DNA from: Fimbriimonadaceae bacterium
GTDB taxonomy: Bacteria > Armatimonadota > Fimbriimonadia > Fimbriimonadales > Fimbriimonadaceae
Assembly: GCA_026129685.1 (NCBI GenBank)
Contig: JAHCHO010000006.1
Coordinates: forward strand, 310,001 to 374,000
Reading direction: 5' to 3'
Length of the DNA: 64,000 nucleotides
Part shown: positions 1-64,000 of the stretch, one piece after another
Layout: every line of letters starts with the position of its first letter
How positions within the stretch are numbered: the first letter of the stretch is position 1
Notes under the pieces: model-generated
What the model saw: only the letters and a program-made list of their open reading frames with translations
Told to the model about the DNA's origin: nothing
The model's database searches: none
Program-made: the position numbers and the translations under genes

Positions 1-880
1 GCTGGGGCAATCGCTTCCCTTCCAAGCGAACGCCTTGGAGTTTGGTCGGCGTGCCGTTCGTTCGGGCTTCGTTGATGGGACCACACCCGATAAACGCCTT
101 CTCCTTCCCGACTACCCAGCCGAGTCCCGCCGAGATGGGATTGACGTCATCGTTCAACTCGTGACCGTAGAGAGGCAGGCCCGCCTCAACCCGTAGCAGG
201 TCGCGCGCGCCCAGGCCGCAAGAGACCACCCCGGCGGCGGCGAGGGCGTTCCAGAGTTCGATGCCACGCTCGGCCGCACAAACGAGTTCGTAGCCGTCCT
301 CGCCCGTATATCCGGACCGCATGCAGAAGCATGGGACGCCGTGAATGTCGGTTTCGACGATGCCAAAGGTCGGGGCTTCGCGCAGAGCCTGACCGTCCGT
401 GGCGCCTTTCGCGAGGACCCCGGTTGCGTCTGGGCCCTGGACGGCGATCATGACGGTCGCGTCGGTATCGTCGGTCACCGTGACGTGGAACCGGTTCTGA
501 CTCGAGATCCAGGCAACGTCCTTGGCATGGTTCGCGGCGTTGACCACCATGCGGAACGCGCCTTCGGCCACCCGGTAGACGATGATGTCGTCGACCACGC
601 CACCCGTTGCGTTGGGGAGGAGCGAGTACTGCCCGCGCCCGTCGGCCAAGGCGGCGACGTCGTTGGTCGTGATCCACTCGAGGAACTCGAGCACCCGCTC
701 GCCCCGGAACCACAGCCGGGCCATGTGGCTCACGTCGAACATCCCCGCTCCTTCCCGCACCGCCTTGGCCTCGGCGAGAACGCCGGCGTACTGAACGGGC
801 ATGAGGTACCCGGCGAAGGGGACGATGCGCGCGCCGAACGCAACGTGGGCGTCGTGGAGAGGGGTCGTGAGGTCGGCCAT
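1..880 (-). CDS. gcvT: Aminomethyltransferase (glycine cleavage T protein), 3' end cut off
   Basis: T protein of the glycine cleavage system: it transfers the methylene group from the aminomethyl-lipoyl H protein to tetrahydrofolate and releases ammonia. I translated the minus strand from the ATG at 880. The reading frame stays open to the window edge, giving about 293 residues; the family is usually 360-370, so the C-terminal part lies outside. Family hallmarks are the N-terminal TPLHDAHVAFGA, FDVSHMARL, a conserved GPDATGVL stretch, RSGYTGEDGYEL, and ARDLLRVEAGLPLYGHEL. No H- or P-protein gene is in view. The start codon follows a TATACT box after only 7 nt and has no Shine-Dalgarno sequence, so the transcript is probably leaderless. 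Confidence 0.93.
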   Translation of the reverse strand, partial: MADLTTPLHDAHVAFGARIVPFAGYLMPVQYAGVLAEAKAVREGAGMFDVSHMARLWFRGERVLEFLEWITTNDVAALADGRGQYSLLPNATGGVVDDIIVYRVAEGAFRMVVNAANHAKDVAWISSQNRFHVTVTDDTDATVMIAVQGPDATGVLAKGATDGQALREAPTFGIVETDIHGVPCFCMRSGYTGEDGYELVCAAERGIELWNALAAAGVVSCGLGARDLLRVEAGLPLYGHELNDDVNPISAGLGWVVGKEKAFIGCGPINEARTNGTPTKLQGVRLEGKRLPQ

Positions 881-887
881 GGACCGG

Positions 888-893
888 AGTATA
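888..893 (-). promoter_or_regulatory. -10 box of a leaderless gcvT promoter
   Basis: TATACT on the minus strand ends 7 nt before the gcvT ATG. Transcription starting about 7 nt after a -10 box would begin at or next to the A of the start codon. No good -35 box is visible. Confidence 0.5.
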
Positions 894-932
894 CGGTCTT
901 GGCGGATTCGAGGCACACGACCGAGAGCTGAA

Positions 933-960
933 GGGCCGCAGGAGCGGGTACCTGCGGCCC
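933..960 (-). terminator. Hairpin after rplT, probable operon terminator
   Basis: GGGCCGCAGG pairs perfectly with CCTGCGGCCC around an 8-nt loop, 25 nt beyond the rplT stop codon. The following T-tract is weak, so termination may be incomplete or Rho-assisted. It separates the infC-rpmI-rplT operon from gcvT. Confidence 0.55.
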
Positions 961-985
961 TCGATTCCGATCCGGCCGGCCGTTG

Positions 986-1333
986 TTAGGCGATCGCTTG
1001 TTCGACGACCTTACGGAAGGCGTCCATGTCGTGGATCGCCAACTCGCTGAGCATCTTCCGGTTGACCTGCATGCCCTTCTTGTTCATGCCGTCGATCAGC
1101 ACGTTGTACTTCGTGTCGCATTGTCGGCAGGCGGCGGAGAGGCGGACGATCCAGAGACGGCGGAAGTCGCGCTTGCGTCGTCGTCGGTCCCGGAAGGCGT
1201 ACTGCCCGGACTTCATGACCTGTTCATGAGCCCGTTTGAAGACGTTCTTTTTGCGGCCCCAATATCCGGAAGCCTTGGCGATGATCTTCTTGTGGCGCTT
1301 GTGGCGCATTAAGCCGCGTTTGACGCGTGCCAT
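986..1333 (-). CDS. rplT: Large ribosomal subunit protein bL20
   Basis: bL20 is an early-assembling 50S protein with a long basic N-terminal extension that binds 23S rRNA. The 115-residue product has the normal length and the family pattern: MARVKRGLMRHKRHKKI, then ASGYWGRKKNVFKRAHEQV, an arginine-rich RDRRRRKRDFRRLWI helix and a C-terminal NRKMLSELAIHD segment. The ATG is preceded by GAGGT at a spacing of 9 nt. It is the last gene of the infC-rpmI-rplT operon, 100 bp after rpmI. In other bacteria L20 represses this operon by binding a leader or an intra-operon pseudoknot; the promoter-proximal leader here is only about 37 nt, too short for the Bacillus-type L20 leader. Confidence 0.98.
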   Translation of the reverse strand: MARVKRGLMRHKRHKKIIAKASGYWGRKKNVFKRAHEQVMKSGQYAFRDRRRRKRDFRRLWIVRLSAACRQCDTKYNVLIDGMNKKGMQVNRKMLSELAIHDMDAFRKVVEQAIA

Positions 1334-1433
1334 GGTGTCGTTACCTCGTTTTCAGTCGGACCGGGTCCCAGCCGGGCGGTCGGCGCGGCGGTAGCGGTAG
1401 AGCGGGGCGGACGGGCGTCCGCAGACGACGAAA

Positions 1434-1628
1434 TCAGATTCCGAGAAGCTTCTTCACGCGCTTGGCGTCGCCGCTGGCCAACGTGGGCTCCTGCTCAAGG
1501 CGTCGCTTCTGGGACGTGCTCTTGTGCAGGAACATGTGGTTGTTGCACGACTTCCGCCGGGTGATCTTGCCCTTTCCGGTGATCTTGAACCTCTTTGAGG
1601 CCGTCTTGTTTGTCTTTAGTTTTGGCAT
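1434..1628 (-). CDS. rpmI: Large ribosomal subunit protein bL35
   Basis: bL35 is a small basic 50S protein. The 64-residue product has the expected length and the family start MPKLKTNKTASKRFKITG, followed by GKITRRKSCNNHMFLHKST and a C-terminal KRVKKLLGI. Its ATG lies inside the 3' end of infC, in a different frame, so the first 134 nt of rpmI also encode the IF-3 tail. There is no clear Shine-Dalgarno sequence before the ATG. Translation may therefore depend on ribosomes already moving through infC. The neighbouring order infC-rpmI-rplT is the one conserved across bacteria. Confidence 0.97.
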   Translation of the reverse strand: MPKLKTNKTASKRFKITGKGKITRRKSCNNHMFLHKSTSQKRRLEQEPTLASGDAKRVKKLLGI

Positions 1629-2187
1629 CTTTGGTCTTCGCTTGGTGTCGGACCTCGGCCTTGGGCATCAGCACCAGAACCATCTGGTTGGCCTCCATGG
1701 TGGGGGGCCGTTCGATTTGCGCCAAGTCCGCCGTTCGGTCGATGAAAATCTGAAGCTTGTTGCGCCCGATCTCAGGGTGGGTGATCTCGCGGGCCCGGAA
1801 CTGGCACACGATGCGCACCTTATCTCCTTCCTCGAGAAAGCCCCGGGCCTTCTTGAGGTTGGTCATGATGTCGTGTTCGGCGATGCGCGGCTTGATTTTG
1901 AGTCCCTTGACCTCCTGGGTCTTCTTCTTGTGCTCCTTCTCGCGTTTCTCCGTTTCGTACTTGTGCCGACCGTAGTCGATGATCCGGCAGACGGGAGGGG
2001 TCGCGGTCGCGGAGACGAGGACCAGGTCAAGACCTTGGTCGCGCGCCATCTGGAGCGCCTGACGGGACTGCACGATGCCGATCTGTTCGCCTTCGGGGCC
2101 GATGACGCGTATGTCCCGGAACCGCAACACCCTTTCGTTGATCATCGGGCCGGGTTCGGGCCGGGGCGGTCGTCTAAAACGGCGTAT
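1495..2187 (-). CDS. infC: Translation initiation factor IF-3, probable AUA start
   Basis: IF-3 binds the 30S subunit, prevents premature 50S joining and proofreads the start codon and initiator tRNA. The N-domain (INERVLRFRDIRVIGPEGEQIG, then PPVCRIIDYG) is followed by a lysine-rich linker and a C-domain with KVRIVCQFRAREITHPEIG. I place the start at ATA (2187-2185): a GAGGTGA Shine-Dalgarno sequence lies 7 nt upstream, an in-frame TGA sits just before that ATA, and the only other candidate, ATG at 2145, has no ribosome site. Rare AUU/AUA/AUC starts that let IF-3 repress itself are established for infC in other bacteria. From ATA the protein is 230 residues, long for IF-3, because a K/Q/D-rich C-terminal tail runs 134 nt into rpmI. 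Confidence 0.9.
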   Translation of the reverse strand: MRRFRRPPRPEPGPMINERVLRFRDIRVIGPEGEQIGIVQSRQALQMARDQGLDLVLVSATATPPVCRIIDYGRHKYETEKREKEHKKKTQEVKGLKIKPRIAEHDIMTNLKKARGFLEEGDKVRIVCQFRAREITHPEIGRNKLQIFIDRTADLAQIERPPTMEANQMVLVLMPKAEVRHQAKTKDAKTKDKQDGLKEVQDHRKGQDHPAEVVQQPHVPAQEHVPEATP

Positions 2188-2192
2188 CGCTT

Positions 2193-2200
2193 GTCACCTC
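2193..2200 (-). promoter_or_regulatory. infC: Strong Shine-Dalgarno site that decides the infC start
   Basis: GAGGTGAC on the minus strand is complementary to the 16S tail seen at 58988-59001 (GGATCACCTCCTTA). It stands 7 nt before ATA 2187-2185 and about 49 nt before ATG 2145, so it can serve only the ATA codon. Confidence 0.7.
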
Positions 2201-2230
2201 GAGATGGATTTGGGGCATCATAACCCCCGC

Positions 2231-2260
2231 ATTATAGCTTCGCGCCGACCCGCCTGTCAA
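2231..2260 (-). promoter_or_regulatory. Consensus sigma-70 promoter of infC-rpmI-rplT
   Basis: Minus strand: TTGACA (2260-2255), an 18-nt spacer, then TATAAT (2236-2231), both perfect consensus hexamers. Transcription would start near 2224 and leave a leader of about 37 nt before the ATA start of infC. Confidence 0.85.
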
Positions 2261-2378
2261 ACGCGGTTCCGCACGGAAGGGCCCGGCACGGTCGCCGGGA
2301 CCTTTGGAGGATCGCCAACGGCGGTTTTTCCCGTCCTCAAAGGGGCGCGCTCCCGTCCCGTCGAAACGGAAGTCCGTG

Positions 2379-3482
2379 TTGGAACCCCTGCGCATCGGAA
2401 TCGTCGGCTGCGGAAACATCAGCGGCATCTATTTTCAGAACGGGGCGAAGTTCCGCCCCCTCGAAGTGGTGGCCTGCGCCGACCTGGACCTGGACCGGGC
2501 GAAGGCCAAAGCGGCGGAGCACGGCGTCGCGAAGGCGCTGACGACCGATGCGCTCCTCGCCGATCCGGAGGTCGAACTCGTACTGAACCTGACGGTGCCA
2601 AACGCCCACCACGCCGTGGCGAAGGCGGCCCTTGAAGCGGGCAAACACGTCTACAACGAAAAGCCACTCTCGATCGCCCGGGCCGACGGCAAGGAGTTGC
2701 TCGACCTTGCCAAGTCGAAGGGCTTGCTCGTCGGTTGTGCGCCCGACACCTTCCTCGGGGCCGGCATTCAGACCTGCCGCCGGGTGATCGACTCGGGGAT
2801 GATCGGCGAGCCGATCGCGGCGGAGGGCTTCATGCTGTGCCACGGGCACGAAAGCTGGCACCCCTCGCCGGAGTTCTACTACGAAAAGGGCGGCGGGCCG
2901 ATGTTCGACATGGGACCCTACTACTTGACGGCACTCGTCAACCTCGTGGGGCCGATGAAGCGGGTGGCGGCGAGCGCCCGGATCACGTTCCCGACGCGAA
3001 CGATTACCAGCCAACCCAAGCGCGGCAAGGTCGTGACGGTCGAGACGCCGACCCATCTCTCATGCCTGATCGAGTTCGCGAACGGCGCGGTCGGGACCGT
3101 GATCACGAGTTTCGACGTCTGGGGCCACAAGTTGCCGAACATTCAGGTCCACGGCACGGAAGGCTCGATGCTGGTGCCCGACCCGAACGGGTTCGGTGGG
3201 CAGGTTCTCGTCACCAAACCCGGCGACCGCGACTGGAGAGAGATTCCGCTCGTGAATGGCTACCCCGATAACGGGCGGGGACTGGGGGTGATGGACATGG
3301 CCTACGCCATCCGGACGGGGCGTCCGCACCGCGCGAGCGGCGACCTTGCGTACCACGTGCTGGATGCGTTCCACGCCTTTCACGAGTCGTCCGACACGGG
3401 GCGCTTCGTGGACTTGGCGGGACTAGGCGAACGACCCGCGGCCTTGCCGGAAACCGTCGCCCCCGCCGACCTGGGATCCTAG
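2379..3482 (+). CDS. Gfo/Idh/MocA-family NAD(P)-dependent oxidoreductase
   Basis: Family members oxidise or reduce hydroxyl groups of sugars, inositols or related compounds with a nicotinamide cofactor. The N-terminal Rossmann fold begins LRIGIVGCGNISGIYF (GxGxxS/G-type dinucleotide loop). It is followed by the family EKPLSI motif with the conserved lysine, and a C-terminal domain containing GGGPMFDMGPYYL, where the substrate-site Asp lies. I chose TTG 2379 (367 residues) because GGAAG lies 6 nt upstream and the fold starts three residues later; GTG 2376 is an alternative. A longer frame reaches TTG 2304 but its N-terminal peptide looks non-coding. The gene diverges from infC. The substrate cannot be told from sequence. 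Confidence 0.88.
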   Translation: MEPLRIGIVGCGNISGIYFQNGAKFRPLEVVACADLDLDRAKAKAAEHGVAKALTTDALLADPEVELVLNLTVPNAHHAVAKAALEAGKHVYNEKPLSIARADGKELLDLAKSKGLLVGCAPDTFLGAGIQTCRRVIDSGMIGEPIAAEGFMLCHGHESWHPSPEFYYEKGGGPMFDMGPYYLTALVNLVGPMKRVAASARITFPTRTITSQPKRGKVVTVETPTHLSCLIEFANGAVGTVITSFDVWGHKLPNIQVHGTEGSMLVPDPNGFGGQVLVTKPGDRDWREIPLVNGYPDNGRGLGVMDMAYAIRTGRPHRASGDLAYHVLDAFHAFHESSDTGRFVDLAGLGERPAALPETVAPADLGS

Positions 3483-3490
3483 GGGTGTTC

Positions 3491-3522
3491 GGGTCCTCCG
3501 AAGCAGACGCTCCGGAGGACCC
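3491..3522. terminator. Hairpin between convergent genes
   Basis: GGGTCCTCCG pairs with CGGAGGACCC around a 12-nt loop between the ends of the Gfo/Idh/MocA gene and the DUF4139-like gene. There is no long T-tract on either side, but its position suggests a shared terminator. Confidence 0.6.
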
Positions 3523-3529
3523 AAACGCC

Positions 3530-5029
3530 TCAGCCGTTGACGTAGACCGTGTAGTCGTAGGTCAGTCGCTTCTTTTCCCGGGGACCGACGGTCACCTTCC
3601 ACTCAAGGTGCTGGCGCGGGTTGATCGCCGTGAGGCCTTTGCCGAGCGCCTTGACGGTGGGAGAGCCTTCGGTCGCGGTGATCTCGCCCGTTACGGTTTT
3701 CGCGATCGCCAACGTGACGGACTCCGTCTTGCGGTTCTCGATCTCCAGCGTTCCCTTGACCTTCACGCGGTCATAGGCAATGCCCCGGCGGACCATGCCC
3801 TCCCGGTCGCGGGCGATCTCCTCCTCGCTGTCCTCGGCCTGGACGTCTAGGGCCTTCGTGATCTTAACCGCCGTCTCGCCACCCACGCTCGTGTACTTCA
3901 GCATGTCCTGGCCGAGCATTTCACCATTCTTCATGGTGAGGGCGGGACCGGTGGTCAGGGGTTGTCCGCTGTCGTTCTTGAACCGGATGGTGTGCCAGAC
4001 GTCGCCTTGGCCTCCTCCGCCGCCCGCATAGCGATCCTGCTGGACGTAGTCGGGAATGTCCCACTCGTAAAGGTGCTCGAAGGCGGTCTGGGCGGTGAAC
4101 AAGAAGAAGTACCCGCGATCACCCTTGGCGAGGGTGACGTTGGGGATTCGATAGAAGAACAGGTCCTCGGCGGCGACCCCAGGAATCGGGCTGGGCTGGA
4201 ATCCCGCGTCGAAGTCGCCCCGGAAGGCGGCCTGGTTCATCATCGGCGCGTTCATCTCTCGACGACCCGCGAAGGTGGCTCCTACCATCGTTTGGAGCCA
4301 CTGCTCGGCGGAGGCGCGCATCGAGAACGGGTCCAGGACGCCGAGGTTCGGCATGTTGGGGAAACCGGTCACGAGCCTCAGTTCGGTTCCCTCGATCGAA
4401 TCCAGTTCGTTGACGAGGGTGGCCTTCGCGACGAGTTTCAGCTTCTTGGGGTCGCTGATGTCGAGCGCATAGGCAGGCGCCCAGGTGAGGCCACGCTCCA
4501 GGGTCATCACCATGAGCCGACCGTCCTTCGGCGCCTCGAGGCGGACTCGAACCACCCGCTCGGTCTTCGGTTCGGGGACCTGCCAGACCATCTCCCCATC
4601 GGATTCGACACGCTCGATCGTCGCCTTGCGGAGGCCGACCGACTCGCGGGCCTTGACGACGACGAGGTCACCCGTCGCCGAGACCAACTCGCCCGTGTAG
4701 GATTTGCCTCCCGAGAGGAACACGGTCACCGAGCGCTTGAGGTTGGCGCGGAGTAGTTCGTCCAGGTTCGTCGCATCGCGCTTGCCCGGCGACACGACGT
4801 TCGTGGACACGATGGACTCGAACCGGACCCCCACGCTGGCGGTGATCCAGAGGGTGCCAAGGACGGATTCCGGGAGGTCGGCGATCAGGTACTCGCCGGG
4901 AGCCGCCACGCCGGCCTCCCGAACGACCACGGCGTAGCCGTTTTTGAACAGAGACGCGCCGGTGATCTTGAGGTCCAGTTTGGTGGGCGCGACGATCAGG
5001 GCCGAAGCGAGAGCGAGGCTAGCGATCAT
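3530..5029 (-). CDS. Exported DUF4139-like protein
   Basis: A 499-residue protein with a signal peptide (hydrophobic residues 2-14). The body is predicted beta-rich. The C-terminal half resembles DUF4139 proteins: NPRQHLEWKVTVGPREKKRL followed by a YDYTVYVNG end, and an earlier segment on generation of a calculated 'WAPAYALDIS' strand typical of that group. The biochemical role of DUF4139 proteins is unknown. A glycine-rich loop (GGGGGQGD) lies near residue 340. The ATG at 5029 is preceded by AGGTG at 8 nt and a TAGGAT box just upstream (5043-5048). Function is not assigned; the family call is moderately sure. Confidence 0.75.
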   Translation of the reverse strand: MIASLALASALIVAPTKLDLKITGASLFKNGYAVVVREAGVAAPGEYLIADLPESVLGTLWITASVGVRFESIVSTNVVSPGKRDATNLDELLRANLKRSVTVFLSGGKSYTGELVSATGDLVVVKARESVGLRKATIERVESDGEMVWQVPEPKTERVVRVRLEAPKDGRLMVMTLERGLTWAPAYALDISDPKKLKLVAKATLVNELDSIEGTELRLVTGFPNMPNLGVLDPFSMRASAEQWLQTMVGATFAGRREMNAPMMNQAAFRGDFDAGFQPSPIPGVAAEDLFFYRIPNVTLAKGDRGYFFLFTAQTAFEHLYEWDIPDYVQQDRYAGGGGGQGDVWHTIRFKNDSGQPLTTGPALTMKNGEMLGQDMLKYTSVGGETAVKITKALDVQAEDSEEEIARDREGMVRRGIAYDRVKVKGTLEIENRKTESVTLAIAKTVTGEITATEGSPTVKALGKGLTAINPRQHLEWKVTVGPREKKRLTYDYTVYVNG

Positions 5030-5159
5030 TGTGGTTTCACCTATCCTAAGGTACCGAGAAGGTGGCGAGCGCGACGCTCATCGAGCCAGGACGCGTTCTT
5101 TGCACCATCGTTCACAAGCGGGCCGGACCGAACGACGCTCTCGCTCCGGCGCGAACCCG

Positions 5160-6596
5160 CTAGAACCCGCGGCGCCCCGCCTTGCTCAGACCCGCCGACG
5201 CGGGCGCTTTGCGAAGCGCGTCCCGGAGGTACAGGTCGCACACGGGCTGTTGAAGGAAATCCTGACCCATCAGCCGGCGAAGGCGTTCGACCGCGACTTC
5301 CCGGCGCACGCCGGTGTCGGCCTCATAGCGGGACCAGAAGTCGCGCCACCATCCGGCTGGCTGGACCTTCGCGCCATCGTACTCGGTCGGTCGCCCGGTG
5401 CGACCCTCGGTGACGAGCGACCCGACATAGTCGGCGTCCTCATAGACGCGGTCGATATCACGCCTAATCGCGCGAACGTCTTCGGCATCGATTTGCCCGT
5501 CGTCGGTCGCCTTGTAGTACTGGACGGTGACGCGTACCGGGAAGCGCGGGTCCCGTTCCACCGCCAAGCCACCGATCTCGGTGAACGGGCCTTCGAGGTC
5601 ACCGTGGCCGATGACGGCGTTCTCCACGCCGGAAGAGCGCTTGGCCACCGCGCCCCCGAACCCGGCGGACGGGGAGGCCAACGCCTCGTCGACGTCGCGT
5701 CGAACCTCGCGGTACTTCAGGGGAACTTGGATCAGCAGCACCATGTTCAGGGCCGAATCGGCGACTTGGACGCCACCGGGTCCCTCGTTCCGTCCACCGC
5801 GGGCGATGAAGTCGCTCATCCGTTCGCCGGTGAGGCTCGCGCGCATGCCGTTCTGGTTGTGAAACAGGCTCTGTCCCCATCCCCATTCGCTCGAGAAGGC
5901 ATCCCGATGGTTGTCGACCACGGTCATGCTCGTCCCCTCGCGGGTCGCCAGAATGGTCAGTACCGCAGGATTGTCTTTCGTGGACTGGTAGTTGAAGAGG
6001 ACCGGGTTGAAGGTCGCCTTGCCGCGCGAAGGGACGGGAAGGAAGCAGGCCTGGGCACTGACCAACAAGTGCTCGTCACGGTCGGACCACAGCGTGCGGT
6101 TTCGCGACCGCCACGAATCGGGGTCGCTCATGAACCGGTCGGGGTTCTTCAAGAACTCCTCGAGAGAAACCCGTCGCAGGGGTCGGCCCTTCTGGTTGCC
6201 GATCAGAAGCGTGAAATCGCCCGCCCCGATGTCCGCCGTCTTGTCGCTGAAGTTCGGGTGGCGGATGACGGGCATGAGTTTGACGTCCATCCGTCCGTTT
6301 CGCCCGGGGGACGCGACCTGGATCGTCATGTCGCTGATGTTGGGACCGACCGCCGAGTTCTTGTATCGCCCGGTGTCCTCCCAGGTCAGGTTGAGCAGAT
6401 TCAGACCGGCGCGCTGGACCAAGCGCTGCGCCTCCGGGTTCTGCACCATGTCGGCGGTCCGTCGGATCGCCTCCTGGTACGGAGTTCCCTGGCCCAGCAT
6501 CGAGAATAGGTCGGCGGCGGGGCTCGCAAATCCGGCGAAGGCCACCATGCCGGCGGCGGCCATCGCGCGGCGGCCCCAGGTTTGACGTCGTTTCAT
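5160..6596 (-). CDS. Exported protein of unknown function
   Basis: A 478-residue product that I do not recognise. A twin-arginine-like N-terminus (MKRRQTWGRRAMAAAG) is followed by a hydrophobic stretch and ASPAADLF, so export is likely; the RR pair is not a strict Tat motif. The mature part has no Cys-rich or repeat structure. It contains QACFLPVPSRGKATFNPVLF and ILATREGTSMTVVDNHRD, and ends with a charged helix region (VRREVAVERLRRLMGQDFLQ). It lies upstream of the DUF4139-like gene on the same strand with a 130-bp gap. The ATG 6596 start is supported by the signal sequence. Codon pattern matches the neighbours, so it looks native. Confidence 0.8.
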   Translation of the reverse strand: MKRRQTWGRRAMAAAGMVAFAGFASPAADLFSMLGQGTPYQEAIRRTADMVQNPEAQRLVQRAGLNLLNLTWEDTGRYKNSAVGPNISDMTIQVASPGRNGRMDVKLMPVIRHPNFSDKTADIGAGDFTLLIGNQKGRPLRRVSLEEFLKNPDRFMSDPDSWRSRNRTLWSDRDEHLLVSAQACFLPVPSRGKATFNPVLFNYQSTKDNPAVLTILATREGTSMTVVDNHRDAFSSEWGWGQSLFHNQNGMRASLTGERMSDFIARGGRNEGPGGVQVADSALNMVLLIQVPLKYREVRRDVDEALASPSAGFGGAVAKRSSGVENAVIGHGDLEGPFTEIGGLAVERDPRFPVRVTVQYYKATDDGQIDAEDVRAIRRDIDRVYEDADYVGSLVTEGRTGRPTEYDGAKVQPAGWWRDFWSRYEADTGVRREVAVERLRRLMGQDFLQQPVCDLYLRDALRKAPASAGLSKAGRRGF

Positions 6597-6695
6597 TGGT
6601 GTTCGACTCCTATTGGACGAGATGTCCGTGTGCGAGTCAAACGTTCAGCGGGCGAACCCATTTCGTTATACGGTTCATCCAATGGGTCCGTCGGC

Positions 6696-7115
6696 TCAGG
6701 CCGGAGGATGAGCCTGTTCCGGATGGACGGCCCGCACGGGCAGCCGCTCTTCCCCGATCTTGACCCCGTTGAACGTCACGTCCAAACGGTGGTCGCCCTC
6801 TCTTTCCAGGCGAAGAGACGGAATCGGGAACACGCACTGCAACCGAGCGGGACCGGCGAACTGAGCCCGGGGAACGGTCCCCGTCGTTTGGATACGAAAC
6901 ACCTCGTGCCCGTCCTCGTCCACGAGCACCGACACGAGGTCCATGGGGCGATCCGCTTCGACCGGATCGAACTCGAGTTCGAGGCACAAGAAGAATGGGG
7001 GGTGGTCGATCGGCATCTCGGGGGCGCGAATGTCGTCGAAGATGCCGACGAGGGTGCGCCGCCCGTTCATCTGTTGGGTGGTGTACTCGCAGAACTTGCT
7101 GTAGAGAACCCTCAC
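6696..7115 (-). CDS. Small conserved cytoplasmic protein, DUF6941-like
   Basis: 139 residues with no signal peptide or membrane segment. The pattern FCEYTTQQMNGRRTLVGIFDDIRAP, then a beta-rich C-terminal half, resembles the DUF6941 group of small proteins of unknown function. I recall that family from memory and could not check it. The start is GTG 7115: a TATCAT box stands 6 nt upstream and there is no Shine-Dalgarno sequence, which fits leaderless expression. It lies between an exported unknown protein and the M14 peptidase, all on the minus strand, but 22 bp separate it from the M14 stop, so its own promoter makes it an independent unit. Confidence 0.75.
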   Translation of the reverse strand: MRVLYSKFCEYTTQQMNGRRTLVGIFDDIRAPEMPIDHPPFFLCLELEFDPVEADRPMDLVSVLVDEDGHEVFRIQTTGTVPRAQFAGPARLQCVFPIPSLRLEREGDHRLDVTFNGVKIGEERLPVRAVHPEQAHPPA

Positions 7116-7121
7116 GCGTCG

Positions 7122-7127
7122 ATGATA
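7122..7127 (-). promoter_or_regulatory. -10 box of a leaderless promoter (gene 6696-7115)
   Basis: TATCAT on the minus strand ends 6 nt before the GTG start at 7115. No ribosome site is present between them. Confidence 0.5.
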
Positions 7128-7137
7128 GCGGGTTTGG

Positions 7138-8724
7138 TCAGAAGGCCCGGGTGGCGACCCGCAAGGGGACCATTGCCTTCAGGATCGGATAGGGCTTGCC
7201 GGCCTCGAGCTTGCCTTCGAGGAAGTCCCATGCCGCCAGGCCGTCGAGGCTGCGCGGCTCGGCAAGGTGGAACAGCAGGATTCCGAGCGGTTGCGCGGTA
7301 CGGGCCAGGATCGTCCCGGCAGGGACCGCCCGGGTTTCATCGAGGTAGGCGCCTTCCAGGGTTTTGAGCTTGTGCCCCTGGAACGCGGCCCGCGCTTCTT
7401 CAATCCCGCTCACCTCGAACGTCTGGCACGGCCCGGTCCAACTCTCTTCCAGCCTCTCAAGGAGGATGCCGTGGCGCCGAAGGAGGTCGAGGGCGGCGGC
7501 GCAGTCCGCCGGGATCAAGTAGCCGGCAGGAAAGCGCTCGCTCTCCGTCGCTCTGAACCGGTCGAGCACCTCGGACCGGACCTTCTCGAGGTTGATCGGC
7601 TTCTTGACGGTGCGCGGCGAGCCTTGCGGGTCGGACTTCTCGACGAGCACGTCCTCGAACCCGCGGGAGGCCATCGCGAAGCGCACCCCCATTTTCGGGG
7701 CGGAAGCAGGGTCGTTGCCCCACGCGATCGCGCGGTCGTCCGCCGTCCGGGTGAGCCTCACAATGCGCGGAGCGTCCTTGGCGACCTTTGCGAGAATCGC
7801 GTCCACGAACCGCCGGGTGACCTCGACCCGCTCTTGGAACGAGCAGTAGCTCAGGGCCTCGCTCAGGATCCCGATCCGGTTTCGCAGGCCTGCGTAGTTG
7901 GTCACGTAGCGGCCCTCCGCGCCGAACACCTCCCAGCGGGGTCCCTCGTTCGCGCGCACAAGGTTGCCATAGTCGAACGTTTCGAGGCCGTGCTTCGCCC
8001 GCAGTTCATTGCGCACCGAGGTCACCAGTTCATCCCGGGCGTAGGCCAAAACCCCGGCTTCGGTGTCCGGCGTGAGGGGCGGCGAATACGTGAGGGGGTA
8101 TCCGTGGCGGGTTCCGTCGGTGGTGTGGAGGTCCATAATCACGTCGGGGTCCCAGCCCCGGTACACCTGGTCGAGAACCGCGCGCATCTCGTTCGACTCG
8201 GCCTTCATACAGTCGCGGTTGAGGTCGAAGCCTTGGCCGTTCGCCCGTTGGCCGACCATTTCGGGGCCGTCTTGCGCGCCCCGGTTCCGGCTTTGGGGAC
8301 CAAACGCGTCATTGCCGTCGATGTTGTAGATCGGCGTCGCGACAAGGACGATCTTGTCCAGCACGCTTCCCTTCGGCCGCTTCGCAAGGTCTCGCAGGAG
8401 CATGAGGAGCGCTTCTTTGCCCTCGACCTCTCCCGCGTGGATGTTGGCCTGAACGTAGACCACGGGCTTGCCGAGACGTCGCGCCTGCTCCGGACCGGTG
8501 ACGGGAGGGTTGCTCGCGACGACGAGGGGGATTCCCTTACCCGACGGGCTCTTGCCGATCTCGCGGACCACGAACGGCGCTCCCTTGCGCTGGAGTCCGT
8601 CGAGGAACGCGACCACGTCGGCATAGTGGGACGTTTCGCGGTACTCGGTGGCCTCGGCGCGCGTCTGGGGCCACCCGTCGGCTTGGGTCGCGAAGAGCAG
8701 CAGGAGTCCGGTGGCGATGACCAT
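7138..8724 (-). CDS. Exported M14-family zinc carboxypeptidase
   Basis: M14 metallopeptidases remove C-terminal residues from peptides using one zinc ion. The 528-residue product has a signal peptide (MVIATGLLLLFATQADG). The zinc ligands are visible as HAGEVEGKE (His and Glu of the HxxE pair, about residue 97) and DLHTTDG (second His, about residue 200). RNRGAQDGPEM and DLNRDCMKAE are typical substrate-binding stretches. A Glu in LSEALSY, about residue 290, is a plausible catalytic general base. The last 180 residues form an extra domain of unknown role. A CAGAAT box 7 nt before the ATG suggests a leaderless transcript. It probably degrades peptides outside the cytoplasm, matching other exported peptidases in the window. 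Confidence 0.9.
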   Translation of the reverse strand: MVIATGLLLLFATQADGWPQTRAEATEYRETSHYADVVAFLDGLQRKGAPFVVREIGKSPSGKGIPLVVASNPPVTGPEQARRLGKPVVYVQANIHAGEVEGKEALLMLLRDLAKRPKGSVLDKIVLVATPIYNIDGNDAFGPQSRNRGAQDGPEMVGQRANGQGFDLNRDCMKAESNEMRAVLDQVYRGWDPDVIMDLHTTDGTRHGYPLTYSPPLTPDTEAGVLAYARDELVTSVRNELRAKHGLETFDYGNLVRANEGPRWEVFGAEGRYVTNYAGLRNRIGILSEALSYCSFQERVEVTRRFVDAILAKVAKDAPRIVRLTRTADDRAIAWGNDPASAPKMGVRFAMASRGFEDVLVEKSDPQGSPRTVKKPINLEKVRSEVLDRFRATESERFPAGYLIPADCAAALDLLRRHGILLERLEESWTGPCQTFEVSGIEEARAAFQGHKLKTLEGAYLDETRAVPAGTILARTAQPLGILLFHLAEPRSLDGLAAWDFLEGKLEAGKPYPILKAMVPLRVATRAF

Positions 8725-8731
8725 GGGGGCT

Positions 8732-8737
8732 ATTCTG
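8732..8737 (-). promoter_or_regulatory. -10-like box of a leaderless promoter (M14 peptidase)
   Basis: CAGAAT on the minus strand, 7 nt before ATG 8724. It departs from TANNNT at the first base, so it is weaker evidence than the other boxes. Confidence 0.35.
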
Positions 8738-8786
8738 GCCCGATCACGGAGCGGGCCGCCCGCTTGGGTACAACTGGAGGGCTCCC

Positions 8787-9770
8787 ATGAAGAAACGCGT
8801 GTTCACCGCCGCGCAGCCGAGCGGCAACGTCCATATCGGCAACTACCTCGGCGCGTTTCGGCAGTGGGCCGCGGTGCAGGACGACTATGAGTGCATCTTC
8901 GGCATCGTGGACATGCACGCGATCACGGTCTACCAAGACCCGAAGGACCTGAGCTATCGCACCCGCGAGTTCGCGGCCATCCTCTTGGCCCTCGGGATCG
9001 ACCCGGCCAAGTCGGCGATCATGGTTCAGTCGGCGGTGCCCGAGCACGCCGAACTCGCGTGGCTCCTCACCTGCGTCACCCCCATCGGCTGGCTCCAGCG
9101 GATGACCCAGTTCAAGACGAAAGCGGCGCGGTACGAGGAGGTGCTCGACGGGTTGCTTCAGTACCCGGTTCTGATGGCGGCGGACATTCTGCTCTACAAC
9201 GCCTCGATCGTGCCCGTGGGCGACGACCAGACCCAGCATCTTGAGCTGACGCGCGACGTCGCGGACCGGTTCAACCGCTTGTACGGCGAAACGTTCGTGT
9301 TGCCCGCAACGAAGCTGCCGACGGTGGGCGCCCGCATCATGGGCCTCGACGACCCGACGAAGAAGATGAGCAAGTCGGAGGACGTCGGCGGCCACGCGGT
9401 CACCCTGCTCGACCCGCCCGAAGTGGCCCGTAAGAAGATCATGCGCGCGCAGACGGACTCGCACCCCGAGGTGGACTTCCAATTGTCCGGCCCGGGCGTG
9501 AAGAACCTCCTTCAGATCTACCAGGCTTTCGAGGGACTTTCGGACGACGCCATGAAGGCCGAGTTCGCGGGAATGCGCTACGGGGACCTGAAGAAGCGGG
9601 TGGCGGAATGCGTGGTTGCCCGCCTCCAGCCCATCCAGGCAAGGTTCAAGGAGGTTATGGCGGACGAGGCGGGTCTGCACCGGGTGCTTGACGAGGGCAA
9701 CGCTCGCGCCCGCACGATCGCGATGGAGACGGTCCGGGTCGCCAAGGAACGCATGGGTCTCTTCGTCTGA
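8787..9770 (+). CDS. trpS: Tryptophanyl-tRNA synthetase
   Basis: Class Ic aminoacyl-tRNA synthetase that charges tRNA-Trp. Length is 327 residues, normal for the bacterial enzyme. The ATP-binding HIGH-type motif is PSGNVHIGNYLGA (residues 11-23) and the KMSKS loop is KKMSKSEDVGG near residue 192. The tryptophan pocket region GDDQTQHLELTRD is intact. The ATG is preceded by GGAGGG at about 6 nt, one of the clear Shine-Dalgarno sites of the window. It diverges from the M14 peptidase gene. A TACAAC box 12 nt upstream may be its -10 element. Confidence 0.98.
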   Translation: MKKRVFTAAQPSGNVHIGNYLGAFRQWAAVQDDYECIFGIVDMHAITVYQDPKDLSYRTREFAAILLALGIDPAKSAIMVQSAVPEHAELAWLLTCVTPIGWLQRMTQFKTKAARYEEVLDGLLQYPVLMAADILLYNASIVPVGDDQTQHLELTRDVADRFNRLYGETFVLPATKLPTVGARIMGLDDPTKKMSKSEDVGGHAVTLLDPPEVARKKIMRAQTDSHPEVDFQLSGPGVKNLLQIYQAFEGLSDDAMKAEFAGMRYGDLKKRVAECVVARLQPIQARFKEVMADEAGLHRVLDEGNARARTIAMETVRVAKERMGLFV

Positions 9771-9796
9771 ACTCGGCCCCTTCCGTGCGGGACGTG

Positions 9797-9802
9797 TAAA
9801 CT
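9797..9802 (+). promoter_or_regulatory. -10 box of a leaderless promoter (peptide-binding lipoprotein)
   Basis: TAAACT ends 6 nt before GTG 9809, which is immediately followed by an ATG. There is no Shine-Dalgarno sequence. Confidence 0.5.
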
Positions 9803-9808
9803 GCGAAA

Positions 9809-11425
9809 GTGATGCGCGGTTTGTCCATTTTGACGGTATTGGCACTCGGCGGGCTCTTCGCGGCCGGTTGCGGCCAAGGAGGATTCTCCAAGCGGGCGAG
9901 CGAGGGCAAGGAGAACGTTTTCCGCTACCCGATCGTGACCAACCCGACGACGCTCGATCCCGGACTCGTCCGCGACGGCGACACGATCGACTTGCTCCAG
10001 CAGGTGTACGAAGGGCTGGTCACGTGGAGCGAGCAGAACGAGGTGGTTCCTTTGCTGGCGGAGTCGTGGACGCTCGAGGACGGCGGGCGGAGCTATGTTT
10101 TCAAGATCAAGAAGGGCGTTAAGTTCCACAACGGGCAGGAACTGAAGGCGGCCGATTTCAAGTGGACGTGGGAGCGGAACTGCGATCCCAAGCTCAAGTC
10201 CCCGACGGCCGACCAGTATATGACGGAGATCGTCGGCGTCCAGGACGTGGTCACGGGCAAATCCAAGGAGATCAGCGGGGTTCAGGTGTTGGACGACTAC
10301 ACCCTCAAGGTCACGATCGACAAGCCACGGCCTTACTTCCTCGGCAAGATGACCTACTCGGTGTATTTCGTGCTGCCGAGCGGCTCGGTGTCCGCCACCA
10401 CCGAGATCTCGAAGCCGGAGCAGATGATCGGAACCGGCGCGTTCAAGGCGGGTTCGTTCACGCCGGAACAGCTGTTCGTGCTGAACGCGAACCCCGACTA
10501 TCACGGCGGCGCGCCCAAGGTGGACCGGGTCGAGCGCCCGGTGATCAAGGATCCGGTCACGCGGCTGAACAAATACAAGAACGGCGAAGTGGACCTGGTC
10601 ATGCTGGAGCGCCAGGACATTCCGGCGATCGAGAAGGACCCCGCCCTGAAGGACCACCTTGTGTTCTTCGATCGCCCCTCGATCTACTACGTGGGGATGG
10701 CTCCGCAGAAGTACGCGCCTTTCAAGGACGTCCGTGTGCGTCAGGCGTTCGCGATGGCGGTGGATCGCGACTTCATCGTCAACAAGGCGCTCGGCGGCAT
10801 CAACCACATCGCCAACAGCATCGTGCCGAAAGGCGTGCTCGGCTATCGGGAGAGCGCCCGGCCCCTTCCCTATGATCCGACACGAGCCAAGGCCCTTCTG
10901 GCCGAGGCGGGCTACCCCGGCGGCAAGGGGATGCCCCCGATCGAACTGACCTACCGTGAGGACCGGCCGGACATCCGGATCGTTGCCGAAGCGGTGGCGA
11001 CCCAGATCAAGGAGACGCTCGGGGTCAACGTCAGCCAGAAGACGATGGAGTGGCGCGCCTTCCTCGAAAGGCAGGACGCGGGCGAACTGCAGTTCTTCCA
11101 CATGCGGTGGGCGGCCGACTACCTTGATCCGCAGAACTTCCTGAGCTTCATGCTCGCAACCTTCCCCTACGGTCCGGAGAACAAGATGGGCTACAGCAAC
11201 CCGACCTTCGACGCCCTCGTGAAGCAGGCGGACGAGGAACTGGACAAGGGGAAGCGACTCGCCCTCTACGCCCAGGCGGAGGACCTGGTGCTGAAAGACG
11301 GTCCCTGGATTCCTATCTACTTCCAGCGGGACGCCGAACTGATCAACCCGAAGGTGAAGGGGCTCCGTGAGTCCCTCTTCGGTCACCTGCCGCATACGAC
11401 GGTCGAACTCGTTCAGAAGCCGTGA
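9809..11425 (+). CDS. Peptide ABC transporter substrate-binding lipoprotein (OppA/DppA type)
   Basis: Extracytoplasmic solute-binding protein of family SBP_bac_5, which captures oligopeptides or similar ligands for an ABC importer. The N-terminus is a lipoprotein signal (LALGGLFAAGC, lipidated Cys about residue 19). The family signature TTLDPGLVRDGDTIDLLQQVYEGLV is followed by FKIKKGVKFHNGQ and, later, KDVRVRQAFAMAVDRD. At 538 residues it is full length. No permease or ATPase gene adjoins it. Instead it overlaps by 4 nt (GTGA) the AraC-type regulator that follows, which suggests co-translation. Start: GTG 9809 or the adjacent ATG 9812; both give the same signal sequence. Confidence 0.92.
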   Translation: MMRGLSILTVLALGGLFAAGCGQGGFSKRASEGKENVFRYPIVTNPTTLDPGLVRDGDTIDLLQQVYEGLVTWSEQNEVVPLLAESWTLEDGGRSYVFKIKKGVKFHNGQELKAADFKWTWERNCDPKLKSPTADQYMTEIVGVQDVVTGKSKEISGVQVLDDYTLKVTIDKPRPYFLGKMTYSVYFVLPSGSVSATTEISKPEQMIGTGAFKAGSFTPEQLFVLNANPDYHGGAPKVDRVERPVIKDPVTRLNKYKNGEVDLVMLERQDIPAIEKDPALKDHLVFFDRPSIYYVGMAPQKYAPFKDVRVRQAFAMAVDRDFIVNKALGGINHIANSIVPKGVLGYRESARPLPYDPTRAKALLAEAGYPGGKGMPPIELTYREDRPDIRIVAEAVATQIKETLGVNVSQKTMEWRAFLERQDAGELQFFHMRWAADYLDPQNFLSFMLATFPYGPENKMGYSNPTFDALVKQADEELDKGKRLALYAQAEDLVLKDGPWIPIYFQRDAELINPKVKGLRESLFGHLPHTTVELVQKP

Positions 11426-12672
11426 AACTCGAGGCCAAGCGACCGGGCAAGCGTGCCGGGCGGCCGCCCAAGGCCGGACGGCTGGTCGCGGTCGAGCGCG
11501 TCGCCATTCCCTTTGCCACCCCTGCGGATGGCCCGGTCTGGGAGGGTAAGCGCGCGTGGCGCAGCAACGGCGGTCCCGGGCGGGGGCACCCCGCGCGCAG
11601 TCGCCCGTATTTGCTGGAGATTCCGATCCACGCGCCGGACGCGGTGGTGCACCGGTTCGAGTTGATCGGCGTGTTCGCGCAGTGGTCGTCGGCGGAGTAC
11701 GAGGCGCCGGGGATCATGGGGGCGACCCTCGAGTTGGTGGGCGAGGGTGGTCCCGTGCGGTACGAACTGCTGAACGGGCGCCACTATCGGGACGCGCACG
11801 ACCTGCGGGACCTCGACGTTTCGGCCGGGGACGGCACGTCGGTCCGCAAGGTGGGCGAGTGCGTGGTCGAGTCGGAGACCCTTCGTGTGGACGCGGTCAC
11901 GTTCGACGTTCCCGATACCTTCTACCCGCATTCCGCCAAATTTCGCGACAACGGGAGCCCGGCCTCGTTCTTGCTCTTCGAGGCGAACGTCGACGTGTTG
12001 CCGGTACCCGTGTGCCCGTTTCGGGGGCACGCGGGCCGGGTCTCGCTCGCGGACGTCGCGTCCGCCGTCCGCATCGGTGATCGGGTGATGCTAGCCCGGG
12101 CGGTGGACCAGATGGAAACCGGAGTGAGAGAGGCCAACGACCTCGACGAGGCGCGAGGGCAGTGCCTGACCTTTCTGGCGATGGTGACGGCGGGCCTCCT
12201 TGAGATGGGGGGCACGCGGGACACCCATCGTCTTCTTCTCGAAGCGGCGCGCGAGTTCGAGTCTCTTCAGGACCCGGCGTTGCTCGCTGAGCGGACGCGC
12301 GAACTGGTGGAGGAGGCGACGGTAAACCTGCTTCAGGCGCCCGACTCGGCCACCGATCGGCTGATCGACCGGGCTCTGGCGATTTTGGAGCGCAACTTCG
12401 CGAAGCGGCTTTCGGACGAGGAACTCGCCGCGCAACTCGGGCTCAGCACTTCCCACTTCCGGTACCTGTTCAAGGCCGCGACGGGCAAGCCGTTCCACAA
12501 GTACCTCGTGGGGCTTCGCCTCGAGCGGGCGCGCGAAATGCTGATGACGCAGGCGATGCCCGTATCGGAAGTGGCGGGCGCGGTCGGCTTCACCGGACTA
12601 GCCCACTTCAGCCGCGCCTTCTCCCAGCGCTTCAAGGTGGCCCCGAGCGCCGTGCGCGACGCCGCCCGATAG
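11422..12672 (+). CDS. AraC-family transcriptional regulator with AT-hook-like N-terminus
   Basis: The C-terminal 100 residues form an AraC/XylS DNA-binding domain with two helix-turn-helix units: LSDEELAAQLGLSTSHFRYLFK, the linker TGKPFHKYLVGLRLERARE, and MPVSEVAGAVGFTGLAHFSRAF. Residues 1-25 are basic with RAGRPPKAGR, an AT-hook-like GRP core. The middle part (about 40-300) is unrecognised, beta-rich at first then helical; it may bind a ligand or partner. Total 416 residues. The GTG start overlaps the stop of the peptide-binding protein by 4 nt, so the sensor-like pairing of a binding protein with a regulator is likely functional. Target genes are unknown. Confidence 0.88.
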   Translation: MKLEAKRPGKRAGRPPKAGRLVAVERVAIPFATPADGPVWEGKRAWRSNGGPGRGHPARSRPYLLEIPIHAPDAVVHRFELIGVFAQWSSAEYEAPGIMGATLELVGEGGPVRYELLNGRHYRDAHDLRDLDVSAGDGTSVRKVGECVVESETLRVDAVTFDVPDTFYPHSAKFRDNGSPASFLLFEANVDVLPVPVCPFRGHAGRVSLADVASAVRIGDRVMLARAVDQMETGVREANDLDEARGQCLTFLAMVTAGLLEMGGTRDTHRLLLEAAREFESLQDPALLAERTRELVEEATVNLLQAPDSATDRLIDRALAILERNFAKRLSDEELAAQLGLSTSHFRYLFKAATGKPFHKYLVGLRLERAREMLMTQAMPVSEVAGAVGFTGLAHFSRAFSQRFKVAPSAVRDAAR

Positions 12673-12721
12673 AAGCGGCAACGCAGGAGACCCTCCGGAC
12701 GTACCGAATCGGCGTAACACC

Positions 12722-14944
12722 ATGCGCCATCGCCTGTTCTGGCTCGGTTCCTTCGCCGCCCTGTCCGGATTAGTGGCGGCCCAGAACATCGGGAATCCCG
12801 GCAACCGTCGGTTCACCGCAAAGGAACCCGCAACGAGCGACGAGAGCCACTCGGCGATGGGCGGCGCGTTCGACTTTGGGCCTCGCTTCCGCGCACCGCT
12901 GCGCGCCGGAGTCGGGAACGTTCGGTTCGCCATCACGACAAAGAACCCGAAGGCTCAGCAGTTCTTCGACCAAGGCTTGAACTACGTGTACACGTTCGAG
13001 TGGGTCGAAGCGGAGCGGTCTTTCCGCGAAGCGGCCCTTCTCGACCCCAAGGCCCCAATGCCCTACTGGGGCCTCGCCCTCTGCGACAATGGGCGCTCCA
13101 AGGAGTTCCTCGCCCTCGCCGTCGCTAGGCGGGATAACGGCGGCGACCGAGAGCGTCGCTACATCGACGCCTTCCAGAATCTGCTCTCCGACACGGGCGA
13201 CCGGGCCGCACGGATTGATGCGAACTGCCAAGCGTTTCGCGAGATCGTGAAGGCCTACCCGGACGACCTCGAGGCGCGGGCGTTCCTCGCCTGGCAACTG
13301 ATCAACGTCGACTCGGGCGGCTATCAGCACTACGACGAGATCGAGCGCCTCTTCAACGAGATCTTCTCGAAGAACCCCGACCACCCCGGCGCCCACCACT
13401 ACCGGATCCATATGTACGACAACCGGGGCGAGCCGGAGAAGGCGCTCGAGAACGCCCGCGGTTACCTTCGCGCCGTTCCCAACATCGGCCACGGGCAACA
13501 TATGCCGGGGCACATCTTCGCATCGGTGGGGCGCTGGTACGATGCGGCCGAGGCTCAAGACAAGGCCACGCGGGTGGAGCGCAAGCACATGGGCGCATTG
13601 GGCACCCTTCCCTTCCAATCCTGGAACTATCCTCACAACCAGGACTACCTCATCTCGAATCTGGGTTACCTCGGGCGCATCCGGGAGGGGACCCGGCTTG
13701 CGCAGGAACTCCTGGACGGGCCGCGCGATCCACGGTTCAACACGGGCACGGGTTACTCGCCCGCAGGCACGGGCCGCACGAACCGCCTGCGCATGCTCCT
13801 GCGAGGGGATCTTTGGGCCGACATCGTCGAGGGATACGCGCAAGAGGATCCCCGGCTCCCCGATTCCAAGTTCTGGCGGTACTACGCCCTCGGCCACGCC
13901 TACCTGGGTCTCGGCGACCTGCCGAAGGCGAACGAACAGGCGGCCCTTCTCGCCGAGGCCGCCAGCGGCAAGATGGGCGAGGTCGCGAATCTCGACCTTA
14001 GGGGCCGGATCGCGGTCGCCGAGGGCCGACTCGAGGCCGGGTTCGCCGATCTCGAGCGAGCGGTCTCGATGGAGCGCGACGGCTTTCTTTGGGGCGACCC
14101 GCCGTCGTTCCTCAAGCCGGTGTACGAGTCGCTCGCGGAAGCCTATCTCCAGCACGGCATGAACGAGGTCGCCGAGCGGCTTTTGATCAGGGCCCTCGAC
14201 CGTCAGCCCGAGAACGCCTTCGCATTGGCCCAACTCGTCCGCGCCCAACTCGCGCAGAAGGAGGTGGACGAGGCGGTGAAGACCGACCGGGAGCTTCGTC
14301 GATTGCGCCCGTTTGACCGTCCCTTGCCCGCGTTGGACCGGCTGATCGCCGCTTGGGTCACCCACGCCCCCGGTCGGTCACCGTACCGGAAGGAGTCCGG
14401 GATCTTCGTCTGGGACACGCCGCCCGAAGGCAAGGGCCCTTCGGCCGCCTCGCTCGAGGCCTATGGCCCGGACACCTATCGGCCCTTCACCATGCCCAAC
14501 GTCGCGCTCACCCGATCCGACGGCAAGCGGATCGAAACCAGGAGCCTCGCCGGCAAGCCGGCCGTCCTGATCTTCTATCTGGGGGGCAAGTGCCTCCACT
14601 GCGTCGCTCAACTTCAGGCCCTGAACAAGCTTGCGCCCAGATTCGGCAGCGCCGGAGCCGCGATCGTCGCCGCCTGCCCGGACCCTCCCTCGGACCTTGC
14701 GGCGTTTCAGAAGACGGCGAAGTTCGCCTTTCCCCTCGCCCACGATCCAGGATTCCGGGGGGCGCGGGCGTTTCACGCTTACGACGAGTACGAGGACCGA
14801 CCGCTCCACGCGACGATCCTCCTCGACCCTCGGGGGCGCGTGTGGTGGTACGACGTCGGCGTCGAGCCGTTCGACAAGTTCGACTGGTTGCTCACCGAGG
14901 TCAAGCGCATGGCCGAGGTGCTGGCTCGACCCGACGCCCCGTAG
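12722..14944 (+). CDS. Exported TPR protein with C-terminal thioredoxin-fold (redoxin) domain
   Basis: A 740-residue protein with a signal peptide (to about residue 20). Residues 70-560 contain helical TPR-like repeats, e.g. KAQQFFDQGLNYVYTFEWVEA, PYWGLALC and later LARAL-type repeats with HHYRIHMYDNRGEPEKALE. Residues 590-740 form an AhpC/TSA-like redoxin fold with GGKCLHC (CxxC pair) and a TILLDPRGRVWWY strand. The combination implies a periplasmic or surface protein that reduces or senses thiols while binding partner proteins; substrate unknown. It stands alone, 50 bp after the AraC regulator and convergent with yjbQ. The boundary between repeats and redoxin domain is my estimate. Confidence 0.82.
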   Translation: MRHRLFWLGSFAALSGLVAAQNIGNPGNRRFTAKEPATSDESHSAMGGAFDFGPRFRAPLRAGVGNVRFAITTKNPKAQQFFDQGLNYVYTFEWVEAERSFREAALLDPKAPMPYWGLALCDNGRSKEFLALAVARRDNGGDRERRYIDAFQNLLSDTGDRAARIDANCQAFREIVKAYPDDLEARAFLAWQLINVDSGGYQHYDEIERLFNEIFSKNPDHPGAHHYRIHMYDNRGEPEKALENARGYLRAVPNIGHGQHMPGHIFASVGRWYDAAEAQDKATRVERKHMGALGTLPFQSWNYPHNQDYLISNLGYLGRIREGTRLAQELLDGPRDPRFNTGTGYSPAGTGRTNRLRMLLRGDLWADIVEGYAQEDPRLPDSKFWRYYALGHAYLGLGDLPKANEQAALLAEAASGKMGEVANLDLRGRIAVAEGRLEAGFADLERAVSMERDGFLWGDPPSFLKPVYESLAEAYLQHGMNEVAERLLIRALDRQPENAFALAQLVRAQLAQKEVDEAVKTDRELRRLRPFDRPLPALDRLIAAWVTHAPGRSPYRKESGIFVWDTPPEGKGPSAASLEAYGPDTYRPFTMPNVALTRSDGKRIETRSLAGKPAVLIFYLGGKCLHCVAQLQALNKLAPRFGSAGAAIVAACPDPPSDLAAFQKTAKFAFPLAHDPGFRGARAFHAYDEYEDRPLHATILLDPRGRVWWYDVGVEPFDKFDWLLTEVKRMAEVLARPDAP

Positions 14945-14957
14945 GTTGTTTCGGACG

Positions 14958-15368
14958 CTACTCCCCGATCGCCTTGACGACCACGCGCTTTGGCCGCAAT
15001 CCGTCGAACTCGGCGTAGAACACCTGTTGCCAGGGGCCGAGGTCGAGGCGGCCGGCGGTGATCGGGAGGATGACCTGATGGTGGAGGATCAGGTTCTTCA
15101 GGTGCGCACTGCCGTTGTCCTCGCCCGTCCGGTGGTGTCGGTAGTCCTTGTCGGGCGCGATGTCCCTGAGCCAATCCTTGATGTCCTCGATCAACCCGTC
15201 CTCAAGGTCGTTCACGTACACCGCCGACGTGATGTGCATCGCGCTCACGAGGGCGAAACCCTCCTGGATTCCCGAGGATCGGACGACCTTCGCCACTTCC
15301 TCGGTGATGCACACGAACTCCTCGCGACGTTCGGTTCGGAACGTCAGGTACTCGGTCGCGGACTTCAT
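14958..15368 (-). CDS. yjbQ: YjbQ-family protein (UPF0047)
   Basis: 136 residues, the standard family length. Characteristic are the N-terminal [18 protein letters not shown], the middle [20 protein letters not shown], and the C-terminal [22 protein letters not shown]. The conserved histidines ([23 protein letters not shown]) are all present and probably bind metal. Members have been reported to show weak thiamin-phosphate synthase activity, but the physiological role is unsettled. A TAAGCT box 6 nt before the ATG indicates leaderless transcription. The gene converges on the TPR-redoxin gene with a 13-bp gap. Confidence 0.93.
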
Positions 15369-15374
15369 GCCCCG

Positions 15375-15380
15375 AGCTTA
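15375..15380 (-). promoter_or_regulatory. -10 box of a leaderless promoter (yjbQ)
   Basis: TAAGCT on the minus strand ends 6 nt before ATG 15368. Confidence 0.5.
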
Positions 15381-15408
15381 GCCGAACCTGTGTTAAGCTG
15401 GAGGCAAG

Positions 15409-15642
15409 ATGCCCAAGAACCTCTGGATTCGGATCGGCGTGCTGGTCGCCGTCGCCTCGGCGCTCATGTGGGTCGCTCAGGAGTTGCTGCAGAAGGTCGC
15501 CCAGATCCTGATTTGGACCGGTTGTGCCGGGGTCGCCCTTATGGCGATCGGGATGGTCCTCGAATTGCGCGGCAACAAAGCCAAGGCCATCGCAGGAAGC
15601 GACGCGAAGGCGGTGTCCGGAGGCGACAAGCCGGTCGAGTAA
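15409..15642 (+). CDS. Small membrane protein, two transmembrane helices
   Basis: 77 residues. Two hydrophobic segments (about residues 6-24 and 33-51) are separated by a short polar loop (QELLQKV), followed by a charged C-terminal tail with a KAKAIAGSDAKAVSGGDK pattern. The ATG has GGAGG 4 nt upstream and a TTAAGCT box before that. Its TAA stop codon supplies the first three bases of the next gene's TAAGAT box. I do not recognise a family and assign no function. Ordinary base composition and a good ribosome site argue that it is real. Confidence 0.7.
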   Translation: MPKNLWIRIGVLVAVASALMWVAQELLQKVAQILIWTGCAGVALMAIGMVLELRGNKAKAIAGSDAKAVSGGDKPVE

Positions 15643-15645
15643 GAT
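15640..15645 (+). promoter_or_regulatory. -10 box of a leaderless promoter (PhyH dioxygenase)
   Basis: TAAGAT ends 7 nt before ATG 15653. Its first three bases are the stop codon of the preceding small membrane protein. Confidence 0.5.
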
Positions 15646-15652
15646 ACGCCGC

Positions 15653-16480
15653 ATGGCGCTCACCGACGACCTGCCCGCCCTCGACTCCGAGTACCCTTTG
15701 ACTTCGGACGCGATCGCCGCCTATGCGCGGGACGGCCACGTTCGGCTCGACGGAGTCGTCAGCGAGGCGGAGCTTGCGCCCTACCGCGAGGCGATTCGCC
15801 GCATCGTCGCCGAGCGAAACCGAGAGACGCGACCGATGGAGGAGCGCGACACCTACGCCAAGGCGTTCATCCAGATCATCAACCTGTGGGTGAACGACGA
15901 AACGGTTCGGCGATACGTGCTCGCCCGCCGATTCGGCAAGATCGCCTGCGACCTGATGGGATGCCGCGCGGTGCGGATTTACCACGACCAGGCGCTTTTC
16001 AAGGAGGTCGGGGGCGGACCGACCCCGTGGCACCAGGACCAGTATTACTGGCCGCTCAGCACCCCGAACACCGTCACGATGTGGATGCCGCTCGTTGACG
16101 TGACCTCCGACATGGGGACCATGCGCTTCGCGAGCGGATCGCAGGTCGAGGGCTTCATCGGCCAGCTCAAGATTTCCGACGAGAGCGAGGCGTTCTTCGA
16201 CCGGTACGTCGCCGAGAAGGGCTACCCCCTCGTCGGTTGCGGCGACATGAAGGCGGGCGACGCCAGCTTCCACACCGGCTGGACCCTGCACAAGGCCCCC
16301 GGCAACGCGGGCGCCTACCCTCGCGAGGCGATGACGATCATCTACGTGGACGCGGACGCCACGATCGCCGAACCCGACAACGAGAACCGGGTCAACGATA
16401 TGCGCGGGTTCTTCCCGGGTCTCGGCCCGGGCGATCCGGTCGCGAGCCCGCTCAACCCGATCGTATACGCGCGCTCTTGA
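15653..16480 (+). CDS. Phytanoyl-CoA dioxygenase (PhyH) family Fe(II)/2-oxoglutarate enzyme
   Basis: PhyH-family enzymes hydroxylate substrates using Fe(II), oxygen and 2-oxoglutarate. The 275-residue product has the iron ligands as HQDQ (HxD, about residue 129) and a distal His in FHTGWTLHKAPGN (about residue 206), with the 2-oxoglutarate-binding Arg expected shortly after. ATG 15653 is chosen because the fold begins at once (SEYPLTSDAIAAYARDGHVRL) and a TAAGAT box lies 7 nt upstream; an in-frame start at 15524 would lie inside the preceding gene. The substrate is unknown: family members act on acyl-CoAs, ectoine, chlorinated compounds and others. Confidence 0.88.
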   Translation: MALTDDLPALDSEYPLTSDAIAAYARDGHVRLDGVVSEAELAPYREAIRRIVAERNRETRPMEERDTYAKAFIQIINLWVNDETVRRYVLARRFGKIACDLMGCRAVRIYHDQALFKEVGGGPTPWHQDQYYWPLSTPNTVTMWMPLVDVTSDMGTMRFASGSQVEGFIGQLKISDESEAFFDRYVAEKGYPLVGCGDMKAGDASFHTGWTLHKAPGNAGAYPREAMTIIYVDADATIAEPDNENRVNDMRGFFPGLGPGDPVASPLNPIVYARS

Positions 16481-16483
16481 CGG

Positions 16484-17308
16484 TCACCGCTTGAGTTCGT
16501 CCACCAACCACTGCACCGCGCGAACGACCGCCTTCACGCCGTCTTCCTGATCCACGAGGCCGTGGTGCGCGTTCTCGACAACGACTGCCTCGTAGCGGAC
16601 TTCGGCCGCCTTGTACTTCTGAACGATGCGGTCGAGCTGGGCGAACGGCACGATCTCGTCGGCGGTGCCCTGGACCAGGAACGCCGGCGCGGAGCGCTTG
16701 TCCACGAAGTTGACGGGGCTGGCGGACCGGATCTGGTCGGCGGCCTCTTCACGCTTCTTGCCCAGGACCATGAGGTAGATCGGGTCTAGGCTTTTCGGGA
16801 AGTCTTGCGACATGTCGACCGGCCCGGAGAGGCTGACGACCGCTTTCACGCGCGACGACGCGCCCGCAAAGGGCTCGGACTTCGGGTCGCTGTCGGTGCT
16901 TCCGAGGAGGAGGGCGAGGTGCGCTCCAGCAGAGACCCCGATGGCACCGATGCGGTCCTTGTCGAGTCCGTACTTCGCGGCGTTCGCCCGTAGCCAACGC
17001 GTCGCCGCCTTGGCGTCGTCGATCATGGCCGGCCACTTGTGTTTCGGGGCCAGTCGATACTGCGGGGCGGCGACGAACACGCCACGCTTGGCGAGTTCGA
17101 TGGAGAGGGGGTCCATGTCGGTCCGCTTGCCGGAGATCCACGCGCCTCCGTGGAGGGCGACGGCCGCCGGGATCGGGGTGCGGAGCGGCTTGTCCGGCAC
17201 GAACAGGTCCACCTTGAGTTCCTCACCCGCAACGCTCGCGTAGACCACGTCGCGCTGGACGGTGTAGCCGGGCGACTGGAGGACGAGGAGGGCGAGGAGG
17301 GCGGTCAT
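16484..17308 (-). CDS. Exported alpha/beta hydrolase, acetyl-esterase/BD-FAE type
   Basis: A 274-residue serine hydrolase. The oxyanion-hole motif is ALHGGAWISG and the nucleophile elbow is GVSAGAHLA. Candidate triad partners are Asp in QGTADEIVPF and His in ENAHHGL. Activity is probably on esters such as acetylated sugars or carbamates. A signal peptide (MTALLALLVLQSPG) points to export. I chose ATG 17308 because TACAAT stands 7 nt upstream. The earlier in-frame ATG at 17317 lies within that box, and a still longer frame to 17494 has no support. It converges on the PhyH gene with a 3-bp gap. Confidence 0.88.
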   Translation of the reverse strand: MTALLALLVLQSPGYTVQRDVVYASVAGEELKVDLFVPDKPLRTPIPAAVALHGGAWISGKRTDMDPLSIELAKRGVFVAAPQYRLAPKHKWPAMIDDAKAATRWLRANAAKYGLDKDRIGAIGVSAGAHLALLLGSTDSDPKSEPFAGASSRVKAVVSLSGPVDMSQDFPKSLDPIYLMVLGKKREEAADQIRSASPVNFVDKRSAPAFLVQGTADEIVPFAQLDRIVQKYKAAEVRYEAVVVENAHHGLVDQEDGVKAVVRAVQWLVDELKR

Positions 17309-17315
17309 GGGTCGC

Positions 17316-17321
17316 ATTGTA
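17316..17321 (-). promoter_or_regulatory. -10 box of a leaderless promoter (exported hydrolase)
   Basis: TACAAT on the minus strand ends 7 nt before ATG 17308 and overlaps the alternative ATG at 17317, so it decides the start. Confidence 0.55.
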
Positions 17322-17604
17322 GCCCTTTGCGCCTGCCAACCTCGCCCCGTCGTCTTCCAAGTCATTGTATGGTCCGGGGTGCGGCGCCGTCGGTAGCATG
17401 TGAGGCGGCGCGGGCGGAGGACGTCTTTGTCATTTCCGGCTTTCCGCAGGATCGCACGGTTCTTCAGGAGAGTGTCCCCGCCCCGGGAGTCCAAAGCGTC
17501 GATTGAGAATCTTCCCGCCGAACGAACGGACGGTCGATGATCGCAAAGACCCGCTCGGGTTCTCGGGCCGCCCGGCGCCGCACTCAGGAGGGATCGTACC
17601 GAAA
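17322..17604 (+). other. Non-coding left flank of the IS110-type element
   Basis: About 280 bp with no convincing gene between the hydrolase promoter and the transposase. In IS110-family elements the region before the transposase encodes the bridge RNA that pairs with target and donor DNA. I cannot locate the element's left end or draw a reliable fold. AGGAGG at 17586-17591 may be the transposase ribosome site, although its spacing of 13 nt is long. Confidence 0.3.
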
Positions 17605-18544
17605 ATGAACGCGCGCATCGTCGGAATCGACGTGGCCAAGGACACGCTGAGCTGTTGGAGCCAGGGCCGGGCGGTGGAGATCGCCAACCGCCGGACGGAG
17701 ATCCGCCGCTTTCTCAAAGGACCGCCTCCGGACTCCGTCGTCGGCGTCGAGGTCACGAGCTCGTACCACCGGACGGCGGTGGACCTGGCCTTCGAAACGG
17801 GGTTCGAGGTTTACGCGCTGAACCCGGTGGACTGCGCCCGATACCGTCAGGCTCTTCACGGTCGCGGCAAGACCGACGAGATCGACGCCCGGTTGATCGC
17901 CCGCTTCGTGGAGCGCGAGCGCGACTCCCTGCGTCGCTACGCGCCCTTGCCGGAGAACGTCCGAAGGCTCAAGGACCTGCTCTCCCGAAGGGAGACCATG
18001 GTCAAGGCCAGAGCGATGATGGGCCAATCGCTCGAGGGGGTTCCCGATCTGGCCAAGCCGGCCAAAGGCGCGCTCGAGGGCGTGGACCGGCTGATCCGAT
18101 CCCTGGGCGAGGCCATCTCGTCGCTGACGGACGAGATGGAGGGGAAGGACCTGCTCCCGAGCGTTCCGGCGGTGGGACCGCTGGGCGCGGCCCAGGCGCT
18201 GAGCGTTCCGACCACGGGAGGGTTCAAGTCGGCCCGACGCGTTCGTCGCCTACGCCGGGCTGGACTGCCGTCCGCAGGACTCGGGACCGCGCGTGGGCAG
18301 GCGCGTCCTGAGCAAGCGAGGGAACCGGTACTTGCGCAAGCTTCTGTTCCTCTCCGCGCTCTGCGCCTGTCGAACGACCGCCTGGAAGCCCTACTACCAG
18401 AGACAACTGGCCAAGGGTCTGGCCAAGACCCAGGCCCTCGTGGTCCTGGCCCGCAAGATCGCCCGCACCGTCTGGAGCGTGTACACCCACCGCGCGCCCT
18501 TCGATCCGGCGCGCCTCTACTCACAAAAACCAACCGCACCTTGA
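17605..18544 (+). pseudogene. IS110-family transposase, disrupted by a +1 frameshift
   Basis: DEDD-type recombinase of the IS110 family. The N-terminal RuvC-like domain reads IVGIDVAKDTLSCW, VVGVEVTSSYH and KTDEIDARLIARF, carrying the expected acidic residues. A helical linker follows, then the C-terminal Transposase_20 domain (VPAVGPLGAAQALSV). Near 18232-18237 the frame shifts: ignoring one C in GGCCCGACG restores DAFVAYAGLDC and leads into the frame that encodes GRRVLSKRGNRYLRKLLFL and ends at 18544. Joined, it is about 312 residues; unjoined, the first frame drifts to 18567 with nonsense residues. It is probably inactive, unless the shift is an assembly error or recoding. The element's DNA ends are not resolved. 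Confidence 0.85.
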
Positions 18545-18605
18545 CACGACACCATAGAATCTCCTGAGGAACGATGGATCCTGGTCGTCATCGAGAAGGC
18601 TTATC

Positions 18606-18633
18606 GGGATTCTTCGCGAAGCTCAGAATGACA
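18606..18633. repeat. Intergenic CATTCTGA...AGAATCCC-type repeat
   Basis: Read on the minus strand: TGTCATTCTGAG, then GCTTCGCGAAGAATCCC. The inner TTCGCGAA is a perfect palindrome. It resembles short GTCATCCTGAGC-like intergenic repeats common in GC-rich bacteria. A degenerate relative is at 51627-51651. Confidence 0.4.
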
Positions 18634-18649
18634 TGGGCCCAAGCGGGAT

Positions 18650-19063
18650 TCAGTCGTCCAGGACGACTTTGGGACGGCGGACCTCGATGTTGACGACGGG
18701 GAGGCGGGTGTCGTCGCGTCGGATGGGGACGTTGCTGTTGGTCTGCATCGTCTGGAGGCGACGCTCGACCTCGCCCACGTAGTCAGCGAGCTGGCGCTCC
18801 ATGTCGCGGCGCATCTCCTCGATGTCGTCCAAAAGGCGAAGGATGACGTCCACGCCGGCGAGGTTGACGCCGAGTTCCTGGGTCAGGCGCTGGATTCGCT
18901 TGATGCGTCGGATGTCCGCCTCGCTGAACAGGCGGTTCTTGGCGCCGGCACGGGCGGGCACGACGAGACCGAGGCGCTCGTACTGGCGCAAGGTCTGGGG
19001 GTGGACGTTGCAGAGCTGGGCCGCCACCCCGATCATGTAGACGGGTTGGTTTTCCGCTCTCAC
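18650..19063 (-). CDS. hspR: HspR-type MerR-family heat-shock repressor
   Basis: HspR represses chaperone genes by binding HAIR operators. The 137-residue product has the MerR-type winged helix: [27 protein letters not shown], then [32 protein letters not shown], followed by a coiled-coil dimer helix ([23 protein letters not shown]). The C-terminal tail [15 protein letters not shown] is conserved among such regulators. The GTG start overlaps the dnaJ stop as GTGA, so the two are translationally coupled. A longer frame to 19369 runs through dnaJ and is not real. It probably represses its own operon through the HAIR-like site at 20030-20050. Confidence 0.92.
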
Positions 19064-20010
19064 GCCTTCACCGCCTCGAGTTCGGCGAGCTGCTCGACGA
19101 GCCGCTTCTGTTCGGGCGAGAGGTGCTTGGGAACGGTGATTTTGATGCGGGCGTAGAGGTCGCCCGTTCCGCCGCCGTGCTTGGCGACCCCCTGGCCCGA
19201 GAGTCGGAAGGACTGTCCGCCTTGTGTCCCGGCCGGAATGCGCATCGTGACGGTTGAGCGAAGCGTCGGAATCTTGACCTCGCCGCCAAGGGCGGCGGTG
19301 GTGAAGGGAACGGAGACTTCGACCTCGAGGCTGTCGTTCTTGGGAGTGAAGCGCTCGTGGGGAGCCCACTTCACCACCACGTACAGGTCGCCGGCGCGGC
19401 CGTTCGCCCCCGCCTGCCCTTTGCCGGGGACTCGGAGCTTCTTGCCGTCGCTGATGCCTTTCGGGATGGTGACCTCGACCTTCTTTGTGGTCGGCACGCT
19501 GGTCACCCGCTGGCTGGTGCGGACGGCGTCGGCGGTCTGGTAGGTGAGGGTGCGCTTGGTGCCGGTATCGATTTCCTCGAGAGGGATTTCGACTACTTTC
19601 TCTACGTCGAGCGGCTCAAAGGAGACGTCGTCGTGCTCGAAGCCGCCACGTCCTCCGGTGAAGAACTGCTCGAAGATGGTCTCGAAGGGACTGCCTCCTC
19701 CCCCGCCAAAGCGGAAGTCGGCCCCCGCTCCGCCGAAGGGTCCGCCCCCGGCCCCAAAATCCTGGAAGTTGCCGCCGAACTTCTGGGCGGTCTCCCAGTT
19801 CGCGCCGAAGCGGTCGTAGAGTTTGCGCTTCTCGGGGTCTCCGAGGACGTCGTAGGCCTCGCTGATCTGCTTGAACTTGGCCTCGGCCTGGGGGTCGGTC
19901 CGGTTCACGTCGGGGTGGTACTTTCGGGCGAGCTTACGGTAGGCGGACTTGACCTCCTTTTCGTCCGCACCCCGAGGGATTCCGAGAACCGCATAGTAGT
20001 CTTGGGCCAT
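19060..20010 (-). CDS. dnaJ: DnaJ-class co-chaperone (CbpA-like, no zinc finger)
   Basis: Hsp40 co-chaperone that stimulates the ATPase of DnaK and delivers unfolded clients. The J domain occupies residues 4-68 with HPD at 32-34. A G/F-rich stretch follows (about 80-115). The two C-terminal beta-barrel domains include [19 protein letters not shown] and [18 protein letters not shown]. The four CxxCxGxG repeats of class I DnaJ are missing, so this is class II. At 316 residues it is normal for that class. It precedes hspR in one operon. No dnaK or grpE is adjacent, unlike the Actinobacterial dnaK-grpE-dnaJ-hspR order. Confidence 0.95.
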
Positions 20011-20029
20011 AGTCGCTCACGCTCAATTA

Positions 20030-20050
20030 TATGAGTATAGAACGCTCAAG
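20030..20050. promoter_or_regulatory. HAIR-like HspR operator with overlapping -10 box
   Basis: On the minus strand CTTGAGC-N7-ACTCATA matches the HAIR consensus CTTGAGT-N7-ACTCAAG at 11 of 14 positions with exact spacing. A TATAAT box (20027-20032 region) follows directly and overlaps the operator, 15 nt before the dnaJ ATG. This arrangement suits repression of dnaJ-hspR by HspR. Confidence 0.65.
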
Positions 20051-20148
20051 TGTGTCGGGGTGTTCCGCGCGCGGAGAATGAGTCCGACGACCCTTCGCGT
20101 TCCGGTTCGGCGAGGGCGGCGAGCGTTGAGTAAGATAGCAGAAGGCCC

Positions 20149-20931
20149 ATGCCGACCAAGATTCGCCTCAAGATTCTGCGCCAGCCGAGCAAGGACGCCA
20201 AGCCGTACTGGGAGTCGTACGAGATTCCCTACCGGGAGCGGATGAACGTGGTCTCCTGCCTGATGGAGATTCGGAAGAAACCGGTCACGACCGAGGGTCG
20301 AGAGGTCGCCCCTCCCGCATGGGAGGCCGCGTGCCTCGAGGAGGTTTGCGGCAGTTGCACGATGAACGTGAACGGCGGTGTGCGGCAGGCCTGCACGGCG
20401 TTGGTGGACCAGGTCGGGGAGATCAAGGGCGAAGTGGTCGAGATTCGGCTTGAGCCGATGAAGAAGTTCCCACTGGTGCGCGACCTGATCGTGGACCGCT
20501 CGAAGATGTTCGAGAACCTGAAGAAGGTTCGGGGCTGGGTGCCGATCGACGGTTCTTTCGACCTTGGGATGGCTCCCGCCCAGGACGATCACGTCCGACA
20601 GCTTCGGTACGCGCTTTCGCGTTGCATGACGTGCGGTTGTTGCCTCGAGGCGTGCCCTCAAATCAACGAAAAGACCTCGTTCGTCGGTCCCCAGGCGATT
20701 GGCCAGGCGCTGCTCTTCAACCTCCACCCGGTCGGCAAGACCCTTGAGGAGGAACGGCTCGACTATCTCACGAGCGAAGAGGGCATCACGGGTTGCGGCA
20801 ACGCGCAGAACTGCGTTCAGGTTTGCCCGAAGGAAGTGCCGCTGACCTACGCGATCGCGCGGTTGAACCGCGACACGACGATCTACAAGATCAAGCAGTG
20901 GATCGGGATTGCGCCCTCGCAACACAAGTGA
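20149..20931 (+). CDS. sdhB: Succinate dehydrogenase / fumarate reductase iron-sulfur subunit
   Basis: The electron-transfer subunit of complex II. The N-terminal ferredoxin domain carries CLEEVCGSCTMNVNG for the [2Fe-2S] cluster, and the C-terminal domain carries CMTCGCCLEACP plus CGNAQNCVQVCP for the [4Fe-4S] and [3Fe-4S] clusters. All expected cysteines are present. Length is 260 residues. The ATG follows AGAAGG at close range and a TAAGAT box 12 nt upstream. Neither the flavoprotein sdhA nor a membrane anchor is in the window: dnaJ lies upstream on the other strand and the CMP-sugar synthetase lies downstream, convergent. The subunit must assemble with partners encoded elsewhere. Confidence 0.97.
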   Translation: MPTKIRLKILRQPSKDAKPYWESYEIPYRERMNVVSCLMEIRKKPVTTEGREVAPPAWEAACLEEVCGSCTMNVNGGVRQACTALVDQVGEIKGEVVEIRLEPMKKFPLVRDLIVDRSKMFENLKKVRGWVPIDGSFDLGMAPAQDDHVRQLRYALSRCMTCGCCLEACPQINEKTSFVGPQAIGQALLFNLHPVGKTLEEERLDYLTSEEGITGCGNAQNCVQVCPKEVPLTYAIARLNRDTTIYKIKQWIGIAPSQHK

Positions 20932-20945
20932 GCGATGGCGATTCG

Positions 20946-21674
20946 TTAAATTTCAGGTAGCGTTACTTCTCCCGATTCGACGAGACGCTCTGCTTCGCGC
21001 CAGTCCTCGGGCCGGTTGACGTCGAACCCCTCGTAGCCGTCGGTCAGGAACGGCATCACGTCCCACCCGGAGATCGTGCCGGTTTCCCATACGACGCGCG
21101 TCCAGGCGATCTCCAGGCTGGCGTTCTGAACGTAGACCTGGGGAAGGAACTGGGTTTGGCACGAGTGCCAGGGCTGCTCGGGCGGGGTCAGTGGGAGGAG
21201 GGGGGTCATTCGTCGTCCGCGCACGACCCACATTTTTCCAGGGTGTTGCTTCGTTGGCTCGACGGCGCGAAGCGAGTCCACGCCCGCTTCCGCGACAAAG
21301 GCGGCCCACGCTCGGCGGACCGTGTCGGGCGTTCGGAACGGGCTGGTCGGGCGGAGGATCGAGAAGGCATCGTACTCGCGGCCCGACTCTCTCAGACGTT
21401 GGAGGGCGTCGCGCACCCACTCGATATCGGGGGACGCGTCTCCCGCATAGGACGCGGGTCGGAGGAAGGGCACTTCGGCACCATACCGCCGGGCAATCTC
21501 GGCGTAGTCGGCGGAGTCGGTCGAGACGACAACGTCGGCGAACGCGCCGGAAGCGCAGGCGGCATGGATACTGTAGGCGATGACCGGATGCCCGGCGAGC
21601 AGCCTGACGTTCTTCCCGGGCACCCGCTTGGACCCGGCGCGGGCAGGGATCAGGGCGACCGCGCGGGGGGTCAT
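20946..21674 (-). CDS. CMP-sugar synthetase (acylneuraminate cytidylyltransferase family)
   Basis: These enzymes activate 2-keto-3-deoxy sugar acids such as Neu5Ac, legionaminate or related sugars with CTP. The 242-residue product has the family nucleotide loop ALIPARAGSKRVPGKNV, then HPVIAYSIHAACASG, a STDSADYAEIA stretch and RPTSPFRTPDTVRRAW. The C-terminal FDVNRPEDWREAERLV is also typical. The ATG overlaps the stop of the aldehyde dehydrogenase by ATGA, so the pair is translationally coupled. No nonulosonic-acid synthase is nearby, so the sugar cannot be named. A longer frame up to 21854 lies within the dehydrogenase and is rejected. Confidence 0.87.
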   Translation of the reverse strand: MTPRAVALIPARAGSKRVPGKNVRLLAGHPVIAYSIHAACASGAFADVVVSTDSADYAEIARRYGAEVPFLRPASYAGDASPDIEWVRDALQRLRESGREYDAFSILRPTSPFRTPDTVRRAWAAFVAEAGVDSLRAVEPTKQHPGKMWVVRGRRMTPLLPLTPPEQPWHSCQTQFLPQVYVQNASLEIAWTRVVWETGTISGWDVMPFLTDGYEGFDVNRPEDWREAERLVESGEVTLPEI

Positions 21675-23119
21675 ACGGCCTCGGGCCTCGTGTTGATGAG
21701 CACGTTCTTGAGTTCTGAGTACACATCGAGCGCCTCGGTGCCCGGTTCTCGCGTGCCGTTTCCGGAGTCGCCGACGCCGCCGAAGGGCATGTGCGGCTCG
21801 CTTCCGAAGGTCCCGGCATTGATGACGGCAACGCCCGCGCGGACGCGCAAGCAAAACTCCATTGCCCGGTCCAGGGAAGCGGTGTGAATCGCGGCCGTTA
21901 GGCCATAGGGGGTGTCATTGGCGAGCGAGAGTGCCTCCTCGAAGCTGTTCACGCGATAGACGCTCGCGATGGGACCGAACAGCTCGCAGTTCGAGATCTC
22001 CGCACCCGGCGGGACGTCGGCGAGAAGCGTGGGGGTCATGTAGTATCCGGGACGGAGCGCCCTCGACCCACCGATTATCACGTTCGCCCCCTCTCTCCTA
22101 GCGGTCTCGACGGATCGGACCATTCGGTTCAACTGGCGCTCGTTGATCACGGGCCCAAGGTCGTCGGAGTCGCCCGTGCCGAGCCGGAGGCTCTCGGCCT
22201 TGGTCCGCATTTTCTCTAAGAAAGAACGATACACCTTATCGTCAACGATGATACGACTGCCTGCGGCGCATCGTTGACCGGCGTTGCTGAAGGCCGAGAG
22301 CGTCGCCCAATGGACGGCCAAGTCGAGGTCGGCATCGTCGCACACGACGAAGGGGTTCTTGCCGCCGAGTTCCAGACTCACGCGCGCCAGCCGACGTCCG
22401 CCGACCTCGGCGATCCACTTTCCGACGGCGGTCGAACCGGTAAAGCTGATCACGCCCACGCGGGGGTCCTCGACCAACGGCGCTCCCGCCTCGACGCCCA
22501 GGCCCTGGACGACCTGTAGCGCACCGGGCGGCAGTCCTGCTTCGTGGGCGATTCGGGCGAACGTCCAAGCGGTGCCGGGGGCGTCTTCGGGCGCTTTGAG
22601 GACGGCGGTGTTCCCACAGACCAGCGCGGGAAACACCTTCCAGGCAACGTTGGCGATCGGCGTGTTGGCGGCGACGATCAGTCCGGCGACGCCGATCGGC
22701 CTTCGTAAGGTCATCGGGTAACGGTTCGGAACCGCGCTGGGCAAGGTTCGTCCGAACAGGCGTTGCCCTTCGCCGGCGAAGAAGTGCGCCAGGTCGATCG
22801 CTCCGTCGGTCTCGCCGCGAGCGTCCTTCATGGACTTGCCGGTCTCTACGTGAACCACCATCGCAAGGGTCTCGCGTTCGGCGCGCATGGCCTCGGCAAT
22901 GGCGCGCAGGGTTCTTCCTCGGACGACGGCGGGTAGGTTGGACCATCGGGGCTGAGCGGCAACGGCCCCTTCCACGGCCCGTTGGACGTCCTCCGCGCGC
23001 GAGCGGCTCACTCGACTAAGCGCTTCGTCACTGGCGGGACTACGCTTGACGAAGGTCTCGGCAGCCTCTGCGGGACGCTCCTGGCCGTCGATCCAGTTGA
23101 GAACCTCGTGGTCGAACAT
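21671..23119 (-). CDS. NAD(P)-dependent aldehyde dehydrogenase
   Basis: Oxidises an aldehyde to the acid. The 482-residue protein has the full ALDH fold. The cofactor region has PIGVAGLIVAANTPIANVAWK and VISFTGSTAVGKWIAE. The catalytic Glu lies in SLELGGKNP (about residue 255) and the nucleophilic Cys in NAGQRCAAGSR (about residue 289). The closest style is the succinate-semialdehyde or sugar-acid semialdehyde branch, but the substrate is not determined. It is co-translated with a CMP-sugar synthetase, which suggests a role in making or modifying a sugar acid. A TAGATT box lies 9 nt before the ATG. Confidence 0.92.
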   Translation of the reverse strand: MFDHEVLNWIDGQERPAEAAETFVKRSPASDEALSRVSRSRAEDVQRAVEGAVAAQPRWSNLPAVVRGRTLRAIAEAMRAERETLAMVVHVETGKSMKDARGETDGAIDLAHFFAGEGQRLFGRTLPSAVPNRYPMTLRRPIGVAGLIVAANTPIANVAWKVFPALVCGNTAVLKAPEDAPGTAWTFARIAHEAGLPPGALQVVQGLGVEAGAPLVEDPRVGVISFTGSTAVGKWIAEVGGRRLARVSLELGGKNPFVVCDDADLDLAVHWATLSAFSNAGQRCAAGSRIIVDDKVYRSFLEKMRTKAESLRLGTGDSDDLGPVINERQLNRMVRSVETARREGANVIIGGSRALRPGYYMTPTLLADVPPGAEISNCELFGPIASVYRVNSFEEALSLANDTPYGLTAAIHTASLDRAMEFCLRVRAGVAVINAGTFGSEPHMPFGGVGDSGNGTREPGTEALDVYSELKNVLINTRPEAV

Positions 23120-23159
23120 GGCGTCACGAATCTACCCGTCCCGAGTCGCGGGACGCGGA

Positions 23160-25475
23160 CTATCGGGCCGGGGGACGGGGGTCGGGTTTGCGAATCCGAA
23201 TCGTCGACGGCACCTTCCCACGGTCGGTTCCGGACCTCCACAACTCGTTGGCGGCGCTGGTTGGATCGGCCTGAGAGGACACGGCCAGGCACAGGCGTCG
23301 CTTCGCCCGGGTCATGCCGACGTACAGAACGCGCAACTCCTCTTGATGGTCGCGGGCGGCCGCCTCTTCCGCCAAGAGGGCGGCCATCGGCGCCCTTTGG
23401 GGGTCGAAGCATGTCGCCAGGAGGCCGCTTTGGCGCGATACGTAGACCTTGTCGGTGCTTTTGCCGGTCTTATCGTAAGTTCCGGGAAGTACCACGACCG
23501 GGAACTCCAACCCCTTGGCCTTGTGGATCGTCATGATGCGAACGGCGTCGGCCTCTTCGTCCAGAATTGGGGCGTTTCCCTCGCGATGGCGGATGCGCTG
23601 GATTTCGCGGATCAACTCGGCGAACTCGATCGGTCCCAGGTCGGATTCGGCGGTGGCCATCGCGAGTAGCTTGCGGACGTTCATGATGGCCTGCCGCCAG
23701 AAGGGCCGGGTCGCGGTGCGCTCCAGGTACGGACTGGCGGCGAGGAACCTCGAGAGGGTTTCCCATGCCGGAAGCCGGTCTGCCACCTGCCGGAGGGGCT
23801 CGAACCATCGCAACGTTTGGCGCAACTTGAGGTCGTCCTCCGGAAGGGGCGCGTCAAACGTGGCCAGTTGCTCGTAGACGTTGCCCCTGAGCCCAAGAAG
23901 CGCGATGGAATCCACGCTCAGATCGACCGCCGGCCCGCGGAGGAAGGCGAGCATTGTGAAGTCGTCGAGGGGGTCGGCGAGCGCGCGCAAGGCGTTCGCG
24001 AGGTCCCGGACTTCCAGCCGGGTGTAGAAGTCCTCGGCCCCGCCCACGACCACGACCGGGACGCCGGCGCGCTTCAGGTCGTCCTCCAGCTTGATGCCGA
24101 CCTTGATCTTTCGGACCAGCACGGCGATGTCGCGGGGGCGCTCTCCCTCCCCAATCAGGTCCTTGATCCACTGCGCAAACACGGCGGGCTGGAAACCCGA
24201 GGCGTTCCAGAACTCAACCCCGGTGTAGTCGGGGGCCTCGGTCGCGTCCAGATTGACCTCCTTCCCCACCAGCATCGGCGAGTACGGGTTCCACTTCTGT
24301 GCGAAGACCCGATCGACAAAGGCGAGAATGCCTGGCACGGCGCGGTGGTTCTTGGCCAGCCGACGATGGGCCCTCTGCTCTTGGAGGTCCGTGAAGAGGC
24401 GAAGGTCGGCGTGCCGGAACCCATAGATGGACTGCTGGCTGTCGCCGACCAACATCGAGGAGGAAGGTCTGAGCGCGCGGACCAAGCGATGCTGAAGGGG
24501 GTTCAGGTCTTGCGCCTCGTCGATCAGCATCACCCGGTACCGATCGGCCAAGCGTTCCTGGACCTCCTCTCGCGACTCCAGCAGTTCGATCGCCCAAGCC
24601 TCGAGCGCCGAGAAGTCGAGCGCCCGATCCGCGCGCATGCACGCCTCGAGGGCGCGCCACACGGGCGCCACCAAGGCGGCCAATCCGACCGCGTCCACGG
24701 CGGCGCGGAGTTCGTCCCCGGTTGCCCTCTTGAGCCACAGAGGAACCTTGTGGGCTCGGACCGATTGGATCGCGTCGATCAGCCGAGCTTGGACGGGCAG
24801 TCCGGGGTCGGAAAAGGCCAAGAAGCGCCGCTCATCCTCGTCCAGGACACGCTCGGCGAGTTCCTCCCGCCACCGAGCCACGAGGTCGGCCGGGTCTCGA
24901 TGCGCCCCCTCGAATTCCGAGACGAGCAGCCCAGAGGTGCGCAGGTGCGCGATCGCTCTGGCGACAGACTCCTCGAGTTCACCGTAAGCGCTCATCTGCC
25001 CATACTGCCGCTGGCCCGCGAGCTTCCGCGCCAAGTCACGGGCTCCTTCCGACTCGTCGAGGCACCAGGCCATGACCTCGCGCAACGAGGCTCTTTGCAT
25101 TCGGCGGCCTTGGGCCTCGTCCAAAACCCGGAACTCGGGGTCGAGTCCGGCCAGGATCGCGTTTTCGCGCAGTAGACGCTCGCAGAAACTATGGATCGTC
25201 TGGATAGGTCCGGTTTCGGCGAGTTGCGCCTCGTAGGCGAAGCCGCGCGATCTCAGTCTCGCTACAATGCGACGCTTCATCTCGGCCGCGGCCTTTCGGG
25301 TGAAGGTGATGGTCAGGATATGGTCGGGAGATAACGCTTCGTGTTCTACAAATCGCAGGTACCGCTCTGTCAGGACCCGGGTCTTGCCGGCACCGGCGGC
25401 GGCGCTCACGACGAGTTCCGGTTCGTTGGACTCCACCACCCGCCGCTGTTCCTTGGTCAGATCGACTTCTTTCAC
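23160..25475 (-). CDS. addA: UvrD/AddA-like superfamily 1 helicase without nuclease domain
   Basis: SF1A DNA helicase of 771 residues. Visible motifs are Walker A AAAGAGKT, Ia TITFTRKAAAEMKRR, TIHSFCERLL, II LIDEAQDLNPLQ, III VGDSQQSIYGFRHADL, V RIMTIHKAKGLEFPVVVLPG and VI VGMTRAKRRL. Full AddA is about 1150-1250 residues and ends in a PD-(D/E)XK nuclease; here the protein stops soon after motif VI. The GTG 25475 start overlaps the AddB stop (GTGA) and so pairs the two. A longer frame to 25538 is possible but lies inside addB. Its likely role is double-strand break processing with the adjacent AddB-like subunit. Confidence 0.85.
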   Translation of the reverse strand: MKEVDLTKEQRRVVESNEPELVVSAAAGAGKTRVLTERYLRFVEHEALSPDHILTITFTRKAAAEMKRRIVARLRSRGFAYEAQLAETGPIQTIHSFCERLLRENAILAGLDPEFRVLDEAQGRRMQRASLREVMAWCLDESEGARDLARKLAGQRQYGQMSAYGELEESVARAIAHLRTSGLLVSEFEGAHRDPADLVARWREELAERVLDEDERRFLAFSDPGLPVQARLIDAIQSVRAHKVPLWLKRATGDELRAAVDAVGLAALVAPVWRALEACMRADRALDFSALEAWAIELLESREEVQERLADRYRVMLIDEAQDLNPLQHRLVRALRPSSSMLVGDSQQSIYGFRHADLRLFTDLQEQRAHRRLAKNHRAVPGILAFVDRVFAQKWNPYSPMLVGKEVNLDATEAPDYTGVEFWNASGFQPAVFAQWIKDLIGEGERPRDIAVLVRKIKVGIKLEDDLKRAGVPVVVVGGAEDFYTRLEVRDLANALRALADPLDDFTMLAFLRGPAVDLSVDSIALLGLRGNVYEQLATFDAPLPEDDLKLRQTLRWFEPLRQVADRLPAWETLSRFLAASPYLERTATRPFWRQAIMNVRKLLAMATAESDLGPIEFAELIREIQRIRHREGNAPILDEEADAVRIMTIHKAKGLEFPVVVLPGTYDKTGKSTDKVYVSRQSGLLATCFDPQRAPMAALLAEEAAARDHQEELRVLYVGMTRAKRRLCLAVSSQADPTSAANELWRSGTDRGKVPSTIRIRKPDPRPPAR

Positions 25476-28396
25476 GGTCCGTCCGCTTCCTCGTAGAAGG
25501 TCGACCTTTGTTCGCCGAACAACTGAGACGACCGGCACAGTTCACCGTACGCGCAGCCAGTGCAGCGGTCGCTCGGCGTCGGCGTCACGGCGGCGGTTCG
25601 AATCGCGCCCACCGTGGCCAAGGCGCTCTGCTTGACCCTGGGGAGGAGGTTCGCATGCGGTTCAAGTCGCGTCACCATCAGTCCCTCGGCAGGGCGGCTA
25701 TGGTAGGACTCGGCGTCGCCGAAGACGAACAGGCGCCTCCCGCCGTCGAAGGTGTCTATCTCGACGGTGGATCGGCGACCGGGCGCGTTCGACGCCAGCA
25801 GGAAGAGACCCACGTAGAGCTCGTCGCCGGGGTCGGTGATGCGACCCTCGGATGACTCAATGGAGCGTGCTTCGAAGAGATGCACGCGAGGGTTGCCTCG
25901 ATCGTCCGACAAACCCGAGATCGTTCCATATAAGATGAAAGGCGTCGCCTTATCGGGAATCTCCGCTCGGAGCCCCTGATCTCCAAACCGAGCGTGCCCG
26001 CGCAGGGTCGTTCGCGGCCAAAGCGCGCGTGCGCCGATCTCGCGATCGACCCATTGCTCGATCAGCCTGCGGCCCCCCACTTCGAGCAGCCGCAGTTCCC
26101 AAGGATCGGCTGACCCCGCCAGGTCCAATAGCGCCTCGCTCAAGGCAACCTCCAGGTCCCGTTGCGCCCGTTCGCGATCCGGGGACTCCAGCAAGCCCGC
26201 GCGGTCGGGGAGGCTGGCCAGGGCCATCCATCGCTCCCGCGTGCCGGTTGGCCGAAGGCCGAGCCGATGCCTTACTAGCCATCGGAACGGACACTGGCGC
26301 GCGTCGCGCAGGGCGCTGACCGAGACCGGTTCGGCGGCGGGCCAAGCGACCCGTAGGGCGACCTCCGGACTCGCGAGTCCCGTCGGCACCACCTCGGACT
26401 TCGTGATTGCCAGGGCTTGCGCCAGAAGGCGATCGGCGGTCGCGAGCGGCGCGGCAGGAACGAGGGCCGTTCGCGAATACACGATCCGCTCGACGCCCGG
26501 ATCGGCCGCTCCGACTTCGTCCAAGTAGAAGGCGGGAACGTTGTCACGATCGTCCGAAGTCTGCGGGTAACTGAGTTGCAGACGGTCCGAGGCGGTGACG
26601 CAAGCTCGGTAGAACGCCTCGCGTTCCTGCCTCGCCTGCCGTTCGGACTTTGGCAACGGCACGCAACCCGGCCTCAGCCGATCCATCTGCTCGCGGTCCG
26701 CGTCGCTCAGAATCGCATCCTCTCGTCGCCGGCGCGGAAAGACGCCTTCGAGCACACCCAGCACGTAGCCGATCTTCCCAAGTCCGACATCCGTGGCGTC
26801 TCTCACCACCCGGATTCCGTCGGAGCCGAACGGGACCGAGGTATCGGCTTCGGACCACGCTTGCCGACAAGCCTGGACGAAGCGAAGGAAGCCCGCCGGT
26901 CTTTCCTTTCGGACCCGGCCGACGCTCGCGGCATGGGCCAAGGCTCGTTGCATGGCGGTCATGCAGCGCTTGTCACGTTCTTCGGTGCGGCCCGACCCGA
27001 AAAGGCAGGACTCGGACCAAGGCATGTCGCCCACCCAGTCCACGAAGGCCCGTTGCCATTCGTACAGGGGGTGCACCTGGGCGGATCTCTCCATTCGCCA
27101 CGCGATCGTGAGCGAGAGCCAACCGAGGTCGGGGCGGGACGCGGCGTAAGCGGCGCAAGCGTCCCATGCGAATACCGGACCCTGGAACTGACGAATCCTG
27201 TCGAGCACCTCGGCCTGTACTACTCGACTCAGGTTCAAGTAGCTGGACCGCACGACAGGGACTAAACGATTAGTCTTCGCCTCGGCGCAGAACTCGAGTA
27301 CCGAAAGGGTCAGTCGGCAGAAGGCGTTTTCCAGCAAGGGACGACGAAGGTCCAGCCGGAGAGGAATACCAAGGCGGTCGGCGGCCACGCGAAGCAACGG
27401 ACCATAGGTATCAAGGTCCCGGGCAACGATGAACATCCGGTCGAACGGCACCCCTTCCTCGTGCCGCTCAAGAGCGTCACGGAGAGTCCATTCGGCTTCG
27501 GCGAGCGGGTCGCAGGCGTTCGCGATCCTGAGCCGGCGACCGCTCGGTTCGTACGGCGTCTCGGTGTTTTGCGGCGCCGAGGGCGAGGAGACCGACCCCG
27601 GGCGGTTCGCGAACAGCCGTCGGGCAAAGCCATCACTGGGCCCGGCGGGTTCCACCTCGATGCCAAGAGCCTCGGACACGAGGAGGCCGGCCTCGAAAAG
27701 CGTTCGGTTCACGGGGTGGGATTCGACGACGACGGTGAGGTCGAGGGGCACGCCAGCCGCCCATCGCAACCAGCGAAGTCGGTGCGGCTCGGCATCGGGG
27801 CCAACCACCAGCAGAACCCTTGGGAACGCCACACCATCGGACAACACCGTTTCTTCGAGTCGGGCGATCCGCCAGGCGTTTCGAACCAGCCCGAGTCCCT
27901 CGAGGAGAGCGTCGGTCGCCGTCGCAACCTCGGCCAACGACCTGAGCCTCCTTTCGAGGGAGCCCTCGGCAAGATCGGCGAGGCGTTCGAGTTCACCCGC
28001 GTCGACACCCCAACAGGCGAGTTCGTCAAGTGCCCGGGCGATGACCCGGTGCAGCCCTGGCAGACGGGCCGTGGGCTGAAAGAGCGAGTTCGGCGCCAGG
28101 TTACGGCAGGCCGACGCAACGGCCTCGAGCGCGATGCCGGTCGGCACCAACGGCCGGGGCGACTCTCCAAGAAGGGTCAGACACGTTCCGACCAGCGAAG
28201 CGAAGGGGACCACGTCAAGTTCCTCGTCCTCGCACAACTCGTGGCAGACGCGGACGAGCGAATCGGAGAACGAAGTGACGATGCCCGAGCCACCCTTCGC
28301 GAACTTGCGAAGGAGGGGAACCAGCGGGGCCGCCCCGGGGACGACGCCCACGAGCCGACATCGAGGCCTGCCCATACCTGCCCCAGAGTGTATCAT
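25472..28396 (-). CDS. addB: AddB-like subunit, Fe-S cysteines kept, nuclease site degenerate
   Basis: AddB pairs with AddA in the helicase-nuclease that processes broken DNA ends for RecA. The 974-residue protein has a helicase-like N-terminal half without Walker A. The C-terminal domain keeps the four iron-sulfur cysteines: one in ARQCPFRWLV and three in RCTGCAYGELC (Cx2Cx5C). The AddB nuclease core, normally GxIDRxD followed by DYK, reads GTISGLSD and LFEARS, so the catalytic Asp and Lys are replaced. It is co-translated with the AddA-like helicase. ATG 28396 gives the whole frame; Met at 28375 is an alternative. The degenerate site is my reading without a structure-based alignment. Confidence 0.82.
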   Translation of the reverse strand: MIHSGAGMGRPRCRLVGVVPGAAPLVPLLRKFAKGGSGIVTSFSDSLVRVCHELCEDEELDVVPFASLVGTCLTLLGESPRPLVPTGIALEAVASACRNLAPNSLFQPTARLPGLHRVIARALDELACWGVDAGELERLADLAEGSLERRLRSLAEVATATDALLEGLGLVRNAWRIARLEETVLSDGVAFPRVLLVVGPDAEPHRLRWLRWAAGVPLDLTVVVESHPVNRTLFEAGLLVSEALGIEVEPAGPSDGFARRLFANRPGSVSSPSAPQNTETPYEPSGRRLRIANACDPLAEAEWTLRDALERHEEGVPFDRMFIVARDLDTYGPLLRVAADRLGIPLRLDLRRPLLENAFCRLTLSVLEFCAEAKTNRLVPVVRSSYLNLSRVVQAEVLDRIRQFQGPVFAWDACAAYAASRPDLGWLSLTIAWRMERSAQVHPLYEWQRAFVDWVGDMPWSESCLFGSGRTEERDKRCMTAMQRALAHAASVGRVRKERPAGFLRFVQACRQAWSEADTSVPFGSDGIRVVRDATDVGLGKIGYVLGVLEGVFPRRRREDAILSDADREQMDRLRPGCVPLPKSERQARQEREAFYRACVTASDRLQLSYPQTSDDRDNVPAFYLDEVGAADPGVERIVYSRTALVPAAPLATADRLLAQALAITKSEVVPTGLASPEVALRVAWPAAEPVSVSALRDARQCPFRWLVRHRLGLRPTGTRERWMALASLPDRAGLLESPDRERAQRDLEVALSEALLDLAGSADPWELRLLEVGGRRLIEQWVDREIGARALWPRTTLRGHARFGDQGLRAEIPDKATPFILYGTISGLSDDRGNPRVHLFEARSIESSEGRITDPGDELYVGLFLLASNAPGRRSTVEIDTFDGGRRLFVFGDAESYHSRPAEGLMVTRLEPHANLLPRVKQSALATVGAIRTAAVTPTPSDRCTGCAYGELCRSSQLFGEQRSTFYEEADGP
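28391..28396 (+). promoter_or_regulatory. -10 box of a leaderless promoter (membrane protein 28403)
   Basis: TATCAT ends 6 nt before GTG 28403. It overlaps the ATG of the divergent addB gene, so transcription of the two genes may interfere. Confidence 0.5.
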
Positions 28397-28402
28397 CCTG
28401 CC

Positions 28403-29014
28403 GTGCCCGAAACGGTGTGGACGGCCCGGCGCAAGTGGATGGGTAACGTCTTGCCGACGCTCGTGTCCCTGCCGTTCCTCGCATCAGGGTCAGCGTTGGC
28501 CCTTGTGGACGGGGAATCGGTGATCGTCGGCGGCGGGATTGTGACGCTCGGCCTCCTGGCCGGTCTCGTCACGCTGAACAAGTTTGGGCTTTACGACAAC
28601 GCAACGATGCGGGCCGAACTCCGCCGAAAACTGGGGAACCCCGAGGGTCGCTTCGTGGGCTTCGCCAGGCCTGGTTACCGTTCGTTGCTCGATCCCCATC
28701 AGGACCTCGGTTTTTTCATGGTTCGTGCTGAAGAACTTGCCTTTTTAGGAGAAGCCCTGACGGTTCAGTTGCCGCGTGCCGCCGTGGTGCGGATCGGCAA
28801 GCGGGCCAATCCCCACTCATGGGTCGGACTTGGCGGTTGGATCTCGATCGAAGCGATACTCGAGGGGAGGCCCGTTCGGATGCTGATCGAACCGCGCGAT
28901 AGGCCGACGCTTCTTGGGAACAAGCGCGTCGCACGGACGTTGCGAGCCGAGTTGGAAACCTGGTTAGCGGGCGGACCGGGCCTATTTCGCGACGACAGAG
29001 CCGGTTCGCTGTAG
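28403..29014 (+). CDS. Membrane protein of unknown function
   Basis: 203 residues with two hydrophobic N-terminal helices (about residues 17-34 and 40-55), then a soluble C-terminal domain of about 140 residues containing RFVGFARPGYRSLLDPHQDLG, AFLGEALTVQLPRAAVVRIG and a basic end with RRTLRAELETWLAGG-like composition. No family is recognised. The soluble part could be a PH-like or beta-rich fold; that is a guess. GTG 28403 is chosen because of the TATCAT box 6 nt upstream; ATG 28438 is an alternative that keeps both helices. It diverges from addB with only 6 bp between starts. Confidence 0.68.
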   Translation: MPETVWTARRKWMGNVLPTLVSLPFLASGSALALVDGESVIVGGGIVTLGLLAGLVTLNKFGLYDNATMRAELRRKLGNPEGRFVGFARPGYRSLLDPHQDLGFFMVRAEELAFLGEALTVQLPRAAVVRIGKRANPHSWVGLGGWISIEAILEGRPVRMLIEPRDRPTLLGNKRVARTLRAELETWLAGGPGLFRDDRAGSL

Positions 29015-29017
29015 AAT
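29012..29017 (+). promoter_or_regulatory. -10 box of a leaderless promoter (exported protein 29023)
   Basis: TAGAAT ends 5 nt before ATG 29023. Its first three bases are the stop codon of the upstream gene. Confidence 0.45.
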
Positions 29018-29022
29018 GAGTC

Positions 29023-29820
29023 ATGGCTCAAAGTCGTTCCCGAACCGCTTTGGCGGCCGCCCTCGTTCTTGGCGCCTGCGCCCACTCCTCGGGCCAGAGC
29101 GCCGTGACCCTTCGCATGAAGCCGACCGTCGGCCAGAAGTACGCCTATACGATGGTGATGGACAACAAGACGACCGGAATGGGCGGCACCGGTAGCATGT
29201 CCATGAAGATCGCCACCGACATGGTCTACACGATCAAGGCGCGCAAGGGCACCAACACCACGATGGAGACGGCGACCACGGGCGCGAAGGTCACGGCACC
29301 ACAGGGATCTCCGATGGCGGGCATGGCGCAGCAACTCGAGAAGCAACTGAAGGGTCAGACCATGACGGTGACGCTGGACGAGTTCGGCAAGATGGTGTCT
29401 TCGCCGGGAGCGAACCCCGCACTCGGAGCAGGCGCCAACACCTCGGTGGAGTACCCGAAGAACCCGGTCTCGGTCGGATCAACCTGGTCGGCGGTAGTCG
29501 ATATGGGCAAGATACTGGCCGCGCAAGGCTTGCGGGTGACGGGAGGCAGAATCCCGTTCAACTACCGCGTGACGAAGATCGAGGCGGTCGGCGGAAAGAC
29601 GCTGGTCCATCTCACTCAGGCGGCCACGGGCAAGTTCAGCGCTTCGGGGGCGGCGGCCGGTGGCGGCGCGATGGCGATCGGGCTGGACAGCGCTACCACG
29701 ATGGTCGTGGACGCGGGTTCCGGGATGATCCGAACCAGCAAGGGCACGATGACGATGACGATGGCGGCGGGCCAGATGAAAATGACCCAAACCATGATCG
29801 TCGACATGCGCCTGAGATAG
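29023..29820 (+). CDS. Exported Met/Thr/Gly-rich protein, DUF6263-like
   Basis: 265 residues with an N-terminal signal (ALAAALVLGACAHSSGQ; the LGAC could be a lipobox, so a lipoprotein is possible). The mature part is beta-rich and strongly alternating, e.g. TVGQKYAYTMVMDNKTTGMGG, with very many Met, Thr and Gly residues, and ends MIVDMRLR. It recalls DUF6263-type exported proteins of unknown function, a low-confidence family suggestion. It is followed 4 bp later by a membrane protein on the same strand, so the two are likely in one operon. Confidence 0.72.
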   Translation: MAQSRSRTALAAALVLGACAHSSGQSAVTLRMKPTVGQKYAYTMVMDNKTTGMGGTGSMSMKIATDMVYTIKARKGTNTTMETATTGAKVTAPQGSPMAGMAQQLEKQLKGQTMTVTLDEFGKMVSSPGANPALGAGANTSVEYPKNPVSVGSTWSAVVDMGKILAAQGLRVTGGRIPFNYRVTKIEAVGGKTLVHLTQAATGKFSASGAAAGGGAMAIGLDSATTMVVDAGSGMIRTSKGTMTMTMAAGQMKMTQTMIVDMRLR

Positions 29821-29824
29821 GCCG

Positions 29825-30304
29825 ATGGCCTTCGACGATCTGCAGACGGACGAACCGCTTAGTCATAGGGCGAAGCCCCCGATGGATATGGACGCAGCCA
29901 TGCTCATGGGTTGCACGGGCTTCGTGGTGGCCTCCTTGGCGACCTACCTACTCGCGGTCTGGCCGTACTTCGCGGTGATTCGGGAGCAGCACACGCTGTC
30001 CGGATTGGGCAAGGCTTTGGCGCTCGGCGGAGTCCCCGCGTTTGGGTTGGGGTTCCTTCTGGTGCGTCGTTACGGTCTGCCGGCTGCCTGCGGGGCGGTC
30101 GGGGGCGCCATGGCGACGGCGATCTTCATCTACGTCCGCCTCCAACAGGTGATGCTCGGCTTCGATGTTCCCGAGATACCCGACCCCGAGTACCCGCGAT
30201 TCGTCGCCTGGCTTCTGCCGCTCGTCTGGCTCACGACGGCGGTGTTCGTGGAACTGGTCGCGATGCTGGTATGGCCCGAACGGTCGCCCGACGACGGAGA
30301 CTAA
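29825..30304 (+). CDS. Integral membrane protein of unknown function
   Basis: 159 residues with four predicted transmembrane helices: about 26-46 (GFVVASLATYLLAVWPYF), 62-80, 86-106 and 128-148. Both ends are acidic (MAFDDLQTDEP and PERSPDDGD). No motif or family is recognised. It starts 4 bp after the preceding exported protein and ends 3 bp before the next gene, so 29023-30865 is probably one operon of three genes. No ribosome site is clear for the ATG. Confidence 0.72.
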   Translation: MAFDDLQTDEPLSHRAKPPMDMDAAMLMGCTGFVVASLATYLLAVWPYFAVIREQHTLSGLGKALALGGVPAFGLGFLLVRRYGLPAACGAVGGAMATAIFIYVRLQQVMLGFDVPEIPDPEYPRFVAWLLPLVWLTTAVFVELVAMLVWPERSPDDGD

Positions 30305-30307
30305 AAC

Positions 30308-30865
30308 TTGACGTTCGCTCTCTTCCTCGCCGCCCACACGGGTACCCGCCCGAGCCTGCTGGACCACGCTTGGACGGCTTTTCGTGCCGATCCCGCCGTA
30401 CGGATCGAGGATGCCTACAAGTGGCTGTACCATGCGACGATGGGGGGCGAGCACGCGATCACGTCCGACGATGCACCGCGAACTTGGTTTCAAAACGAGT
30501 GGAACTCTCTTTCGGATATTCCGAACGCGGAACCGCTCGTGGTCTCCCTTCGACCGGACGGAGGCGTCCTTCGGGTCAACCTTCGATCTTACAAGCGGGC
30601 CGGGCGGGACCCGGAGATGTTGTTCGAGATCTTCGTAGCTTCAGCCCGAGCCTTCCGTTCGGATCGCACGGGCTTCCTCGACGAGTGGCGGGGACTGGGA
30701 GAGCGTCTTCGTCGCACGCCCCTCGGACATCTTACGCACGGCGAGTGGTTCCGGCTCGAACGCGCAACCGCTCCCCGGGGATACCCGGCGATCCACCACT
30801 CGGCGCCCTACGAGTCGATTCGGCGACCCGCGTATCGGGTGATCGTCGGCGCGCTATGGCAGTAA
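30308..30865 (+). CDS. Conserved-looking cytoplasmic protein, function unknown
   Basis: 185 residues, no signal peptide or membrane helix. Striking stretches are DAYKWLYHATMGGEHAI, RVNLRSYKRAGRDPEMLFEIF, and a C-terminal HHSAPYESIRRPAYRVI. The several conserved-type His, Asp and Arg residues suggest an enzyme, but I cannot place the family. The start is TTG 30308; no ATG lies near the beginning of the frame, and the distance to the previous stop codon is 3 bp. The last gene of a probable three-gene operon. Confidence 0.62.
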   Translation: MTFALFLAAHTGTRPSLLDHAWTAFRADPAVRIEDAYKWLYHATMGGEHAITSDDAPRTWFQNEWNSLSDIPNAEPLVVSLRPDGGVLRVNLRSYKRAGRDPEMLFEIFVASARAFRSDRTGFLDEWRGLGERLRRTPLGHLTHGEWFRLERATAPRGYPAIHHSAPYESIRRPAYRVIVGALWQ

Positions 30866-30949
30866 CGACCCGATTCGTCCGATATCCGACCGTAAGGTAC
30901 ACTCGAGTTTGAGTTTAGGCTCACCAACGGACTCCGGAGAGAACGAAAC

Positions 30950-32086
30950 TTGACCCCTCCCTCCCACGGCGCGGCCGCCGTCCAAAAACGCATCGAGAAG
31001 ACAGGCGACCAGGCCCTGCCCCGCCAGGCACTGACACCCGCCGACAACCAGGAGTTGCTGCGACAGCTGTACCTAGCCCGCTACTTCGACGTACGCCTGA
31101 TCAAGGAGAAGAAGCGGGGCAGGTTGCGCGGCACCCTATACTCCTCCCACAACCAGGAGGCGATCATCGTCGGTTCGCTCTTCGGCCTCGAACCGACGGA
31201 CTGGATCAGCCCGATCCATCGCGACATGCCCGCCTTCTTCCTGAAGGACGCCCGCCGAGGTTGGCGCAACCCGGAACGCAACGGGATGAGCATCGAAGAG
31301 GTGTGCAGCCAGGTTTGGTGCAAGGCCACTTCGCCCGGGCGCGCACGGGACAACTGGTCTCACATTGGGAGCAAGACTAAGCGCATCATCCACTCCACAT
31401 CCATGCTCGCGGGCACAATTCCCGTCGCTTGTGGAGTCGCATACGCCGACCGACTCAACGGGGGGAACGCCGTCGTACTCACGTACAACGGCGAAGGATC
31501 GACCGCCCAAGGCGTGTTCCACGAATCGATCAACTTCGCGAGCGTGCACAAACTGCCGGTGATCACGATCGTGGAGAATAACCAGTGGGCTTACGGAACG
31601 CCGGTTGAACTCGGCTCGCCGTCTCCGGACATCGCCGACCGAGCCAAAGGCTACAACATCCCGGGCCTTATCGCAGACGGTCAAGACGTGCTGGACGTGT
31701 ACGACAAGGTGATGGCGGCGGTTGCCCGAGCCCGCGCCGGTTTGGGGCCCAGCATCGTCGAGTGCAAAACGTTCCGCGCTTACGGCCATGGCGACCACGA
31801 CGACGACCGGGCGGCGAAGTACCGCCCGGAAGAAGAGGTCGAACGGGGACGGAGCCGCGACCCGATCGCAGTGTTTAAACGCTGGCTCGTCGAGCACAAC
31901 CAGATGTCGGCGGACGAGGCTCAACGCTTTTCGCCCGAGGGTCTCTCGGCCAGCGAGGTCACGGACGACGATTTCCCGCCCGAAGTGGTGCAGTACCTCA
32001 AGGAAGGGATCGAGTTTGCGATCCAGGCTCCGGTCCCGCCGGCCGAGGAAGGCTCTCGGTGGGTCTTCGCGGAGGGTCCTCGATGA
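30950..32086 (+). CDS. pdhA: 2-oxoacid (pyruvate-type) dehydrogenase E1 alpha subunit
   Basis: Thiamine-diphosphate-binding half of E1, which decarboxylates pyruvate or a branched-chain 2-oxoacid and passes the acyl group to lipoyl E2. The 378-residue protein has the alpha-subunit pattern: RGTLYSSHNQEAIIVGS, HIGSKTKR, then the ThDP/Mg site YNGEGSTAQGVFHESINFAS...VENNQWAYGTP. The usual GDG of the site is GEG here, a conservative change. The start is TTG 30950, with GGAGAG about 10 nt upstream. It overlaps pdhB by 4 nt (ATGA). No E2 or E3 gene follows, so those are encoded elsewhere. The substrate (pyruvate, acetoin or branched chain) is not certain. Confidence 0.93.
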   Translation: MTPPSHGAAAVQKRIEKTGDQALPRQALTPADNQELLRQLYLARYFDVRLIKEKKRGRLRGTLYSSHNQEAIIVGSLFGLEPTDWISPIHRDMPAFFLKDARRGWRNPERNGMSIEEVCSQVWCKATSPGRARDNWSHIGSKTKRIIHSTSMLAGTIPVACGVAYADRLNGGNAVVLTYNGEGSTAQGVFHESINFASVHKLPVITIVENNQWAYGTPVELGSPSPDIADRAKGYNIPGLIADGQDVLDVYDKVMAAVARARAGLGPSIVECKTFRAYGHGDHDDDRAAKYRPEEEVERGRSRDPIAVFKRWLVEHNQMSADEAQRFSPEGLSASEVTDDDFPPEVVQYLKEGIEFAIQAPVPPAEEGSRWVFAEGPR

Positions 32087-33093
32087 GTATCGTCTTGGAA
32101 CATAAAACCGGTACAAAGCGTAATTTCCTGACCGCCATCAAGGAAGCGATCCGGGAAGAGATGGCGCTCAATCCGGACATGGTCTGCATGGGCGAGGACA
32201 TTGGTCTGCTGGGCGGCGCGTTCGGCGTCACCGAGGGGTTGCTCGCGGAGTTCGGTCGGGCGCGGGTGATCGACGCGCCGATCAGCGAGGCCCTGATCGC
32301 CGGGGCGGCGACGGGGATGGCCCTGAACGGCAAAACCGTGATGATGGAGTTGCAGTTCATCGATTTCATCTCGTGCGGTTTCGACCAGATCGTTAACACG
32401 ATGGCGACCTTTTCCTACCGCACGGCGGGCGAAGTGAACCTGCCGATCGTGATGAGGGGACCGGCGGGCGCGTACGGCGGAGGCGCCCTCTACCACTCAC
32501 AGATGAACGAGGCGTGGTTCTGCAACTCGCCCGGACTCAAGGTGCTCTGCCCATCCACCCCTTACGACGCCAAGGGCCTGCTACGGTCGGCCCTGCGAGA
32601 CGGAAACCCGGTGCTGATCTACGAGATCAAGGAGCTCTACCGGAAGCGCGACATCGAGCAGGAGTTGCCGGACGACTATACGGTGCCGATCGGGAAAGCG
32701 GTCGTTCGACGCGAAGGTGCAGACCTTACGCTCGTCTCCTACGGCCAGAATGTCTACCATTGCCTCGAAGCGGCCGAGGTTCTCGCCAAAGAAGGATCGT
32801 CGGTCGAAGTCATCGATTTGCGGTCCCTGGTGCCCCTTGACATGGATGCGATCCGAGCCTCGATCGCAAAGACCGGCCGGGTGGTGGTGGTGAACGAGGC
32901 CCCAATGACCTGCGGTTTCGCGGGCGAGGTGGTCGCGCGCATCAGCACGGACTGTTTCGAACTGCTCGACGCCCCTCCTCTGCGCGTGACGCGCCTCGAT
33001 ACGCCCGTGCCGTGGGCCAAGACGCTCGAAACCTACGTACTCCCCAACACGGAGAAGGTCGTCGCGGCCGCGCGCAAAGTCTTGGAGTTTTAG
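32083..33093 (+). CDS. pdhB: 2-oxoacid (pyruvate-type) dehydrogenase E1 beta subunit
   Basis: Partner of the preceding alpha subunit in an alpha2beta2 E1. The 336-residue product has the transketolase pyrimidine-binding domain (MALNPDMVCMGEDIG, RVIDAPISEALIAGAATGMAL, QFIDFISCGFDQIVN) and the C-terminal domain (VIDLRSLVPLDMDAIRASIAKTGRVVVVNE, then TPVPWAKTLE). The catalytic-site Glu in GEDIG is present. ATG 32083 overlaps the pdhA stop as ATGA; a longer in-frame start at 32059 lies inside pdhA and is not favoured. It ends 4 bp before the convergent acyl-CoA dehydrogenase gene. Confidence 0.96.
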   Translation: MSIVLEHKTGTKRNFLTAIKEAIREEMALNPDMVCMGEDIGLLGGAFGVTEGLLAEFGRARVIDAPISEALIAGAATGMALNGKTVMMELQFIDFISCGFDQIVNTMATFSYRTAGEVNLPIVMRGPAGAYGGGALYHSQMNEAWFCNSPGLKVLCPSTPYDAKGLLRSALRDGNPVLIYEIKELYRKRDIEQELPDDYTVPIGKAVVRREGADLTLVSYGQNVYHCLEAAEVLAKEGSSVEVIDLRSLVPLDMDAIRASIAKTGRVVVVNEAPMTCGFAGEVVARISTDCFELLDAPPLRVTRLDTPVPWAKTLETYVLPNTEKVVAAARKVLEF

Positions 33094-33097
33094 GCTC

Positions 33098-34696
33098 CTA
33101 GAGCGGAGCGCCCGCCGCGTAGACGGCGTCCGACAGTTCGTCGATCGATGCCGTCGGTGGCGAGGGTAACCCAACGGTCTCGCCGGTGACGGTCTGGAAC
33201 GCCACGGCCGCAAAGGGATTCACCCAACGGGTGACAGCTTGACTAAGCGTTTGGTGGATCGGAATCCCGCTTTGGCTCGCACGGAGGCGCGAGCTTTGCT
33301 CGGCGTAAACCAACATGACCAGATCGCTCAGGGCTCCCATGCGGACCTGGTCGTCGACGTCCTCGCGCATTGCGCGCCCGGCGAGTTCCGACACGTAGGA
33401 GTCGCCCACCGAGGTTAGCGACGCCCGCCCTTCACGATCGCGTCGACGCAAGCGGTCGGCCAAGAAGAGGCGGTTGATCTCGTTGGTGCCTTCGTAGATT
33501 CGGCTGATCCGAGCATCGCGGTAGTGACGCGCGGCCGGGAACTCCTCGCTGAACCCGTACCCTCCATACACCTGCAAAGCCTCGTCCAGCACGAAGGCCT
33601 CGGCCTCGGTCGCGAACACCTTGCACGCGGAGCATTCGACGGAATACTCCTCGCACGCGCGACGGTTTCCGGCAACGTCCGAACCGTGCGCGTCGAAAGC
33701 GTCGTCGATCAGGGCCCCGGTCCGATAGATCATGGACTCGGCGGCGAAGTAGCGCACGGCCATATCGCTGAACTTCTGACGGATCAGGCCGAAGGAGGCG
33801 ATCGGCGCGCCGAACTGCCGTCGATCCAGAGCATAGCGTGCCGCCTGGCCGATCATCTCCCTGGCCGGTCCGAGAGACATCGCCGAGAGTTTGAAGCGGC
33901 CCAGGTTCAGAGCATTGAAGGCGACGTGGTGGCCAAGTCCAGGTTCGTAGAGGACGTTGTCATCGGGCACGAAGACATCGACCAGAACCAGTCGAGCGGT
34001 CGAGGAACCCTTCAGACCGAGTTTGTGCTCCTCGCGCTCGACCCGTACCCCCGGCATCGAGCGCTCCACGATGAATCCAGTAAATTCTTTGCCATCGATC
34101 TTGGCGAAAACGGTGAACACTCCCGCCCACTTTGCGTTTGAAATCCACATCTTCGTTCCGTTCAGGCGGTACCCACCGGGGACGCGCTCGGCCCGAGTCG
34201 TGGCCGAAAGGGCGTCGCTACCGGCGTTGGGCTCGGTCAGCGCGTAGGCGCCGATGGTTTCGGCGGTCACTAGTCCCGGCAGGTAGCGCTTCTTCTGGTC
34301 GTGGTTGCCGAACAGGGCAATGCCGGCCTGCGAAATGCCGCTGTGGACACCGATCGTCACGCTGAAGGAGGCGTTCAGGCTCAGGAACTCGAGAATCCGG
34401 GCGGCGAGGTTCTTCCCCAGTCCGAGTCCGCCGTAGGCCTCGGGGGCATCGATGCCGCAGAAGCCCAGGTCGGCGGCCTTCCTTAGCAGGGCGGGCATCA
34501 GGCCATCTTCCTGCGCGTCCAGGCGTTCGGCAACGGGCAGGACCTCCTTGCGACTGAACTGCTCGGCAGAGGAGATCATGAGTCCCTCGTCGCCCCGGAA
34601 ATCCTCGGGGATCGCAATTCGTTCGGGTAGTCGGCTGAAGAAAGAGCCCCCGAACGCGTCCGTACGGGGACCGGAGTAGGGCTGGGCCATCGACAT
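33098..34696 (-). CDS. Acyl-CoA dehydrogenase, VLCAD-like with C-terminal extension
   Basis: FAD enzyme that introduces the 2,3-double bond in acyl-CoA during beta-oxidation. The 532-residue protein has the N-terminal helical domain, YALTEPNAGSDALSATT and WISNAKWAGVFTVFAK in the FAD-binding middle domain, and the C-terminal QVYGGYGFSEEFPAARHYRDARISRIYEGTNEINR with the catalytic Glu in YEGT. The family core is about 380-400 residues; roughly 110 extra C-terminal residues resemble the extension of the very-long-chain branch. ATG 34696 or 34690 are both possible starts. A CATAAT box stands further upstream. No other beta-oxidation gene is adjacent. Confidence 0.93.
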   Translation of the reverse strand: MSMAQPYSGPRTDAFGGSFFSRLPERIAIPEDFRGDEGLMISSAEQFSRKEVLPVAERLDAQEDGLMPALLRKAADLGFCGIDAPEAYGGLGLGKNLAARILEFLSLNASFSVTIGVHSGISQAGIALFGNHDQKKRYLPGLVTAETIGAYALTEPNAGSDALSATTRAERVPGGYRLNGTKMWISNAKWAGVFTVFAKIDGKEFTGFIVERSMPGVRVEREEHKLGLKGSSTARLVLVDVFVPDDNVLYEPGLGHHVAFNALNLGRFKLSAMSLGPAREMIGQAARYALDRRQFGAPIASFGLIRQKFSDMAVRYFAAESMIYRTGALIDDAFDAHGSDVAGNRRACEEYSVECSACKVFATEAEAFVLDEALQVYGGYGFSEEFPAARHYRDARISRIYEGTNEINRLFLADRLRRRDREGRASLTSVGDSYVSELAGRAMREDVDDQVRMGALSDLVMLVYAEQSSRLRASQSGIPIHQTLSQAVTRWVNPFAAVAFQTVTGETVGLPSPPTASIDELSDAVYAAGAPL

Positions 34697-34779
34697 TGTT
34701 GGATCCTGGGCCTGCTTCGGCTAGGACCCCATTATGGTTTGTCGTCGTAGAACGGCGCTTGACCCGCCCGCAGACGTCA

Positions 34780-35598
34780 CTAGCCCTTGACCGCACCGGC
34801 GAGCATCGTTTCATGAATCTTTTCCCGAAAGAACCCGTACACAACGAGGACCGGGAGCATCACGATCACGAGTCCTGCGAAGAGCGCCCCCCAGTCCGAC
34901 TGATACTGCTGGGTCATCGTGAGGTTGGCGATCCCCAAGGGCAAGGTCTGGTTCCGCTCGCTCGGAAGCAGGACCAGGGCCAGTCCGTACTCGTTCCAGA
35001 GCCCGATGGCGTTGAAGATTCCGACGACGATGATGCCAGGCCGGGCCAAAGGCAACATGACGCTCCAGAACGTGCGGGCATGGCCGCATCCGTCCAGCAT
35101 GGCCGCCTCCGCCAGCTCGTCGGGCAGATTCACGAAGAACCCGGTGAGGACGAACACGGTGAAGGGCAACGAATACGCCACGTAAACGAGGATTAGCCCG
35201 TGCATCGTGTCGAGCATCTTCAAATCCCGCATCAGCAGGAAAAGAGGAACGATGACCAAAAACGTTGGAAACATCATTCCCCCAAGAAAGGTCCCGAGAA
35301 TGGCCTTCGCCCCGGGGAACGCGTACTTGGCGAGCACATAGGCGGCCATCGCACCGATCGGCAGGAGGATGACCAGGGTGGCCACCGTGACGAACGAGCT
35401 GTTCACGAAGGCGCGCCCAATGCCCGCTTCTCCCCACGCCCTCGCATAGTTCGCCCACCGGAATTCGGACGGCATCGCCCAAGGCTCGGCGAGGATTTCG
35501 GCTCCCGGTTTCAGCGACGAAATCAGGACCCAAACGAGGGGCAACAGGACGGTCAAGGTGAAGAGGCCCAGGCACACGGTGAAGATCGCTCGCTTCAA
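34780..35598 (-). CDS. Sugar ABC transporter permease (MalG/CUT1 type)
   Basis: One of two membrane subunits of a CUT1-type carbohydrate importer. The 272-residue protein has six hydrophobic helices and the EAA loop ELAEAAMLDGCGHARTFWSVMLPLARPG, which contacts the ATPase, and ends VYGFFREKIHETMLAGAVKG, typical of the MalG class. The TTG 35598 start overlaps the stop of the upstream permease as TTGA and has GGAGG 7 nt upstream, which decides the start over a longer frame to 35865. No ATPase gene is in the operon; such importers often share one encoded elsewhere. Confidence 0.93.
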   Translation of the reverse strand: MKRAIFTVCLGLFTLTVLLPLVWVLISSLKPGAEILAEPWAMPSEFRWANYARAWGEAGIGRAFVNSSFVTVATLVILLPIGAMAAYVLAKYAFPGAKAILGTFLGGMMFPTFLVIVPLFLLMRDLKMLDTMHGLILVYVAYSLPFTVFVLTGFFVNLPDELAEAAMLDGCGHARTFWSVMLPLARPGIIVVGIFNAIGLWNEYGLALVLLPSERNQTLPLGIANLTMTQQYQSDWGALFAGLVIVMLPVLVVYGFFREKIHETMLAGAVKG

Positions 35599-36479
35599 GG
35601 CCTTGCCTCCACCGGGTTCCTCCGAAACACGAAGAGGATCGCGAGGCTCAGCACCATGACGACCAGGAAGTTGCCGGTCGCGAGGGCCGTGGCGTACCCA
35701 AACTGCGAGTTCACGAACGCCTGCTCGTACAAGTACGTGAGCATGACCTCGCTCTTGCGGTCCGGTCCGCCGCGCGTCATCAGGTACACGATCGCGAACG
35801 TGTTCATCACGTTTATGGTCAGGTAGGTGACGGCGACCCGCTTGACCGACCACAGGAGCGGCCACGTGACCCGCCAGAACCGGTGCCAGCCCTTCGAACC
35901 ATCGAGTTCAGCGGCCTCGTTCACCTCGTGGGGTATGCCCTCGAGCCCGGCGGCGAACAGCATGATGTAAAACCCGAGGGCGTACCACACAAACGCAACC
36001 CCCACAGCGGGGAGCGCCCACGCGCTCTCACCCAGCCATGTGTGGGTCCATTTGGATAGGTTCACCGCTCGCAACCCTGCATTGAACAACCCGTGCGGGT
36101 TGAAGATGAACTGCCACATGACGGCCACGACGACGACGGACACCACCTGCGGGAACAAGTAGATCGAGCGTAAGATCTTCCGAAGACGACCCTCACCGCG
36201 AACCCCGTGGGCGACGAGGAGAGCCAAGGCAACCACGGCCACTCCGCATCCGACAAGGAGCATTAGGTTGTTCGTCAAAGCGGTCGCGAACGCCCTGTCC
36301 TGGAAGAGGTTCCGGAAGTTCTCGTCGCCGATGAACGTTCGCTTGTTCGATACGCCTCGCCAGCGAAACATCGAGAACTCGAACGCCCGGATTAGCGGCA
36401 CGAGCACCAGGCCCGCGTAGACGATGGCGGCGGGGGCTAAGAAGGATACGATAAAGGCGACCCGCCCTCGACCCTTCAT
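35595..36479 (-). CDS. Sugar ABC transporter permease (MalF/CUT1 type)
   Basis: First permease subunit of the importer, 294 residues with six hydrophobic helices. The N-terminus (KGRGRVAFIVSFLAPAAIVYAGLVL) and the EAA loop EVNEAAELDGSKGWHRFWRVTWP are typical. ATG 36479 is chosen because AGGTGG lies just upstream (5-nt spacing); the longer frame to 36536 has no ribosome site and would cover the palindromic operator at 36499-36514. The 108-bp gap to the binding-protein gene holds that palindrome. Co-translated with the second permease through TTGA. Confidence 0.93.
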   Translation of the reverse strand: MKGRGRVAFIVSFLAPAAIVYAGLVLVPLIRAFEFSMFRWRGVSNKRTFIGDENFRNLFQDRAFATALTNNLMLLVGCGVAVVALALLVAHGVRGEGRLRKILRSIYLFPQVVSVVVVAVMWQFIFNPHGLFNAGLRAVNLSKWTHTWLGESAWALPAVGVAFVWYALGFYIMLFAAGLEGIPHEVNEAAELDGSKGWHRFWRVTWPLLWSVKRVAVTYLTINVMNTFAIVYLMTRGGPDRKSEVMLTYLYEQAFVNSQFGYATALATGNFLVVMVLSLAILFVFRRNPVEARP

Positions 36480-36498
36480 CGAACCACCTCGCGACATT

Positions 36499-36514
36499 GA
36501 CCAAGCGTTTGGTC
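36499..36514. promoter_or_regulatory. LacI-family-style palindrome inside the sugar ABC operon
   Basis: GACCAAGCGTTTGGTC is a 16-bp palindrome with 14 of 16 symmetric positions and a central CG, the form seen in LacI/GalR-family operators. It lies 20 bp before the MalF-type start and after the binding-protein gene. No regulator gene is nearby. Confidence 0.45.
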
Positions 36515-36587
36515 TGGACAACCTCGGGCCTCGCATCCAATAGAAGGACGGTAAGACGACACCTTGGCGTTCATCAGGACCGTGCGC

Positions 36588-37901
36588 CTAGAGCGACATC
36601 TTGTACTTGGGGATCGAAGCATCGTTACGGGTTTTCTCCGCCGCCGCTTCGCAACGATCCACGAACTGCTTTGGAGTGATTTCGCGGTTAAGCATCGAGG
36701 TGATCGCGCCTTCGATCTCTTTCTGCATGGAGGGGTACCATTGACGGTGCTGGTTGGCGTAAAGGGTCTTCGCCTCGCGTACGGCGGCGGCGGGTTTCTC
36801 GAGGACGCGCGGCAACTTGGCCTGATCGCTTCCGACGATCGCCATCAGGGTGCCTTTCTTCTCAACGAACTCCTTCGCCTTGGGCAAGGAGGTCATGTAC
36901 TTGTAGAGGGCGATCGCGCCGTCCGCGTTCTTGGCGTGGGTCGGAACCATCCACGGCTCGACCCCGACCAGAAGGGCGGTTGGATCGCCTTTCCCGCCGG
37001 CCACAACCGGGACGCGCATGAACTCGATCGTGACGCCCTTTGGCATCACTTCCTTCATTTCGGACTCCATCCAAGAGCCACACGGCACCATCGCCGCCTT
37101 GCCGTTCAGGAACTGGGTCTGCGACTCTGTATGGCTCATACCCGTCGATCCCTCCAGGAAATACCCCTTTTCGTTCAATGTATCGATCATCTCGGCCGCC
37201 TTGAGCATGGGTTCGGAATTCCATGCTCCTGGCACGAGGTTCTGGGCGTCGACGATCGCTTGGACGCCGCCCAGCGAGACGACCCAAGGGTAGAGCATCC
37301 CTTCGATCATATAGTAGGGGTACTGGCCCTGGTAGGCGATGGGGGCTACGCCCTTGGCCTTGATCCTCTCGCAGAGCGTCAGGAGTTCGTCCCAGTTCGT
37401 CGGCGGAGTCCACCCGTTCTTGGCGAACACGGCCGGGTCGTACCACCACCCAAACACCATGATGTAGTAGGGCAACATGAAGGTTTTGCCGTCCTTCTGA
37501 CCGAGCTTCAGCATGTTGGGGTCGAAAGTTTCGCGCCAGGTCCCCTTCCCGTCGTAGGCAGGTCCGTCGAGGGCAGAGTCCAACTCGCGGAGTTGCCCTT
37601 CTTCGACGAGCGCCCAATGGTCCATGCCCCAGCCGGGGAACATCAGGTCGGGCGGGTTTTCGGCCACCATTCGGGGTCTGATCTGCTCCCAGACGCGTGG
37701 ATTGCCCGAAACGCTGACGGTGACGCCCGGGTTCTTTTCCTGGAACTCCTTGGCGGCGGACTCATACATATCGATCCCGTAACCACCCTTGAAGGCCATC
37801 ACTTCGATCGCGCCCTCCACCTTCGATCCGTCGCCTCCGTTGCACGCCGCCAAGGCGCACGCGACCAATGCCAGTAACGAGTACATGCCGATTCTCTTCA
37901 T
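36588..37901 (-). CDS. Sugar ABC transporter substrate-binding lipoprotein
   Basis: CUT1-type extracytoplasmic solute-binding protein (SBP_bac_1). The 437-residue product begins with a lipoprotein signal, MKRIGMYSLLALVACALAAC, the Cys at residue 20 being the lipid site. Family stretches are EFQEKNPGVTVSVSG, PDLMFPGWGMDHWALVEEGQL and FLNGKAAMVPCGSWMESEMK. Ligand identity is not visible; aromatic residues (MVFGWWYDP) suggest a sugar. ATG 37901 is chosen over the longer frame to 38000 because the signal sequence begins there. First gene of the importer operon, followed by the two permeases. Confidence 0.93.
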   Translation of the reverse strand: MKRIGMYSLLALVACALAACNGGDGSKVEGAIEVMAFKGGYGIDMYESAAKEFQEKNPGVTVSVSGNPRVWEQIRPRMVAENPPDLMFPGWGMDHWALVEEGQLRELDSALDGPAYDGKGTWRETFDPNMLKLGQKDGKTFMLPYYIMVFGWWYDPAVFAKNGWTPPTNWDELLTLCERIKAKGVAPIAYQGQYPYYMIEGMLYPWVVSLGGVQAIVDAQNLVPGAWNSEPMLKAAEMIDTLNEKGYFLEGSTGMSHTESQTQFLNGKAAMVPCGSWMESEMKEVMPKGVTIEFMRVPVVAGGKGDPTALLVGVEPWMVPTHAKNADGAIALYKYMTSLPKAKEFVEKKGTLMAIVGSDQAKLPRVLEKPAAAVREAKTLYANQHRQWYPSMQKEIEGAITSMLNREITPKQFVDRCEAAAEKTRNDASIPKYKMSL

Positions 37902-38030
37902 CGTTGTGTTCGCCGGTCCCGGAAGCGGAGGCGGCGCCAGATGGGCTGAAATCCCATTCGCCAGTGGGGCGGTGGAGACCTTCCGCCGATCATGACGCAT
38001 CTACGGTCGCGGGCGCCAACCGGGGTCGAG

Positions 38031-38315
38031 CTACTCGCGCCGCTCGACCACGATCGTGCAACGCGTGGCCAGAGCAGCGATCGCCCCCAATCCCGCTAGA
38101 AACGGCAACATCACCGCCCCGAACAAGCCGAACGAGAGGGGAATCTCCATCAGGACTTTGCCTTCCTCGCTCTTGACGAGGATGCGTCGGGCGTTGCCCT
38201 CGCGAACAATGCGTTTGACCTCGCCCACCAACTTGTCGCCGCTAACGCTGAACTCCTCGGTTCTGGCTTCGTCGGTCTTGTGGTCGCCCTCGGGGGGATC
38301 GGATTCCGTTGGCAT
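38031..38315 (-). CDS. DUF4342 domain protein
   Basis: 94 residues. An acidic, disordered N-terminus (about 1-22) is followed by the DUF4342 domain: FSVSGDKLVGEVKRIVREGNARRILVKSEEGKVLMEIPLS, then one hydrophobic helix (LFGAVMLPFLAGLGAIAALAT) and a short basic end. The N-terminal part can bind nucleic acid or peptide in related UBA-like folds, but function is unknown. It is probably a membrane-anchored protein. It stands alone, between the importer operon and a 321-bp gene-free stretch. Confidence 0.85.
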   Translation of the reverse strand: MPTESDPPEGDHKTDEARTEEFSVSGDKLVGEVKRIVREGNARRILVKSEEGKVLMEIPLSFGLFGAVMLPFLAGLGAIAALATRCTIVVERRE

Positions 38316-38545
38316 GGCCTGTGGCGGGCAAGGTTACCGAGCCGGGGCGACGGGACGCTGGGTCCCGGCTGTCGTTCCTCTTGGCAAGTGTCGCATCCTG
38401 CTAACCGGGCTGGCCGATGTCGGCTCGTTCAGACTCGTTTCAGGTTTTCCCAGAAACTCACGGTCGGGACGGGTTCAGAAATCGGCGCCGTTCGCTTGAA
38501 CACGGCCAGTTTCAGCGAAACTTCACGAAACACGCCCCGGAGGCG
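38316..38545. other. Gene-free stretch before the small-RNA promoter
   Basis: No reading frame here has a plausible start, ribosome site and family pattern. It contains a 7-bp hairpin (AGCCGGG...CCCGGCT, about 38340-38370) and several small inverted repeats. It may hold the DUF4342 promoter, but I find no convincing -35/-10 pair and no known riboswitch pattern. Confidence 0.3.
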
Positions 38546-38574
38546 TTGCGCTCGGGCACCGGATCGAGTATCAT
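38546..38574 (+). promoter_or_regulatory. Promoter of a candidate small RNA
   Basis: TTGCGC (38546-38551), a 17-nt spacer, then TATCAT (38569-38574). The spacing is ideal and the boxes match the consensus at 4 of 6 and 5 of 6 positions. Transcription would start near 38581, exactly where a long hairpin begins. Confidence 0.45.
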
Positions 38575-38580
38575 GATGAG

Positions 38581-38643
38581 CGAAGGCCTTCCTGTAGCAT
38601 TTGCTCTCCCCTTGGCTACAGCTCGAGGCCTTCGTTTCATTTT
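38581..38643 (+). ncRNA. Candidate small RNA ending in an intrinsic terminator, C-rich loop
   Basis: CGAAGGCCT (38581-38589) pairs with AGGCCTTCG (38626-38634), and inside it CTGTAGC (38592-38598) pairs with GCTACAG (38615-38621). The 16-nt loop carries TCTCCCCTT, and the outer stem is followed by TTTCATTTT. A promoter with good spacing ends 7 nt before. The RNA would be about 63 nt and its 3' end overlaps the end of rluB on the opposite strand. C-rich loops that pair with Shine-Dalgarno sequences are known in other bacterial small RNAs. Alternatively the hairpin is simply the rluB terminator, although the T-rich side lies on the plus strand. Confidence 0.4.
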
Positions 38644-39452
38644 GGGCGGGCCGATTTGGTGGCTTCGCGCAGTTCGTTCACCTCATCCATGCCAAGGCGA
38701 CGGCACGATCCGGGGGGCATTCTCTGGAGTTTGATCGGACCGAACCGCACGCGCTTCAGTTCGACGACGGGGTGTCCGACCGCCTCGCACATCTGCCGAA
38801 TCTGACGCTTGCGGCCCTCGTGAAGAACCAAGCGCAGCTTCGTCACACCACTCCTATCGTCGCGGTCGCGGAGGAAGACACCCGCAGGACGCGTCCGTCC
38901 GCCCTCGATGACGACCCCCGTCCGCAACCGATCGAGCGCCTCGTCCCCGAGTATTCCGCGGACGGTCGCCAAGTACTCCTTCTCGACGCCGTATCTCGGG
39001 TGAATCAGGCGATTCGCGAGTTCGCCGTCGTTCGTGAACAGCAGGAGGCCCTCGGTATCCATGTCGAGTCGGCCGACGGGCCGGACCACCGCGCCGACAT
39101 CGGGCAAGAGGCCGGCGACGGTGGGGCGTCGTTGGGGGTCCGTCATCGTCGTGAGGACGCCGCGCGGCTTGTTCATGGCAAGGTAGGTCAGGCGTGGGGC
39201 ACGCAACAGAAGACCGTCCACCTCGACGGAGTCGTCCGGGCCGACCTTGACGCCCATATCCGTCACGAGGACACCGTTCACGGCGACGCGGCCCTCGCGG
39301 ATCAGGACTTCGGCAGCTCGGCGGCTGCAAACGCCGGCGGCCGCGATACGCTTGTGCAGACGCTCGGGTCCGGTGACGGGCGCATCGGCACGTTTGGCCG
39401 CCGGGTCATGCGGGGTGGGTTGGGGTCTAGCGGAACCGAATCGTCGCGCCAC
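38637..39452 (-). CDS. rluB: 23S rRNA pseudouridine synthase, RluB/RsuA family
   Basis: Converts specific uridines of rRNA to pseudouridine. The 271-residue product has an N-terminal S4 RNA-binding domain (ERLHKRIAAAGVCSRRAAEVLIREGRVAVNG) and the catalytic domain with YLAMNKPRGVLTT, the catalytic Asp in GRLDMDTEGLLLFTNDG, and LHEGRKRQIRQMCEAVGHPV. The start is GTG 39452, supported by GGAGG 7 nt upstream; the first 25 residues are a basic extension. It overlaps the end of the D,D-carboxypeptidase gene by 26 nt, so the two are probably co-transcribed. Confidence 0.94.
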   Translation of the reverse strand: MARRFGSARPQPTPHDPAAKRADAPVTGPERLHKRIAAAGVCSRRAAEVLIREGRVAVNGVLVTDMGVKVGPDDSVEVDGLLLRAPRLTYLAMNKPRGVLTTMTDPQRRPTVAGLLPDVGAVVRPVGRLDMDTEGLLLFTNDGELANRLIHPRYGVEKEYLATVRGILGDEALDRLRTGVVIEGGRTRPAGVFLRDRDDRSGVTKLRLVLHEGRKRQIRQMCEAVGHPVVELKRVRFGPIKLQRMPPGSCRRLGMDEVNELREATKSARPK

Positions 39453-40566
39453 CGATCATCCTCCGTGAGCGCCGGTTCATCATCCACGCGCCACCCGCAA
39501 GGATGGCCACCAAGAACCAGGTCACGGGGGACAAGGTACCCGCCTGGGTCGATGCAACGGTCGAGGACGGGACGACCCCGTCCAGAACGTACTTGAACCC
39601 GTCCGAGCAGTGCACGACCGCCACCGGGCCCGCCGTTCCGGGGGCCAACTCGATTTCCGAAACGGTCGTCGTCTCCGGCACGGTCTTCCACAGGTCCGAC
39701 GAGGCTTCCCACTGTCGTCCCTGAGCGCTTCCGAGGGGATCGCCGGCTTGAACAAGAGCGCGGCGCTCATGACGGGCGTAGGTCCAAGCCATCAGGTTGG
39801 CGGTGTCGACTTCCCAGTTCTCGCTTTTCAGGACCACGGTGATAACCCGAAACCCCTCGCGGGTGGCGCTTCCGACGAAGCACTTACCGGCGGGCTCGGT
39901 GTAGCCGGTCTTGATTCCGTCGGCGGTGGGATCGTCCCGGATCCATTTGTTCTTACTGACCAAGACCTGGTCCTGGGGCACCGTCGGACGACTGATTTCG
40001 AACTTCGGGGTGCGGACGATCTTCGCGAACAGCGGGTGCTTCATCGCCTCGCGCGCGATCAAGGCCAGGTCACGGGCGGTGGTGGTGTGCTCGGCGTCGT
40101 TCAGACCGTGCGGGTTATGGAAATGAGTATGTTCGCAACCGATCGACTTGGCTCTTTCGTTCATCAATTCGGCGAACTTATCGACGGAGCCGGAGATGCG
40201 GCAGGCGACGGTGACACAGACGTCGTTCGCGCTACGAAGAAGGATCGCGTAGAGGGCGTCGCGGACGGTCAGGCGCTCTCCGGGGAGCATGTAGAGACTA
40301 GAACCTCCGACCCCTTCGACCTCTTTCGGAGCGGTGAGGACCTCGTCGAGCGGAAGTCGCTCAAGGACGAGCAGGGCGGTCAAGATCTTGGTCGTGCTCG
40401 CCGGATATCGTATGGTATCAGCGTCTTTCTCCCACAAAACGCGTCCTGATTCCGCATCGATCGCGATGGCGCTCTGGGCGGTGACCGTAGGACTCGTCGC
40501 ACCAGCAAAGGTCCTGGCGACGGTGGCCAGAAGGACAAGCGTTAGGAGGGATCGTCGAACCATCAT
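39427..40566 (-). CDS. Membrane-anchored D-alanyl-D-alanine carboxypeptidase (S11, DacA/DacF type)
   Basis: Penicillin-binding protein that trims the terminal D-Ala of peptidoglycan stem peptides. The 379-residue protein has a signal peptide, the active-site SxxK as PASTTKILTALL (Ser57, Lys60), the SxN motif in LLRSANDVC, and the KTG motif in DGIKTGYTEP. A small C-terminal domain is followed by a transmembrane anchor (PVTWFLVAILAGGAWMMNRR). ATG 40566 is followed by a second ATG; either may start. The upstream GATAAT box (about 25 nt away) may be its promoter. Confidence 0.95.
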   Translation of the reverse strand: MMVRRSLLTLVLLATVARTFAGATSPTVTAQSAIAIDAESGRVLWEKDADTIRYPASTTKILTALLVLERLPLDEVLTAPKEVEGVGGSSLYMLPGERLTVRDALYAILLRSANDVCVTVACRISGSVDKFAELMNERAKSIGCEHTHFHNPHGLNDAEHTTTARDLALIAREAMKHPLFAKIVRTPKFEISRPTVPQDQVLVSKNKWIRDDPTADGIKTGYTEPAGKCFVGSATREGFRVITVVLKSENWEVDTANLMAWTYARHERRALVQAGDPLGSAQGRQWEASSDLWKTVPETTTVSEIELAPGTAGPVAVVHCSDGFKYVLDGVVPSSTVASTQAGTLSPVTWFLVAILAGGAWMMNRRSRRMIGGATIRFR

Positions 40567-40643
40567 TGGGATTGCAGAGCCGACGCCGGGATTATCCCTC
40601 GGCGCGGACGCGGTATGCGCCGAACGCCGAGGGAATCCGCCGA

Positions 40644-43226
40644 TTACTTACCGATTTCCGGGCTCTTGACATGCTTTTCGAGCCATGCGATCCACCGTGC
40701 CCAGAGGTCGAGGAGGGTTTCGCGGGTAGCGGGACCGTGATCCTCGTACGGGTAGACGTAGAGGGCGGCGGTCTTGCCGAGGGTGTTCAGAGCCTGGAAC
40801 ATGCGGTCCGAGTTGATCGGGAAAGTGCCCACGTTCTGGTCGTCCGCGCCGTGGTACATGAGCAGAGCGCCCGTCACTTGCTCGGCCCAGAGAAGCGGGC
40901 TCAGGGTGGTGTAGACCTCGCGCGCCTCCCAAAGGGTGCGCGTTTCCGACTGGAAGCCGGCGGGGGTGAGGAGGCGGTTGTAAGCGCCGTCGCCCGCGAT
41001 GCCGGCCCGGAAGAACGGGGTGTGGACAAGGGCGTTGGCGGTGCTGAACGCGCCGTAGCTGTGGCCACCGATGGCGAGCCGATCACGATCGGCAAAGCCG
41101 CGCGCCTCCAGGGCGTTGATCGTTGCGTACAAATTTGAGCGTAAATCCGCTACGTATTTATCGTTCTTCCGGTCGGCAGGTCCGATGATCGGGCAGTCCG
41201 GTTCGACCACGGTGTAACCCAGCAGGGCCAGGAAGGCCTTGTTGAGGCGGCTGATCGGGCGGAAGGCGTTTTTGTTGTAGGTCCGTCCCCGTTCGTCGTA
41301 CGTCTTCTGATCGACGAACTCGCTGGGATAGAACCAAAAGAACGCGGGCGGCTTGGACGATCCGTCGAAACCTCTTGGCAAGGTGGCCTCGACCCAGAAC
41401 TTGAAGCCGTCGGCTCGGGTGACGCGGAAGCGCTCGTTTCGCAGGGCGGTGACGTCGGCGGCGTAGTCCCGGTTCTTGGTGAGTTGCGTCTCCTTCCCGG
41501 CGTCGCTCAGGAAGTGTTGGGTGGTTTCGGACGAAGACTCGCGGGCAACGAGCGTTCGCTTAAGGTCAACGTCCAAGAACGCGATCAATCGCTCGAAACG
41601 GTCCGGCGAGGAGTAGAACATGCGCTCGGACTCGGCTTGGCTTTCATCGGTCGCGCTAGCCAGTTTCACCCGATCAACAAACGGCCGGGGGGCTTCCGCC
41701 ATCGGGTCCTCGGCGTACTGCGTCCCGGATAGGTACACGTTTCCTTGGGAATCCCTTAGCACAACGCTCCCACCCATTGGGCCGGTCGTGGTTACCAGGC
41801 TGCCGGGGTTCCTGTAGAATTCGGTCGCGCGGGACTTGGAGACGAGGCGCCTGGTGCCCGGGCCGAGGTCTACCGCGTAGGTGCGCTGCTCGGCGGCCAC
41901 GCTTTCGTTCACGAAGAGGGTCTTCGCGTCGGCGGCGTACTGCACCCCGGTGATCGCGTTCTCGCTTTCGTAAATCGTCTCCACGTCCTTGTCGCCATAC
42001 GGCTCGAACCAGCGCATCACCCGGTCCTTGCGCTTAGCCGACGGGTTGTCGCGGTTGGCGGGTTCGAGCAGAAGGAACGAGATCCCCTTGCCATCGGGTC
42101 GCCAAGCTAGGTTCCGCTTGCGGGGTGGTCCGGTCTCGGCGCCGGGTCCGCCTTGTCCGCCGCTCGGGCGGCGGGCCTGCTCGTCCGCGTCGAAGGCGTC
42201 GCCCCAAGGGTCGTCGGGGGTCGGATCGGCCGAACCGAGTTGGAGGGCACGGCGCGAAATCTCGGCGACCGGCTCGCCCTTCTCGTTCCAGATCTCCTCC
42301 GCCGAACCGAAGCTCGAGACCGGCACCAGGTAGGAGAACGGCTTGCGAACGGTCGTCACACGGACGAACTTGGCGTTCGGGCCGACGTCGAAGCCACGGA
42401 TCATCGTCGGCTTGCCGACGGGGGTCTCCTCACCGGTTTTCGCGTCGAGGGCGGTCAGTTGGCCGGTGATCAAGTACTCGTACAGCGCGGCGTGGTAAGG
42501 GCCCTCGAGCAGGCTGGGGAAAGTGCGGAGCCGGGCGGGGTTCCTGGTGGTCAATCGTACGTTCGGCTCGGCGGGAACCGGAGGCTCGACGGGTCTAGGG
42601 GTCCGCTTCGCGGGAACGAGGAGGGCGACGACGTGCTTCCCATCGCCCGTCCAGTCCACCGAGGTCACGTGCGTCAACAGGAGGGGCCGCCGTGAGAGCC
42701 TACGGCTGCGTCCGGTGGCGACATCGGCGACGTAGAGGTGCGACTCGTTCGGCTCATGGACCAGGAACGCGAGCGACTTGCCATCTGGCGACCACTGGAA
42801 CCCGGACAGGCGGGCGTCTTTCGGCGCTTGGATGGCGGTTCGCTTGCCCGTTTCCAGGTCGTACAAGTCGGCCGAGACGGACCCGCCGAGGCTCAGCGTA
42901 CGGGCGCGATTGGCATCCACGTCGATCGCGAGCCCACCGAGCCGGACGTAAGGGCGCGCGTACTCGGCGATGGTCGCCATCCCTGCGGATCGGGTCAACA
43001 GAACCGTTCGGCGATCGGGTCCAACGTTCGCGAAGCTCTCGTTGAGGTGCCACTGGGCGAGGACAAGGTTCTTGATTTCGGCGGCGGGTTCGGCGTAAGC
43101 CTCTTTGGCCAGAATCTCGTCGTTAGGGTCCTTGGCGGCGGGCGGCGTCTGGGTCAGACCGGGGACCACCAGCAGGAAGGACAAGCCGATCCACATCGAT
43201 CGTCGCGTCGCGGTACGTTGCATCAT
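40644..43226 (-). CDS. Exported S9-family (prolyl oligopeptidase-like) serine peptidase
   Basis: 860 residues with a signal peptide. The N-terminal two thirds form a beta-propeller-type region (e.g. GFQWSPDGKSLAFLV, VDWTGDGKHVVALL), and the C-terminal alpha/beta hydrolase domain has the nucleophile GGHSYGAFS, the Asp in HGADDQNVGTFP and the His in YEDHGPA. The family cleaves short peptides, often after Pro or with aminopeptidase action. A glycine- and proline-rich insertion near residues 370-390 (GGQGGPGAETGPPRKR) looks like a surface loop. A second, more distant S9 enzyme is at 53159. ATG 43226 is used. Confidence 0.93.
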   Translation of the reverse strand: MMQRTATRRSMWIGLSFLLVVPGLTQTPPAAKDPNDEILAKEAYAEPAAEIKNLVLAQWHLNESFANVGPDRRTVLLTRSAGMATIAEYARPYVRLGGLAIDVDANRARTLSLGGSVSADLYDLETGKRTAIQAPKDARLSGFQWSPDGKSLAFLVHEPNESHLYVADVATGRSRRLSRRPLLLTHVTSVDWTGDGKHVVALLVPAKRTPRPVEPPVPAEPNVRLTTRNPARLRTFPSLLEGPYHAALYEYLITGQLTALDAKTGEETPVGKPTMIRGFDVGPNAKFVRVTTVRKPFSYLVPVSSFGSAEEIWNEKGEPVAEISRRALQLGSADPTPDDPWGDAFDADEQARRPSGGQGGPGAETGPPRKRNLAWRPDGKGISFLLLEPANRDNPSAKRKDRVMRWFEPYGDKDVETIYESENAITGVQYAADAKTLFVNESVAAEQRTYAVDLGPGTRRLVSKSRATEFYRNPGSLVTTTGPMGGSVVLRDSQGNVYLSGTQYAEDPMAEAPRPFVDRVKLASATDESQAESERMFYSSPDRFERLIAFLDVDLKRTLVARESSSETTQHFLSDAGKETQLTKNRDYAADVTALRNERFRVTRADGFKFWVEATLPRGFDGSSKPPAFFWFYPSEFVDQKTYDERGRTYNKNAFRPISRLNKAFLALLGYTVVEPDCPIIGPADRKNDKYVADLRSNLYATINALEARGFADRDRLAIGGHSYGAFSTANALVHTPFFRAGIAGDGAYNRLLTPAGFQSETRTLWEAREVYTTLSPLLWAEQVTGALLMYHGADDQNVGTFPINSDRMFQALNTLGKTAALYVYPYEDHGPATRETLLDLWARWIAWLEKHVKSPEIGK

Positions 43227-43454
43227 GGCGATGCGGGCGAGGTTACCCAGCGCGAAAGACCCGCGTCATTCCGCGGCCAGGTGGACGCCCGAGTACGACC
43301 CCGCGTGGCCGTGGCGATGCAAGGAGGCACCGCTTGGATGCTTCGTCGGCGGCACGAACGAACGCGAAGCCCTACGCCGGGGGGGGGGTCGGTTCCACCG
43401 TCGGGTACCGGGCTACCGAATCCCACCCCTGCGTTCAGGATGACGGCGGGCCGC

Positions 43455-44957
43455 CTATCCGCCGCCCGACGCGGCAACATCCTTCACGAAGGCGGAGGCG
43501 CGGTTCGCGGTTGTGGCGACGAGCAGGTATCCGAGTTTGGACGCGTTGGTCAGCTTCTCGTAGTTCAGCTTCTCCATCGTGTCCGTTGGGCGATGGTAGT
43601 CGGGGTGGAATCCGGAAAAAAAGAACGCGATGGGGATACCCTTCCGCGCGAAGTTGTAGTGGTCGCTACGGGTGTAGACGCCCTCCTCGTCGTACTCGAA
43701 CTTGAAGTTGACGAACTTGTTGACCTCGAGCACGTGCTCGTGCAGGCCGGTCGAGATGCGCTTGCTGCCCACGAGGTGGATCGTGTCAAGGTTGTCGGAG
43801 GCTTTCTCGTCCGGCTTCTCCTCGTTCCTAGCGACCATGTCCATCTGATACAGGCAGAGGGTCTTGTCGATCGGCACGATGGGGTTGTCACTGTAGTAGC
43901 GGGAGCCGATCAGGCCCATCTCCTCGCCGCAGAAGGCGAGGAAGAGGACGCTGCGCTTTGGACGTTGCCGGTTGCTGTGGAGCGCCTTGGCGATGCCGAT
44001 CAGGGCGGACGAGCCAGATCCGTCGTCGTCCGCGCCAGGGTAAACGACGCCGTTCTGAACGCCGAGATGGTCGAGGTGGGCGCCAACGGCCACCACCTCT
44101 TCCTTGAGCACCGAGTCCGATCCCTCGAAGAGGCCGACCACGTTCGGCACGCCGACCTGCTCGGTCTTGGTTTTGACGGTCAGCTTGGCGGTCTTGGTCG
44201 AGACGGTCAAGGCGCCGGAGCCCGCCCCTTCCCAAAGATCGGTCTCCTTTTCGAGGGCGGCCACCCGCGACCGGGCGATCTGGCCCGAACTCATACGGGC
44301 GCGGGTCGGGCCGCCCTGGTTCCCGCCGACGAAGCGAACGGAGGATTGCGGCGCCTCGATCTTGTCCACAACGGTCAAGACGGCGGCGGGGGCCGCGCGG
44401 AAGACGGCGCTTCGCAGGGAGCGCCCGCCCGCCGGGATGGCGGGGATCGGCTTGCCGTCGCTCGGTGGGAAGGACAGGATCACGATCTTGCCTTCGAGCT
44501 TCTTGGCGTCGTCCTCGCTCAGGGTGTCGGTCTCGGTCTGGGCACGGACGAGAACCACCCCCGCCTCAAGGTCGGCTTCGGCCGCGACGGTGAAATCGGC
44601 GCCGAAGACAAACTGCTCATCGCCGATGATCAGAGAGCTCTCGCCCGGAACAACAGAGGTGCTGCTGAAGGGCACGAGCTGAAAGTAGGAACCGTCGGGT
44701 CCCATCGGCTTGAGGCCGTACTCCTTGAAGCGGGCAGCCATGTACTCGGCAGCGAGTTGGTAACCCCGCTGGCCGGTGCCACGACCGGCGAACTCGGGAC
44801 CGGCGAGTTTGGCGATCCAGCCCTGAAAGTCCTTCGGCGAGAGCGACTCGAACCCACGCTTCCACTCGCTGGGGACGGGGGCCGAGCCGGGGTACTGGGC
44901 CGCTGCTCCAGCCACAAGGACGATGACGGACGCGATGCCGAGCGCGAGTCGCTTCAT
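43455..44957 (-). CDS. Exported M28-family zinc aminopeptidase with PA-like domain
   Basis: 500 residues with signal peptide MKRLALGIASVIVLVAGAAAQ. The peptidase domain carries the two-zinc site: His in GAHLDHLG, bridging Asp in GADDDGSGSSALIGIA, Glu pair in FLAFCGEEMGLIGSRYY, Asp in YQMDMV and His in FHPDYHRPTDT. A PA-type insert (about 110-290) precedes it. The family removes N-terminal residues from peptides. ATG 44957 is chosen because the signal sequence starts there; the longer frame to 45128 overlaps the divergent acyltransferase start region and is unlikely. Confidence 0.93.
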   Translation of the reverse strand: MKRLALGIASVIVLVAGAAAQYPGSAPVPSEWKRGFESLSPKDFQGWIAKLAGPEFAGRGTGQRGYQLAAEYMAARFKEYGLKPMGPDGSYFQLVPFSSTSVVPGESSLIIGDEQFVFGADFTVAAEADLEAGVVLVRAQTETDTLSEDDAKKLEGKIVILSFPPSDGKPIPAIPAGGRSLRSAVFRAAPAAVLTVVDKIEAPQSSVRFVGGNQGGPTRARMSSGQIARSRVAALEKETDLWEGAGSGALTVSTKTAKLTVKTKTEQVGVPNVVGLFEGSDSVLKEEVVAVGAHLDHLGVQNGVVYPGADDDGSGSSALIGIAKALHSNRQRPKRSVLFLAFCGEEMGLIGSRYYSDNPIVPIDKTLCLYQMDMVARNEEKPDEKASDNLDTIHLVGSKRISTGLHEHVLEVNKFVNFKFEYDEEGVYTRSDHYNFARKGIPIAFFFSGFHPDYHRPTDTMEKLNYEKLTNASKLGYLLVATTANRASAFVKDVAASGGG

Positions 44958-45091
44958 GGGGCAAGAGGCTACGCGATTCGGAGCGGATTTCTCCACTCTT
45001 GGCAGGAAATGCGGCGGTATCCGAGAAAAGGGTGACTTCCCTGCCCCACTTCCCAGCCGGTGCCCGGCGTCGCTTCCCCACGTCCCTGCCG

Positions 45092-46246
45092 ATGGCTCAG
45101 AATCCCGCGTTCGCAAATGCTCCCGCAAAGGCCCGCGACACGGCGTTCGACGTGCTGAAAGGGATCGGCATCACGGAGGTCGTGTTGCACCACGTGCTGT
45201 CCCACACGGCGCGCAAGTACACGGACGGACAGGACGACCCCCAGTGGTGGGTGCTGATGATGCTGAACTGGGGGGTGCACTTCGGGGTACCGACCTTCCT
45301 GTTGGCCTCGACGATCTTGCTCGCAAGGAGCCTGATCTCACGGGCAAAGCCGGATTGGCGACGGTTCTATCGGCGGCGCGCCGAGCGGACGCTGTACCCC
45401 TACCTCGTCTGGTGGACGCTGTACGTGCTGTTTCGCATATTCGTGATCCGCGACCCCTACGATGCGACGCTTGTGCCGAGCGGATGGCCGGGGATCGGGC
45501 AGGCTCCGTGGATTCTGGCCGACCCGACGAGCGTCGTACGATCCCTGCTTGCGGGAAAAGGGTACTTCCACCTCTACTTCCTGATCGTGCTGCTCCAGTT
45601 GGGGTTCCTTTTTCCTGTGTTCTTGGCACCCTTTCGGAGGTGGCGACCGTCATTCGCGCTCGTGCTGGGCGGGGCTTTCGCGCTCCAGGCAGGGGTGTAC
45701 CTGCTTCAGCGACTCGTGCGGTTCCCATGGCCAGGGTCCTCGATTCTCTGGTACGTGCCGGCGATCGCGCTCGGGCTCTGGATCGGTACGAACTGGGAAG
45801 AGTGGGTACGGAACCGGCGCTACACGATTCCCTTTGCCCTGATGGCGGCGATTCTGGGGCCGATCTACCTCGTTCTCGAGTACCGGATTCTGGCGGGTCT
45901 GCCGATCGTAACGATCGCGCACAGCTTCTGCGGGACCGGGTATGCGGTCGGCGTCGCGGGCCTCCTTCTCCGGCTCTCGACCTGGCTGGTGGAGCGCCGG
46001 CCAGGCCTGGCGGGTCTTCTGGGCGGGGTCGGAGACTGGTCCTTGCCCCTGTTCCTGATCCACCCGGCGGTGATGTACCTGCTGTCCGGCCCAAAGGTGG
46101 GACGGGCGATCATGGCGACGGGGGTGCCGGTTCTGGCGGTGTTCACGCTCGTGTACCTCGTGACGGGGGCGGTTGCCTGGACTCTGATCCGGAGCGGCAT
46201 GGGGCCAGTGTTGTTCGGGCGGACGTATCGGGGGCGGGGCGTCTAG
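45092..46246 (+). CDS. Membrane acyltransferase (Acyltransferase_3 family)
   Basis: 384 residues with about ten transmembrane helices. The N-terminal RDTAFDVLKGIGITEVVLHHVLSH contains the conserved His pair of the family, near the first membrane helix. WRRFYRRRAERTLYPYLVWW is the typical amphipathic segment after helix 2. The family O-acetylates or acylates sugars of surface polysaccharides, lipids or antibiotics. ATG 45092 fits the fold start; an in-frame start at 44999 is possible. It is followed 21 bp later by a paralog. The substrate is unknown. Confidence 0.88.
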   Translation: MAQNPAFANAPAKARDTAFDVLKGIGITEVVLHHVLSHTARKYTDGQDDPQWWVLMMLNWGVHFGVPTFLLASTILLARSLISRAKPDWRRFYRRRAERTLYPYLVWWTLYVLFRIFVIRDPYDATLVPSGWPGIGQAPWILADPTSVVRSLLAGKGYFHLYFLIVLLQLGFLFPVFLAPFRRWRPSFALVLGGAFALQAGVYLLQRLVRFPWPGSSILWYVPAIALGLWIGTNWEEWVRNRRYTIPFALMAAILGPIYLVLEYRILAGLPIVTIAHSFCGTGYAVGVAGLLLRLSTWLVERRPGLAGLLGGVGDWSLPLFLIHPAVMYLLSGPKVGRAIMATGVPVLAVFTLVYLVTGAVAWTLIRSGMGPVLFGRTYRGRGV

Positions 46247-46267
46247 GGTAACACCCGCACCAGACCC

Positions 46268-47407
46268 ATGGCCGATCTCGCGACGGAACCCGCCACGCCC
46301 AAGCCGACCCGCGAGCGCGCGTTCGACGCGGCGAAGGGGGTGCTGATTCTGGCGGTCGTGCTGCATCATTGCTCGACTTTGGGGGCTCGACTTGGGACGG
46401 TGGAAGGTTCGAAGACCTGGTGGGCGATCCAACTCGGGAGCCGGGCGCTTCACTTCGCGGTCCCCACTTTTCTGCTGCTCTCAATGCTGTTGCTGGCGCG
46501 TTCGGAGGCGGGGCGCGAGAGGCTCGAGTGGGGACGCTTCTACCGACGTCGACTGGAGGGGCTGGTGGTGCCCTACCTGGTGTGGTGGGGCATCTACGTG
46601 GCGGTGCGGCTGTTCGTCTTCCGGGATTCGCACGATGCGAGGACGGTCTCGGCGACGTGGTTCGGGTGGCATTTCCAGACGTACGCGTTGCTGTCGTCCC
46701 CCAGGAACCTGCTCTTCAGCCTCGTTTTCGGGAAAGCCTGGTTCCACCTGTACTTCCTTGCGGTGCTGATCCAGGCGGCGGCGGCTTTTCCGGTGATGTT
46801 CCTGGCGGTTCGGGGTCGTTTCCGGTCGTTGCCATCGATCCTCATCACTGCCACCGTGCTGCAGTTCGGGGTCTACGGGATCCAGAAGTTGGTACGGTTT
46901 CCCACGCCTGCCTCGACCTTCCTCTGGTACCTACCGGCCTTGCTGGTGGGGGTTTGGCTCGGAACGCGACGGGAGTCGTTGAGGGAGCAGTTGGCGGCGT
47001 GGCGACCGCTGCTCGCGGTGGTCGCGGCGGCGAGTCTGGCGGCTTACTTCTGGTTCGGGTTCTTGAGCCTGACCGGTCGTTCTTTCGAGTCCGTCTGGTT
47101 CAATTGGGCGCACCAGTGGTTCGCGGTAGGCACGGGGTTGCTGCTTCTGGACGGGTTCCTGCAAGTTCGGGACTGGCGAGGGTGGGGACAGCTGCTGTGG
47201 TTGGGAGCGCTTTCGCTGCCGATCTACCTGTTGCACCCGATCCTGCTTCGCTTCTTCGAGCGGCCGCCGATTCGGAGTTGGGTCATCGCCTGTGCGGGGG
47301 CGGCGCCGCTGGTTCTGGCGGGAGCGGCGCTTCTGGGAAGCCTGATGGTGACGATGTCGCTCGTCCATGCGCGTGTGAGTCGGGTCTTGTTCGGGCGGTC
47401 TCTGTGA
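46268..47407 (+). CDS. Membrane acyltransferase (Acyltransferase_3 family), tandem paralog
   Basis: 379 residues with the same architecture as the preceding gene: RAFDAAKGVLILAVVLHHCSTLG (conserved His pair), WGRFYRRRLEGLVVPYLVWW after helix 2, and a C-terminal SLPIYLLHPILLRFFE stretch. The two share short motifs along their whole length but differ in most positions, so the duplication is old or the pair are heterodimer-like partners. A 21-bp gap places them in one operon. The start is ATG 46268. It ends about 110 bp before gyrA. Confidence 0.88.
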   Translation: MADLATEPATPKPTRERAFDAAKGVLILAVVLHHCSTLGARLGTVEGSKTWWAIQLGSRALHFAVPTFLLLSMLLLARSEAGRERLEWGRFYRRRLEGLVVPYLVWWGIYVAVRLFVFRDSHDARTVSATWFGWHFQTYALLSSPRNLLFSLVFGKAWFHLYFLAVLIQAAAAFPVMFLAVRGRFRSLPSILITATVLQFGVYGIQKLVRFPTPASTFLWYLPALLVGVWLGTRRESLREQLAAWRPLLAVVAAASLAAYFWFGFLSLTGRSFESVWFNWAHQWFAVGTGLLLLDGFLQVRDWRGWGQLLWLGALSLPIYLLHPILLRFFERPPIRSWVIACAGAAPLVLAGAALLGSLMVTMSLVHARVSRVLFGRSL

Positions 47408-47516
47408 CCCGCTTCGGCACCTGAAACAGGTATCCTAACGACTCCTCGCGTCTTCTCCGAAGGGTCCGGTTTCGCCGGGTTCCCGCGCAACGCGCGAGAG
47501 GCAGGTAACAACAGGT

Positions 47517-49991
47517 TTGGCGGAACTCGATCCCAACATCTCGGTCGTCGACGTACAGGACGAACTTGGCCGGTCGTACGTCAACTACGCGATGTCGGTC
47601 ATTATCGCGCGGGCGTTGCCCGATATCCGTGACGGGCTCAAACCCGTTCAGCGGCGGATTCTTTACGCGATGCGCCAGCTCAACCTAGGGCCGGACAGCG
47701 GGTTCGTGAAGTGCGCGAAGGTGACAGGCGACACGGCGGGCAATTTCCACCCGCACGGGGACCAGGTGATCTATCCGACGCTCGTTCGGCTCGCCCAGCC
47801 CTTCAGCATGCGTTACCCGTTGATCGAGGGCCAGGGCAACTTTGGCTCGATCGACGGCGATCCGCCCGCCGCCCAGCGGTACACGGAGGCACGTCTGACG
47901 GCGCTGGCCGCCGAGATGCTGGACGATCTCGACCGCGAGACGGTGGACTGGATCGAGAACTACTCCCAGACCCAACTCGAGCCGCTGTTCCTGCCTGCGA
48001 AGTTTCCGAACCTGTTGTGCAACGGTTCGCAGGGCATCGCGGTAGGGATGGCGACGAACATGCCGCCGCACAACCTCACGGAGGTGTGCAACGCGATCCT
48101 GCACCGGCTCGACCATCCGGACAGCACGCTGGAAGAGATTTACGCGATCCTGCCCGGCCCGGACTTCCCCACTTACGGAACGATTATGGGGACCAAGGGT
48201 ATTCGGGAAGCCTACGCGACCGGCCGCGGTTCGATCGTGATGCAGGCGAAAACGATGATCGAGCCGACCGACCAAGGCCGAAGCGTGATCGTCGTCACCG
48301 AATTGCCCTACCAGGTCAATAAGACCAACCTGGTGAAAGCGATCGCGGACATCGCCCGCAACCGCAAGTTCGACGGCATTACCGGAGTCGAGGACTACTC
48401 GGACAAGCGCGGCATGCGGGTCGAGATCTACATCCGACGCGACATTCAGCCCAATAAGGCCCTAAACTATTTGCTAAAGCACACGGCGTTGCGACAGACT
48501 TTCGGCGTGATCATGCTGTCGCTCGACGACGGCGCACCCCGGGTCACCCCGCTGTTACCTTTGCTCGACAACTACCTCAAACACCGTCGCGACGTAATCG
48601 CGCGGCGAACGAGGTACGAACTGTACCGGACGATCGAAGACGTCCACATCAACGAGGGCTTTCAGATTGCGCGGAGGTTTTTGGACGAGGTCATCCGGAT
48701 CGTCCGAACGAGCCAGGACACGGGGGAAGCGCGAGCGCGGCTAGTTCGCGAGTTCGGCATGTCGCCGCTACAGGCCAACGCGATTCTCAACATGCCTTTG
48801 CGGCGTTTGACGATCCTCGACCAGGCCGAGCTTCAAAAGGCTTACATCGAGGCGCTGAAGAAGGCGCACGACCTGATGGACATCCTGACCAGTTCGGTGC
48901 GGCTGGACCAGGTGTTGCGCGACGAGGTCACGGCCTTGCGGGACAAGCATGGCGACGAGCGGCGAACGAAGATTATCGCGCGCGAGGCCGGCGAGTTCAC
49001 CGACGAGGACATGATTCCCGAAGAGGACGCGATCATCTCGGTGAGCCGGGATGGGTATATCAAGCGGGTCAGCATCGAGGCGTACCGACAGCAGAAGCGT
49101 GGGGGCAAAGGCCTCAAGAGCACGATGAAGGCGGACGACGAGCCGGCCCACCTCTTCCAGGTCAACACCCACCACTACATTCTGTTCTTCACCGATCGGG
49201 GACGGGTGTACCGCCTGAGGGCGTACGACATCCCGGAGACGGGTCGCTACGCGAAGGGCATGCCCGTCATCAACTATATCGCGATCGAAAGCGGTGAGCA
49301 GGTGACGGCGACGGTCAGCGTCAAAGACATTTCGGGCGACGGCTACCTGTGCATGATCACCAAGTACGGGGAGATCAAGCGCACGCCCTTAGCCTCGTTT
49401 TCGAACATCCGGACGAACGGGCTTATCGCGTTCGATATCGAGGAGGGCGACAAGCTCGAGTGGGTCCTGAAAACGGGTGGAACCGACGACGTGCTGATCG
49501 TCACGCGGCTCGGTTTGTCCATTCGGTTCGAGGAAAAGCGGGTGACCTCGCGTTCAAGGGCGGCGGGCGGCATGAAGGCGATCACCTTCAAGGACCCTCA
49601 CGACTACATCGTCAGCGCGACGGTGGCGGACAACACGATGACCCTGCTGGTCGTGGGGGAAAACGGCTTCGGCAAGCGGACGCCGCTATCGGATTACCGG
49701 CCCCAGGGGCGAGGTGGCATGGGCATCTTGACGATGAACGTTACCGAGAAGACGGGTCCGATCGTCGGTGCCGAATCGGTAGAGGACGACGCGCGGTTGC
49801 TCGTGATGACGGTGAACGGCAAGGGCATCCGAATGAAGGTCAAAGACATCCGGTTGGTAGGTCGCATCGCGCAGGGGGTCAAGCTGATCGACCTGGCGCC
49901 GGGGGACAAGGTGGCCTCGATCGCGAAACTCGTCAAGGAAGCGGACGACGGCGAACACCCGTTGGGCGAAGACGAGGAAGACGGGGAGTAG
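47517..49991 (+). CDS. gyrA: DNA gyrase subunit A
   Basis: GyrA makes the transient double-strand break through which gyrase passes DNA to introduce negative supercoils. The 824-residue product has the catalytic Tyr122 in QRYTEARLT, ARALPDIRDGLKPVQRRILYAM near the N-terminus, and the GyrA box QQKRGGKGLK at about residue 525, which separates gyrase from topoisomerase IV. The C-terminal domain follows and the tail is acidic (EDEEDGE). The start is TTG 47517; the leader contains a TATCCT box about 85 nt upstream. No gyrB is adjacent, so the subunits are unlinked here. Confidence 0.97.
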   Translation: MAELDPNISVVDVQDELGRSYVNYAMSVIIARALPDIRDGLKPVQRRILYAMRQLNLGPDSGFVKCAKVTGDTAGNFHPHGDQVIYPTLVRLAQPFSMRYPLIEGQGNFGSIDGDPPAAQRYTEARLTALAAEMLDDLDRETVDWIENYSQTQLEPLFLPAKFPNLLCNGSQGIAVGMATNMPPHNLTEVCNAILHRLDHPDSTLEEIYAILPGPDFPTYGTIMGTKGIREAYATGRGSIVMQAKTMIEPTDQGRSVIVVTELPYQVNKTNLVKAIADIARNRKFDGITGVEDYSDKRGMRVEIYIRRDIQPNKALNYLLKHTALRQTFGVIMLSLDDGAPRVTPLLPLLDNYLKHRRDVIARRTRYELYRTIEDVHINEGFQIARRFLDEVIRIVRTSQDTGEARARLVREFGMSPLQANAILNMPLRRLTILDQAELQKAYIEALKKAHDLMDILTSSVRLDQVLRDEVTALRDKHGDERRTKIIAREAGEFTDEDMIPEEDAIISVSRDGYIKRVSIEAYRQQKRGGKGLKSTMKADDEPAHLFQVNTHHYILFFTDRGRVYRLRAYDIPETGRYAKGMPVINYIAIESGEQVTATVSVKDISGDGYLCMITKYGEIKRTPLASFSNIRTNGLIAFDIEEGDKLEWVLKTGGTDDVLIVTRLGLSIRFEEKRVTSRSRAAGGMKAITFKDPHDYIVSATVADNTMTLLVVGENGFGKRTPLSDYRPQGRGGMGILTMNVTEKTGPIVGAESVEDDARLLVMTVNGKGIRMKVKDIRLVGRIAQGVKLIDLAPGDKVASIAKLVKEADDGEHPLGEDEEDGE

Positions 49992-50065
49992 CCGCGTCGT
50001 TTGGGCCGACGAACTCCCGCGTCGCCGACTTCCCGGATTGATCTTAACGGCCCGGTTCCGTCCGG

Positions 50066-50071
50066 TACCAT
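50066..50071 (+). promoter_or_regulatory. -10 box of a leaderless promoter (zinc-ribbon-tdk-ruvC)
   Basis: TACCAT ends 7 nt before ATG 50079 and there is no ribosome site between them. Confidence 0.5.
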
Positions 50072-50078
50072 CGGATCG

Positions 50079-50408
50079 ATGCCCGTCTACGAGTTCCGGT
50101 GCCTTGCGTGCAAGGCCAAGTTCTCCGCGCTGATCGGCATGGTCGCCGAGCCGGACGACGAGAGTTGCCCGAAGTGCGGCTCGAAGGAAACCCGACGCCT
50201 CGTCAGTCGCTTCGCGCGCGCCCGCAGCGAAGACGATCGGATCGATGAGTTGGCCGACCGGGTCGAGACGATGGGCGAACCGGACAGCCCCGGCGCGATG
50301 CGGCGGCTCGTGCGCGATATGGGCAAGGCGATGGACGAAGACATGGCCGACGAGATGGAAGAGATGTACGAGGCCGACCTTTCCGGGGCGGGCGGGGACG
50401 ACGAATGA
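50079..50408 (+). CDS. FmdB-family zinc-ribbon protein
   Basis: 109 residues. The N-terminal 45 residues are the zinc ribbon: MPVYEFRCLACKAKFSALIG and ESCPKCGSKETRRLVSRF, with two CxxC pairs that bind one zinc ion. The rest is a charged, helix-rich tail (DMGKAMDEDMADEMEEMYEAD). The family is widespread and thought to regulate or chaperone, but the function is unknown. ATG 50079 is chosen because of the TACCAT box and the fold start; a longer frame to 50001 is rejected. It overlaps tdk by ATGA. Confidence 0.88.
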   Translation: MPVYEFRCLACKAKFSALIGMVAEPDDESCPKCGSKETRRLVSRFARARSEDDRIDELADRVETMGEPDSPGAMRRLVRDMGKAMDEDMADEMEEMYEADLSGAGGDDE

Positions 50409-51034
50409 GCCGCGCGGGCGAGATCGTCGTCGTCTGTGGAAGTATGTTCGCGGGCAAGACCGAGGAGTTGATTCGGCGCGCTCGGAGGGCTCTGTACGCG
50501 AAGCGCAAGGTCCAGGTCTTCAAGCCCCGGATCGACTCACGCTACCACGAGACGATGGTAGTCACCCACCAAGGGGTGCGGCACGAGGCCATCGCCGTCG
50601 CCTCGATCACGGAGCTCGCCGACCGGATCGAGGACGACACGGACCTGGTCGTGATCGATGAGGCGCAGTTCTTCTCCAGTGAGATCGTAGACCTGGCGAC
50701 CGGACTGGCACGATGCGGGAAGGACGTGCTGCTCGGGGGCCTCGACCAAGACTTCCGGCGGGAGCCCTTTGGCCCGATGCCGTTCCTTTTGGCGGTTGCG
50801 GACGAAGTCGTGAAGTTGCGCGCGATCTGCATGAAGAGCGGACTTCCCGCCAGCCACACCTATCGGGTGATCGACGGGAAACCGGCCGGGCCTCACGATC
50901 CCATCATTCTGATCGGCGCCACCGAGACCTACGAGGCCCGTAACCGCGCCCACCACCGTCTGCGCGGCGAACCGGGGGTCCCCAAGGGGCCGAAGCCGTG
51001 GCTGCAACTGATGAAGCGGAAGAAGGGCCGCTGA
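50405..51034 (+). CDS. tdk: Thymidine kinase, type II, zinc ligands lost
   Basis: Phosphorylates thymidine to dTMP in the salvage pathway. The 209-residue protein has Walker A GSMFAGKTEE (residues 12-21), VIDEAQFFSSEIV, GLDQDFRREPFG and the lid region ASHTYRVIDGKPAGPHDPI. In type II enzymes four cysteines (or Cys/His) hold a structural zinc near CxxC...CxxC/H; here the first pair reads AICMKSG and the second region reads YEARNRAHH, so at least three ligands are missing. The zinc has probably been lost, which is seen in some family members. Co-translated with the FmdB-type gene (ATGA); ruvC begins 2 nt after its stop. Confidence 0.93.
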   Translation: MSRAGEIVVVCGSMFAGKTEELIRRARRALYAKRKVQVFKPRIDSRYHETMVVTHQGVRHEAIAVASITELADRIEDDTDLVVIDEAQFFSSEIVDLATGLARCGKDVLLGGLDQDFRREPFGPMPFLLAVADEVVKLRAICMKSGLPASHTYRVIDGKPAGPHDPIILIGATETYEARNRAHHRLRGEPGVPKGPKPWLQLMKRKKGR

Positions 51035-51036
51035 CC

Positions 51037-51528
51037 ATGCTCGTCCTCGGCATCGATCCGGGCTTGGAGCGCATCGGTTACGGAGCGGTGCGGCGCGAAG
51101 GGTCGCGGCTCATCCCGGTCGAGTACGGGTTGATCGAAACGCCAAGGATCGGCCTTGCGGATCGGTTGGCCCTGGTCCACGAGGAGGTCTCGGCGTTGCT
51201 GGTTCGGGCCCGGCCGGACGCGGTCGCGACGGAGAAGTTGCTGTTTTCGGTCAACCGCAAGACGGCGATGGACGTGGCGAAGTCGCTGGGGGTCATCCTC
51301 TTGGCGATCGCCCGTCACGGTGCGCCGTGGACGGAATACGCGCCGCCGGAGATCAAGCTGTCGGTGGTCGGGAACGGGTCGGCGGAGAAGAAGCAGGTCC
51401 AGTTTATGGTGACCCGGTTGCTCGGGTTGAGCGTGGCGCCAAAGCCGGACGACGTGTCGGACGCCTTGGCGATCGCGGTGTGCCACGCGTTGCGTTGCCG
51501 ACCGGGGTTGGGGGGAACGGGCGTCTGA
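51037..51528 (+). CDS. ruvC: Holliday junction endonuclease RuvC
   Basis: Resolves four-way DNA junctions in recombination. The 163-residue product has the RNase H-type fold with Asp7 (LGIDPG), Glu66 (ATEKLLF), and the C-terminal DDVSDALAIA containing Asp139 and Asp142 as metal ligands. The ATG 51037 start gives the canonical LVLGIDPG N-terminus; a longer frame lies inside tdk. It is the third gene of the FmdB-tdk-ruvC operon. ruvA and ruvB are not in the window, although they are neighbours in many genomes. Confidence 0.96.
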   Translation: MLVLGIDPGLERIGYGAVRREGSRLIPVEYGLIETPRIGLADRLALVHEEVSALLVRARPDAVATEKLLFSVNRKTAMDVAKSLGVILLAIARHGAPWTEYAPPEIKLSVVGNGSAEKKQVQFMVTRLLGLSVAPKPDDVSDALAIAVCHALRCRPGLGGTGV

Positions 51529-51626
51529 AGGTGGTATGAGCACGTCGGTGACCCTAGACTTCGCGGACCAAGGAAGGTCGCGTGTTCGGCGAGGGAAAGG
51601 ACTAGGAACCAGATGGAGGCAATTCC

Positions 51627-51651
51627 GGGATCCTTCCTTCGTCAGGATGAC
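51627..51651. repeat. Degenerate intergenic GTCATCCTGA-type repeat
   Basis: On the minus strand: GTCATCCTGACGAAGG, then AAGGATCCC. It is similar to the element at 18606-18633. It lies in a 176-bp gap after ruvC with no gene. Confidence 0.4.
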
Positions 51652-51692
51652 TGGCCCCATCCTTGAGCCGGTCTGGGCTACGAGCGCCCTGC

Positions 51693-51698
51693 CACAAT
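51693..51698 (+). promoter_or_regulatory. -10-like box of a leaderless promoter (kbl)
   Basis: CACAAT ends 6 nt before ATG 51705; first base departs from TANNNT. Confidence 0.4.
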
Positions 51699-51704
51699 GA
51701 AGGC

Positions 51705-52892
51705 ATGAACCAGGGCTTCCAGGCATGGCTCGGCGCGTCGCTCGACGACCTCAAGACAAAGAACCTCTACAAGACCCCGCGCATCCTCGAATCCCCGGCC
51801 GGTGGGCGAGTGCGAATGAACGGGAAAGAGGTCGTCAACCTCTCCAGCAACAACTACCTCGGCCTGGCGAACCATCCGAAGGTGCGGGAAGCGGCGGTCG
51901 CGGCGGTGGAGCGATGGGGCGTGGGCGCGGGGGCGGTGCGCTGGATCGGCGGCACCACGACCGTCCACGACGAACTGGAGCAACGCCTCGCCCAGTTCAA
52001 GAACGTCGAAGCGGTGCTGGTGTTCACGGGCGGGTTCACCGCGAACTCGGGGTGCATTCCGGCGGTCGTGACGGCGGAGGACGTGATTATCAGCGACGAA
52101 CTGAACCACGCCTCGATCATCGACGGGGTGCGGCTGGGGGCGGCGCGTTACAAGAAGTCCGACGGGTTCGTCTACGCGCACAAGGACATGGACCACCTCG
52201 AGCGCATCCTCCGGGAAACGCAGGGGTTCCAGAAGCGGATGATCATCACGGACGGGGTCTTCAGCATGGACGGCGATATCGCGCCGCTACCCGCGATCGT
52301 CGAACTGGCCGAGAAGTACGACGCCTTCGTTATGGTGGACGATGCCCACGCGAGCGGGGTGCTCGGCAAGAACGGGGCGGGCTCGACCTCGCACTTCAAC
52401 CTCTACGGACGGGTGGACATCCAGTTGGGGACGCTGTCGAAGGCGCTCGGGGTCATCGGCGGATACATTGCCGGCTCGGGTCTGCTGAAGGATTGGCTGA
52501 TCAATCGCGGGCGGCCGTACCTGTTCTCGACGGCGCACCCGCCGATGGTGGCGGCGGCGCTGATCGCGGCGCTGGACGTGATGGAAACTGACCCGGAGCC
52601 GATGCGACGGCTGTGGGCGAACACGAAGTGGTGGAAAGAGGCGCTCGCGGCAGAGGGGTTCGACACGATGGGCAGCGAGACGCCGATCACGCCGGTGTTC
52701 GTCGGTGACGAAGGCAAGGCGCAGACATTCGAGCGGGCCTTGTGGGACGAGGGAGTCTACGCGCTCTCGATCGTGTATCCGACGGTGGCGCTGGGTAAGG
52801 CGCGGATTCGCACGATGCCTTCAGCGGCGCACACGGAGGAGGACTTGGCGTTCGCGCTGGAGGCGTTCGGCCGGGCGCGGGAGCGAGTCTAG
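51705..52892 (+). CDS. kbl: Glycine C-acetyltransferase (2-amino-3-ketobutyrate CoA ligase)
   Basis: PLP enzyme of the alpha-oxoamine synthase family that splits 2-amino-3-oxobutyrate into glycine and acetyl-CoA in threonine breakdown. Its 395 residues include [49 protein letters not shown] and the PLP lysine in LGTLSKALG (Lys246). Related KAS-type enzymes (BioF, HemA) share this fold, but the N-terminal sequence and absence of biotin or heme neighbours favour Kbl. No threonine dehydrogenase (tdh) gene follows. The longer frame to 51663 is rejected. Confidence 0.9.
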
Positions 52893-52932
52893 CCGTCATC
52901 CCGTAGTCCACCTGATTCGCCGCCAGGATTGC

Positions 52933-53037
52933 CGGGCCTCGGCCGGCCTTTCCTATGTGCTGATCCGCGACGACGTGGACGGGGACAACTCGGTGAATAT
53001 CAAGGACTGCTTGATCCTACGGCGCAACTTCGGATGA
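52933..53037 (+). pseudogene. Remnant of a dockerin-type/EF-hand protein
   Basis: A reading frame ending at 53037 encodes DDVDGDNSVNIKDCLILRRNFG, which matches the calcium-binding repeat of dockerin domains (DxDGDGxVNIxDLxxLRRxFG). The upstream frame (52891-52960) shows no plausible gene start, and the kbl stop lies just before. It is probably the C-terminal end of a lost exported protein. No partner is visible. Confidence 0.55.
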
Positions 53038-53158
53038 GCCGGCGCCCTAGCTTCGGCGATCGGCGGGTTTCGAGAACGGGCCGCGAAGGAACCGGCGCGG
53101 GCGACGGCGAATAGGCAATGCCATTCGTCGATCGGGCACCGCCCGAGGTTGCGTCAGC

Positions 53159-55768
53159 ATGGCCATTCGTACTCGTTCCCTCGTCCTCGTCGCCGTCGCG
53201 TTGCTCGGCCTGGCCGGGTCCGTCCTTGCGCAGGAACCCCACGCCAATCGTGCCAACTGGAAGCAGGCAGATCGGTTCTCGGCCGAGCGCCTGCGCCCGT
53301 TCGTGTACAGCCTTTCGCTCACTCCGTCGTTCATCGGGAAGACCGATACGTTCTGGTATTCGTGGCGAGACTCTAACGGAACCAAGTTCTGGAAAGTGGA
53401 CCCGAAGGCACGGAAGAAGGAGCCTCTGTTCGACGCCCACGCGATGGCGGCGGCCCTCAGCGAGCTTCACAAGAAGCCGTACGACCATACGAACCTGCCG
53501 ATCACGACGGTGACGGTGGACGAAAAGGGCGAGAAGGTCCGATTCACGATCGAGAACGTGCGCTACGAGTGGGACATCGAGAAGAAGACCCTGGCCAAGG
53601 CGCCGCCCGCCCCACGCACGGGGGGTGAGGCGGGCGCCGGGGGGGAGAACACGCAAGACCAGCAGGAGCAGCAGCAGGGCCAGCAAGGGCCCCCGGCGCG
53701 CCCGACGGAGTTCCGCAACTTCTCGCCGGACAAGAAGGCTTATGTCTATGCAAAGGACCATAACCTATACTTTGTGGAGACCTCCGACGAAACCAAGCAC
53801 ACTCAGCTGACCACCGACGGCGAGCGCTACTACAGCTTCGGGGCGCGCGCGGGCACGGGCAACGAATTCGAGTTCCAGCAACAACAGCAGACCCAGACGC
53901 AGCAGACCCAAACGCCGCCGGAGGAGAGGGTGCGCGCCCAGGTCACGTGGTCGGAGGATTCGAAAGCGTTTTACGTCGTTCGACGCGATGTGAGAAAGGT
54001 TTCCGAGCTCTACTTAGTCAATTCGCTCGCGGAACCGCGTCCGACCCTAATGAGCTACAAGTACGCCATGCCGGGCGAGGAGAACGTGACCCAAACCGAG
54101 TTGAACGTCTTTCTGCGGGAGGGCCGGGTCTTCAAGAAGCTCGACGTCGGCAAGTGGAAAGATCAGTCCATCGCCGACGTGCACTGGACAAAGACGCCGG
54201 AGAAACTCCGATTCGTGCGTCGGGACCGGCTCCAGCGTAACATGGAGTTGTGCGAGGCGGACATCAAGACCGGGGCGGTTTCAGCCCTCCTCACGGAAAG
54301 CGTGGAAAACGCCTTTCTCGAGCGGCAGAACACCCGGTATGTGAAGCCGGGCGGCGACTTCGTCTGGTTCTCGGAGCGCTCGGGCTTCGGCCACTTCTAC
54401 CTCTACACCCACGACGGCAAGCTGAAGAACCCGATCACGAGCGGGCCCTGGCGCGCCGACCAGATTGTCGACGTGGACGCCGACAAGGGCGTGCTCTACT
54501 TCAAGGCGGTCGGGAGAGAAGCGGACGAGAACCCTTACTATCGCCACACCTATCGCATTGGGCTGGACGGCAAGGGACTCGCGCTGATGGACCCGGGCGA
54601 TGCCGACCATGGCACAACCCTCGCGCCGAGCAAGAAGTACTCGGTGGACGTGTTCTCAAGGACCGACCTCGTCCCAAAAGCGGTGGTTCGCGACGACGAA
54701 GGCAAAGTCGTCCTCTCGCTCGAGGAGGCCGATACGAGCAAGCTGACCGAGCTTGGCTGGAAGATGCCCGAGACCTTCGTGGTGAAGTCGGCCGACGGCG
54801 TGACGAACATCTACGGCAACCTCTGGAAGCCCTACGATTTCGACGCCACCAAGAAGTACCCGATCATCGCGAACGTGTATCCGGGGCCCCAGACGGAAGC
54901 GGTGGGTTCGACCTTCAGTCCGACCAACGGGAACCAGCGGCTCGCCCAACTCGGGTTTATCGTGATCCAGATCGGGAACCGGGGCGGCCAGCCGCTTCGC
55001 TCGAACGCCTACCATAGCTTCGGCTACTACAATCTGCGCGACTACGGTCTGGCGGACAAGAAGGCGGGTATCGAGCAGTTGGCCGAGCGCCATCCCTGGA
55101 TCGACGTGGACAAGGTTGGAATCTACGGCCACTCGGGTGGCGGGTTCATGACGGCGGCAGCGCTGCTCTTGCCCCCCTTCAACGACTTCTTCAAGGTGGG
55201 GGTGTCCTCGGCGGGCAACCACGACAACAACGTCTATAACCAGAACTGGAGCGAGCAACACCACGGACTCCGCGAGGTGCCGGTCGAGGCGACGACGACC
55301 GCCGTGGCCGGCGCCGGCGCGGGAGTGGGGGGACGGCGCGGCGTTCGACCGCCCGACGAGGACGAAGGCGACCTCTGGGACGCCCTGATTCGGCGCGCGA
55401 TCGAAGACGAACCGCAGGACGCGCAGAAGCAAGGCGAACAGAAGACGGACGAGAAGAAGACCGAGGAGAAGAAGGAGACGAAGTTCTCGATCAAGGTGCC
55501 GACCAACCACGAGTTGGCCGCCAACCTCAAGAACCATCTCCTGCTCGTTCACGGCGACATGGACAACAACGTGCATCCGGCGGGCACGATCCGGCTCGTC
55601 AACGCGCTCATCAAGGCTAACAAGCGGTTCGACTTCATGCTCCTTCCGGGCAAGGCGCACGGGTTCGCGGACATGCAGCCTTACTTCACGCGGATGATGT
55701 TCGAGTACTTCGCCGAGCACCTTTTGGGCGACTACTACCGAAACTCGGCGGACATGGGCGGCAACTAG
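53159..55768 (+). CDS. Exported S9-family dipeptidyl-peptidase IV-like serine peptidase
   Basis: 869 residues with a signal peptide (MAIRTRSLVLVAVALLGLAGSVLAQ). An N-terminal beta-propeller-like region is followed by the alpha/beta hydrolase domain, with the nucleophile GHSGGGFM, the Asp in HGDMDNNVHP and the His in GKAHGFADM. DPP-IV-type enzymes remove Xaa-Pro dipeptides. Two low-complexity inserts are unusual: Q-rich stretches in the propeller (about residues 165-180 and 240-260) and a K/E/Q-rich acidic-basic run between the Ser and the Asp (about 757-778). Start ATG 53159. Confidence 0.92.
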   Translation: MAIRTRSLVLVAVALLGLAGSVLAQEPHANRANWKQADRFSAERLRPFVYSLSLTPSFIGKTDTFWYSWRDSNGTKFWKVDPKARKKEPLFDAHAMAAALSELHKKPYDHTNLPITTVTVDEKGEKVRFTIENVRYEWDIEKKTLAKAPPAPRTGGEAGAGGENTQDQQEQQQGQQGPPARPTEFRNFSPDKKAYVYAKDHNLYFVETSDETKHTQLTTDGERYYSFGARAGTGNEFEFQQQQQTQTQQTQTPPEERVRAQVTWSEDSKAFYVVRRDVRKVSELYLVNSLAEPRPTLMSYKYAMPGEENVTQTELNVFLREGRVFKKLDVGKWKDQSIADVHWTKTPEKLRFVRRDRLQRNMELCEADIKTGAVSALLTESVENAFLERQNTRYVKPGGDFVWFSERSGFGHFYLYTHDGKLKNPITSGPWRADQIVDVDADKGVLYFKAVGREADENPYYRHTYRIGLDGKGLALMDPGDADHGTTLAPSKKYSVDVFSRTDLVPKAVVRDDEGKVVLSLEEADTSKLTELGWKMPETFVVKSADGVTNIYGNLWKPYDFDATKKYPIIANVYPGPQTEAVGSTFSPTNGNQRLAQLGFIVIQIGNRGGQPLRSNAYHSFGYYNLRDYGLADKKAGIEQLAERHPWIDVDKVGIYGHSGGGFMTAAALLLPPFNDFFKVGVSSAGNHDNNVYNQNWSEQHHGLREVPVEATTTAVAGAGAGVGGRRGVRPPDEDEGDLWDALIRRAIEDEPQDAQKQGEQKTDEKKTEEKKETKFSIKVPTNHELAANLKNHLLLVHGDMDNNVHPAGTIRLVNALIKANKRFDFMLLPGKAHGFADMQPYFTRMMFEYFAEHLLGDYYRNSADMGGN

Positions 55769-55802
55769 CCGTCTGACCGCAACCCGGCGCAGGTTCCGAC
55801 GT

Positions 55803-55808
55803 TATCCT
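55803..55808 (+). promoter_or_regulatory. -10 box of a leaderless promoter (membrane-anchored protein 55815)
   Basis: TATCCT ends 6 nt before ATG 55815; no ribosome site lies between. Confidence 0.45.
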
Positions 55809-55814
55809 TGGTGA

Positions 55815-57260
55815 ATGCATCGCCATCAAGAGACTCGGGGCGCGTTGCGACCGTTGACGATCGTGGCCGCCTTCGTGGCGCTCTGGGTCGTGCTGCTCGG
55901 GTTCTCGGTTTTTGCGCGAAACCTCGATCCGCTTCCCGCCGAGCCCGGTCCACCCACACCCGTGCCCCCGGACAACGCCTGGGACGCCTACGCTCGGGCG
56001 ATAACGAAGTCGATCCGCTTGGCACCACTCGGTCACGGTGGTGACCCGAACGTGCCGGGCCACGACCTGGTGGCGATGCGCGAGGAGGTCGAGGCCGCGC
56101 GCCCGGTGTTCGAGGCGGTGGAGGGGGCGGAGGCGAAGCCGTTGGTGATCGACCAGTCGTACCCGTCCTACTGGACCGACCTCGATAGCCCGCCTCGCGG
56201 TAGCCCGCCGGCATCGGATGGGTCCGATCTCGTCCGGATGAACCCCCACCGGTTGGTGTTCGAGTATGGACGGGTGACCGACGCGTTCGTCCTGCGGGGA
56301 GACTTGGCTTTGGCGGAAGGGCGAATCCAAGCGACGCTCGACTCCTATAAGGCGGCGTTGCGGTTTACGGCGCGGCTGAAGTCGTCGGGGGGAGTCGCGC
56401 CTTACATCGGAGCATGCCTGGCGGAGGCTCGGGTGCTTCGGCGCCTCGCGGGGCTGGCGGCCCGGCTCGACCCCAAGCAGACCGAGAACCTGGGCGAGGT
56501 CATGGGCAAACAATTGGCGGCTTCCACTTTCGAATGGGCGTGGCAACGCGAGGCGGCCCTGGGCGAACGATGGCTCTACCGACTGATGCGGGACGATCGG
56601 AACTGGCAGAAGCGGTTGGCCGAGCGAGGCAAGGCGCAGGACCCCTCGTTCCAGGCCGACGTTGTTGGTCTTCGGCGGGCGGACGCGCTCACCGCGTATC
56701 GGGTCGCGACGGGGGGAGCGGGTTACGGGACTCTGTCGGGCAACTCGCCTTCCCCCGCGCCGACCAAGCCGTCACCGTCGGCGGTGGCGGCGATGTTGCC
56801 GCTCTATCGCGAAGAGGACTCAAGGATCGCGAGCGCAAACCGGGCCGAAATGAGCCTTCTGGCACTGGCGGTAGCGGCCAAGCGTCACCTGGCGGCGAGG
56901 GGGACGCCGCCGCCGTCCTTGCGGGACGCGGTGCCCTACCTGCCGCGGCGCTTCGCGGTTCCGACCAACGATCCGTTCCTTGTGCGCTTCGGCACGGCGC
57001 CACCGCTTCGCATGTCGATCCTCTCGGACGGAACGGTGGCCTTCTGGAGCGTCGGACCGGACGGGAAGGACGACGGGGGTAGGGTCTGGCTTTCGGCGGG
57101 GGCGAAGCCGCGCGGGGCGGAGACCTACGATCCGACCAGGGGGGACGTGACCGTCCTGCTTCGCCCCGACGGTCGGATGGAGTTCGCGAGCTCGTCTGCG
57201 GCGTCCGGCCCCTCGACGTCCCTGGCGCCAAATTCGCGGAAAGTGGCTCCAGGGCCTTGA
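55815..57260 (+). CDS. Membrane-anchored protein of unknown function
   Basis: 481 residues. One N-terminal transmembrane helix (LTIVAAFVALWVVLLGFSVF, residues 14-33) and an otherwise soluble, presumably periplasmic, body. The middle is helical, e.g. LAEARVLRRLAGLAARLD and EWAWQREAALGERWLY. The C-terminal 110 residues contain PTNDPFLVRFG and WSVGPDGKDDGGRVWLS, a pattern seen in many exported Planctomycete and Armatimonadota proteins. No function is known to me. A TATCCT box 6 nt before the ATG suggests leaderless expression. Its stop codon lies in the -35 box of the 16S promoter. Confidence 0.72.
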   Translation: MHRHQETRGALRPLTIVAAFVALWVVLLGFSVFARNLDPLPAEPGPPTPVPPDNAWDAYARAITKSIRLAPLGHGGDPNVPGHDLVAMREEVEAARPVFEAVEGAEAKPLVIDQSYPSYWTDLDSPPRGSPPASDGSDLVRMNPHRLVFEYGRVTDAFVLRGDLALAEGRIQATLDSYKAALRFTARLKSSGGVAPYIGACLAEARVLRRLAGLAARLDPKQTENLGEVMGKQLAASTFEWAWQREAALGERWLYRLMRDDRNWQKRLAERGKAQDPSFQADVVGLRRADALTAYRVATGGAGYGTLSGNSPSPAPTKPSPSAVAAMLPLYREEDSRIASANRAEMSLLALAVAAKRHLAARGTPPPSLRDAVPYLPRRFAVPTNDPFLVRFGTAPPLRMSILSDGTVAFWSVGPDGKDDGGRVWLSAGAKPRGAETYDPTRGDVTVLLRPDGRMEFASSSAASGPSTSLAPNSRKVAPGP

Positions 57261-57286
57261 CAACGGCGAGTCGACCTGCCTATAAT
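57257..57286 (+). promoter_or_regulatory. Consensus promoter of the 16S rRNA gene
   Basis: TTGACA (57257-57262), an 18-nt spacer and TATAAT (57281-57286). Both boxes are perfect. The TGA stop codon of the upstream gene lies within the -35 box. Transcription would start near 57293, about 200 nt before the mature rRNA. Confidence 0.88.
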
Positions 57287-57292
57287 TTCCCT

Positions 57293-57491
57293 TGCGCTCG
57301 TTTCGGGCGCCGCTCCTTGAAAGCTCTATAGACAGCGCGAATTCGTTTAGTATGAACTCGATGATTCGATTCGGGTTCAACCAAGCAGTATGAGGTTCCG
57401 TTCCCTGCGAGCTTCGTCTCGGTGGGACGGTCGCGTTTACGGACGCAGCCTCGCCTTGATCGTGACGCTTCCGCATAGGACGCATACGATT
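57293..57491 (+). other. Leader of the 16S rRNA transcript
   Basis: About 200 nt between the predicted start of transcription and the mature 5' end. It contains an AGCTCTATAG segment near 57320 that could act as a boxA-like antitermination signal; this is a weak match. I found no tRNA or open frame with support. Confidence 0.4.
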
Positions 57492-59001
<1,510 letters not shown>

Positions 59002-59082
59002 AGAGACTTGAACTCGGGACCTGGATTCCAGGGACCGACAATGTCCAGGTCGAACTGAACGATTCGCGTTATAGGGTTTTCA

Positions 59083-59113
59083 AAACGGCCCCTCTCACAA
59101 GGAGGGGCCGTTT
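59083..59113 (+). terminator. Intrinsic terminator after 16S rRNA
   Basis: AAACGGCCCCTC (59083-59094) pairs with GAGGGGCCGTTT (59102-59113) around a 7-nt loop; GCGTTTG follows. The upstream side has GGGTTTTCAAAA, so it may work in both directions. Confidence 0.85.
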
Positions 59114-59188
59114 GCGTTTGTCGGCGTCTGGTCGAAGCGTCGAGTCGCCGCGCTGCAAACGGGAGCAGCTCGCGCAGAGTTACCTTGC

Positions 59189-60019
59189 CTAACCCAACCG
59201 GCGTCGGAGAGACTCAGGGGGGTTGCGCTGCTGGGCGATCGCGAGCGGCTCGACGCACACCTTCAGGGGAGTGGACGCGGCGTGAATCACCGTATGCTGA
59301 TCCAACAGCATCGCCACATGGCCGGGCCAGAAGACGAAGTCGCCCGATCGGGGCGCTGCACCCTCTGGCAACGCCTCTCCAAGGGTTGCGGCCTGCATGT
59401 CACTGTCCCGCCGCACCGGAACGCCCGCGTGGGCGAGGCACGCCTGAACCAGGGCGGAGCAGTCGATGCCGAAGCCACTGCGCCCGCCCCACCGATACGG
59501 GGTCTCGACGAAACGCCGAGCGGTGGCCAGGTAGTCGGGGTCGACGTGGTCGAGAGGCACCGCATGGGCGGTCACGATCCAACCGCCCTGGCACAACGCG
59601 GAGTACCTGTCTCGCTCCCCGACGACGCGGATCTGGCTTTGAAAGCCAAGCTCTTCGATTACGGGCGCCTTGTAGGAGGGCTCGGCGAACACCAGGGTCC
59701 GGACGGCGGCGATGCGATGGGTGGCCCCGACCACCTCCGGAGAAAGATCGTCGGTGCGCACGTAACCCACGTACCCGTCGGTCTCGTTCTGACCCCATGA
59801 CCAACCTTCGCGCTCCTCGAAGACGATGAAAACCTCGCCATAGACTAGTTGGGACGTGGCGGAGTTCTCAACGCGAGGTTCTCCTCGTACGGTAGAGACG
59901 GGCTTCACCACCTGAGTCCGTGTTCCCGCGACGAAGCGGTCAGACGGGACGCGACCCCGCAACGTCTCGCCCGCCAAATCGGCGCGGTACGGGTGGAGGC
60001 GGGGATCGAGGTCGCTCAT
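59189..60019 (-). CDS. NlpC/P60 endopeptidase with SH3-type domains
   Basis: Peptidoglycan hydrolase that cleaves gamma-D-Glu-diamino-acid links. The 276-residue protein has two bacterial SH3b-like segments (about 35-150) and the C-terminal NlpC/P60 domain: [18 protein letters not shown] (catalytic Cys), then [12 protein letters not shown] (His) and VIHAAST (third residue). The ATG overlaps rfbA (ATGA). A longer frame to 60232 is inside rfbA. I see no signal peptide at the chosen start, so the enzyme may be cytoplasmic (recycling of muropeptides, as in YkfC-type enzymes) or exported by another route. YkfC-like architecture fits the SH3 pair. Confidence 0.9.
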
Positions 60020-60894
60020 CGCTCGCTCAACCGTACCAGTTTGCGCAGGTACGCCTGGTAGGCGCGTCCCTTGTGCTCTTCCGCCAGGCGGGCGAACCGG
60101 GCGTCGTCCACGAAGCCCATGCGCCAAGCGACCTCCTCGACGCATCCGACCTTGAGTCCTTGTCGTTGCTCGATCGTGCCGATGAACATCGCCGCCTGCA
60201 ACAGGGATTCGGGAGTGCCGGTGTCGAGCCAAGCCACCCCCCGGCCGAAGGTTTCGACGTGCAGACTTCCCTGCTCCAGGTACCGTCGGTTCACGTCGGT
60301 GATCTCCAACTCCCCGCGCGGCGACGGCTTCAGGCTTTTCGCGATGTCCACGACCGATGCGTCATAGAAGTAGAGTCCGGTCACGGCGTAGTTCGACTTG
60401 GGGGCGGCGGGCTTTTCCTCGATCGAGACCGGTCTGCCGTCAGGACCGAACTCCACGACCCCGTACCGCTCGGGGTCGTCCACCCAGTAGGCGAACACGG
60501 TCGCCCCTTGAGTTCGCGCGGCGGCGTCCTGCAGTTGGTGGGACAGCCCTTGAGCGTAGAAGATGTTGTCGCCAAGGACCAGGGCGGACAACGATTCGCC
60601 GATAAAGGAGTCTCCGATCAGAAAGGCCTGGGCGAGACCGCCGGGCGTGGGTTGGGAACGGTACTCGAGGGCCAGCCCCCACTGCGAACCGTCGCCGAGG
60701 AGCGCCCGGAACATCGCCTGCTCATGGGGCGTCGTGATGATCAGAATCTCGCGTATCCCCGCCAACATGAGGGTGGTCAGCGGATAGTAGATCATCGGCT
60801 TGTCGTACACGGGAAGTAGTTGCTTGCTGATCACCTGGGTGACCGGATGTAACCGCGTTCCGGCTCCGCCGGCAAGGATGATCCCCTTCCTCAT
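60016..60894 (-). CDS. rfbA: Glucose-1-phosphate thymidylyltransferase
   Basis: First enzyme of the dTDP-sugar route (for example dTDP-L-rhamnose): glucose-1-phosphate plus dTTP gives dTDP-glucose. The 292-residue product has [36 protein letters not shown] at the N-terminus, then [12 protein letters not shown] and [19 protein letters not shown], with all family stretches in place. ATG 60894 overlaps rfbB by ATGA; the frame to 60966 is a shadow in rfbB. No rfbC or rfbD is present, so the final sugar is not known. It is translated between rfbB and the NlpC/P60 gene. Confidence 0.96.
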
Positions 60895-61958
60895 CGTCCT
60901 GCCCTCTCGCCGTAGTTGGCCTCGATCCAGTCGCGATAGCGTCCGCTGCGCACCGAATCCACCCACTCCGGGTTCGCCAGGTACCAGGCAACGGTCTTGC
61001 GCAAACCGGATTCAAACGTTTCCTTGGGACGCCACCCGAGTTCGGTCCGGATCTTGCTTGCGTCGATTGCGTAGCGATGGTCGTGGCCGGGCCGATCCGG
61101 AACGAAGGCGATCTGTTTCTGGATTTCTAGGAAGCTCTTGCCGGTCGCGAGGGCGACCTCGGCGCATATGGTCTTCACCACGTCGAGGTTTTGACGTTCG
61201 CAGTCGCCGCCAACGTTATAGGTTTGCCCGAGCCGACCACGAGTCGCTACCGACCAGATGGCCTCGACGTGATCGTCCACGAACAGCCAATCCCGAACGT
61301 TCGTGCCCTGACCATAAACGGGCAGGGGCTTCCCTTCCATCGCGCTCAGGATCATCAAGGGGATTAGCTTCTCCGGGAACTGGTAGGGGCCGTAGTTGTT
61401 GGAGCAGTTCGTGACCTTGACGGGCAGGCCATAGGTGTGGAAGTAGGCCCGGACCAAGTGATCGCTCGCCGCCTTGGAAGCGCTGTAGGGGCTGTGCGGG
61501 TCGTAGGGGGTGGTCTCGGAGAAGAGGCCCGTCTCACCGAGGGAACCGAACACCTCGTCGGTTCCGACGTGGTGGAAGAGTCGGTCCTCGGGATCTCCCC
61601 ATACGGCGCGGCAAGCCTCGAGAAGGTTGTAGGTGCCGACGATGTTGGTCTGAATGAAGTCGCCCGGGCCGAGGATGCTACGGTCCACGTGACTCTCGGC
61701 GGCGAAGTGAAACACCCAGTCGGGCCGGTGCACGAGGATCGCCTCGCTCGTCGCTTTGGCGTCGCGCAGGTCCGCATGCACGAAGCGGTAGTTCGGGGCC
61801 GATGCGATGGTTGCGAGGTTGCCCTGGTGCCCGGCATAGGTCAAGGCGTCCAGGTTGACCCACGCAATCTCGGGATGCTCGGGGACCAGCCTCCGGAGGA
61901 ACGCAGAGCCGATGAAGCCGCATCCACCCGTTACCAAAACCGTGCTGGGAAGCGCCAT
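60891..61958 (-). CDS. rfbB: dTDP-glucose 4,6-dehydratase
   Basis: Second enzyme of the dTDP-sugar route; it makes dTDP-4-keto-6-deoxyglucose using a bound NAD. The 355-residue protein has the Rossmann [14 protein letters not shown], the TDEVFG dehydratase motif in [15 protein letters not shown], and the catalytic YSASKAASD (YxxxK). [11 protein letters not shown] is also typical. ATG 61958 is used; TTG 61973 in frame is possible. The gap to the Pcp-TsaE gene upstream is only 48 bp, so the minus-strand genes 59189-62999 may form one operon. Confidence 0.97.
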
Positions 61959-62006
61959 GGTGACGTCTGCCAAGGTACCCGAGGCAAATCTCGGTCGGTA
62001 CCGGGA

Positions 62007-62999
62007 TCAACAGGGGTCTTGCGGCGGGGGTTCCGAGGCCCCTCCAATCCTATGGACGGGGCCCTCGACCCAAAGCAAGCGTCCGTTTGCCACAGGTTTG
62101 ATCGTCACGATGCGGTCCGGGCCGATGTCTCGGAGCCGGTCGGGCCATTCGATCAGGCAGAGATGCGTATCGAGGTACCGCTCAAGGTCAATGCCTTGTT
62201 CCGACTCCACGCGGTAGAGATCGACGTGGCAGACGGGCGGATGGGTGGGAAAAGTCTGAACGAGGTTATAGGTGGGCGAGCGCACGGGTTCGGTCCAGCC
62301 CAAGCCCTCGAGCAGACCCCGTGCCAAGGTGGTCTTCCCTGCCCCGAGCGGCCCTTCGAGGGCGACGATCTCGCCCGCCCGCCACGTCTGGGCGAGCCTC
62401 GCCCCGAGTCGCCGCGTCTCGACCTCCGTTTCCAGGAGGATCGCGGAGGTCGGCATGTCGCCCTCGGACTCCACTTCGGTCAGCAACTCCGAGAAAGCGG
62501 CTAGTTGGTTGTCGAGCGGCCAGGTGGCTTCGGGCGGGACGTGGACAAATCCGATTCGACGATCGGGGAAAGCGCCCAGGGCTCGAAAGAGGGCGTAGTT
62601 GCACAGGTAATCGCCGGCGTCCACACTCACGCGCCACCGCTCGGTGTCCATCGCCAGGCGATCGATGAAGAGGTTGGCGCGACGTTGGGGCGGAGCGAAG
62701 GGGTCGATGGGGCCGGGGCCTGCGACGACGCCCGCCACATCGGGCGTCTTGCCGACGCGGTTCACGGCCCTGGACTCGAGGCGCAAGCGGGGGTCGGTCT
62801 CCCCCGCCGCAAGGCCGAGCATGAGGAGCCGGTCGAAGGAATCGGGGTCAAGGTCCGCAAGGAACGCGTCCACGGCGCAGAAGGAGACCTCAAGCACGCG
62901 ATGCGGACGACCGCTCCGCTCCGCCAGCCAAGCCGACGGGTTCCTGGCGACCCCTCCAAAGGGACCGAAACCGGTGACGATCGTGCGGGGCGGCGACAT
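62007..62999 (-). CDS. Fusion of pyroglutamyl-peptidase I and TsaE (t6A ATPase)
   Basis: One 330-residue frame carries two unrelated domains. Residues 5-175 are a C15 pyroglutamyl peptidase (removes N-terminal pyroglutamate): TGFGPFGGVARNPS, Glu75 in RLRLESRAVN, Cys133 in DAGDYLCNYALF and His153 in GFVHVPP form the catalytic triad. Residues 183-330 are TsaE, the ATPase of the TsaBDE complex that makes t6A in tRNA: Walker A GPLGAGKTTLARGL, SPTYNLVQTF, HVDLYRVES and IEWPDRLRD. An internal ATG at 62456 (Met182) with GAGG 5 nt upstream could also start TsaE alone. ATG 62999 is 13 nt after tRNA-Leu. Confidence 0.93.
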   Translation of the reverse strand: MSPPRTIVTGFGPFGGVARNPSAWLAERSGRPHRVLEVSFCAVDAFLADLDPDSFDRLLMLGLAAGETDPRLRLESRAVNRVGKTPDVAGVVAGPGPIDPFAPPQRRANLFIDRLAMDTERWRVSVDAGDYLCNYALFRALGAFPDRRIGFVHVPPEATWPLDNQLAAFSELLTEVESEGDMPTSAILLETEVETRRLGARLAQTWRAGEIVALEGPLGAGKTTLARGLLEGLGWTEPVRSPTYNLVQTFPTHPPVCHVDLYRVESEQGIDLERYLDTHLCLIEWPDRLRDIGPDRIVTIKPVANGRLLWVEGPVHRIGGASEPPPQDPC

Positions 63000-63012
63000 G
63001 GCGACGGTCAAG

Positions 63013-63096
63013 TGCCCGGGGTGGGACTCGAACCCACAAGTCCTCTCAGACTGCGGATTTTAAGTCCGCTGTGTTTACCGTTTCACCACCCGGGCA
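63013..63096 (-). tRNA. tRNA-Leu (anticodon UAA)
   Basis: 84 nt with a perfect 7-bp acceptor stem (TGCCCGG/CCGGGCA), anticodon arm GCGGA-CTTAAAA-TCCGC (anticodon TAA), a long variable arm as in leucine tRNAs and the T-arm GTGGGTTCGAGTCCCAC. CCA is not encoded. A TATACT box (63106-63111) lies 9 nt before the 5' end. The Pcp-TsaE gene starts 13 nt after its 3' end on the same strand. Confidence 0.95.
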
Positions 63097-63105
63097 GGCG
63101 AACCG

Positions 63106-63111
63106 AGTATA
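63106..63111 (-). promoter_or_regulatory. -10 box of the tRNA-Leu promoter
   Basis: TATACT on the minus strand, 9 nt upstream of the mature tRNA 5' end. No good -35 box is visible. Confidence 0.5.
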
Positions 63112-63142
63112 CCGACGGCCCCTTCCCGACCCGGTCGAGCCG

Positions 63143-64000
63143 CTACTTCGCGAACACGGTCGGACCGGTGCTCAGGCTGAACGACCCGTCCGGACGATCA
63201 AACTCCGCCTCGACAAAGGCGGCAACCCGACGGCTTCGCGTCGGTACGGTCAGCGTCGCGGTCGATCCTCCGGTCGCGGTGCCGGCCACGCGCCAAGTCG
63301 AGGGTCGGAAGTCGAGAGAGGAGGACTCGGCGACCCAAAGTCGGTAGCGGGTCGGTTTGCCGTCGTTCGCCCGCACTTGCAGGTCCTGCCCCGATGCCTT
63401 CCAAGAAACGCTGGGGAATCGCTCTCCGCGGGCGACCGAACGCGCCCAGGCGGCGAGGGTCGCCTGGTAGTAACCGACGTCGCCCAAATCGTGGCCCGCG
63501 TTCGGCACGAACAGGGCGGCCTTCCGTTGGCGCAGTTCGGACCAGTAGAGGGAGAGAGCGTCCACCGGCCAATAGGGGTCGTTCGCGCCGTTGATGACAA
63601 GGGTGGGCACGCTCACGCGTCGCCGGTAGCTGAATGGATCCACCATACGGGCAAGGCGTTGCCCTTCGGGGGTGGCCAATTCCTCGAGCAAGCCCGCCCG
63701 GGCGTAGTCGCCGATCATCTCGCTCGCTCCCGCGTAGACCTCGCCTTGCCGCTTCATCTGAGCGACGAGGTTCAGGTTGTCGTAGACCATGGGGGCGATG
63801 CCGGCGATGCGACGGTCGCCGGCCGCGCCGGCAAGCCAAGTGGTCCATCCCCGCTTACTGGCTCCGTTGATCAAGAACCGCTTCAGCGGATTGGCGCCTT
63901 TGGCAGACCACGCCTGGAGGGCGTCCATCGCCCGCACGACGCTCTTCGTCATTGGGAACAGCAGGGGCCAGGTGGGATCGCCGGATTCGAGGTACCTCAG
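63143..64000 (-). CDS. PhoPQ-activated pathogenicity-related family protein, 5' end missing
   Basis: Member of the PhoPQ_related alpha/beta hydrolase-like family. The visible 285 residues run from LRYLESGDPTWPLLFP at the window edge to the stop at 63143. Family features are VVRAMDALQ, the nucleophile-like Ser in GASKRGWTTWLAG, the Asp in VINGANDPYWPVDA and the His in NAGHDLGD. Members are about 450-500 residues with a signal peptide, so roughly 150-200 residues are outside. The C-terminal 90 residues form a beta-rich domain. The exact activity is unknown. The tRNA-Leu gene starts 46 bp downstream of its stop. Confidence 0.9.
   Translation of the reverse strand: MRYLESGDPTWPLLFPMTKSVVRAMDALQAWSAKGANPLKRFLINGASKRGWTTWLAGAAGDRRIAGIAPMVYDNLNLVAQMKRQGEVYAGASEMIGDYARAGLLEELATPEGQRLARMVDPFSYRRRVSVPTLVINGANDPYWPVDALSLYWSELRQRKAALFVPNAGHDLGDVGYYQATLAAWARSVARGERFPSVSWKASGQDLQVRANDGKPTRYRLWVAESSSLDFRPSTWRVAGTATGGSTATLTVPTRSRRVAAFVEAEFDRPDGSFSLSTGPTVFAK

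Follow-up and report, generated by a model that had tools for sequence, protein, structure and literature searches.

A nuclease-free AddAB helicase pair fixed in a family of Armatimonadota

The window, a 64,000-nt stretch of a 3.94 Mb bacterial genome that is 99% complete, carries an addB-like and an addA-like gene whose open reading frames overlap on the minus strand, at the coordinates given in the first-pass annotation of this DNA. The longest addA frame has 792 codons; the GTG at 25475 is probably the start, and would give a product of 771 aa and a 4-nt overlap with the addB stop. A scan for promoters and terminators found nothing. The features discussed below are, all on the minus strand:

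23160..25538, addA-like gene; longest ORF 792 aa; SF1A helicase without a nuclease domain
23304..23333, AddA motif VI, RVLYVGMTRA; 57 residues separate the motif start from the protein end
25380..25397, AddA Walker A, AGAGKT
25472..28396, addB-like gene, 974 aa; inactive-helicase scaffold and Fe-S pseudo-nuclease domain; no P-loop
25526..26341, AddB residues 686-957; PD-(D/E)XK/Fe-S fold kept, catalytic residues lost
25535..25564, AddB C945, C948 and C954, the other three Fe-S cysteines
25865..25882, AddB H839-R844 (HLFEAR), in place of DxK
25916..25918, AddB S827, in place of the first catalytic Asp (GxxD)
26291..26293, AddB C702, the first Fe-S cysteine

The closest named relatives are Fimbriimonas, Fimbriimonadaceae and other Armatimonadetes records (L034-L040), together with two labelled Chthonomonas (L041, L042). 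We denote the window's family f1, its sister family f5, and three other families of the order f2-f4. Adjacency of addA and addB is the rule in most f1 and f5 genomes; the two genes lie far apart in most f2, f4, f12, f13, and f19 genomes, and also in f1 genomes G016, G030, and G085.

The AddA-like protein has the SF1A helicase motifs of an AddAB-type AddA, and a set of 14 AddAs shows no variation in Walker A or in residues of what we take to be motifs II, III, V, and VI. The first-pass annotation had this protein stopping after motif VI without a PD-(D/E)XK domain, and so it does: Pfam and NCBIfam return UvrD/AddA helicase domains only, with no PD-(D/E)XK match, and the 57-residue remainder ends 5 residues past the family's helicase profile. 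Nor did a search of the window's genome (E 0.001) find a second AddA, with or without a nuclease, or any other AddAB; its only further match was a PcrA/UvrD-like gene on contig C11. Three relatives do have a second AddA with a tail of nuclease length beside the native nuclease-free one (L265, G038:C40; L266, G029:C5; L267, G010:C42), that of G029 being a 2028-aa frame with two PDDEXK_1 matches.

The AddB-like protein is a true AddB. A profile built from 86 AddBs matches B. subtilis AddB (3u44_B) as a full-length homolog with an E value of 4e-63, and the best fold matches to an AlphaFold2 model of the window's protein (mean pLDDT 92.7, pTM 0.87) are AddB chains (4ceh_B, Z 29.5, 890 residues aligned, rmsd 5.8), followed by UvrD-type helicases and then by RecC and AdnA. 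The nuclease domain is still recognizable, since Pfam scores PDDEXK_1 in two fragments at 31 bits, above the cut-off of 22, and its fold is kept, as residues 686-974 of the model match the Cas4 chain 8d3l_I over 193 residues (Z 12.3). In the profile match 3u44_B has AYK at the place of the DYK of intact relatives, presumably because that crystal carried an Asp-to-Ala nuclease mutation at the site. A loss that the first-pass annotation had not described is that of the N-terminal P-loop. In our 86-row alignment f3 and f4 have it, as do 9 of 10 rows from outgroups and 1 of 6 from f2, but no f1 or f5 row does, the window's AddB included. The latch pair (E125/R568 in window numbering) reads E-R or E-K in 49 of the 62 f1 rows, and both residues are changed in 9 of the remaining 13.

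The first-pass annotation proposed that the sequences GTISGLSD and HLFEARS, which are AddB residues 824-831 and 839-845, replace the catalytic Asp and Lys. The exact register is uncertain by a few residues: i) MAFFT places L840/F841/E842 under D/Y/K; ii) the earlier reader had E842/A843/R844 at these positions; and iii) matching the strand ends of two AlphaFold2 models, of which the control, from the intact relative G041 (mean pLDDT 91.2), has GVIDRID and VALVIDYK in two strands, puts H839/L840/F841 there. The proposal nonetheless holds in every register tried: none yields D...DxK, and all have S827 where the first Asp should be.

The loss is fixed across the clade. In an alignment of 111 AddB C-termini the triad is absent from all 79 rows of the window's clade (73/73 f1 and 6/6 f5), intact in all 12 rows of f2-f4 (one of which is the second AddB that G038 acquired), and retained by 18 of the 20 rows that represent other families of the phylum; a pattern for the intact motif matches 0/79 AddBs of the clade and 28/32 of the others, so the loss is not due to chance. 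We also looked for an intact triad in another register and found none in the motif region: a loose D...[DE]xK matches 5 of the 79 rows and a hydrophobic [DE]xK 2, never in the same row, compared with 30/32 and 30/32 of the others. Two f13 genomes, G136 (L238) and G138 (L237), have AddBs with one or two catalytic residues lost (DYT, HYR), possibly as separate inactivation events.

By contrast with the catalytic residues, the four Fe-S cysteines, which the first-pass annotation had already picked out as retained, are invariant in the 86-row alignment. Within f1, each Fe-S cysteine and the arginine that follows is found in 72 of 73 rows, the exceptions being G025, a fragment without the first cysteine, and G008, in which the frame breaks before the last three; and of the 254 columns in the f1 domain alignment only C702, C945, C948, C954, and R955 have zero entropy. 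The three catalytic columns have entropies of 2.48, 2.54, and 3.26 bits in f1, compared with 0.00, 0.20, and 0.40 bits in the 32 rows from elsewhere. For the C-terminal 285 residues of AddB, dN/dS is 0.020-0.084 in 6 of 8 close f1 pairs (the other two, with saturated dS in the domain, were excluded), and is similar in the same pairs for the rest of AddB (0.040-0.333) and for AddA (0.019-0.216). Catalysis has thus been released while the Fe-S cluster remains under full constraint, and the pseudo-nuclease domain is not decaying.

The order in which the two nucleases disappeared, on which the first-pass annotation had been silent, can be read from AddA tail lengths across the phylum. Eight of eight deep-branching rows (f20, f21, f31, f32, f33, f34, and f42) have tails extending 320-374 aa past the helicase profile, and all four tails that were scanned contain PDDEXK_1; in 11 rows of f12, f13, f19, and f24 the tail measures 30-64 aa, and the two of these that were scanned, one from f24 and one from f13, gave no nuclease match. 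If the second AddA that G038 acquired is not counted, no tail in f2-f5 exceeds 39 aa; in f1 none exceeds 34 aa once broken frames and the copies acquired by G010 and G029 are set aside. Among 71 control loci outside Armatimonadota (by record names), a tail shorter than 190 aa occurs only in five frames cut by contig ends and in L071. A quick tree of 81 AddA rows (thinned by 26 f1 genomes, with rows below 700 aa dropped and the second AddAs of G010, G029, and G038 excluded) unites f1 and f5 as one clade with SH-aLRT 100, so that a single loss of AddB catalysis suffices for both, with two more required for G136 and G138. One change in AddA tail suffices if G226 is left out and two if it is included, this long-AddA genome of f42 having an odd place, on a long branch, inside the short-AddA group. 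Judged from these sequences, the loss is stepwise: deep families keep both nucleases, intermediate families lack that of AddA, and the window's clade lacks that of AddB and the AddB P-loop as well. Among the more distant records, five open frames of 2036-2136 aa match both profiles and are apparent AddA-AddB single-chain fusions (L070, L088, L089, L091, and L096, from Marinimicrobia, Cloacimonadota, and Celaenobacter).

We conclude that this is a genuine AddAB pair that has lost its two nuclease sites as well as the AddB P-loop, a state fixed in f1 and f5. Purifying selection acts on the remainder of the protein, including the dead domain with its Fe-S cysteines, and the helicase motifs of AddA are intact. 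The first-pass annotation had inferred that such a pair must act as a helicase or loader, or else need an external nuclease; this follows from the double loss, and candidate external nucleases do exist. The reading that we favor, with a probability of about 0.55, is that the complex would bind DNA ends and unwind them as a helicase with no nuclease of its own, the 5′ strand being cut in trans; this would make it a natural and fixed counterpart of the recB1080 hybrid pathway of E. coli. Specifically, i) AddB, held by its Fe-S cluster, would clamp broken DNA ends and guide the strands; ii) AddA would translocate 3′-5′ and unwind the duplex; iii) the AddAB complex itself would cut neither strand; iv) RecJ would be the likeliest enzyme to trim the 5′ strand in trans; and v) RecA would be loaded onto the 3′ tail by RecFOR or RecOR.

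Several published observations bear on this scheme. According to two B. subtilis studies, the unwound strands of AddAB meet the nuclease domains on exit, that of AddA acting on the 3′ strand and that of AddB on the 5′ strand (PMC4824097, PMC4027173); intermediate families would then cut the 5′ strand only, whereas neither strand would be cut in the window's clade. AddAB that has lost its Fe-S cluster is reported to be affected in dsDNA binding (PMC7311471), and retention of the cysteines without catalysis would follow from such a role. In the hybrid pathway, as outlined in PMC3375238, unwinding is the task of RecB1080CD, degradation of the 5′ strand that of RecJ, and RecA loading that of RecFOR, an arrangement likened there to Sgs1/Dna2; the recB1080 state is described as impaired and leaning on RecQ. 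Searches of 61 genomes for the corresponding partners matched RecJ in 57 (all four misses being less than 85% complete) and RecO, the RecFOR component sought, in 58, both being matched in the window's genome; because the two are near-universal whatever the state of AddB, their presence does not show partnership with AddAB. RecQ was matched in 25 of the 61 and in 14 of 37 f1 genomes, patchily in all families and without a clean pattern, and it counts against a recB1080-like reading that most f1 genomes have no RecQ match although E. coli recB1080 leans on RecQ. Cutting in trans also has against it that no nuclease gene is conserved beside addBA among the neighbor clusters of the relatives' genomes: the two largest clusters are antisense frames of addB and addA, and the largest of the remainder, in 22 genomes, is by its sequence nitrilase-like.

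The partner could be either RecJ or a stand-alone nuclease. Besides AddB, the window's genome has, at the threshold used, one other PDDEXK_1 protein, a stand-alone Fe-S PD-(D/E)XK nuclease (G000:C13:61073-61837) that is about 255 aa long and whose site is intact, so that a search for other exonucleases, as the first-pass annotation had advised, yields two candidates. It is possible, if on balance unlikely, that this protein is the dedicated trans-acting nuclease of AddAB and replaces the built-in domains in a split system. Its GxxDRxD...DYK motif and CxxC...C cysteines are intact in 10/10 f1 loci examined; it is found in all 88 genomes of the class that are at least 90% complete (counted from search rows), and in 136 of 205 such genomes of the phylum; and in the outgroups it tracks the short AddA, occurring in 10/10 of the short-AddA genomes searched and 2/8 with a long AddA. 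In one genome (G039, L158, positions 425-5584) addB, a putative CorA-like transporter gene, and the stand-alone nuclease are consecutive on the same strand, the nuclease lying about 1.2 kb from addB. Against this, the association with short AddA follows the tree; in nearly all genomes, the window's among them, the gene shows no linkage to addAB; and it is also present where AddB is intact (f2-f4), where AddB is undetected, and in the long-AddA genomes G191 and G192, and is therefore older than the loss. The same distribution rules out that the protein is new to the dead-AddB clade only, and its coexistence with a long AddA in G191 and G192 makes it unlikely to be a split-off AddA tail. A fuller version of this idea, which we offer as speculation, is that AddAB could be a dedicated nuclease-free end-unwinder whose pseudo-nuclease Fe-S domain serves as a strand-guiding or docking module for the stand-alone protein in trans, a bacterial split of Dna2/AddB activity into helicase-scaffold and free nuclease that would have evolved from two built-in nucleases through one to zero.

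We think it improbable that AddAB has ceased to resect breaks and become a helicase that remodels forks, counters recombination, or loads RecA, its pseudo-nuclease offering a surface for docking or for binding ssDNA. Strong conservation of the domain without catalysis would suit such a role, as would the retention of E786 and R887 in nearly all f1 rows and of a latch pair still capable of a salt bridge in most; but the Fe-S features tied to end binding are kept, as is the whole AddB architecture, and nothing specific indicates another substrate.

Still less credible is that AddB continues to cut through an altered metal site such as S827/E842/R844. With the register of the earlier reader, E842 and R844 would be conservative replacements; E842 falls just beyond the predicted strand, and PDDEXK_1 still exceeds the Pfam cut-off; yet the first Asp is a Ser, E and R are not kept at these places in relatives, and the catalytic columns vary freely in f1. 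That addAB are decaying pseudogenes or assembly artefacts can practically be dismissed, for although the frames are broken in a few relatives (G001, G008, G027, G036, and G081), they are long and intact in most of the 73 f1 genomes, including single-contig ones, and the selection test (dN/dS 0.02-0.08) contradicts decay.

AddAB, RecBCD, and AdnAB are the textbook helicase-nucleases, and Chi control concerns the switching of a nuclease. The first-pass annotation saw in this pair a departure from all three, and rightly so, as the AddA nuclease and the AddB D...DxK are both absent. Compared with B. subtilis AddAB (PDB 3u44/4cej), the genes, fold, and arrangement are the same, as are the SF1A motor of AddA, the AddB scaffold with four Fe-S cysteines, and the latch (E129/R629 there, E125/R568 here), but the AddA nuclease domain, the AddB triad, and the AddB P-loop are missing. 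RecC, which is non-catalytic, resembles the window's AddB in fold (1w36_F, Z 20.8), but the dead domain here keeps its Fe-S cysteines, and the motor subunit lacks the C-terminal nuclease that RecB has. AdnAB is likewise a fold relative (6ppr_A, Z 20.5), but has a nuclease in each subunit where this pair has one in neither; AdnAB PDB titles name one mutated Asp in each subunit, which we take to be nuclease residues. Of Cas4/Dna2-type Fe-S nucleases the dead domain retains the fold and not the catalytic residues. The pathway of RecB1080CD, RecJ, and RecFOR would share with our favored scheme an end-binding helicase without nuclease and a separate enzyme that cuts, but it belongs to an impaired laboratory mutant, whereas here the state is fixed across a bacterial family and the dead domain lies in another subunit; in the proposed pathway the division between helicase and nuclease would be analogous to that of yeast Sgs1/Dna2.

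In the open-access literature that we searched there is no description of an AddAB without nucleases or of AddAB in Armatimonadetes. The paper on the F. ginsengisoli genome refers to a system for recombinational repair, and neither AddA nor RecB occurs in its main text (PMC4072686). By descent the pair belongs to the AddAB family; since it lacks two features that define a helicase-nuclease, the most fitting name is a nuclease-free AddAB variant.

We wish to stress that a whole family keeps AddAB without both nucleases, and conserves the Fe-S cysteines apart from catalysis, so that the end-binding and motor role is here separated from cutting. Two-, one-, and zero-nuclease states coexist within a single phylum and offer natural material for testing, making it possible to ask which functions other than cutting the AddB Fe-S domain has, and whether two-component resection, as practiced by eukaryotes, takes place in bacteria too.

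Follow-up and report, generated by a model that had tools for sequence, protein, structure and literature searches.

A 64,000-nucleotide stretch of a Fimbriimonadaceae genome (contig JAHCHO010000006.1, positions 310,001 to 374,000; referred to below as the window) contains one open reading frame, pcp-tsaE, in which a pyroglutamyl peptidase (Pcp) is followed by TsaE. Pcp removes N-terminal pyroglutamate (PMC11036351), and the ATPase TsaE attaches where TsaD and TsaB meet (PMC9654439; PMC11648230). The locus raises the question of whether this frame is a genuine fusion, how it came about, and whether it ties the two activities together.

Domains of the fused gene

The pcp-tsaE gene lies on the minus strand, and its frame has no internal stop across 330 amino acids (Table 1). 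The first half matched the Pfam family Peptidase_C15 (PF01470) over residues 6–155 (E = 3e-7; 31.1 bits against a gathering cut-off of 22.7). The second half matched TsaE (PF02367) over residues 190–301 (E = 3e-32; 111.7 bits, cut-off 26.6) and also the NCBIfam model T6A_YjeE (TIGR00150; 90.6 bits, cut-off 60.1). The profile matches, together with the reading frame itself, bear out the proposal of the first-pass annotation that a single uninterrupted frame joins two complete domains. Against the NCBIfam equivalog pyro_pdase (TIGR00504), the Pcp half scored 28 bits where the cut-off is 202. It is therefore a short, divergent C15 member, which does not earn the equivalog name 'pyroglutamyl peptidase I' from TIGR00504.

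Table 1. Features of the pcp-tsaE locus (positions in the window)
Feature	Coordinates	Strand	Remarks
Fused gene pcp-tsaE	62007..62999	-	330 aa + stop; ATG at 62999, stop TGA 62009-62007; genome's sole C15 peptidase and sole TsaE
Pyroglutamyl peptidase (C15) domain, residues 1-178	62466..62999	-	E75 62775-62777, C133 62601-62603, H153 62541-62543
Junction, codons 179-181 (GAG GGC GAC)	62457..62465	-	Without linker
TsaE domain, residues 182-330	62010..62456	-	Begins at Met182, the ancestral start of TsaE; Walker A GPLGAGKT 62331-62354
GAGG before internal ATG	62462..62465	-	Five bases upstream of ATG182 (62454-62456)
tRNA-Leu (TAA)	63012..63095	-	Ends 12 nt upstream of pcp-tsaE ATG
dTDP-glucose 4,6-dehydratase-like (rmlB)	60891..61958	-	Downstream, 48 nt past fusion stop
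Nucleotidyl transferase (rmlA-like)	60016..60894	-	ATGA overlap with rmlB
SH3-NlpC/P60 peptidase	59189..60019	-	ATGA overlap with rmlA

The catalytic residues fall where the first-pass annotation had placed them, and E75, C133 and H153 were invariant in an alignment of 18 sequences comprising pcp-tsaE and 17 stand-alone relatives. The Pcp half keeps 34 of the 35 columns that are at least 90% conserved among Pcp relatives, the sole change being W111F. With the start methionine left out, 32 of 34 conserved columns are kept in the TsaE half (changes D210E and G271D), and its motifs G216–T224 (Walker A), D260–R263 (D-L-Y-R) and E284–W285 are retained. Judged from the sequence, neither half seems to be degenerating.

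In an AlphaFold model that took an alignment of stand-alone relatives as input, residues 1–178 were placed mostly with pLDDT above 95, and a helix ends at residue 178. All PDB matches of the Pcp model under E 0.001 (34/34) were pyrrolidone carboxyl peptidases, and its closest solved relative is 2EBJ from Thermus thermophilus. The TsaE-focused model was of low confidence (mean pLDDT 55). The Pcp half has in common with pyroglutamyl peptidase I (pyrrolidone carboxyl peptidase; MEROPS C15, PF01470) the fold, the E-C-H triad and the GFGPF and CN motifs, but it is short (~178 amino acids), divergent (31 bits to Pfam) and bears TsaE at its C terminus. The TsaE half has the Walker A sequence GPLGAGKT, HVDLYR and IEWP of the TsaE/YjeE t6A ATPases (PF02367, TIGR00150). 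It differs from known TsaE in not being a free small protein, in having Pcp ahead of its start methionine, and in the two substitutions at conserved columns.

The source genome (G000) is assembled in 18 contigs and is 99.18% complete and 0.12% contaminated. A search of this genome, at that completeness, found no second C15 peptidase and no second TsaE; the sole match in each case was pcp-tsaE. TsaD, a TsaB-like gene and two TsaC/Sua5-type genes are present elsewhere. With these t6A partners present and no other TsaE, pcp-tsaE has to supply TsaE, provided that t6A synthesis follows the standard route.

Junction and surrounding locus

Most stand-alone Pcp relatives end at positions that correspond to approximately residues 173–181 of the fused protein. 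Met182 is at, or close to, the point where stand-alone TsaE proteins begin. By this alignment, the native Pcp end meets the native TsaE start directly, with no inserted linker.

Downstream of the fusion, the ATGA overlaps between rmlB and rmlA and between rmlA and the NlpC/P60 gene indicate that tight packing is normal in this operon. Upstream, the tRNA-Leu(TAA) gene has counterparts in other genera, where it is found just upstream of an unfused pcp (G010, G165, G166, G020 and G150). The fusion therefore appears to occupy an old pcp locus, and tsaE would be the newcomer.

This position of tRNA-Leu(TAA), directly upstream of pcp (12 nt in the window), is seen in several genera (loci L006, L027, L050, L051 and L134). 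The pcp gene may be translated from a tRNA–mRNA transcript with a very short leader, or none, after tRNA processing. Just past the end of the window lies a tmRNA gene (L042:12468-12823, plus strand; tag peptide ANTNYAYAA), near the tRNA-Leu and a PhoPQ-related gene.

Distribution of the fusion

By count from the search table, pcp was detectable in 33 of 60 relatives. None of the 33 gave a full-length pcp-tsaE match, both congeners (G001 and G002) included, and in the congeners pcp and tsaE are at separate, distant loci. Among the matches listed, a scan of 291 Armatimonadota genomes returned one full-length match, the source genome itself. No other pcp-tsaE fusion was found in a scan of a genome collection from which records near the window's own genome were possibly left out. 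Pairs of pcp and tsaE on the same contig and strand, 6–12 kb apart, occur in G019, G164, G130 and G137 (among the matches listed), and in none of the relatives were the two genes found adjacent yet unfused. A Rosetta-stone argument draws on pairs fused or adjacent in several lineages; this pair, joined in 1/291 genomes among the matches listed, does not qualify as a conserved functional fusion. Relatives with two separate genes only had been named beforehand as evidence against a fusion. That arrangement is indeed observed in the relatives, but the open reading frame stands, and the fusion is lineage-specific. The first-pass annotation had known of no described fusion of this pair, and we likewise found no description of one in the open-access literature searched.

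Several candidates were rejected. An apparent 'split fusion' in G001, where pcp is truncated by the end of one contig and tsaE lies at the end of a second, in an orientation that would complement it, was discarded, as both contigs align at ~93% identity with G002, in which the genes are far apart. Matches in G164 (4–251) and G156 (2–241) continue beyond a stop codon, where the sequence is unrelated, and so do not represent fusions of pcp with tsaE, and a Rhodobiaceae match (L066, query 57–306) is a two-gene artefact of tblastn.

TsaD of the source genome is ~66% identical to TsaD of its congeners, indicating that the fusion arose on a long, poorly sampled branch. TsaE of the source genome was nearer to that of G014 than to that of the congener G002; a horizontal origin of tsaE was considered on this ground but not adopted, given a TsaE tree without resolved branching. 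Separately, contig JADZEW010000018.1 (L061), labelled as a Methanoregulaceae archaeon, encodes the identical TsaE found in Armatimonadota genome G013 (L084), on a contig of equal length; the archaeal label looks wrong.

Probable formation of the fusion by loss of a stop codon

The most probable explanation, in which we place considerable confidence, is a lineage-specific fusion by loss of the stop codon between abutting genes, yielding a two-domain protein with independent activities whose tether is tolerated. As we infer the order of events, tsaE would have come to adjoin the 3′ end of pcp, itself located behind tRNA-Leu(UAA). Loss of the pcp stop codon would then have allowed translation to run from the C-terminal helix of Pcp into the former start codon of TsaE. 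The product would most likely be one two-domain protein of ~36 kDa. Its TsaE half would serve the TsaB–TsaD–TsaE complex and its Pcp half would remove N-terminal pyroglutamate, each presumably independent of the other, so that the tether would be tolerated rather than reflect a functional partnership.

A direct precedent makes stop-codon loss plausible. In G032, which belongs to another genus of the family (L125:2-1546, minus strand), the same Pcp family is in frame with a DAHP synthase (260 bits), whereas in its congener G156 (L130) pcp ends in TAG and the DAHP synthase gene starts ~8 nt later in another frame. The G032 protein resembles pcp-tsaE in having Pcp at its N terminus, joined exactly at the start methionine of the next gene; it differs in its partner, an AroG-like DAHP synthase, and in having a congener that keeps the genes separate. 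Long in-frame C-terminal extensions of TsaE were found in G168 (L121:282-1397, minus strand) and G171 (L128). The G168 extension had no Pfam match, and G170, a near relative of G171, is without the extension of G171. The Pcp–DAHP synthase protein and these TsaE extensions together indicate that boundary fusions with neighbouring genes recur in relatives within the Fimbriimonadaceae. In the Rhodobiaceae sequence L066, TsaE is one domain, here N-terminal, of a ~530-amino-acid protein, the partner being what we take to be a phosphotransferase.

Possible internal initiation at Met182

One gene might also give two products, the fusion and a free TsaE initiated at Met182 that would do the essential work. 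Such a scheme is compatible with stop-codon loss, and the first-pass annotation had suggested it on the basis of the GAGG ahead of the internal ATG. Both the motif and ATG182 are present, the motif at the spacing given in Table 1, and Met182 aligns with the starts of stand-alone TsaE proteins, consistent with its being the ancestral TsaE start. Retention of Met182 is expected anyway after a recent fusion, however, and no stop lies close by for termination–reinitiation. Shine-Dalgarno-like tetramers precede 47 of the 330 internal in-frame ATGs in the window (14%), as against 11 of its 51 starts (22%), which were taken from a simple caller and are uncertain. The GAGG therefore carries little weight for internal initiation, and the argument built on it is weak; we regard a second product as possible but rather unlikely.

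The rarity of Shine-Dalgarno motifs at predicted starts (11/51) also suggests that initiation in this genome is mostly Shine-Dalgarno-independent.

The possibility of an assembly error

The missing stop codon rests on the sequence of one genome. A one-base error that erased the pcp stop between two abutting genes would give the same frame, and the appearance of the fusion in one genome only, with its junction exactly at the gene boundaries, would fit such an error. One base would be enough, though only in a few ways: codons 170, 171, 172, 175, 177 and 179 are each one substitution away from a stop, so that a single substitution at any of several codons between 170 and 179 would suffice, as would an extra base near codon 173, where frame +1 has a TGA (frame +2 is stop-free between codons 50 and 244). 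Against this, codons 170–182 contain no homopolymer of more than three bases, the assembly is good by the contig number, completeness and contamination given above, and G032 independently shows the same kind of boundary fusion, which makes a natural event plausible. An error of this kind thus appears improbable, and stop-codon loss in the organism is preferred.

Proposed functional coupling and implications

The first-pass annotation had read the fusion as linking peptide salvage to t6A modification. In a coupled protein, the Pcp domain would sense or act on a peptide or a partner of TsaE, tying t6A to peptide or pyroglutamate turnover; the conservation of both active sites, the physical linkage of the pair and the presence of the genome's only TsaE in the fusion are in keeping with this. 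The pair, however, occurs in one genome, and pcp was detected in barely more than half of the relatives, in which it is unlinked to tsaE. Elsewhere Pcp is joined to DAHP synthase and TsaE carries unrelated C-terminal extensions, and no link between Pcp and TsaE was found in the open-access literature. The neighbouring tRNA offers no support either: t6A occurs on tRNAs for ANN codons, and tRNA-Leu(UAA), which reads UUA/UUG, is not a substrate. The proposed link is therefore not supported, and we consider coupling of this kind highly improbable. That the protein is bifunctional, with the Pcp domain regulating TsaE or regulated by it, so that t6A in this lineage responds to peptide or pyroglutamate turnover, is likewise highly improbable.

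The Pcp–TsaE domain pair appears to be undescribed. Since this Pcp gene has, within the family, become fused to unrelated genes downstream of it, a fusion seen in a single genome is weak evidence of a shared pathway. The fusion suggests that a t6A ATPase, although essential, can be maintained with an unrelated enzyme attached to its N terminus.
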